From: a virus
Strand: one strand, 5' to 3'
DNA: 23,394 nt
IMG/VR virus record: IMGVR_UViG_3300036944_000631
Coordinates: 1 to 23,394 of that record
Positions 1-23,394 of this stretch are shown here, one piece after another. Each line of letters opens with the position of its first letter. The stretch's first letter is position 1. The notes beneath the pieces were generated by a model. It searched no databases. It was given only the letters and a program-made list of their open reading frames with translations, and had not been told where the DNA came from. A program made the position numbers and the translations under genes.

Positions 1-5
1 ATAAA

Positions 6-79
6 TGGCGAAGGTGCCGGGATTCGAACCCGGAACGACGGTTTTGGAGACCGTAATGATACCATTTCACTACACCGAC
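6..79 (-). tRNA. tRNA-Trp (anticodon CCA)
   Basis: The minus strand folds as a cloverleaf. The anticodon stem ACGGT/ACCGT carries loop CTCCAAA (anticodon CCA), the T arm is CCGGG-TTCGAAT-CCCGG, and the discriminator G and the CCA end are encoded. The acceptor stem is odd: 5' GTCGGTG against 3' CACCTTC leaves T-T and C-T oppositions at pairs 2-71 and 3-70. The gene may be decaying, or the transcript may tolerate or repair a weak stem. Confidence 0.85.
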
Positions 80-85
80 AAAAAC

Positions 86-163
86 TGGTCGGGAATGTAG
101 GATTCGAACCTACGACCCCCTGCTCCCAAAGCAGGTGCGCTACCCAGACTGCGCTAATCCCCG
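86..163 (-). tRNA. tRNA-Pro (anticodon TGG)
   Basis: Complete cloverleaf: acceptor CGGGGAT/ATTCCCG, anticodon loop TTTGGGA (TGG) on stem CCTGC/GCAGG, T arm GTAGG-TTCGAAT-CCTAC, discriminator A and encoded CCA. It lies 6 bp from the tRNA-Trp gene. Confidence 0.95.
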
Positions 164-173
164 AATTCTTTAA

Positions 174-356
174 TTACTTTGGCTGTTCATTTTCACCAAG
201 CGCAGGTTCCGCAGCTGGTTCCACTGCATTTGCTGTAGCAAGTGCTTCATCGGCTGCTGGGCCCGCTGCTTCTATAACGGATGGTGCTTCTGTGCTAGGC
301 GCACATGCCGCAGTAAGTGCTACAACTGCCGCTGCCATAAAAGTCTTGATGTTCAT
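174..356 (-). CDS. Small phage-encoded lipoprotein (60 aa)
   Basis: The product has a short signal peptide with Lys4, a hydrophobic stretch and the lipobox LTAAC, so Cys18 should become the lipidated first residue after signal peptidase II cleavage. The mature ~43 residues are rich in Ala, Glu and Pro with no predicted fold, like a flexible envelope tether. A good ribosome binding site (AAAGGA, 7 nt before the ATG) decides the start. It sits between tRNA genes on the same strand, so it is probably read from a tRNA-array transcript. Small lipoproteins in phages and prophages can act in superinfection exclusion or as lysis (Rz1-type) proteins; neither role can be shown here. Its function is unknown. 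Confidence 0.75.
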   Translation of the reverse strand: MNIKTFMAAAVVALTAACAPSTEAPSVIEAAGPAADEALATANAVEPAAEPALGENEQPK

Positions 357-377
357 ATTATTTTCCTTTGTTGAAAA

Positions 378-458
378 TGGAGCCCCCGACAGGACTCAAA
401 CCTGCATGTAATTCAGTTAACCTTTCCACTGGTTCGTAGCCAGAGGGTATACGGAGGC
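378..458 (-). tRNA. Aberrant tRNA-Arg-like gene (ACG) without a D arm
   Basis: A 7-bp acceptor (GCCTCCG/CGGGGGC, one wobble), a T arm (GCAGG-TTTGAGT-CCTGT), discriminator T and encoded CCA are all present. A stem with loop CTACGAA gives anticodon ACG with T33 and A37. Only about 10 nt separate the acceptor from the anticodon stem, so no D arm fits, while about 20 nt lie between the anticodon and T arms. An alternative hairpin, AACC-AGTGGAAA-GGTT, looks like a D arm but overlaps the 3' half of the anticodon stem. It is the only Arg-type tRNA seen here. It may be a functional non-canonical tRNA, a tRNA-like RNA or a decayed gene. Confidence 0.55.
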
Positions 459-460
459 AT

Positions 461-534
461 TGGAGCGGATAGTGAGACTCAAACTCACCTCTTTAGCTTG
501 GAAGGCTAAGGCACAATCTCTATACCATACCCGC
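461..534 (-). tRNA. tRNA-Gly (anticodon TCC)
   Basis: Acceptor GCGGGTA/TATCCGC, anticodon stem TTAGC/GCTAA with loop CTTCCAA (TCC), T arm GTGAG-TTTGAGT-CTCAC, discriminator T and encoded CCA. A perfect T4-late-type TATAAATA lies 8-15 bp upstream of its 5' end. Confidence 0.95.
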
Positions 535-541
535 ATAATAT

Positions 542-549
542 TATTTATA
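542..549 (-). promoter_or_regulatory. T4-late-like promoter element TATAAATA
   Basis: The minus strand reads TATAAATA, an exact match to the T4 late promoter element. With T4 geometry (element at -13 to -6) transcription would start near 536, two bases before mature tRNA-Gly. No TTGACA-like -35 is visible, as expected for a late promoter. The AT-rich context means chance occurrence is possible. Confidence 0.4.
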
Positions 550-550
550 G

Positions 551-627
551 TGGCGACTCGGACGGGACTTGAACCCGCAACTTCCAGCGTGACAGGCTGG
601 TGCTCTAACCAGTTGAACTACCGAGCC
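551..627 (-). tRNA. tRNA-Asp (anticodon GTC)
   Basis: Acceptor GGCTCGG/CCGAGTC, anticodon stem CCAGC/GCTGG with loop CTGTCAC (GTC), T arm GCGGG-TTCAAGT-CCCGT, discriminator G and encoded CCA. Its 5' end faces the divergent oxygenase gene only 24 bp away. Confidence 0.95.
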
Positions 628-651
628 AAATAGAGTATGCATATATAACAT

Positions 652-1275
652 ATGCATTTTGATCCTAGACAGATTAAACATCTAACTGATTCAGTCGATG
701 ATGTTCTAATTAAGACCTTATTGAATACTGCCAAAGAAGCAAAGTCTTCTCAAGCCACAGTGGGAAGTGTGGTTGATGACAGCTATGTTGCTGTTCACAA
801 TACTGACATCTGCACAGCCAACTTTGTAGATTATAACAACTTTGCTGATAATGTTGAACTACTTGTAATGCGCTGCAAGGAGCTTGTAGAGCATCACTAT
901 AGCGTGGAATGTGTGTCACATTCCATTGACTTTCTTCACTATCCAGACGGAACTCACTATTGGCCGCATATAGATGGTCAATACATAGACGGTACATTTG
1001 TTCGCAGAAGTGATATCAATCGTGACATAACTTGCGTAGTGTATCTAAATGATGACTATCAAGGTGGCGAAGTATATTTTCCATTCTTTGACATTGAGAA
1101 GAAGCCTAATACGGGCGACATATTAATGTATCCTGGTAGTTGGCAATATCTTCACGGCGTCAAGAAAGTAGAAGGTGTTCGTTACGCAATAGTAGTTTGG
1201 TTCCATACAAGTCCTGAAATGTATCAGGATGAGGAAATTAAACATCATCACATAATGAGAACACTCACTCATTAA
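652..1275 (+). CDS. 2-oxoglutarate/Fe(II)-dependent oxygenase (prolyl 4-hydroxylase-like)
   Basis: This 207-aa protein carries the double-stranded beta-helix signature of the P4H/2OG-Fe(II) family: HxD iron ligands at His106 and Asp108 (motif PHIDG), the distal His168 (YLHGV) and Arg177 (VRYAIV) for the 2-oxoglutarate carboxylate. The family couples 2-oxoglutarate decarboxylation to hydroxylation of protein, nucleotide or other substrates; the substrate here is unknown. Such genes are common auxiliary genes of marine T4-like phages. It is the only plus-strand gene, wedged between minus-strand tRNA-Asp and tRNA-Tyr. Its stop codon touches the encoded CCA of tRNA-Tyr, which suggests a compact insertion into the tRNA array. 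No convincing ribosome binding site precedes the ATG. Confidence 0.9.
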   Translation: MHFDPRQIKHLTDSVDDVLIKTLLNTAKEAKSSQATVGSVVDDSYVAVHNTDICTANFVDYNNFADNVELLVMRCKELVEHHYSVECVSHSIDFLHYPDGTHYWPHIDGQYIDGTFVRRSDINRDITCVVYLNDDYQGGEVYFPFFDIEKKPNTGDILMYPGSWQYLHGVKKVEGVRYAIVVWFHTSPEMYQDEEIKHHHIMRTLTH

Positions 1276-1360
1276 TGGTGGGCCAGTGAGGTATCGATCC
1301 TCCCCCGGTAACGGACGAGATTTACAGTCTCGCTGCTAGAGCCACTAGCTTTACCGACCC
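1276..1360 (-). tRNA. tRNA-Tyr (anticodon GTA)
   Basis: Acceptor GGGTCGG/CTGGCCC, anticodon stem CGAGA/TCTCG with loop CTGTAAA (GTA), the medium-long variable arm typical of bacterial tRNA-Tyr, T loop ATCGATA, discriminator A and encoded CCA. It abuts the convergent oxygenase stop codon with no spacer. Confidence 0.93.
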
Positions 1361-1365
1361 AAAAA

Positions 1366-1459
1366 TGGTAGTCCCTGGTGGATTCGAACCACCGACGCTC
1401 TCTAATCTGGAGACGATGCTGGATATAAGCCAGGTGTTTTACCGCTAAACTAAGGGACC
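1366..1459 (-). tRNA. Class II tRNA with anticodon TAT (Ile-type anticodon, Leu-like body)
   Basis: Acceptor GGTCCCT/AGGGACT, D arm GTTT-AGCGGTA-AAAC, T arm GGTGG-TTCGAAT-CCACC, A73 and encoded CCA are all sound. The anticodon stem CCTGG/CCAGC carries loop CTTATAT, giving anticodon TAT (reads AUA). Unusually, about 24 nt separate the anticodon and T arms, forming a long variable arm (CGTCTC pairing with GAGAGCG, one bulge). Long variable arms normally mark Leu, Ser and Tyr tRNAs. A73 with a long arm is Leu-like, so the anticodon and body disagree about identity. Confidence 0.8.
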
Positions 1460-1464
1460 GAAAC

Positions 1465-1540
1465 TGGTGCTCCCGAACGGATTCGAACCGCTGACACTCG
1501 GTTCTTCAAACCGATGCTCTACCAACTGAGCTACAGGAGC
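1465..1540 (-). tRNA. tRNA-Phe (anticodon GAA)
   Basis: Anticodon stem TCGGT/ACCGA with loop TTGAAGA (GAA), canonical D and T arms, acceptor GCTCCTG/CGGGAGC, A73 and encoded CCA. Confidence 0.96.
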
Positions 1541-1546
1541 ATATAA

Positions 1547-1629
1547 TGGTGCGGGTAGAGGGACTCGAACCCCCACGGTTGCCCGTCTGGACCTAAACCA
1601 GGTGCGTCTACCAATTTCGCCATACCCGC
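1547..1629 (-). tRNA. tRNA-Leu (anticodon TAG)
   Basis: Acceptor GCGGGTA/TACCCGC, anticodon stem CCTGG/CCAGA with loop TTTAGGT (TAG), a class II variable arm, T arm with loop TTCGAGT, A73 and encoded CCA. This is the ordinary class II Leu tRNA of the array. Confidence 0.95.
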
Positions 1630-1639
1630 AAACTTGAGC

Positions 1640-1713
1640 GACCACCTAAGTGTGCCTTGAACGAATACGTCCGGACGCTTCGTTCTTCCTTTTCAGGTTC
1701 AGCATAGGTGGTC
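1640..1713 (-). ncRNA. Structured RNA with nested stems and a palindromic loop
   Basis: The 74-nt stretch between tRNA-Leu and tRNA-Ala is closed by a perfect 9-bp inverted repeat (GACCACCTA at 1640-1648, TAGGTGGTC at 1705-1713). Inside are a 7-bp stem (GAACGAA 1659-1665 with TTCGTTC 1679-1685) enclosing the palindrome CGTCCGGACG (1668-1677) and, read on the minus strand, a small hairpin CCT-GAAA-AGG. The GAAA tetraloop on the minus strand agrees with co-transcription with the tRNAs. The self-complementary loop could allow RNA kissing dimers. It has no CCA end or T loop, so it is not a tRNA. Confidence 0.6.
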
Positions 1714-1718
1714 TAACT

Positions 1719-1794
1719 TGGTGGAGAATAACGGGATCGAACCGTTGACATCCAGCTTGCAAAGCTGGCGCTCTACCATCTGAGCTAATTCCCC
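1719..1794 (-). tRNA. tRNA-Ala (anticodon TGC)
   Basis: Acceptor GGGGAAT/ATTCTCC contains the G3-U70 wobble that defines alanine identity. Anticodon stem CCAGC/GCTGG with loop TTTGCAA (TGC), A73, encoded CCA. Confidence 0.96.
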
Positions 1795-1797
1795 AAA

Positions 1798-1915
1798 ACT
1801 TATTAGAAGAACACACAAGATATAGAATAGTGTTGGCGCACTACCGTTCGCTACTCGCCAAAGTAACCGAACCGCCGATTGGGCTAAAACCGTCTAATGT
1901 GTTCATCTAATAAGT
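1798..1915 (-). ncRNA. Repeated structured RNA, copy 1
   Basis: About 118 nt closed by ACTTATTAGA/TCTAATAAGT and, after one mismatch, GAACACA/TGTGTTC. On the minus strand a hairpin AGTG-CGCCAA-CACT follows. Its loop CGCCAA is complementary to an upstream TTGGCG, so a pseudoknot is possible. A homologous copy lies at 3263-3391. Between the copies, C-G in the second stem becomes U-G, and A-U in the hairpin becomes G-C. Both keep pairing only if the RNA is the minus strand. No open reading frame or tRNA feature is present. Confidence 0.75.
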
Positions 1916-1916
1916 C

Positions 1917-2760
1917 TTTGTGAAGCATGAGATTACTGCTTCTAATTGAGTGCCTTTGGTCATTACCGAGTCCCTTGCGAGGATCGTTCTACCGTTATCC
2001 ACTAAAGTCCTTTCGGATTCTCTAGTATCACTCAGTGCTGCCTTTTTTGAGGTCTGGCGTTTGACCTATCATGCTACGCTATTCGTCCCTCAATCTTCCG
2101 TTTGCCTTGCGAGCAATTCGGTTCCGCTAAGAACCTACGTCTTCAATCCGAACAATCACATCATCCTTGCGGGAATCCGTGAACCCAATTCACTTCCGTG
2201 TCAGGTATTAAGCACCTTTCACATAGCACTGGAGCAGACTTTCGCTTTTGTTATACAAACCAGGAATTGAACCTAGATCGACAGTTTAAGAGACTGTTGT
2301 CTTACCATTAGACAATTTGCGAACCTACCAAGAAGTGCTGCTCCAGCAGATCCATATCTTGTTAGATACGGAATACTACACTCCTCATGTCTTTTACCTT
2401 GCGGGCTACTCAACGGCACTTCTAGTTTCCCCTCATCGGTTCTACTATTGTGCTACCGCTTTGCCTTTCCTTGCTAGGTCAGACTTAGCGATTACCCATT
2501 AGTTTTCAGCATTCGCGAGTTTGGTTCGATACAGCTAGACCACCACAGTCTATTAGAACTCACCGACTGGCTCTGTTCGTATCCTTTCGGACTTATATCA
2601 CTCACTTACTGCCTACCGCCATTCTACTGACGGGAGATGCTTTCGGTAATGCCGAGACATCTCTAACTTGGGCTTGCATAGATGAACCATTACTGGCGCA
2701 GTTACGTAGGAGTCCCTGCTTTGGCCGCATTACTGCGGTTATTCTAACGAGGCTATGCCC
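1917..2760 (-). ncRNA. Giant structured RNA, GOLLD/ROOL-like candidate
   Basis: About 845 nt without a believable gene sits inside the tRNA array. On the minus strand it is full of stable hairpins with GNRA tetraloops: CCGCA-GTAA-TGCGG (2725-2738), TCC-GAAA-GGA twice (2582-2591, 2008-2017), and four GCAA loops closed by C-G (loops at 2399-2402, 2167-2170, 2107-2110, 1975-1978). Longer-range helices include GAGATG/CATCTC (2634-2663) and CTGGAGCAG/CTGCTCCAG (2229-2237 with 2338-2346). The tetraloops are GNRA only on the minus strand, which fixes the orientation. A tRNA-Lys-like domain lies inside. Size, tRNA context and phage origin match the GOLLD and ROOL classes of large phage RNAs; which class, if either, needs a covariance-model search. 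Confidence 0.75.
2252..2322 (-). tRNA. tRNA-Lys-like domain (CTT) embedded in the giant RNA
   Basis: Canonical inner parts are present: D arm GTCT-AATGGTA-AGAC, anticodon stem ACAGT/ACTGT with loop CTCTTAA (CTT), T arm CTAGG-TTCAATT-CCTGG. The acceptor stem is poor (CAAA/TTTG plus weak pairs) and the 3' end reads AACA, not CCA. The flanks pair around it (TTCGC/GCGAA, then CTGGAGCAG/CTGCTCCAG), so it appears to be built into a longer helix. A normal tRNA-Lys(CTT) exists at 5324-5399. It is probably a structural module or pseudo-tRNA; boundaries are approximate. Confidence 0.55.
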
Positions 2761-2941
2761 CCAATTCTTATTCTCTACTTATACACCACTTTATGGTGTT
2801 TGTAAATACTTTTTTGAAAAATATTTACGAGAAACTAGGCCCGGGATATTTTACAAGCATACGGGCGGCGCTTGCCGTTTTGTTTACAACGTATAATCTG
2901 TTAGGGTATATACGTTGGTTCAGCAGACGGTACTGCTTATC
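2761..2941. other. Hairpin-rich spacer between the giant RNA and tRNA-fMet
   Basis: There is no gene here. Inverted repeats visible are ACACCA/TGGTGT (2783-2799), GTAAATA/TATTTAC around a T/A-rich centre (2802-2828), CAACGTATA/TATACGTTG (2887-2917) and AGCAG/CTGCT (2922-2937), the last just 3' of tRNA-fMet. They may be processing sites, terminators or part of the leader of the giant RNA. None has a clear U-tract on the minus strand. Confidence 0.4.
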
Positions 2942-3016
2942 TGGTTGCAGGAGTCGGACTTGAACCGACGACCTTCTGGTTATGAGCCAGACGAGCTACC
3001 ACTGCTCCACCCTGCG
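2942..3016 (-). tRNA. Initiator tRNA-fMet (anticodon CAT)
   Basis: Anticodon loop CTCATAA (CAT). The acceptor CGCAGGG/TCCTGCA has the unpaired C1 and A72 and the D stem has A11-U24, both hallmarks of bacterial initiator tRNA. The anticodon stem has two rather than three consecutive G-C pairs next to the loop. A73 and CCA are encoded. Confidence 0.93.
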
Positions 3017-3022
3017 TCAAAC

Positions 3023-3097
3023 TGGCTCCCTAAGATGGATTCGAACCACCGACCAATTGATTAACAGTCAACTGCGCTACCGCTGCGCCATTAGGGA
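3023..3097 (-). tRNA. tRNA-Asn (anticodon GTT)
   Basis: Acceptor TCCCTAA/TTAGGGA, anticodon loop CTGTTAA (GTT) on a TTGA/TCAA stem, T loop TTCGAAT, G73 and encoded CCA. Confidence 0.94.
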
Positions 3098-3099
3098 AT

Positions 3100-3181
3100 A
3101 TAAGCACCTCACGTCTTGGTGCTTACGTCAAACATTCTCGACAGACTCCATACACCATACGGTATGCGAGTAGTTTGACTA
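3100..3181 (-). ncRNA. Hairpin-rich element between tRNA-Asn and tRNA-Thr
   Basis: Two nested structures are visible. GTCAAAC (3127-3133) pairs with GTTTGAC (3173-3179), enclosing CTCG/CGAG and CATAC/GTATG pairings. A 7-bp hairpin, AAGCACC/GGTGCTT (3102-3124), lies next to it. There is no CCA end or T loop and no reading frame. It may be a small stable RNA or a processing spacer. Confidence 0.4.
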
Positions 3182-3186
3182 TAAAA

Positions 3187-3262
<76 letters not shown>

Positions 3263-3391
3263 AAGACTTATTAGAAGAACACACAAGATATAAAAAGGTG
3301 TTGGCGCACCAATCGTTCGCTATCCGCCAAGATAACCGATCCGCCACCTCAATAGGCTAAGATCGTCTAATGTATTCATCTAATAAGTCTT
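3263..3391 (-). ncRNA. Repeated structured RNA, copy 2
   Basis: This is the second copy of the 1798-1915 element. A perfect 13-bp terminal repeat (AAGACTTATTAGA at 3263-3275 and its complement at 3379-3391) closes it. Conserved with copy 1 are the minus-strand blocks TTAGACG, TTGGCG, GTGCGCCAACAC and TATATCTTG. The hairpin here is GGTG-CGCCAA-CACC against AGTG-CGCCAA-CACT in copy 1, a compensatory change, and the loop again matches upstream TTGGCG. It lies just downstream of a sigma70-type promoter and a UUCG hairpin, so it may lead a transcript. Confidence 0.75.
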
Positions 3392-3418
3392 GTGTGGGGA
3401 GCCGAAGCTCCCCGACAC
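3392..3418 (-). other. Strong UUCG-capped hairpin
   Basis: GGGGAGC (3396-3402) pairs with GCTCCCC (3407-3413), extended by GTGT/ACAC. On the minus strand the loop is C(TTCG)G, an exceptionally stable tetraloop common in phage RNAs. No U-tract follows on the minus strand; on the plus strand TTTTTT begins a few bases later. It could be an RNA-stabilising 5' hairpin for the element at 3263-3391, or a plus-strand terminator. Confidence 0.6.
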
Positions 3419-3454
3419 AAACTTTTTTCTAACGATGTCAAAGAACAGAACTAA

Positions 3455-3483
3455 TATATATACTGTTTTACCGAAAATGTCAA
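3455..3483 (-). promoter_or_regulatory. Sigma70-type promoter of the inner tRNA array (copy 1)
   Basis: TTGACA (3478-3483), a 17-bp spacer and TATATA (3455-3460) on the minus strand, with start expected near 3448. It would transcribe the UUCG hairpin, repeated RNA copy 2, tRNA-Thr and onward. The sequence from -35 to about 20 bp past the start is similar to the promoter at 6754-6782. Confidence 0.7.
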
Positions 3484-3512
3484 GAACTTTTTTAATTATT
3501 TTCGAAAAACTT

Positions 3513-3588
3513 TGGGGTGAATGAAGGGGATCGAACCCTCGACATGCGGCACCACAAGCCACCGCTCTACCACTGAGCTACACTCACC
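3513..3588 (-). tRNA. tRNA-His (anticodon GTG)
   Basis: Anticodon stem GTGGC/GCCGC with loop TTGTGGT (GTG), the extra 5' G(-1) opposite C73 that marks tRNA-His, acceptor GTGAGTG/CATTCAC and encoded CCA. Confidence 0.95.
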
Positions 3589-3592
3589 ATAA

Positions 3593-3744
3593 TACCGATG
3601 AAGGTTCAAACGATGTATGCATCCATCTCCCTACTCGACGTATTCTCCCACTCGGTAAAACATGGGCGCTTACTTTTGGCGGAGTTGCCAATCGCGCAAA
3701 ACAGAATACCAACTGCGATCGACCATTACCGTATTCTCGACTCC
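3593..3744 (-). ncRNA. Two adjacent folded elements, one ending in CCA
   Basis: There is no gene between tRNA-His and tRNA-Ser, but two closed folds. Element 3677-3744: GGAGT/ACTCC acceptor-like ends with G and CCA encoded, containing a perfect AGAATAC/GTATTCT stem, without D, T or anticodon arms I can recognise. Element 3593-3657: TACCGA/TCGGTA ends and an inner GATG/CATC hairpin. They may be decayed tRNAs or small stable RNAs. Confidence 0.35.
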
Positions 3745-3751
3745 ATAAACT

Positions 3752-3838
3752 TGGCGGAAGGTGTGGGAGTCGAACCCACTCAACCATTTCTGGTTGACGC
3801 ATTAGCAGTGCGTTGCATTACCGTCCTGCCCACCTTCC
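3752..3838 (-). tRNA. tRNA-Ser (anticodon GCT)
   Basis: Acceptor GGAAGGT/ACCTTCC, anticodon stem CGCA/TGCG with loop CTGCTAA (GCT), class II variable arm (CAACCAGAAATGGTTG), T loop TTCGACT, G73 and encoded CCA. Confidence 0.95.
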
Positions 3839-3845
3839 GTTTATA

Positions 3846-4643
3846 TTACTTGACGTTCACAATACCCTTGAAGTCATAAGGAACGATAATCGTAGAAACC
3901 TTACCTTCTTTGACTGCCTCTGCAATCGTTACAAGAGCGGTTGCTTCCATGTATTTGGTAGCGCCAGCGTTAGCATTCAATGCAGCAATACGTTCTGCTT
4001 CCAACTTCGCGGTACGAACTTCAACCAGCTTCTGCTTTTCAGCATTTTGTGCCTGCACCAGTTGGTTAGCAGACGCTACGATGTTGGCAGCTGGCTTGAC
4101 CTGACGAACGAGAACCTGTGACACATCAATCTGGCCGTCAAGTTTTTCGGCAACGAGGCTGGCAATAATTTCCTGACGAATCAACACTTCCATCTCGGCG
4201 CGATTATCAGCCATCTTCAAAGATTCGTAACGACGAGCAACCTTGTATGCAGCGTTACGGCCGAGCTGGCGAATGTAGTTATACATCAACAGCGTATCAC
4301 CTTCTTCGGTATCAGCGTGGAAACCACGGTTCTTTTCTACATAGATTTCAGCCGCGCTAGTCGGATTGATTGAATAAATCACTGACATATCGAAGTCGGC
4401 AACAGTTGAGTTGTCGCTGGCAAGAGGAGTCAAGTCAACGATATCAACCTGAACATCCTTCGTCGGGAAAGTAAGAACTTCACCAAAAATAGTCTGATTG
4501 ATAGAACCTGGCTGTAGTTCAGTGGTTTCAATGGTCTTGTCGAACGAACGACGGACACCAACTTCACCTGTTTCAATTCGGGTACAGGCAGCGGTACCAA
4601 CCAGAAGAAGCGACAGGGCGGAAATCTTAGCAACACGATTCAT
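3846..4643 (-). CDS. SPFH/Band 7 (prohibitin-like) lipoprotein
   Basis: The chosen start (MNRVAK) gives a signal peptide ending in the lipobox VGTAAC, with Cys20 as lipidation site; AAGGA precedes the ATG by 11 nt. Residues from about 23 (TGEVGVR) read like the start of an SPFH/Band 7 domain, and the C-terminal half (about 195-250) is an Ala/Glu/Lys-rich helical region typical of prohibitin or stomatin-like oligomers (QAQNAEKQKLVE, then KLEAERIAALNA). SPFH proteins assemble large membrane rings and, in bacteria, modulate proteases such as FtsH. A lipid anchor instead of an N-terminal helix would place it at the periplasmic face or outer membrane. Its own promoter lies at 4710-4738. The phage role is unknown: envelope remodelling or exclusion are guesses. 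Confidence 0.85.
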   Translation of the reverse strand: MNRVAKISALSLLLVGTAACTRIETGEVGVRRSFDKTIETTELQPGSINQTIFGEVLTFPTKDVQVDIVDLTPLASDNSTVADFDMSVIYSINPTSAAEIYVEKNRGFHADTEEGDTLLMYNYIRQLGRNAAYKVARRYESLKMADNRAEMEVLIRQEIIASLVAEKLDGQIDVSQVLVRQVKPAANIVASANQLVQAQNAEKQKLVEVRTAKLEAERIAALNANAGATKYMEATALVTIAEAVKEGKVSTIIVPYDFKGIVNVK

Positions 4644-4657
4644 AATAATTTTATTCC

Positions 4658-4834
4658 TTAGAAAATCAAAACAATTGCCGTAACAACGACCATCGCTGCT
4701 ACAGAACACACTATACTATAGGCGAACAACTTTGTCAAGCCTAATTTTTCAGATTTAGTCATTTTTCTGAACATATCAATACCGACAATAAATCCAAACA
4801 GGATAAACATGAAGGCAACAATCATTTTACTCAT
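4658..4834 (-). CDS. Small two-helix membrane protein (58 aa)
   Basis: From the ATG at 4834 the protein has two hydrophobic segments (about residues 4-19 and 36-58) flanking a short positive loop (MFRKMTKSEK). The open frame continues upstream through tRNA genes, but that extension is an artefact, so this internal ATG is the sensible start. The ribosome binding site is weak. It lies between tRNA-Glu and the SPFH lipoprotein, and the SPFH promoter is inside its coding region. Genes for small membrane proteins beside SPFH genes suggest a partner, but this is inference. It resembles no family I can name. Confidence 0.6.
   Translation of the reverse strand: MSKMIVAFMFILFGFIVGIDMFRKMTKSEKLGLTKLFAYSIVCSVAAMVVVTAIVLIF
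4710..4738 (-). promoter_or_regulatory. Sigma70-type promoter of the SPFH lipoprotein gene
   Basis: TTGACA (4733-4738), 17 bp, TATAGT (4710-4715), nearly consensus. Start expected near 4703, giving a leader of about 60 nt to the ATG at 4643. It lies inside the small membrane protein gene. Confidence 0.75.
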
Positions 4835-4851
4835 AACAAGACTTTCTGTGT

Positions 4852-4926
4852 TGGTAGCCCGAACGGGTTTCGATCCCGCTTCTCTGCCTTGAAAGGGCAG
4901 TGTCCTAGCCACTAGACGACCGGGCC
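4852..4926 (-). tRNA. tRNA-Glu (anticodon TTC)
   Basis: Anticodon stem CTGCC/GGCAG with loop CTTTCAA (TTC), acceptor GGCCCGG/TCGGGCT with a G1-U72 wobble, T loop ATCGAAA, A73 and encoded CCA. Confidence 0.93.
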
Positions 4927-4929
4927 ATT

Positions 4930-5004
4930 TGGAGCGGGGGAGCGGATTCGAACCGCCGACCGTCTCGTTGGCAACGAGATGCTCTACCACTGAGCTACAC
5001 CCGC
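4930..5004 (-). tRNA. tRNA-Gly (anticodon GCC)
   Basis: Anticodon stem TCTCG/CGAGA with loop TTGCCAA (GCC), acceptor GCGGGTG closing against CCCCCGC, T loop TTCGAAT, T73 and encoded CCA. This is the second Gly isoacceptor of the array. Confidence 0.95.
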
Positions 5005-5008
5005 ATTG

Positions 5009-5086
5009 TGGAGTCACGAGCCGGATTCGAACCGGCGGCTTTACGGATTTGCAATCCGTTGCATTGGACCACTCTGCCATCGTGAC
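5009..5086 (-). tRNA. tRNA-Cys (anticodon GCA)
   Basis: Acceptor GTCACGA/TCGTGAC, anticodon stem ACGGA/TCCGT with loop TTGCAAA (GCA), T arm GCCGG-TTCGAAT-CCGGC, U73 as usual for Cys, encoded CCA. Confidence 0.95.
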
Positions 5087-5087
5087 A

Positions 5088-5159
5088 TGGTACCAGCAGG
5101 TGGTAACGCTCCACCCGAACCAACCTTATGAGAGTCGGTCGAACACTTGTTCTACTGGT
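5088..5159 (-). tRNA. Minimal non-canonical tRNA with CAT anticodon
   Basis: The 72 nt exactly fill the gap between tRNA-Cys and tRNA-Ile and fold as a cloverleaf. Acceptor ACCAGTA/TGCTGGT (7 bp, one wobble), A73 and CCA encoded, anticodon stem CGACT/GGTTG with a perfect Met-type loop CTCATAA, and a 5-bp T-position arm GGTGG/CCACC with a 7-nt loop. The T loop is AGCGTTA instead of TTCRANY, and the D-position hairpin GAAC-AAGT-GTTC has a 4-nt loop without GG. Both halves of the D-loop/T-loop contact are therefore missing together. It is either an unusual third CAT tRNA or a tRNA-like RNA with another job. Confidence 0.6.
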
Positions 5160-5160
5160 G

Positions 5161-5236
5161 TGGTGCGAGTGACAGGGTTCGAACCTGTGACCTAACGATT
5201 ATCGGTCGTTTGCTCTACCAACTGAGCTACACTCGC
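5161..5236 (-). tRNA. tRNA-Ile (anticodon GAT)
   Basis: Acceptor GCGAGTG/CACTCGC, anticodon stem AACGA/TCGTT with loop CCGATAA (GAT), T loop TTCGAAC, A73 and encoded CCA. Confidence 0.95.
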
Positions 5237-5241
5237 AAATA

Positions 5242-5317
5242 TGGTGGACACTCTGGGGTTCGAACCCAGGACCTACAGGTTAAAAGCCCGTTGCTCTACC
5301 TACTGAGCTAAGTGTCC
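5242..5317 (-). tRNA. tRNA-Lys (anticodon TTT)
   Basis: Acceptor GGACACT/AGTGTCC, anticodon stem ACGGG/CCTGT with loop CTTTTAA (TTT), T loop TTCGAAC, A73 and encoded CCA. Confidence 0.95.
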
Positions 5318-5323
5318 GTGAAA

Positions 5324-5399
5324 TGGTAGACGATGTAGGATTCGAACCTACGACCTAAGGATTAAGAGTCCCGCGCTCTACCGACTGAGCTAATCGTCC
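5324..5399 (-). tRNA. tRNA-Lys (anticodon CTT)
   Basis: Acceptor GGACGAT/ATCGTCT, anticodon loop CTCTTAA (CTT) on a partly wobble-paired stem, T arm GTAGG-TTCGAAT-CCTAC, A73 and encoded CCA. The embedded tRNA-like domain at 2252-2322 has the same anticodon loop. Confidence 0.92.
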
Positions 5400-5407
5400 A
5401 TTAAACT

Positions 5408-5608
5408 TTAACCGATGTAGATCCGATGACGTTCGGAATCTACAGATGCACCAACTACACGATGTTCTATGTAGTAGGCATCGATAAACTGATCACCGTC
5501 ACGAGTATACACACCGTAGGCAGTCCGAGCTTCTTCCTCAGAAGCATACACACCTAACAACAGCGAACCGTGGAGATCAAACTCACCTAACAACGCAAAA
5601 ACTTCCAT
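5408..5608 (-). CDS. Small unknown phage protein (66 aa)
   Basis: The product begins MEVFALLGEF, continues with GVYASEEEARTAY and ends with an acidic, Tyr-rich stretch FIDAYYIEHRVVG. This pattern (strand, then 'GVY-S-EEEA' helix, then strand) recalls short alpha/beta phage proteins that relate to no known function. It has its own promoter-leader module (5611-5667) nearly identical in layout to that of the 5759-6145 gene, so the two are probably expressed together early. A weak AG-rich ribosome binding site precedes the ATG. Confidence 0.65.
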   Translation of the reverse strand: MEVFALLGEFDLHGSLLLGVYASEEEARTAYGVYTRDGDQFIDAYYIEHRVVGASVDSERHRIYIG

Positions 5609-5610
5609 AA

Positions 5611-5667
5611 CGAATCACTTTCTCTCTGACTATATTCTCATAATAACAGATTCGCAGAGAATGTCAA
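5611..5667 (-). promoter_or_regulatory. Promoter-leader module with inverted CGAATC/GATTCG sites (copy 1)
   Basis: TTGACA (5662-5667) and TATTAT or ATTATG 16-17 bp downstream form the promoter. A CGAATC (minus strand) in the spacer and a GATTCG just before the start codon are inverted and span 44 bp (5611-5654). The module at 6148-6205 has the same sites at the same 44-bp span, so an operator pair is plausible. Confidence 0.6.
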
Positions 5668-5677
5668 GCATTATATT

Positions 5678-5752
5678 TGGTGCGCCCGGCAGGACTCGAA
5701 CCCGCAACCAAACCGTTATGAGCGGTCGGCTCTACCATTGAGCTACAGGCGC
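5678..5752 (-). tRNA. tRNA with CAT anticodon (elongator Met or Ile2)
   Basis: Acceptor GCGCCTG/CGGGCGC, canonical D arm, anticodon stem ACCG/CGGT with loop CTCATAA, T arm GCGGG-TTCGAGT-CCTGC, A73 and encoded CCA. C4-G69 and C5-G68 are pairs favoured by TilS in the Ile2 (AUA-reading) tRNA, so lysidine-modified Ile2 is as likely as elongator Met. Confidence 0.9.
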
Positions 5753-5758
5753 AAACTG

Positions 5759-6145
5759 TTATTCAGCAAGCCACTGCTTGAGGGCGCCAAACTTTATGTC
5801 GAAGCACCACTCTAGGCGCTCGGCACCATAAAACTTGTATGCATCGGCCTCATCTTCGGCATCTGCAATGATTTCTACGGCGCGAACCTTGTCGCAATTA
5901 CAAAGCAGCATGGTTTCTGCCACGCGCTCCTTGAACTTCTCAAGGTTAGCCGTCTGACGAATGGCATCTTCGTCAATCTGCACCGAAAGTTTCTCAACCA
6001 GATTTTTGAAATCTGCATCAAAATTCTCGATAGACGCAAAAGTAATGCCACGAGGGCGAAAACCATACACATCCTTGTGTAGGTCAGAATAAATGTCGCC
6101 ATCTCGACTATCGGTGGCGACATTTATTTCAGCAAGCGTAAGCAT
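5759..6145 (-). CDS. Unknown phage protein (128 aa)
   Basis: I recognise no enzyme motif. The N-terminal part contains SDLHKDVYGFRPRG, a phrase (helix then 'YG-RPRG') that recurs in small proteins of large phages. The middle (about 40-75) is a charged helical segment and the C-terminal half an Ala/Glu-rich helix ending in a Trp-containing tail. The start is set by AAGGTG 9 nt upstream of the ATG. Its promoter-leader module (6148-6205) mirrors that of the 66-aa gene downstream, pointing to coordinated early expression. tRNA-Met/Ile2 follows 6 bp after the stop codon. Confidence 0.7.
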   Translation of the reverse strand: MLTLAEINVATDSRDGDIYSDLHKDVYGFRPRGITFASIENFDADFKNLVEKLSVQIDEDAIRQTANLEKFKERVAETMLLCNCDKVRAVEIIADAEDEADAYKFYGAERLEWCFDIKFGALKQWLAE

Positions 6146-6147
6146 TT

Positions 6148-6205
6148 CGAATCACCTTCTCATCAACTACTCTTTCTTTATAGCTGATTCGCAGGTAAAT
6201 GTCAA
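6148..6205 (-). promoter_or_regulatory. Promoter-leader module with inverted CGAATC/GATTCG sites (copy 2)
   Basis: TTGACA (6200-6205), a 17-bp spacer and TATAAA (6177-6182) make a near-consensus promoter. The inverted CGAATC and GATTCG sites (6148-6153 and 6186-6191) span 44 bp exactly as in copy 1 at 5611-5667. The leader ends with an AAGGTG ribosome binding site. Confidence 0.75.
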
Positions 6206-6215
6206 GCGATAAATT

Positions 6216-6452
6216 TTATACGCCAATCGCATTTCGATATGTGTCAAGAATCATATCTTCTTCTTGACGGATATGCGCTTCCTTTTTACGTAGGCGAATA
6301 ATCTGGCGAGTTGCCTTAGCATCGTAACCCTCACCCTTCAATTCAGAATAGACTTCCTTGCGGTCAATCTTCTTTGCATCAATTTCGGCTTCGATAGTCT
6401 CAATACGTTCAATAAAAAGACGATACTTATCAATTGCAATAATGTCACTCAT
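6216..6452 (-). CDS. GapR-like nucleoid-associated protein (DUF2312 family)
   Basis: The 78-aa product matches the DUF2312/GapR pattern almost end to end: an N-terminal coiled-coil helix (YRLFIERIETIEAEI), a charged turn, then SELKGEGYDAKATRQI and the hallmark IIRLRKKEAHIRQEED near the C-terminus. GapR in Caulobacter is a small dimer/tetramer that binds overtwisted, AT-rich DNA ahead of replication and transcription and stimulates topoisomerases. The family is centred on Alphaproteobacteria, which is the best host clue in this window. AAAGG sits 7 nt before the ATG. A phage copy could bind phage or host DNA, or mimic and poison the host protein; which one is not visible. Confidence 0.88.
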   Translation of the reverse strand: MSDIIAIDKYRLFIERIETIEAEIDAKKIDRKEVYSELKGEGYDAKATRQIIRLRKKEAHIRQEEDMILDTYRNAIGV

Positions 6453-6471
6453 TATATAACCTTTCTAGAAA

Positions 6472-6547
6472 TGGATGCCCCGTCAGGTCTCGAACCTGAA
6501 CTCTTCGGAATCAAAATCCGACGTGTTGCCAATTACACCACGGGGCA
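6472..6547 (-). tRNA. tRNA-Gln (anticodon TTG)
   Basis: Acceptor TGCCCCG/CGGGGCA with the U1-A72 pair typical of tRNA-Gln, anticodon stem TCGGA/TCCGA with loop TTTTGAT (TTG), T loop TTCGAGA, T73 and encoded CCA. Confidence 0.94.
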
Positions 6548-6548
6548 T

Positions 6549-6624
6549 TGGTAGGGATGATGGGACTCGAACCCACACTGGAAGGATTTTAAGTCCTCTG
6601 TCTCTGCCATTGGACTACATCCCC
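6549..6624 (-). tRNA. tRNA with Leu anticodon TAA but a short variable loop
   Basis: Acceptor GGGGATG/CATCCCT, anticodon stem GAGGA/TCCTT with loop CTTAAAA (TAA, reads UUA), T arm GTGGG-TTCGAGT-CCCAT, A73 and encoded CCA. The variable region is only about 5 nt (class I), whereas bacterial Leu tRNAs are class II like the array's own Leu(TAG) at 1547-1629. The nominal identity is Leu, but synthetase recognition is uncertain. Confidence 0.85.
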
Positions 6625-6628
6625 AAAC

Positions 6629-6716
6629 TGGAGGAAGCGGTGGGATTCGAACCCACGGTACCTTGCGGTACGACAGTTTTCAAGACTGTAGGTTTCAACC
6701 ACTCACCCACGCTTCC
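6629..6716 (-). tRNA. tRNA-Ser (anticodon TGA)
   Basis: Acceptor GGAAGCG/CGCTTCC, anticodon stem ACAGT/ACTGT with loop CTTGAAA (TGA), long variable arm with a GTACC/GGTAC stem, T loop TTCGAAT and encoded CCA. It is the first tRNA read from the 6754-6782 promoter. The discriminator is T rather than the usual G of tRNA-Ser. Confidence 0.94.
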
Positions 6717-6753
6717 TATAAAAAACTTCTAACAATGTCAAAGAACAGAATAC

Positions 6754-6782
6754 TATATATAACAGTTTTTGACATTTATCAA
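6754..6782 (-). promoter_or_regulatory. Sigma70-type promoter of the tRNA array (copy 2)
   Basis: TTGATA (6777-6782), 17 bp, TATATA (6754-6759), start expected near 6747. The region from the -10 through 6725 closely matches the promoter at 3455-3483 and its downstream sequence. It would transcribe tRNA-Ser, the TAA tRNA, tRNA-Gln and the GapR-like gene. Confidence 0.7.
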
Positions 6783-6789
6783 GAGTTTT

Positions 6790-7296
6790 TTAAAAATTAT
6801 CTGGTTTATATGGGTCGTAAAATCTTCCCCATAACCAACCAGATGGTAGAATGAACGTGACTGGGTCTACCAGATGTGTTTTACCCGACGGCTCTACACA
6901 CCACGCTCTTCTACGTTGTCTCGCTCTCATCGCTATCAGATTGCGAGTTTCCCATGTTTGGCGTCTGCCATACATAGGATTATTTTCGTTTCTCCTAGTT
7001 CCTCGCATTTTGCGACGAATTTTGGCCTTTGTTTCTTCTTTCAAACCACCCCAATTAGGGTTGTTGCTTCCACTTAACGCTAGAGCAATCTTTCGTTTAT
7101 GCTCTGTTGTTAAAGCCGGTATCTTCTTTCTACTGACTTTATCACGAAATGTCAAGCCTTTTCCTAAAGAATTTACTTTATCTCTGATATATTCGATATT
7201 AGAGTTTTGAAGTAGAAGTTCTCTCGGCTTAGGTACCTGTTCAGGATTTTTGACTAACCAGATTTCGCTCTTGTGCTTAAAAAGGAAGTATCTCAC
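6790..7296 (-). CDS. NUMOD3-containing homing-endonuclease-like protein
   Basis: Residues about 70-120 hold two NUMOD3-type DNA-binding repeats (SGSNNPNWGG-LKEETKAKIR and NENNPMYGRRQTWE), and the C-terminus ends with the LPSGWLWGRFYDPYK phrase seen in mobile-endonuclease DNA-binding tails. I see no GIY-YIG or HNH catalytic motif in the N-terminal part, so it may be a truncated endonuclease or a stand-alone DNA-binding relic. A GTG start at 7296 with AGGGG 5 nt upstream is preferred; it overlaps the end of speD by 20 nt. It lies between a tRNA promoter and speD, a typical site for mobile genes. Confidence 0.7.
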   Translation of the reverse strand: MRYFLFKHKSEIWLVKNPEQVPKPRELLLQNSNIEYIRDKVNSLGKGLTFRDKVSRKKIPALTTEHKRKIALALSGSNNPNWGGLKEETKAKIRRKMRGTRRNENNPMYGRRQTWETRNLIAMRARQRRRAWCVEPSGKTHLVDPVTFILPSGWLWGRFYDPYKPDNF

Positions 7297-7678
7297 GTAT
7301 ACCCCTATCAAGTAGCGTTAGACCATGTTCTCTATCAATATACTTGTATTGAACGTCCACTGGACCAAAATCGCTTAGTGCTAGAAATACATCTTCAATG
7401 TTTAATTTCGAACAGGTGTAAACATCCAGTTGCATCAATGCAGGATGCACTTCATCCCACACATGCATAGCAATATGGCTGGTTTCGATAATTGTTACGG
7501 CTGTTAGTCCTTGATTGCCTACCATATCGGAATACACGGCATATGGACCCATAAGTATCTTCATATCAATCTTAGCGACCAAAAGTTTCATCCAGTCCTG
7601 GATTGCTTCTACGCATTTAGGTGGATTTTTTAATTCTGCACGAATGATTAGATGCTTATGTTCCAGAATTGCGCCCAT
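7277..7678 (-). CDS. speD: S-adenosylmethionine decarboxylase-like proenzyme (SpeD family)
   Basis: At 133 aa the length fits bacterial SpeD. The core VTIIETSHIAMHVWD (about 61-75) matches the pyruvoyl cleavage region, with Ser67 as the likely pyruvoyl residue and His72 five residues on, followed by LDVYTC (Cys89), all expected for the family. SpeD makes decarboxylated SAM for spermidine synthesis; polyamines neutralise packaged DNA. The residue before the cleavage serine is Thr66 rather than the usual Glu, with Glu65 one step back, so self-processing should be tested. Phage speD genes are known from T4-like cyanophages. Start: ATG at 7678 with GGAG 9 nt upstream; a late-type promoter lies at 7712-7719. 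Confidence 0.82.
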   Translation of the reverse strand: MGAILEHKHLIIRAELKNPPKCVEAIQDWMKLLVAKIDMKILMGPYAVYSDMVGNQGLTAVTIIETSHIAMHVWDEVHPALMQLDVYTCSKLNIEDVFLALSDFGPVDVQYKYIDREHGLTLLDRGIREILPF

Positions 7679-7711
7679 CAAAGTATCTCCGTTTGAAAGT
7701 TCGAGAACAGC

Positions 7712-7719
7712 TATTTATT
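7712..7719 (-). promoter_or_regulatory. T4-late-like promoter element AATAAATA before speD
   Basis: AATAAATA on the minus strand in the intergenic gap 7679-7791, with start expected near 7706, about 28 nt before the speD ATG. One base differs from the T4 consensus TATAAATA; the same variant precedes the GIY-YIG gene at 13296. Confidence 0.4.
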
Positions 7720-7791
7720 AGTGTTACAAACCCCAAGGTTTTTTCACACCCCATGTCACTGGAATATATTGCTCTCTTACGAATAATTTTT

Positions 7792-8304
7792 TTATTCTTC
7801 GGAGATACTCTCGGACTTTTTTGATGCCCTCTTCTTCTTAACCTCTGGCTTTTTCCAACCAACAAGAAAGGTCTCAAGAACATCTGCCAGAGAAGGATAA
7901 AGTTCAAGTAACTTTTGATCCTTTACCGAGTCAAGCAATACTGCTTCGTTCTGGTGAACTCCTTGGCAAATCTGCATCCAGATTTCTTCGCGGCGCCACT
8001 GAGGCACGTTCGATGCACTGCCACCTGGTAGCAAAGTCAAAATACGACGGAACTCTTGTGTGATATTGGTATCTCCCATATCAACAGGAAGTTCTTCGTT
8101 CTTGGTGGGAGTTCTACCTTCTGGAAGATTGACTGGACCTTGTTCATATCCTACACCCCATGCAACAAACCGCATAAAAATAGAATTGCCAGTAGAAACT
8201 GCACGAACTCTTTCACGCAACTCGTCTGCGGTTTTTGCTTCGGTTGCCCAATTCAGGGCTTGGTCCAATTGTCTAAATTTTTTAGGCTGTAATCGTGTTG
8301 CCAT
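7792..8304 (-). CDS. Conserved-looking phage protein of unknown function (170 aa)
   Basis: No catalytic motif is recognised. The N-terminal third is basic (MATRLQPKKFRQLDQALN) and helical; the centre reads TQEFRRILTLLPGGSASNVPQWRREEIW, and the C-terminus is a Lys/Ser tail (VKKKRASKKSESISEE). It has the look of proteins of this size encoded near replication genes of marine T4-like phages. The ATG at 8304 is preferred over an upstream TTG because an AG-rich site precedes it; the gene overlaps the cytidylyltransferase gene end by 23 nt, which implies translational coupling. Confidence 0.65.
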   Translation of the reverse strand: MATRLQPKKFRQLDQALNWATEAKTADELRERVRAVSTGNSIFMRFVAWGVGYEQGPVNLPEGRTPTKNEELPVDMGDTNITQEFRRILTLLPGGSASNVPQWRREEIWMQICQGVHQNEAVLLDSVKDQKLLELYPSLADVLETFLVGWKKPEVKKKRASKKSESISEE

Positions 8305-8713
8305 TTTCAATTCTCTTTCTCAATTCGCTTGTGCTAAAGCCATGCCTACGAGAGTTGTAGTATGTTTCAATTCCCAATTCATGACCAGTAAAAGGTTTAC
8401 CGTAATACTCTTCACCGATGATGCGAACATCCCAGTCGTAGCATTGTAGTATATTTAGCAAGTCCTGCTCGGTCGTATATGGAATAATCTGATCGACATA
8501 CTTACAACCCTCTACCTGAATATAACGTTCAACCAGAGATTGAACGGGCTTATTCTTCTCAGGGCGGTCAATCGTGGGGTCAGTCTGTAGAGCAACTACG
8601 AGACGGTCACACTGTTCCTTAGCTTCCTGTAGCATAAGAACATGGCCCGCGTGAAACAGGTCAAAGCAACTGGCGGTGATGCCAACTCTCTCGTCGGAAT
8701 TATTAAAATTCAT
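8282..8713 (-). CDS. TagD-like glycerol-3-phosphate cytidylyltransferase family protein
   Basis: The 143-aa protein shows the nucleotidyltransferase signatures: CFDLFHAGH with His21 and His24 (HxGH), Arg63 in VERYIQVEGCKYVD, and FSTSELRKRI (126-135) as the ISTTxLxxRI-type motif. Length and motifs fit the CTP:glycerol-3-phosphate cytidylyltransferase family, which makes CDP-glycerol or related CDP-alcohols. T4-like cyanophages often carry one; the phage substrate is not established. Its ATG lies within the last codons of the rnh gene (11-nt overlap), so it is likely co-translated with it. Confidence 0.85.
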   Translation of the reverse strand: MNFNNSDERVGITASCFDLFHAGHVLMLQEAKEQCDRLVVALQTDPTIDRPEKNKPVQSLVERYIQVEGCKYVDQIIPYTTEQDLLNILQCYDWDVRIIGEEYYGKPFTGHELGIETYYNSRRHGFSTSELRKRIENGNTITA

Positions 8714-9584
8714 CGATTAAATCAATCATCTGTTTCATGCGGTTGGCAATGAAGTAGTTCAGGAGACCACTACGGTCGCCACCTTGCTGCTTCTCGTAGC
8801 TATCGATAATAGCTTCCTTGATATCTTCTGGAATACGTGACAAGTCTACAAGTTCACGATTACGCTGGAAGTTGCGCCACATTTCATCACTGGTGATGAA
8901 GTCTTCGGGTTTCTGAGTCTTCCACTCTGCAACTTTGTCTTTTCTCATGGGACGCTGGCGTGAACCAGTGACAAACGTATCATCGTCTGATAGAATGTTG
9001 GGAACACCATCACCCTTATCACCCATAATGATATGTTCCATAAGAACCGCTTCGGGTGTATCAGTCAACTTGACAAACTTCTTTTGCACAGGCGCATACT
9101 GCTTGACGTTTGACCACTTCTGCAACTGATTGAAGTCGTGGTCACCAGAGAGAACCAAAAATGGCTCTGCACTGGGCAGAAGGCCATCAGTGTTCGAAGT
9201 CTGGCTATATTCAGCCAATGCACCGATTACATCATCTGCTTCTGCGCCATCGACATCAATAACAGGATAAGGGAAGTGTTCTGACAATTCTGCACGAACC
9301 TGGTGCAGGGCTTCGAAGATAGAATTCCAATCAAAGCCGCTATCTGCACGGTTCTTCTTACGATTAGCTTTGTAGTTAGGGAAGAACTGGCGGCGCCAGT
9401 AGTGGCGATTGTCACATGCAATAACAATCTCACCAAATTCTGCACCGAACTTGCGCTTATATGAACGGATTGAATTGATAATCATGTGACGGATTAGAGG
9501 CACATTGACTTCTACATCACGCCGACCACCAAGTTCTGCCATCATATTACTAATTGCGACCTGATTAAAATCTACTACTATCAT
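8703..9584 (-). CDS. rnh: T4 RNase H-type 5' to 3' nuclease (FEN family)
   Basis: The 293-aa protein is a flap-endonuclease family member. Acidic active-site residues are visible in order: Asp5 (IVVDFN), Asp58 (ACDNRHYWRR, followed by P-NYKANR), Glu115, Asp117 and Asp118 (VDGAEADDVIGAL), Asp148 and Asp150 (LSGDHDF), then the helix-3-turn-helix GDKGDGVPN near 188-196. T4 RNase H removes RNA primers from lagging-strand fragments and processes flaps behind the replication fork. It overlaps the upstream 112-aa gene by ATGA. The family match is strong; it should work with the primase encoded at 19414-20454. Confidence 0.92.
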   Translation of the reverse strand: MIVVDFNQVAISNMMAELGGRRDVEVNVPLIRHMIINSIRSYKRKFGAEFGEIVIACDNRHYWRRQFFPNYKANRKKNRADSGFDWNSIFEALHQVRAELSEHFPYPVIDVDGAEADDVIGALAEYSQTSNTDGLLPSAEPFLVLSGDHDFNQLQKWSNVKQYAPVQKKFVKLTDTPEAVLMEHIIMGDKGDGVPNILSDDDTFVTGSRQRPMRKDKVAEWKTQKPEDFITSDEMWRNFQRNRELVDLSRIPEDIKEAIIDSYEKQQGGDRSGLLNYFIANRMKQMIDLIDEF

Positions 9585-9919
9585 TCGCTTTCATCCTTCT
9601 TGGCTCTAGTTAAGACTTCGCGAATGTCATCCAACAGATTTATTTCTGGACAATGGACGCCAGCTTGACGCATAAACATACCCTGTATCATAACAGCAAT
9701 AACCGCGGCGTCACCATTAATATTGTCATCCAGCTTACCCAGCTTTTTGTCGGCGGCTCTTAGGATACCGTTCATACAAGCGGCGGCAAAAGCCTCTGAG
9801 TCCTGATATGCAGCATATTCTGTTGCACCCTCAAGAAAATAATTAAGAGATTCCAAATCTTCTTTTGTGGGTGGTGCCACACGTGGTCGAAGATATGTTA
9901 CGTTATCATTATCTGACAT
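9581..9919 (-). CDS. Unknown small phage protein (112 aa)
   Basis: I recognise no domain. The protein has a polar N-terminus (MSDNDNVTYLRPRVAPPTKEDLE), two Ala-rich helices (about 30-60), a Met-rich segment IAVMIQGMFMRQAGVHC, and a charged C-terminal helix (LLDDIREVLTRAKK). It is locked in an operon: its ATG overlaps the stop of the 371-aa gene (TAATG) and its stop overlaps the rnh start (ATGA), so it is probably translated with rnh. Involvement in replication is guilt by association only. Confidence 0.7.
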   Translation of the reverse strand: MSDNDNVTYLRPRVAPPTKEDLESLNYFLEGATEYAAYQDSEAFAAACMNGILRAADKKLGKLDDNINGDAAVIAVMIQGMFMRQAGVHCPEINLLDDIREVLTRAKKDESE

Positions 9920-11034
9920 TAAAAGACTTTCAAAATTAGAGTTGTTGCCGTGAGTCGCGGGCGCACATTCGCATTCTTACTTCTAACAGAAGAATACCAT
10001 TTTGTCAAGTCTTTTTTGGCAGTAGCAGAAAATGCAGGGACCTGTTCTTCTGGCTTTCGAAGCAACTTGCAACTGGACATAGCCTCTTCGTAGCCTACAA
10101 GTGACGCACCCTTCACAGTGATGCCGCCGCCGACGGGACTGAAATATCTGGAAATCTTACGTGTCTTGGTATCGAACGTCCAGACTTCACTACAGTTAAG
10201 AAGGCTGATAGGGTCAACACTCTTACCGAACTTAGCGTCCTCGGCGAGGAACTTCAAGCCACGAATCAACTTGGTCTTATCTTTGGGCTTCTTCTTGCGA
10301 ACCTTAGCTACCTGCTTACTGATATATGACTTCTTAAGGTCATTGATGTAGCCTTCAATAAGCTGGACAACCTTTTTAATGATTGTGATGCCAGAGAACG
10401 GAAACGAATCTACAAATTCTATCTGTTCTTCGGTAAGTGTCTTGCGGTCAGTCCGACGAAGTTCTAGGACCTCTGAGAATTCTGCCAGAAGAGGCTGCAA
10501 TTTATCTACACATGCCGCGTATTGCTTGTCGGACATCTTGTATGGCATCAAAATTTGCCCCATGGTCTTAGGGTCTTCACCGATGATGAGATTTTCGATT
10601 TCATCATTGACATCTGATACGATGAAGGTAGAAGCCAGCTTGACTGGCTTGACTACCTTTACTACAGGTGCAGCAACGGGTTCATCTTCGTCGGACTTTG
10701 TGCGCTTACCTACTACCTCTTGTACCTTTTCCCAGATGCGGTTCTGGTGAACCTCACTGACGGGGAAACCTCGCATGGCAATACGAGCGGTATTGGCATA
10801 GGTGCGCGGCAGAAACTTGTCAGGTACCTGACCAAGAGCCTTTAGCTTCTCTTTGTCACTCTTGAACCAATCTACCAAAAATGCGCGACAATCTTTGGTT
10901 TCGGCAACATAATTATACCAGTTCAAGGCATTGCCGTATTCTCGTTGATAGTTGGCTGGTTCATAACCATCTGCCCAGACAGGCTCGGTGCCAACAAACT
11001 TCGATTCTGCAATGGGTACCTTAAGTTTATACAT
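9919..11034 (-). CDS. Large unknown phage protein (371 aa)
   Basis: No known fold is apparent by eye. The N-terminal ~110 residues include NALNWYNYVAETKDCRAFLVDW and a helical segment, then an acidic/Val-Pro linker (DEDEPVAAPVVKVVKPVK, about 119-135), then a larger helical domain with a very basic stretch (KQVAKVRKKKPKDKTK) and a C-terminal beta-rich part (VWTFDTKTRKISRYF, PVGGGITVKG). The basic stretch suggests nucleic-acid binding. ATG 11034 is chosen because AAGGAG sits 5 nt upstream. A strong promoter at 11059-11087 serves it, and the rnh nuclease lies downstream in the same operon. Confidence 0.75.
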   Translation of the reverse strand: MYKLKVPIAESKFVGTEPVWADGYEPANYQREYGNALNWYNYVAETKDCRAFLVDWFKSDKEKLKALGQVPDKFLPRTYANTARIAMRGFPVSEVHQNRIWEKVQEVVGKRTKSDEDEPVAAPVVKVVKPVKLASTFIVSDVNDEIENLIIGEDPKTMGQILMPYKMSDKQYAACVDKLQPLLAEFSEVLELRRTDRKTLTEEQIEFVDSFPFSGITIIKKVVQLIEGYINDLKKSYISKQVAKVRKKKPKDKTKLIRGLKFLAEDAKFGKSVDPISLLNCSEVWTFDTKTRKISRYFSPVGGGITVKGASLVGYEEAMSSCKLLRKPEEQVPAFSATAKKDLTKWYSSVRSKNANVRPRLTATTLILKVF

Positions 11035-11058
11035 AATCACTCCTTGTCAATATATCTC

Positions 11059-11087
11059 ACTATACGATATATTAAGGTATTTGTCAA
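11059..11087 (-). promoter_or_regulatory. Sigma70-type promoter of the rnh operon
   Basis: TTGACA (11082-11087), 17 bp, TATAGT (11059-11064), near-perfect consensus, with start expected near 11052 and a leader of about 18 nt that contains AAGGAG. The -35 overlaps the last codon and stop of the upstream gene. Confidence 0.8.
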
Positions 11088-11350
11088 CCCTCAAATTTCA
11101 CTGAAATTACAGAGTCATAACGAAAGGAACGCCAAGCATTCTTTTCTAGGTCCCATACGGCCAGCGAATCAGTAGAACCTTTTTTCTGAATCGATTCTTC
11201 AAGGTCAGTCTGCGCGGGAAGCACTGATTCCTGAAGAGTGCACCGCATAATACGTTCATCGCCATTCTGTTTGGTAAAAGTAACAGTGCCTACCTTAGCA
11301 CGGAGGCTGCTCTTAAGGTCTTCACGCATAGCTTCAACTGTGGTCATCAT
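11084..11350 (-). CDS. SH3-fold phage protein (DUF2693-like)
   Basis: The 88-aa protein follows the pattern of small SH3-like barrel proteins of T4-like phages: VEAMREDLKSSLRAKVGTVTFTK, then GDERIMRCTL, VLPAQ, and the C-terminal strand AWRSFRYDSVISVKF. The pattern 'TFTK-DG-ER-MRCTL ... WRSFRYDSV' is characteristic of DUF2693-type proteins, whose role is unknown though WYL/Sm-like folds suggest nucleic-acid or protein binding. AGGAG 8 nt upstream selects the ATG at 11350. It follows the membrane coiled-coil gene by one base, so the two are likely coupled. Confidence 0.82.
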   Translation of the reverse strand: MMTTVEAMREDLKSSLRAKVGTVTFTKQNGDERIMRCTLQESVLPAQTDLEESIQKKGSTDSLAVWDLEKNAWRSFRYDSVISVKFEG

Positions 11351-11351
11351 T

Positions 11352-12332
11352 TCACATTCTCCTAATATTATCTTCATCAACTACAATTTGACCTCTCGCG
11401 TTTTTACGAGGAGGGTCGGGCATTATAATATCGTGCGTAGAGCCGTGTTTCTCAAAAGCAAAGAAATCTGGAACTTCTGGTGCTATTGGCTGAGGCTTTT
11501 TCTTACGATTACTCTTAGTCTTTTTTACAACATCTTTAGTTACTTCTGCGGGTTCGTTATCTACAACCGAAGAAGCAGTTTTAACTATATCTGGTTCTTC
11601 TCGTTTTGTCAACCCTAAAAACGTCATATTTGCTGCAATTATCAAAAGAATTGCCAGTGGGTCAAAAACAAAGATAAGAATGATAATCATCATACGAACG
11701 GCCTTGTCGATAGTGGCATTATCGCCACTACCATAGAATAGTTCCGCTACATATTTGATTGGTCCTACTTCCGCTTCGAGTTTGAGGTTCTCTGTTTTGA
11801 GCGGTATGAGATTAGTCTCAATAGTCTGAATGTCTGTAGTCGCACCCTCAATTTCCTTATTAAGAGCCGTGCGTTCCCTCTTCTGTCTATTTCTAATGAA
11901 ATTAGCATCGAGGATGTTCTCGCCAGAAGCGAGTCGGTCCAAAGTATCCAAAGATGTTTGTGCATTCTTTAGTCTCCTTTCTGCCGCAGTCTTCTGACTT
12001 TCTAGTTGTGCTATTTGTAACTGCGCTGAACCACCTACAGTGGTGTGTTCAATATGGGCTTTACTTAGATAGCCGAATACACCCATACTGGTGATAAATG
12101 ACAGAACGACCACTGCTATTGTAAAGTATGTCTTCAATAGCTTATTGGCAATCTTCCAGTTGCGATAGACCCAGCTTGCTGTTACTAATTTAGATAATTC
12201 TAAAACCCCTCCCATAGCAGCGATTGCATATGGAGAAGCGGGAAAAATTGCAATCAATCCGAGAATTGAAAAATATCCAGAAACTAATGATATAGAAATT
12301 GCAGTGAGAAATAATAAAATTGCGTATGCCAT
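11352..12332 (-). CDS. Membrane protein with a long coiled coil
   Basis: This 326-aa protein has hydrophobic segments near residues 3-30, 36-55 and 66-90 and one at about 213-240, so probably four membrane spans. A long coiled coil (about 100-190, QLQIAQLESQKTAAERRLKN onward) would project from one face, and a charged Lys/Pro-rich tail with a final RRM follows. Similar topology occurs in hypothetical proteins of cyanophages and pelagiphages. Function unknown; a scaffold at the host membrane is a guess. The ATG directly follows the stop of the sulfotransferase gene. Confidence 0.8.
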   Translation of the reverse strand: MAYAILLFLTAISISLVSGYFSILGLIAIFPASPYAIAAMGGVLELSKLVTASWVYRNWKIANKLLKTYFTIAVVVLSFITSMGVFGYLSKAHIEHTTVGGSAQLQIAQLESQKTAAERRLKNAQTSLDTLDRLASGENILDANFIRNRQKRERTALNKEIEGATTDIQTIETNLIPLKTENLKLEAEVGPIKYVAELFYGSGDNATIDKAVRMMIIILIFVFDPLAILLIIAANMTFLGLTKREEPDIVKTASSVVDNEPAEVTKDVVKKTKSNRKKKPQPIAPEVPDFFAFEKHGSTHDIIMPDPPRKNARGQIVVDEDNIRRM

Positions 12333-12965
12333 TTATAACCCCATTTTAAATCCTAAATTATTTGCCATCTCTATTATTTTCAATGCTCGGTTGTCATTTG
12401 ATAGATCGATATCTTTGCCATCATATATTTTATTTGGAGTTGGAATAATATTCCCCCCCGAAATAGAGACAACATCTTCCATTGCAATTACAATATTATT
12501 GGTTTTTTTGTGATGTAGTTGATAATGGCGCAATAAATTCAAGATACTCTGATACATATTTTCTTTTATTTTCTTTATCATGGAATCAAATTCGCCAGCA
12601 TCTATCTCAATAATATCCTCATCTGGCAACCATGCCCATTTATCAGTAATAGTTGCAATAATCAAAGATTTTAATTGTTTAGAAATACTATTTCTATATA
12701 AAAAAACTTTATGGTGTTCAAATTCTTCAACTAATTCATGTAATTTATCGTAAGTGTTACTTCTTATTTTTATTGCAAACGGCTGGTTGTTGCTCAATTC
12801 TGTTCGTATAAATTTTTCAGGAGCATAACAATAAAAATCTAAATTGCTAGGATGCAATTCGGCAAATTCTACATTATAACCCTGGTTGCGCAAAACACTT
12901 CTTAGATATGTAGAGCCAACTCTCGCATCACCGTAGATGAAATAATTTTTATGTTCAAAAATCAC
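12333..12965 (-). CDS. Sulfotransferase-like P-loop protein
   Basis: The 210-aa product opens with YFIYGDARVGSTYLRSVLRN (about 8-27), a P-loop-like PAPS-binding site of sulfotransferases, and has HHKVFLYRNSISKQLKSLII (about 84-103), resembling the 3'-phosphate-binding loop with its Arg and Ser. Such enzymes transfer sulfate from PAPS to glycans or proteins. The gene is more AT-rich than its neighbours and its codon use differs, suggesting recent acquisition. It overlaps the end of the GIY-YIG gene by 11 nt. A second, clearer sulfotransferase lies at 18612-19151. Substrate unknown. Confidence 0.65.
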   Translation of the reverse strand: MIFEHKNYFIYGDARVGSTYLRSVLRNQGYNVEFAELHPSNLDFYCYAPEKFIRTELSNNQPFAIKIRSNTYDKLHELVEEFEHHKVFLYRNSISKQLKSLIIATITDKWAWLPDEDIIEIDAGEFDSMIKKIKENMYQSILNLLRHYQLHHKKTNNIVIAMEDVVSISGGNIIPTPNKIYDGKDIDLSNDNRALKIIEMANNLGFKMGL

Positions 12966-13296
12966 CTGGTCTCCAGTCTGGCAACTTTAATTCTTTCAAG
13001 TGCGATAGTCGTAGTCGAACATTCCACATGTCATTGATGCATCGGTCATCAAAACGATATTCCCACTGTAGAATATGTTCAACTGCTTTTGCGTGAGATT
13101 TGCTGCCATATTCAGCAACAACTTCTTTACGCATTTCGCCTTCATAGTTAGTCACATATGAGGAACTACCGAAATACTTTTCGAATAGTTTATCTGTCTT
13201 ACATGAATACCCAATATAATATTTGCCGTCGTCGAAGTAAGTGCAATAGACTCTATGCACCTTCTTCGGCAACGGCTTCTTTTTCTTAATAACCAT
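12955..13296 (-). CDS. Small GIY-YIG nuclease family protein
   Basis: The 113-aa product has a basic N-terminus followed by VYCTYFDDGKYYIGYSC (residues 17-33), a GIY-YIG motif variant, then YFGSSSYV and AVEHILQWEYRF, matching the rest of a minimal GIY-YIG domain. There is no DNA-binding tail, so it could be a stand-alone nuclease, a Seg-like homing enzyme fragment or a host-attack nuclease. Its ribosome binding site (GGAG, 7 nt before ATG) is buried in a C(UUCG)G hairpin (13298-13319) whose 5' arm overlaps a late-type promoter, an arrangement resembling T4 I-TevI regulation. Confidence 0.75.
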   Translation of the reverse strand: MVIKKKKPLPKKVHRVYCTYFDDGKYYIGYSCKTDKLFEKYFGSSSYVTNYEGEMRKEVVAEYGSKSHAKAVEHILQWEYRFDDRCINDMWNVRLRLSHLKELKLPDWRPGDF

Positions 13297-13297
13297 A

Positions 13298-13326
13298 AGT
13301 TCACTCCGAAGTGTGAACTATTTATT
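13298..13326 (-). promoter_or_regulatory. Overlapping late-type promoter and RBS-hiding UUCG hairpin
   Basis: Minus-strand hairpin AGTTCAC/GTGAACT (13298-13304 and 13313-13319) with C(TTCG)G loop and one A-A mismatch; its 3' arm and loop contain GGAG, the ribosome binding site of the GIY-YIG gene. AATAAATA (13319-13326) ends where the hairpin begins. By T4 late geometry, transcription would start near 13313, deleting most of the 5' arm. Read-through early transcripts would hide the site, late ones expose it. Confidence 0.6.
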
Positions 13327-13477
13327 CGTCCTCGTCCCAGTCATCCCAGTTGAGGCCGTCTTCTTCCTCAATCTTGGTGCCACAAAAAGGACAGTATTTT
13401 ATTTTATAGTATTCTGTGTCATTATCATGTGCTACCTCAAATATGGCATCACATGAAAAGCATTCTAGTTCTTCCAT
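13322..13477 (-). CDS. Small acidic zinc-ribbon protein (51 aa)
   Basis: Reading from the ATG that directly follows the nrdB stop (TAAATG) gives a 51-aa protein. Cys6 and Cys9 (CFSC) pair with Cys29 and Cys32 (CPFCG), a classic treble-clef/zinc-ribbon spacing, and the C-terminus is a run of Asp, Glu and Trp (NWDDWDEDE). Such mini-ribbons often bind nucleic acids or act as adaptors; the acidic tail argues for protein binding. It is coupled to nrdB and ends at the late-type element of the GIY-YIG gene, so it should be read with the nrd operon. Confidence 0.8.
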   Translation of the reverse strand: MEELECFSCDAIFEVAHDNDTEYYKIKYCPFCGTKIEEEDGLNWDDWDEDE

Positions 13478-14467
13478 TTACGCAGCAACTCCCCAAACAT
13501 CATCCCATTTACCCGAGAGAGCGCCCTTAGCATAGTCAGTTGCACGATTTTCAAAGAAGTTTGTATGCGTTGGAGCATTGATCATTTCTTCGACCCAAGG
13601 TAGTGGATTCTTCTTGACTTTAAAAATACCCTTTAGACCTAGACTAATCAATCTACGGTCACAAATGTAGCGAATATACTTTTTAACATCTGCTTCTGTC
13701 AAATCTTGCATCTCGCCCATTGAGAATGAAAGTTCGATAAACTTATCTTCCAATTCTACCATTTTCTCTGCAATAGTATAGATTTTACCCTTGAGTTCGT
13801 CGTTCCAGAGTTCTCGGTTTTCTTCTACATATGAACGGAACAACTTAATCATTGACTCGGCATGTTGTGTTTCATCAACAATAGACCAAGTAACAATCTG
13901 TCCCATACCCTTCATCTTTCCATGACGGGGAAAGTTTAGAAGCATGATGAAGGATGAGAACAGTTGCATACCCTCAGTGAATGCACTAAATGCGGCGATA
14001 TTAGTGGCGATAGTTTCGGGCGTTGCGCCCGCATTCGACAGACCTAAGAAATAATCATGCTTTGCTTTCATGGAATCATACTCAAGAAATTCTTGATATG
14101 TCGTTTCAGGCATACCCAGAGTTTCAATAAGATGTGAGTAGGCTGCGACATGCAACGCTTCTCTAGCAGCAAAACCCATCAGCATCATACGGATTTCAGG
14201 CTGAGGAAAATATGGCAGGTAGTTGTTCACATAACCGCCAGCAACATCGATATCACCCTGTGTAAAGAAACGAAAAATATTAGTGAGAAAGTGCTTCTCA
14301 CCATCAGTAAGTCTCTTCTTCCAGTCTTGCACATCTTCTACCATTGGCACTTCTGTGTGCAACCAATGTGACTGTTCGTGTTTTAACCATGCATCATATG
14401 CCCACGGGTAATTGAATGGTTTAAAATAAGAACGTTCATCCATAAGAGTAATCGAGGTTTTTGTCAT
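13478..14467 (-). CDS. nrdB: Ribonucleoside-diphosphate reductase class Ia beta subunit (NrdB)
   Basis: The 329-aa protein has the R2 ferritin-like fold: GDIDVAGGYV near 71-80, AAREALHVAAY (100-110) with Glu103, His106 and the radical Tyr110, and the second metal half WSIVDETQHAESMIKLF. The C-terminus ends GKWDDVWGVAA. NrdB makes the tyrosyl radical that starts ribonucleotide reduction in NrdA. AGGAAAGC lies just before the ATG. It is downstream of nrdA and glutaredoxin on the same strand; together they supply dNTPs for phage DNA synthesis. The length is at the short end for class Ia R2. Confidence 0.95.
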   Translation of the reverse strand: MTKTSITLMDERSYFKPFNYPWAYDAWLKHEQSHWLHTEVPMVEDVQDWKKRLTDGEKHFLTNIFRFFTQGDIDVAGGYVNNYLPYFPQPEIRMMLMGFAAREALHVAAYSHLIETLGMPETTYQEFLEYDSMKAKHDYFLGLSNAGATPETIATNIAAFSAFTEGMQLFSSFIMLLNFPRHGKMKGMGQIVTWSIVDETQHAESMIKLFRSYVEENRELWNDELKGKIYTIAEKMVELEDKFIELSFSMGEMQDLTEADVKKYIRYICDRRLISLGLKGIFKVKKNPLPWVEEMINAPTHTNFFENRATDYAKGALSGKWDDVWGVAA

Positions 14468-14518
14468 TTAATAGCTTTCCTGTGTGACATTTAGTTTAGT
14501 CGTAGACATTTGTTTAAA

Positions 14519-14755
14519 TCAATTTTCCACGGCCCATTTGACAAGATCATCATAGCCACCAATATGTTCACCGTTAATCCAGATTTGAGGAACAGTAGTG
14601 ACATTGGGGAGTTGCGCCGTAATGTCTTCCCACTGGCAGTCTTTTCCAACTACCATTTCAGTATACTGGATGTCCATACCTGCCATAAACTCTTTTGCCT
14701 TCACACAATATGGGCAATCTGGTTTCGATACTATCTGTGCAAAAAATTGTGTCAT
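14519..14755 (-). CDS. Glutaredoxin
   Basis: A 78-aa thioredoxin-fold protein with the CPYC active site (Cys14, Cys17), the cis-Pro motif TVPQIWINGEHIGGYDDL and a C-terminal helix. This is the normal length for phage glutaredoxin (T4 nrdC is similar). It reduces the C-terminal cysteines of NrdA and lies exactly between nrdA and nrdB, with only 3 bp to the nrdA stop. Nothing is missing from the fold. Confidence 0.95.
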   Translation of the reverse strand: MTQFFAQIVSKPDCPYCVKAKEFMAGMDIQYTEMVVGKDCQWEDITAQLPNVTTVPQIWINGEHIGGYDDLVKWAVEN

Positions 14756-14758
14756 TTC

Positions 14759-16558
14759 TTATCCTTCGCAGGCTACACAGGTATCGCCGTCGATCATTGC
14801 TCGGAAGTCAATCTCTTTGATGACTTCTCTTTCAATGCGCTTCGATACCTTGTCTGCCTTACCGATTTTTTCAGAGCGGCAGTAGTATAGCGTTTTTAAC
14901 CCTTGTTTCCATGCAAGATAATGTACCGCATGAAGATACTTGATATTGGCATCAGGACGGAAGAAAGTATTGAGGGACTGGGCCTGGTCAATAAACTTCT
15001 GTCGGTCAGCGGCATGTTCAATAACCCACCGCTGGTCTATTTCCATCGATGTCTTATATATCTCTTTCGTGATTTGATCCATCCAAGAAAGATGTTGAAC
15101 AGAACCGTCGTTAGCGATAATAGAAGACCAAACTTCGTCATACCAGCCGTCTTTCTGATTTACGGCTTCAAACTTGATGATTCCATCCAGGTATTTATTC
15201 TTATTGAGGAATGAACCCGATAATGTATCTTGACGATATGCATTTGCTCTCCAAGGTTCAATCGATGGAGAAGTATTGCCCATGATGATTGATGAAGACG
15301 CATTCGGCGCAATAGCTTGCATGTGGCTGAAACGACGACCAGTACCAGCAGCATCGGGTGCTTCACCGCGCTCCGTACCGAGTTCTAGATTAGCCTCATC
15401 TAGCTTCTTCTTGATGAGCTTGAATATCCGCATATTTGTTCCCTTAGCAACCGCGGATTCCCATGCAATACCCTTACGCTGGAGATATGCGTGAAAGCCC
15501 AGAGCGCCAATACCGATAGAACGTTCACGCTTGGCTGAGTAGATTGCTCTCGAAACTTGCTTTGGTGCATTGTCAATGAAATACTGTAGAACGTTGTCTA
15601 GCATTTCTGCCATGTCCTTCAGGAACAACGGGTCTTTCGACCATGCATCATAGTATTCCAAGTTGACAGAAGACAAGCAACAAACGGCTGTGCGCTTTCT
15701 ATCAGTAGGAAGAATGATTTCCGAGCAAAGATTTGACTGGTGAATTTTTAGTCCAAGGTCTTTCTGGAACTGAGGCATTGCACGGTTCGAAGTGTCGATG
15801 AAGTGAATATATGGTTCACCTGTCATCATTCGAAGTTCGAGAATCTTCTGCCAAAGTTCCTTAGCAGAAACAGTATCACGAATTTCACCAGACTTGGGAT
15901 CAGTTAGATTCCAACTATCGTCGGCATCACTATCTGCCATGCAACGTTCGATAATTTCCATGAAGTCATCTGTAATGTTGATACCATGGTGCAAGTTGAG
16001 CGCCCGCATATTTGGATCGCCCGTCGGCTTGCGCATTTCTAGAAAAAGCCCAACATCAGGGTGAGAAATATCCAGATAAGCAGCATAAGAACCACGGCGA
16101 GTGCGACCTTGACGGTAAGCCATACTAGAAGCATCATAAGTGCGAAGATGAGGCATAACGCCAGTAGACTTATCATCTGCGGCGCGAATGCCAAAACCAA
16201 TACCAACGCCACCCCCAAGCATAGACAGCCAATTGGTTTCTGAAAGATTGTCAACTAGTCCCTCCGCAGTATCGTCAATGAAGTTTAGAAAGCAACTGAT
16301 TGGCATTCCGCGCTTGGAACGACCAAACGAAAGAATGGGAGTTGCATACGAAAGCCAATGCTTTGACGCATACTCATACAGGCGCTGGGCGTGTTCTGGA
16401 TTAGAACCGAAAGTTTTAGATACAAAAGCAAATCTATGCTGCGGAGATGTTTCATCATCCCGCATATACGATTCCTGTAGTCGCTGAATACCTAGCTTAT
16501 CAAACAGGTTGTCGCGTGATAAATCAATTTCAATTCCGAGATAGTTTTCTTTTGCCAT
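14759..16558 (-). CDS. nrdA: Ribonucleoside-diphosphate reductase class Ia alpha subunit (NrdA)
   Basis: The 599-aa protein has the R1 barrel motifs: Cys89 (MPISCF) and a cysteine near 294 (AVCCLSS) for the redox pair, catalytic Cys278 with Asn276 and Glu280 (SNLCSEI), tyrosine pair in LYYCRS, and the C-terminal shuttle CVACEG (Cys594, Cys597). It begins directly at the R1 core, so the N-terminal ATP-cone regulatory domain is absent and dATP feedback inhibition should be weak or missing, as in several phage enzymes. The start abuts the stop of the MazG-like gene. It is the first reductase gene of the nrdA-grx-nrdB operon. Confidence 0.96.
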   Translation of the reverse strand: MAKENYLGIEIDLSRDNLFDKLGIQRLQESYMRDDETSPQHRFAFVSKTFGSNPEHAQRLYEYASKHWLSYATPILSFGRSKRGMPISCFLNFIDDTAEGLVDNLSETNWLSMLGGGVGIGFGIRAADDKSTGVMPHLRTYDASSMAYRQGRTRRGSYAAYLDISHPDVGLFLEMRKPTGDPNMRALNLHHGINITDDFMEIIERCMADSDADDSWNLTDPKSGEIRDTVSAKELWQKILELRMMTGEPYIHFIDTSNRAMPQFQKDLGLKIHQSNLCSEIILPTDRKRTAVCCLSSVNLEYYDAWSKDPLFLKDMAEMLDNVLQYFIDNAPKQVSRAIYSAKRERSIGIGALGFHAYLQRKGIAWESAVAKGTNMRIFKLIKKKLDEANLELGTERGEAPDAAGTGRRFSHMQAIAPNASSSIIMGNTSPSIEPWRANAYRQDTLSGSFLNKNKYLDGIIKFEAVNQKDGWYDEVWSSIIANDGSVQHLSWMDQITKEIYKTSMEIDQRWVIEHAADRQKFIDQAQSLNTFFRPDANIKYLHAVHYLAWKQGLKTLYYCRSEKIGKADKVSKRIEREVIKEIDFRAMIDGDTCVACEG

Positions 16559-17101
16559 TTATAGACCCTGATCTTTCAAAACTTTTTCGATGTTTGGCTT
16601 AAAGTAAGTATCTGGCTTTAGAATCTTACCGTCTGCCCGCTTCTTAATCTTTCCGCCCTCGGAAACCTTACTCATATTCGACGCACGGACTTCTTCCCAT
16701 ACAGCATCAAAGTTGATGCCTAGTGTGGTAAACAAACCCTTGACGACCCATACTAGGTCTGCGCCGCCGTCAGCAACATCACCGATGTGGCGACGAAGAA
16801 ATCCATCACAAAGTTCACGGAATTCCTCGTCAATTAGATCAATATATAGCTTGGCTTGAGCCTCATTATTTTCATTTAGATGTGGAGTAGCACCGATATA
16901 CTGGTCGGCTGCGGCCATAAACTGTTCGACATCATTTTGATAATTAGCATTCTTCTTAGTCAATGTATAACTCCCATCTTCATTTTCTTCCCAAATTATT
17001 GTGTCGCCGGGCTTCCAACCGGTCTCTTCTTCTAGTCCATCCCAAGCGATATAATGTTCGTCTGAAACTGCATCATATTGAACTGTAACTGTTTCTGGCA
17101 T
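16559..17101 (-). CDS. AbrB-like/MazG-like (phosphoribosyl-ATP pyrophosphohydrolase family) fusion
   Basis: The first ~50 residues (YIAWDGLEEETGWKPGDTII, then WEENEDGSYTLTKK) read like an AbrB/SpoVT swapped-hairpin DNA-binding module. The rest is an all-alpha NTP-pyrophosphohydrolase: NDVEQFMAAADQYIG, LYIDLIDEEFRELCDGF (Glu92/Glu93/Glu96), DGGADLVWVVKGLF (Asp111, Asp115), then KPNIEKVL. This family hydrolyses NTPs or ppGpp-like alarmones; phage MazG is often proposed to alter host starvation signalling. The protein starts within the epimerase gene (29-nt overlap) and ends against the nrdA start, so it is part of the nucleotide operon. Confidence 0.78.
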   Translation of the reverse strand: MPETVTVQYDAVSDEHYIAWDGLEEETGWKPGDTIIWEENEDGSYTLTKKNANYQNDVEQFMAAADQYIGATPHLNENNEAQAKLYIDLIDEEFRELCDGFLRRHIGDVADGGADLVWVVKGLFTTLGINFDAVWEEVRASNMSKVSEGGKIKKRADGKILKPDTYFKPNIEKVLKDQGL

Positions 17102-17804
17102 TTTTCGCTTCCTCTAGAATGTTGAACTTTGGTTCCCAACCATAACTTTTTAGTATGGATATATCTGCATGTGTCTCTTGTCTTTCACCGAAGACTTCTT
17201 TTATTGGAACATCACGATATCCATATGCATTGGCAACATCAATTACTGATACTGGATCACCAGAACCAATATCTAACTTACACGAAATTCTCGTGTCTGT
17301 CAAGATAATTTTCATTGCCGACACAACATCTTCAACATGTGTCCAGTCTCGCTTGTGGTCTGTCAGATATTCTACTTTGTTGTTTAGCATCATATCATAA
17401 AACATATCGGGTCTGGAATCTGGTCCATAAACAGTGTGAAATCTCATGCCCACTGAATATTTCGGGGCTAGTTCTTCCATAGCTTTTTTACTGGTGGCAT
17501 ACGGATTCTTCCACCACTCATATACGGAGGAAGATGATGCATAGACGCAACGGAGATTTAGTCTATTACATTCATCGAAAACTTTCTTCGAACCAGCAAC
17601 ATTTACATCCCAGTATTCTTCTGGATTATCCCAACTCTTTCTAACGCCAGCAAGGGCTGCTAGATGAAGAACTGCAAAATAATATTCGGAGATTTTGAAA
17701 TCTCTGATATCACCTTGATATGGAATTACTTCAAAATCTTCTGATAGAATACGCACAGCATTTCTGCCAATGAATCCTTCGTGTCCGGTAACTAGAATGC
17801 GCAT
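17073..17804 (-). CDS. NAD-dependent sugar epimerase/dehydratase (short-chain dehydrogenase)
   Basis: A 243-aa extended SDR: GHEGFIG (Gly7, Gly10, Gly13) binds NAD, then the catalytic YASSSSVYEWW with the Tyr-x3-Lys pair in NPYATSKKA (Tyr102, Lys106), and the substrate loop MRFHTVYGPDSRPDMF. Length and motifs fit UDP-sugar epimerases of the GalE/WbpP type, though somewhat short. It could modify a phage or host glycan; the cytidylyltransferase and sulfotransferases in this window are other glycan-type genes. The substrate cannot be told from sequence. Confidence 0.85.
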   Translation of the reverse strand: MRILVTGHEGFIGRNAVRILSEDFEVIPYQGDIRDFKISEYYFAVLHLAALAGVRKSWDNPEEYWDVNVAGSKKVFDECNRLNLRCVYASSSSVYEWWKNPYATSKKAMEELAPKYSVGMRFHTVYGPDSRPDMFYDMMLNNKVEYLTDHKRDWTHVEDVVSAMKIILTDTRISCKLDIGSGDPVSVIDVANAYGYRDVPIKEVFGERQETHADISILKSYGWEPKFNILEEAKNARNSYSSI

Positions 17805-17889
17805 TATTTTCCACCCGACTTTTTTGGGTCAAAATTTTGGAGCGAAAAAAATTGGGTCTCCCGGTTTTGAAAAAGTTTCCAGATTTTGG

Positions 17890-18594
17890 TCAAGGTAGTT
17901 TTCTCTCGAACTCAGCCCGTGCTGCCATACTATCAAGTGCCGCCTTTACATCAGGGAAGTGGTGACTGATAATATCCCAGCACTGTTCTGCAACGATGCG
18001 GTGTTCTTTCTGAGTTGCCTTATCCATACGGAGTTCGCAGTAGTGAACCCACGAGCGAAGAGAACCGGACATAATCATCACAGATTCAGTATTGCCTTCC
18101 GGAAGCACTGCACGAGCCTGTTCCTTAGCGATACCATTACGAATAGCCCATTCATACGCCTCGGTAGCAGATTCAATATTATATTGCTGAATCATATTCC
18201 ATTCTTCGGCCAGTCGGTTTTCGTCGGGTCCCAACTCGACCGAGTTTTGCCTGTTCTTGGCATCCTGTAAACGTGCTTCTCGCTTGACAAATCCAAGGTC
18301 TTTAGTCGGGTCTGCATATCTCTGCGAAAATTCTTGGAAGGAAAAAGATCGATGGCGAAGGATTTGACGAGCGATATCACGAGTCGTTTTAATTTCCATT
18401 GATACATGAATCATCTCCAAAGGTGACCAATGTTTGTTCTTGATAAGATATTGAACTAACTTTGGTGCTGTTGTGGTGTTGTTTTGATTACTGGGATTAG
18501 ATACTCTTGCTGCCCATGCAACCAGTTCATTAGCAGTATTACATTCTGTATAAGCACTCGGTTTTGTAAGACCGACTAGATTTACTTCACTCAT
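17890..18594 (-). CDS. thyX: FAD-dependent thymidylate synthase (ThyX)
   Basis: The 234-aa protein contains the ThyX motif in full: RHRSFSFQEFSQRY (from Arg80, with His81, Arg82, Ser90 and Arg92), preceded by HWSPLEMIHVSMEI, a phrase specific to ThyX. It converts dUMP to dTMP with FAD and methylene-tetrahydrofolate and lies just upstream of the nucleotide genes, completing thymidylate supply. The length is normal. An 85-bp AT-rich gap (17805-17889) separates it from the epimerase. Confidence 0.95.
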   Translation of the reverse strand: MSEVNLVGLTKPSAYTECNTANELVAWAARVSNPSNQNNTTTAPKLVQYLIKNKHWSPLEMIHVSMEIKTTRDIARQILRHRSFSFQEFSQRYADPTKDLGFVKREARLQDAKNRQNSVELGPDENRLAEEWNMIQQYNIESATEAYEWAIRNGIAKEQARAVLPEGNTESVMIMSGSLRSWVHYCELRMDKATQKEHRIVAEQCWDIISHHFPDVKAALDSMAARAEFERKLP

Positions 18595-18611
18595 TAAAAT
18601 AGGTCCTTCGA

Positions 18612-19151
18612 TTAATAGCCCAATATTTCGTATTCTTTTTTAAGAAATTCTAAACAGAAATTTCTTTCTTCGGGAGATATATCTATGTGAATAGGATTTA
18701 CATTCTCCCTAGGCAATTCAAAATTTTCAATTTCTAGATACTCACCTAGAGAGGATAAATCTTCTAGTTTGAATACTCTTATGTTCCCAGTAACAGAATT
18801 TTCTATCCATGATAACTGCGAATCATAAAAGTTAGACAGAAAAGGTCTAGTGTAATGCTCTCTCATTCTTTGACAGAAATTTGAGAATGTGCCAAATTTA
18901 CTAGGATTATTTCCATATTTAAACACACTGATTAGTCTATTCAGAGGCTCCCTAACTATCACAAATTCTTTATAGTCTCCTGGCAAACTTACAAATTTTT
19001 TTGCGTGTGTTTGGTTGATATTAATAGGGTCAAAATTTTGTTTTAATACCATAACAGGTTCAGAATGCTCGGCCAGAGCAAGTCTAATAGAAGTACCAGC
19101 AGTTTTAGGTATATGAAAAAACATAAACCTCTTGCTATGAGAAAGTAACAT
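18612..19151 (-). CDS. Sulfotransferase (Sulfotransfer_2-like)
   Basis: The 179-aa protein has both PAPS-binding signatures: FFHIPKTAGTSIRLAL (about 11-26, 5'-phosphosulfate loop with Lys16 and Ser21) and FVIVREPLNRLISVF (63-77, 3'-phosphate loop with Arg67 and Ser75), in the order of membrane-type carbohydrate sulfotransferases. Those enzymes sulfate sugar hydroxyls; here a glycan on the virion or host surface is the natural guess. The gene is AT-rich compared with its neighbours and may be recently acquired. It abuts the 92-aa (89 aa from the chosen start) gene by one base. A less clear relative is at 12333-12965. Confidence 0.85.
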   Translation of the reverse strand: MLLSHSKRFMFFHIPKTAGTSIRLALAEHSEPVMVLKQNFDPININQTHAKKFVSLPGDYKEFVIVREPLNRLISVFKYGNNPSKFGTFSNFCQRMREHYTRPFLSNFYDSQLSWIENSVTGNIRVFKLEDLSSLGEYLEIENFELPRENVNPIHIDISPEERNFCLEFLKKEYEILGY

Positions 19152-19417
19152 TATTCTACACTGAATTCCTTGACGGTCTGGAACTGTGCCTTGCTTACGA
19201 AACCAATACCCAATAGAGTATCTACGCGATCGGTTGCGTCGGCATAATCTGCATATCTACCATCATCGAACCACCACCAGCGGTCAAGACCAAGAAACCA
19301 GCGAGGCTCTCGACGGTATTCAACCAACCACATATCGTCTGTTCGATGAATACGCAATTTTGTAATCTTAATATGGCGTATCTCTACACCATATTCATTA
19401 GCGACAAGTTCGCTCAT
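19151..19417 (-). CDS. Unknown small phage protein (88 aa)
   Basis: I recognise no family. The protein is rich in aromatic and acidic residues in the centre (RREPRWFLGLDRWWWFDDGRY), with short beta-like stretches before (HIKITKLRIHR) and an acidic helix after. ATG 19417 is chosen because GGAGG sits 6 nt upstream; it overlaps the primase stop by ATGA, so it is likely translated with the primase. The WWWFDDG run might bind carbohydrate or form a small barrel, but this is speculative. Confidence 0.7.
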   Translation of the reverse strand: MSELVANEYGVEIRHIKITKLRIHRTDDMWLVEYRREPRWFLGLDRWWWFDDGRYADYADATDRVDTLLGIGFVSKAQFQTVKEFSVE

Positions 19418-20454
19418 ATCTTCCTCCACATGGCGTATCTCGCCTTTGCTGCCAGTCCTTGAAAAGTATTATCATTTATAATACTATGGATTTCACCAGA
19501 AGTCAACCCATTTTCAATCATCTCATTAATATCTTTACCGGGAACACTGTCTGGCCAGATTACCATCTTATATCCCATCTCTATATACTTATTCATCAAC
19601 TTACCGACTTCTCGGTTTTTAGGTTGATTATCAAAAATAATTGTTATTTTTTCTTTTTGTATCGGGAGTTGGTCGATTTTTCCGAATGATGTTCCAGCAC
19701 AAGCAATAGAATTGTCCAGAAAAAGGGAGTCAAGGGGCCCTTCGACAACAAGAATTTCTTTGCTAGGATCGACCTGATCCAAACCAAAAATAGAAGGCGC
19801 ATCTTCATCTACCTTAACATTAATATAACGTAGCGACTCGCCTCTGATTCCGCGAAGGCTAACAACAAGGAGTTTACCAGAGCCATCAAAAAAAGGAATC
19901 GCGAGCCGCGGCTCGGTGGTAATGATGGAGTCTTTGTATTTAGCATTAAGTTGTATGATGTCTTTAACATTAGGTATGAAATACAACCGACTAAAAGCAT
20001 CGCGAGGGATTTTGCGGTCAGTAACATAATGAATTACCTCATGGTCGTCTGGTAGTGTGTCAAGTCGATCCATAATCTGGTCGATGAGTTTAGGGTCTGG
20101 CTTCTTAGTGAATACCGGTGGTGAAAAATCTAGAACGTCTTGAATTTTCTTGTGTGACTTTGCAGGTCCAACCTTAGCAGTGTCAGCATATCGCTGGATT
20201 ACATACTGCTTGTATTGATTGTCATCAAACTGCTTTAGAAACGCGCCGAACCCCATAGATACACCACAGTTATGGCACTTGTAGTTCAAGTCGTTCTTAC
20301 CCAAAAAGAAATAACCTCTGGCTTTTCTCTTGTTACGCGAGGAGTCACCGCAGATGGGACACCTGCAGTTCCATAGGTCATTAGATTTTTTCTTGAAGTT
20401 CTCCAAGCGATACGAAATGGCATGGAGAAACTGAATATCAATATATGCGCTCAT
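19414..20454 (-). CDS. DNA primase, T4 gp61 type
   Basis: The N-terminal zinc finger (Cys32-x2-Cys35 in CPICGDSSRNKRKARG, with Cys60-x2-Cys63 in YKCHNCG) is followed by a Toprim core: ILVVEGPLDSLF (Glu238, Asp242) and TIIFDNQP (Asp275), as in T4 gp61 primases. It makes RNA primers for lagging-strand synthesis with the gp41 helicase. ATG 20454 is preferred; no ribosome binding site is present, and the promoter at 20462-20490 would start transcription at about this ATG, so the message may be leaderless. Helicase and polymerase genes are not in the window. Confidence 0.9.
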   Translation of the reverse strand: MSAYIDIQFLHAISYRLENFKKKSNDLWNCRCPICGDSSRNKRKARGYFFLGKNDLNYKCHNCGVSMGFGAFLKQFDDNQYKQYVIQRYADTAKVGPAKSHKKIQDVLDFSPPVFTKKPDPKLIDQIMDRLDTLPDDHEVIHYVTDRKIPRDAFSRLYFIPNVKDIIQLNAKYKDSIITTEPRLAIPFFDGSGKLLVVSLRGIRGESLRYINVKVDEDAPSIFGLDQVDPSKEILVVEGPLDSLFLDNSIACAGTSFGKIDQLPIQKEKITIIFDNQPKNREVGKLMNKYIEMGYKMVIWPDSVPGKDINEMIENGLTSGEIHSIINDNTFQGLAAKARYAMWRKI

Positions 20455-20461
20455 AGATTTC

Positions 20462-20490
20462 ACTATACACCATTAGCTGGTGCAAGTCAA
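20462..20490 (-). promoter_or_regulatory. Sigma70-type promoter just before the primase ATG
   Basis: TTGACT (20485-20490), 17 bp, TATAGT (20462-20467). Usual spacing puts the start near 20455, one base from the primase ATG at 20454, leaving no room for a ribosome binding site. Confidence 0.7.
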
Positions 20491-20495
20491 CCCTT

Positions 20496-20960
20496 TTAGA
20501 AGAACTTCATCACCATTGGTAGAATTTTTGTGATGATAGCACCAATAACTATGCCGCCACCTATCATGACATACTTGGTTTTTTCCAATTTGTCAATACG
20601 TTCTTTGTGTTTTTCTTCTTCTTTTTCTACCGACCTTTTAAGATCGCCGATAGCACTGAGAAGTTTATCTTCGGTGTTTTGAATTTTTGCTTCAAGTTCC
20701 CGAGTGGTGGTAGTGATACGCGAATGTAACTCGGCGTTACTTGCCTTGGTTTCGTTGCGATGCACCTCTAAACTCTGATAGATATCTTCGTTGACATTTT
20801 CTTGCGCCTCGAGTTTAGTGTCATGTACCGCCAGCATTTTGTTGATACAGTTGGAGACATCGCCAATCTTTTCAATCGCCACATCAAGGCGACCGAATAC
20901 GACCTGAACTTGCTTCAAGTCATTTTCCAGAATGGCGACTTTGGTCTCCAACGTATCCAT
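20496..20960 (-). CDS. Coiled-coil protein with a C-terminal membrane anchor
   Basis: The 154-aa product is almost wholly helical with heptad-like repeats (LETKVAILENDLKQVQVVF through about residue 125) and a C-terminal transmembrane segment (VMIGGGIVIGAIITKILPMV). It follows the EF-hand gene (TAATG overlap) and the endolysin and holin genes, so a spanin-like or tail-anchored lysis role is possible but unproven; the lack of a signal peptide argues for a cytoplasmic coiled coil with a membrane anchor. No family recognised. Confidence 0.72.
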   Translation of the reverse strand: MDTLETKVAILENDLKQVQVVFGRLDVAIEKIGDVSNCINKMLAVHDTKLEAQENVNEDIYQSLEVHRNETKASNAELHSRITTTTRELEAKIQNTEDKLLSAIGDLKRSVEKEEEKHKERIDKLEKTKYVMIGGGIVIGAIITKILPMVMKFF

Positions 20961-21136
20961 TACTTAGCCTTTGGCTTACGTCCGCGTGTCTTTTTAACTA
21001 CTTCTTTAACTTCTTTGACTTTTGCTTCTGCCTTATCTACAGCGGCAGTAACCTCTGCGATGTCAATCTTACCATCTTTGTTAGCATCAACAAACCCGAA
21101 GAGTTTCTTTAGTGCGGCTTTGATTTGATTAAGCAT
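20960..21136 (-). CDS. Mini-protein with a single EF-hand (58 aa)
   Basis: From the ATG at 21136 the protein has one canonical calcium-binding loop: Asp17, Asn19, Asp21, Gly22, Asp25 and Glu28 (DANKDGKIDIAE) fit the EF-hand consensus position by position. An amphipathic helix precedes it and a Lys/Val-rich helix and basic tail (TRGRKPKAK) follow. It ends at a TAATG that overlaps the next start. Lying between a peptidoglycan hydrolase and a membrane coiled-coil protein, it may sense or buffer Ca2+ during lysis, act in the virion, or be a dockerin-like anchor; a single EF-hand usually needs a partner or dimer. Confidence 0.82.
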   Translation of the reverse strand: MLNQIKAALKKLFGFVDANKDGKIDIAEVTAAVDKAEAKVKEVKEVVKKTRGRKPKAK

Positions 21137-21141
21137 ATTTA

Positions 21142-22317
21142 TTATCCCCAGTTTGCGAATTGTTTTGTTTTCTTAATACGGTCATCAAGGCCATGCGTAC
21201 CACCGTTTACGCGGCGAGTAATCTGACCAATCACAGCATCGGTTACACCCTTATCTGCAATAGCAAACAGTCCGTTCTTATTGAAGAACCATAGAGCGGA
21301 TTCAAAAGCAAGTTCGGTTGCAACGATATCTGGATTTGTTAGAACGTCTGGACGGCCGATTGACTGAGAGAATGCAGTGTAGTTATCCTTACCAGTCAAC
21401 TGAATTGGACCACGACCGCGAAACTTATACCCGTCACCTGATGATTCTGGACCGTTACCCATACGATTAGCATAGACCTTGTTCGCAATCTTTTCAGGCT
21501 TACGAGCATATCCAGCCGTCGAGGCGATCGTAGGGAAATACTTCTTGAAGATGCCATTAAGACCCTTGTCAGAGTAGTTTAGATTTTCTGAGAATACCTT
21601 GAAGTTACCCGACTCATGAGCGCACTGTCCGAAGAAGTGAGCTGCTTGTGAAGTTGATAGCTTGAAGTATTCCTTAGCACCCTTGAATGTGCCAGGGCCC
21701 CACTTACCATCTGCTGGTAAACCACACTTAGTTTGTAGTGCAGCCATTGGTCCAAGTCCAGCGGTTGATGTCGCCTGAACGGCAGCTTTAGCAACTTGCG
21801 CGACTGCTTCAACTACAGGTGCACCAGCTTCTTTAGTTGTGCGCGGGTCGAAGTCAGCAACAGGTGTATACTTTGTGCCACCAGCTTTAGACTTAGAAGC
21901 AATCAAACGTTGACGGCGATTGCCACCAGCCTTCTTGATCGATGCGTGAACCCAACCAGAGTTCTTATCACCAGCCGAATAGAATTCTAGGATGACTTGG
22001 TCAAATTCTAGATTGTCTGCAACCCAGTCAGCAACGGTCTTGTTGTCAACACCCTTAACTTCGAAGTCAATTGCTTGTCCGTTAACGTGTTGTGAAGTAG
22101 CAGAACCACCAACTGCCTTATTGACAAGTGGCGCACGGTAAGAAGAGTTGATGGTAACTGGACCAAACTTCTCTCTTACTGGCTCAAGAATCTTCTCACA
22201 ACAGTAGCGCATATTTTCAATATGCTCGGCTGTAGGTGTGTTAGGAATGCCAAGACGCTTTGCGGTTGGCGAGACAATCATCTCTGCTAGGGTAAAATGT
22301 TCTGTTAGCTGTGTCAT
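21142..22317 (-). CDS. Two-domain endolysin (M15 peptidase plus GH19 chitinase/lysozyme)
   Basis: The N-terminal domain (about 1-130) is a zinc D-Ala-D-Ala/L,D-type peptidase of the M15 family: SQHVNGQAIDFEV gives His77 and Asp84, and GWVHASI gives His124. A linker with a peptidoglycan-binding-like stretch (LPADGKWGPGTFKGAKEYF, about 200-218) joins a GH19-type lysozyme domain: GQCAHESGNFKVFSENLNYS (Glu235 and Glu244) and YKFRGRGPIQLTGKDNY. The protein cuts both the peptide and glycan parts of peptidoglycan. The 391-aa length is large for an endolysin. It has no signal peptide, so export would need the upstream holin candidate, whose stop it overlaps by one base. Confidence 0.9.
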   Translation of the reverse strand: MTQLTEHFTLAEMIVSPTAKRLGIPNTPTAEHIENMRYCCEKILEPVREKFGPVTINSSYRAPLVNKAVGGSATSQHVNGQAIDFEVKGVDNKTVADWVADNLEFDQVILEFYSAGDKNSGWVHASIKKAGGNRRQRLIASKSKAGGTKYTPVADFDPRTTKEAGAPVVEAVAQVAKAAVQATSTAGLGPMAALQTKCGLPADGKWGPGTFKGAKEYFKLSTSQAAHFFGQCAHESGNFKVFSENLNYSDKGLNGIFKKYFPTIASTAGYARKPEKIANKVYANRMGNGPESSGDGYKFRGRGPIQLTGKDNYTAFSQSIGRPDVLTNPDIVATELAFESALWFFNKNGLFAIADKGVTDAVIGQITRRVNGGTHGLDDRIKKTKQFANWG

Positions 22318-22769
22318 TAGAATGGTCCGTGGTCTTCATCTGAATCTTTATACTTGTCAATTGCTGCCATCAGTTTGATTTCGGTGTCAGCTTCAATTGA
22401 TTCCGCTTGGGCATTGGTAACATGCGCTTCTGCTAGTGCTTTATGGTCAGTCTTACCTAGCTCTTGAACTTTGACATTAGGATCAAGTTCTGAAACTTTC
22501 ATGCCCATCATCGTAGCAAACGCGCCGACGAAAGCACCAACAATGGTCGAGAATGCTGGACCAATGATTTTAAAGATTTCGTTGTTATCGATTGTCTCAT
22601 TAGGAACAAAAAGGCCAATCATCATAGTCACAACAACTGACATCATAATGATGCCAAGAATAGCCGCAGCCATCTTCATGATGGTAAGTTGAATCTTACC
22701 CTTCTCAATTTCTAGTTCTTGAAGGGTATCAATTTCTTTACCCACCGAGAAAAAATTTAACAAACTCAT
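22317..22769 (-). CDS. Two-helix membrane protein, holin candidate
   Basis: The 150-aa protein has a charged N-terminus, a strong hydrophobic segment around residues 30-54 (KMAAAILGIIMMSVVVTMMIG), a second at about 68-90, and a charged C-terminal tail. It is directly upstream of the endolysin (TAATG overlap), the usual holin position. It is longer than most class II holins, so another membrane function is possible. Confidence 0.6.
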   Translation of the reverse strand: MSLLNFFSVGKEIDTLQELEIEKGKIQLTIMKMAAAILGIIMMSVVVTMMIGLFVPNETIDNNEIFKIIGPAFSTIVGAFVGAFATMMGMKVSELDPNVKVQELGKTDHKALAEAHVTNAQAESIEADTEIKLMAAIDKYKDSDEDHGPF

Positions 22770-23302
22770 TGCGCATTCCTTCTTATAATTTTCTTCTTCT
22801 TTTTATAATTCTTTTGGGCTTTCTTGGAGACACCCGGTTCAGCCTGATTAGGAATATTTGGATTGTTTATACCAATACCAGCAACAGCACCTCCACCGAC
22901 ACCCATCTCTTCAACAAACTGTCTGAATGATAGAGTTCTGTTCTCTAACTCTTCGGCTAGAGCAATAGCTTCTGGTTCTTGGTGTGCCATGTAGAATAGT
23001 TCCTCTAATATATCTTCATCATATTCTACACCCTCTTTTACCAGCGCAACCGCTGCGGCAAAAGAAAGAAAGTTTTTACTTTCTACTGGTACCATATGAA
23101 TAATTCTTTTCAATCTAAAAACTAACCGATGGAGATAAGTGTATGCTTCTCTCTCAACATCTGTATTAAGTTTTGAAATTGGTTTAATTTCTTTACCGGT
23201 CTTGTCGATAATGCCCAGACGATATGCATCCGTTCTGTCGAACGGAGTAGTTAGCATCCATAGGACGCGCATTGTAATAGCATTATCGATCAACTTAGAC
23301 AT
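22766..23302 (-). CDS. Unknown phage protein (178 aa) with basic tail
   Basis: No catalytic motif is seen. The first ~95 residues are mixed alpha (ITMRVLWMLTTPFDRTDAYR, then REAYTYLHRLVFRLKRIIH), a pattern also found in proteins near structural genes of T4-like phages. The second part has acidic helices, then a Gly-rich turn (GVGGGAVAGIGINNP) and a very basic C-terminus (KKAQKNYKKKKKIIRRNAQ), which suggests RNA, DNA or membrane binding. It overlaps the holin candidate by 4 nt and the partial gene upstream by 8 nt. Confidence 0.72.
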   Translation of the reverse strand: MSKLIDNAITMRVLWMLTTPFDRTDAYRLGIIDKTGKEIKPISKLNTDVEREAYTYLHRLVFRLKRIIHMVPVESKNFLSFAAAVALVKEGVEYDEDILEELFYMAHQEPEAIALAEELENRTLSFRQFVEEMGVGGGAVAGIGINNPNIPNQAEPGVSKKAQKNYKKKKKIIRRNAQ

Positions 23303-23394
23303 CTATTTTCCTTAATGCCGAGGCAACTTGTAAGTCTAAAACCACATCTGGTATATCATCTACAGTCATTCTATTTAGATATACAAGAAAAGTT
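23295..23394 (-). CDS. 3' end of a further gene (partial)
   Basis: The last 33 codons run in frame to a TAA at 23295-23297, giving the C-terminal peptide TVDDIPDVVLDLQVASALRK followed by IDV. The coding sense is supported by the 8-nt overlap with the next start. The rest of the gene lies outside the window, so no function can be assigned. Confidence 0.6.
   Translation of the reverse strand, partial: TFLVYLNRMTVDDIPDVVLDLQVASALRKIDV

Follow-up and report, generated by a model that had tools for sequence, protein, structure and literature searches.

A tRNA-like domain with a hypervariable anticodon loop in the linker of phage GOLLD RNAs, a possible decoy for anticodon nucleases

Which RNA fills a long stretch of a phage tRNA array, and what might it do there? 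The stretch lies in an IMG/VR virus record of 23,394 bases, analysed whole and referred to here as the window, which carries genes of a large tailed phage, including those for ribonucleotide reductase, a T4-type RNase H, a 2OG oxygenase and S-adenosylmethionine decarboxylase. A preliminary description had placed a giant structured RNA on the minus strand at 1917–2760, and likened it to the RNAs GOLLD and ROOL by its size, phage context and tRNA neighbours. The phage and tRNA-array setting fits GOLLD. ARAGORN made 24 tRNA calls in the window, all on the minus strand. A gene for a 2OG-Fe(II) oxygenase, encoded on the opposite, plus strand (652–1275), sits within this array. We know of no established function for GOLLD, which is among the largest and most ornate RNAs of bacteria and phages.

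The Rfam GOLLD model RF02032 matched the window at 194.1 bits, above its gathering cut-off of 150 and over its full length (model positions 1–416 of 416), whereas the Rfam ROOL model gave zero matches up to E = 5 across window positions 1600–3800. ROOL is also a large, cage-forming phage RNA found near tRNA islands, but its sequence and fold are unrelated, and we rejected a ROOL identity because of the missing match. RF02032 spans only the 3′ half of the RNA; by comparison with relatives, the 5′ half reaches position 2762 (GGGGGCAUAGCCUC). The phage RNA encoded on the minus strand at window 2762–1924, about 840 nt long, is a complete GOLLD. The giant structured RNA is therefore present at almost exactly the coordinates first given, as judged by the model match, folding and covariation, and of the two names proposed for it GOLLD holds and ROOL falls away. 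Its two domains, and the helix that closes the linker between them, are as follows:

1924–2386, minus strand: GOLLD 3′ domain including the linker, with a full-length RF02032 match and covariation
2387–2762, minus strand: GOLLD 5′ domain, about 375 nt, beyond the Rfam model, kept in relatives (15-sequence alignment)
2338–2344, minus strand: GGAGCAG, 5′ strand of the linker-closing helix, pairs with 2231–2237
2231–2237, minus strand: CUGCUCC, 3′ strand of the linker-closing helix, pairs with 2338–2344

We gathered GOLLD relatives from IMG/VR and from phages in GenBank, most of the loci being metagenomic fragments, and a covariance model built from the 3′ core recognized about 125 further GOLLDs among 142 candidate loci. 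Three contigs from other metagenomes (L017, L019 and L020) are 100% identical to the window across 2.8 to 10.7 kb. A pattern scan of bacterial genomes returned 35 hits and no convincing GOLLD, so that hosts and prophages lie outside the sample; the 3′-core model found only three weak, shortened matches (E up to 0.01) on 35 bacterial contigs. Plasmids gave no match, and a looser DNA scan added 24 loci with no GOLLD at the cut-off (20 loci) or to E = 0.01 (4 loci).

The entire GOLLD stretch folded better than shuffled sequence (z −3.9, from 20 shuffles only). Among 13 aligned 3′ cores, 87% of cells were paired and 37 of the 47 pairs had changed on both sides, with a covariation score of 0.733 versus 0.274 for shuffled and at most 0.133 for slid alignments. 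The 15-sequence alignment of the 5′ domain supports 104 predicted pairs, with compensatory changes in 69; a structured, less conserved 5′ domain of about 400 nt, as in GOLLD, is thus found here, assigned from covariation among the window's relatives. Covariation in an alignment of relatives, the test suggested by the preliminary description, is strong in both halves, and we conclude that the GOLLD structure is under selection. In the linker-closing helix, 87.5% of positions pair across 49 distinct sequence pairs, compared with 32–46% in neighbouring registers. On this comparative evidence, the covarying helix 2338–2344/2231–2237 pins both ends of the linker together. An internal duplication hinted at between 2008–2043 and 2582–2613 proved to be a chance likeness. 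We rejected it as the 5′ copy of the GAAA hairpin (AGUCCGAAAGGAU) is kept in relatives and the second, 3′ copy is free to change in both loop and stem (GACCAGCGAUGGC in L015, GAGCGGAAGCC in L002).

A published structure suggests how this RNA may be arranged. The cryo-EM structure of GOLLD env-38 (Kretsch et al. 2025, PMC12286853) shows a closed 14-mer cage that encloses the linker. The window RNA resembles env-38 in its full-length 3′ domain match, separate 5′ domain, variable linker and phage tRNA-array setting, and differs from it in that the env-38 linker measures 42 nt and holds no tRNA-like domain. By analogy with this structure, we infer that the window RNA would assemble into a closed multimeric cage with its linkers and tRNA-like domains inside.

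The preliminary description had called the stretch free of genes over about 845 nt. This does not stand, as ARAGORN calls a gene inside it, in the linker:

2253–2322, minus strand (ARAGORN 2250–2323): tRNA-like domain, tRNA-Lys(CTT) by ARAGORN, with 5 of 7 acceptor pairs and ending ACA, without CCA
2286–2292, minus strand: its anticodon loop CUCUUAA (anticodon CUU at 2288–2290), hypervariable among relatives

Of the features of a functional tRNA, the linker domain has the elbow and all three arms (D, anticodon and T), and lacks a seven-pair acceptor stem and an encoded CCA. The 20 other parsed tRNAs in the window all end in CCA and nearly all form 6–7 acceptor pairs; tRNA-Trp also scored 5, probably through a misparse. 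One parser read both groups that we compared: 105 distinct linker domains and, from the same loci, 1,039 distinct free tRNAs. Its score minimum was 25.5 for free tRNAs, a level that still admits 4–5 acceptor pairs if the other stems are intact, and 21 for linker domains. CCA was encoded by 4 of 105 linker domains versus 920 of 1,039 free tRNAs (P = 1e-76), in a search whose gap length left room for a full acceptor stem and CCA, and a complete 7/7 acceptor stem was present in 3 of 105 versus 908 of 1,039. Of the acceptor pairs, the outer three are the weak ones: in linker domains, pairing is seen in 54, 30 and 65% for pairs 1, 2 and 3, and in at least 90% for pairs 4–7. The remaining stems are intact in 97% (D), 95% (anticodon) and 95% (T) of linker domains; the T-arm value is partly built in, since the T-loop and some of the T stem were specified by the search pattern. 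When 39 domains were aligned, about 95–100% of cells were paired in the D stem, the anticodon stem and acceptor pairs 4–7, under heavy covariation, and acceptor pair 2 was unpaired in 31 of 39. Elbow contacts are kept (U8–A14 in 100 of 104, the D-loop GG in 103 of 104), and the 15–48 pair is retained as A–U in 54 domains, G–C in 19 and U–A in 14. Because body stems and elbow are kept and the acceptor end is lost, we conclude that selection acts on the L-shaped body and not on the acceptor end.

The domain is thus a tRNA look-alike that probably cannot carry an amino acid, and by this reasoning it would not be excised, charged or used in translation; CCA could be added after transcription. That it is instead a working tRNA, excised from the linker or delivered for translation, is very unlikely. 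Both ARAGORN and Rfam call the domain tRNA-Lys, and tRNAs joined covalently to the RNA have been suggested as cargo of the cage (PMC12286853), but CCA is missing where nearly nine-tenths of the free tRNAs of the same loci encode it, the outer acceptor pairs are broken, and loop sizes and anticodons are odd. Some GOLLD lineages have no tRNA-like domain (the L008 group, and L014 and L018 with remnants), and the domain is therefore not essential to the cage. The remnants in the L014 and L018 linkers (GGUUCAAAGC and its flanks) suggest secondary loss.

The anticodon loop changes far faster than the body that carries it. Among 23 pairs of linker domains with no more than two body differences, loops differ in 87% and by three or more changes in 74%; for 80 equally close pairs of free tRNAs the values are 8.7% and 0%. 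Across 7.5 kb the window matches L010 at 98.4% identity, but their loops are CUCUUAA and AUUGAAG; 5 of 7 loop positions differ, compared with 1.4% in the surrounding aligned 1-kb block, where no second 7-column window has changed as much. Between the Caulobacter phages CcrMagneto (loop CUCUUAA) and phiCbK (loop CGUCCUA), 7 of 840 GOLLD positions differ, and 5 of the 7 differences fall in the loop (P ~1e-10), although flanking intergenic DNA has also diverged. Three of the four GOLLD differences between L109 and L092 lie in the loop, three loop types are seen among ten Caulobacter phages, and two Erythrobacter phages have the loops CGCUUAA and a 9-nt CUGUUCAAA.

Some of these loops are ill-suited to decoding. 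Loops of 8–9 nt occur in 14 of the 105 domains and stop-codon anticodons in 5, and 10 domains place Leu or Ser anticodons on bodies with a short variable arm, which are unsuitable for them. The 7-nt loops nevertheless keep U33 (93%) and a purine at position 37 (92%), which speaks against a simple release from constraint: it is the triplet that varies, inside the frame of an anticodon loop. These observations bear on the possibility that the domain is a tRNA gene, inserted into the linker in the past and now in decay, whose loop is under no constraint. The loss of the outer acceptor pairs and CCA would agree with decay, as would the pseudo tRNA predicted in a mycobacterial GOLLD, for which expression was not detected (PMC6582537). 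This published case, which we compare by description, is like ours in that a degenerate tRNA lies in a GOLLD gene that is expressed and yields no separate tRNA product, and differs in being reported as a single pseudogene. Decay is improbable here, because across 55 clusters (85% core identity, uneven in size) the other stems, the elbow, U33 and purine 37 persist with covariation, and because in closely related pairs the loop evolves faster than the sequence around it.

Where two GOLLDs are close, they differ in the loop and at few or no other positions, so any partner of the loop is probably outside GOLLD. One candidate is another RNA: the loop might base-pair in trans, with codons on the ribosome or by kissing a host or phage RNA, and track its target. 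U33 and purine 37 preserve a codon-reading shape, GOLLD is reported to bind ribosomes in pull-downs (PMC12286853), and a partner outside GOLLD would suit such pairing as well. We nonetheless consider it unlikely, since loops of 8–9 nt and stop-codon anticodons are poor codon readers, the acceptor end and CCA are missing, and the partner RNA is hypothetical.

Among the loops, the form CUNNUAA accounts for 48 of 104 linker domains versus 231 of 1,023 free tRNAs (2.9-fold odds), and the loops CUUUUAA, CUGUUAA and CUUGUAA are present, corresponding to the anticodons of Lys(UUU), Asn(GUU) and Thr(UGU). These are the tRNAs cut by AriB of the PARIS system (PMC12409363), and we take the enrichment of CUNNUAA together with the AriB-target anticodons as a fit with anticodon nucleases. 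Taken most simply, the cage would display a mimic of anticodon arms to some factor that reads anticodons and varies from host to host. Our tentative preference is that the domain is a non-decoding anticodon mimic in an RNA cage, most likely serving as a decoy for host anticodon nucleases, which are the presumed target. The GOLLD cage would hold the tRNA-like domain and present its anticodon loop as bait; host anticodon nucleases or related tRNA-targeting toxins would bind or cut the decoy, sparing the tRNAs needed in infection; and the loop would evolve fast because nucleases differ between hosts. It is possible, if more doubtful, that in many phages the GOLLD cage acts as such an anti-defence device, each cage holding copies of a non-decoding tRNA mimic with an anticodon loop under diversifying selection, and thereby traps or misdirects host anticodon nucleases.

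Several observations weigh against a decoy. Loops absent from the compared free phage tRNAs make up 53 of 104 linker loops, which are thus no obvious copies of nuclease targets. The solved env-38 GOLLD (PMC12286853) has no tRNA-like domain, and its closed cage leaves nuclease access unexplained. Nor does the cage need the domain, which is missing in the L008 group and reduced to remnants in L014 and L018. The same many absent loops would suit a further reading, in which the elbow is the working part, binding a host tRNA-binding factor or shaping the cage interior, and the loop merely escapes anticodon nucleases. The elbow contacts are the best-conserved part of the domain, and phage tRNAs have been proposed to escape anticodon nucleases through loop mutations (PMC10264068). 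Nearly half of the loops, however, are CUNNUAA, several with anticodons of known nuclease targets, which is the opposite of escape, and we regard this reading as unlikely.

The decoy proposal has precedents in free phage tRNAs, whose loop changes have likewise been explained by conflict with nucleases of this kind (van den Berg et al. 2023, PMC10264068; T5 and PARIS, PMC12409363). Those tRNAs are free and serve translation, whereas the linker domain is embedded, lacks CCA and carries loops beyond decoding forms. Membership of the window RNA in the known GOLLD family is clear, and the presence of tRNAs in GOLLD linkers is already known: the env-38 authors note that phage tRNAs are sometimes found there and treat the insert as such, and the available portion of their paper describes neither a lost acceptor end nor a hypervariable loop (PMC12286853). 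We did not find a hypervariable, non-decoding linker domain described in the searchable GOLLD literature, and loop variability may have been noticed earlier. If GOLLD does cage a fast-evolving anticodon mimic, this would offer a direct, testable idea of the purpose of the cage and would tie RNA nanocages to the arms race between phages and bacteria around tRNAs; as an anti-defence cage, it would give a natural RNA nanocage a function and add a new type of phage counter-defence. There is also a practical consequence. Gene finders call linker domains ordinary tRNAs (Lys, Gly, Arg, Ser), and GenBank records of several Caulobacter phages annotate them so, by which studies of phage tRNA content would be distorted.

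Two elements adjoin GOLLD in the window:

2778–2806, minus strand: candidate GOLLD promoter, read from the sequence, with TTTACA (2801–2806), a 17-nt palindromic spacer and TATAAG (2778–2783)
1797–1921, minus strand: separate structured element of 125 nt directly 3′ of GOLLD (z −5.7), with no Rfam match

The candidate promoter is kept in L010, L059 and L015, where the spacer varies and stays palindromic or nearly so, and this conservation is suggestive of a GOLLD promoter at 2778–2806. It was absent from the output of a generic promoter scan, and TATAARTA occurs in the window no less often than expected by chance. The 125-nt type of element also lies 3′ of GOLLD in L015, L059, L081, L069 and L052. 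A paralogous structured element at 3264–3393 on the minus strand (z −6.3) belongs to no Rfam family, and a search of GenBank phages, at its given sensitivity, found no relative. Both elements, of 125–130 nt, are closed by a long stem (GACUUAUUAGA..UCUAAUAAGUC) around a branched interior that varies, and the roughly 77% identity of 1737–1922 and 3205–3396 suggests duplication of a tRNA together with its element. Gene-free stretches between tRNAs at 1632–1716, 3102–3185, 3590–3745 and 5090–5160 also look self-complementary.

Other loci in the collection showed further features. Permuted (two-piece) tmRNA genes adjoin GOLLD in L002 (2275–2563), L003 (2121–2409) and L004, L006 and L007 (near 640–1028, minus strand); these belong to Phaeobacter, DSS3_MAL1 and Caulobacter phages and are unannotated in some records. 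L101 has a second, shortened GOLLD-like core (1827–1947, 79 bits) upstream of a complete GOLLD, with no tRNA-like domain preceding it. Unannotated GOLLDs are present in cultured phages, namely at L005 1528–1996 in the jumbo Sinorhizobium phage Phosso (469 kb) and at L255 and L256 in Erythrobacter phages.
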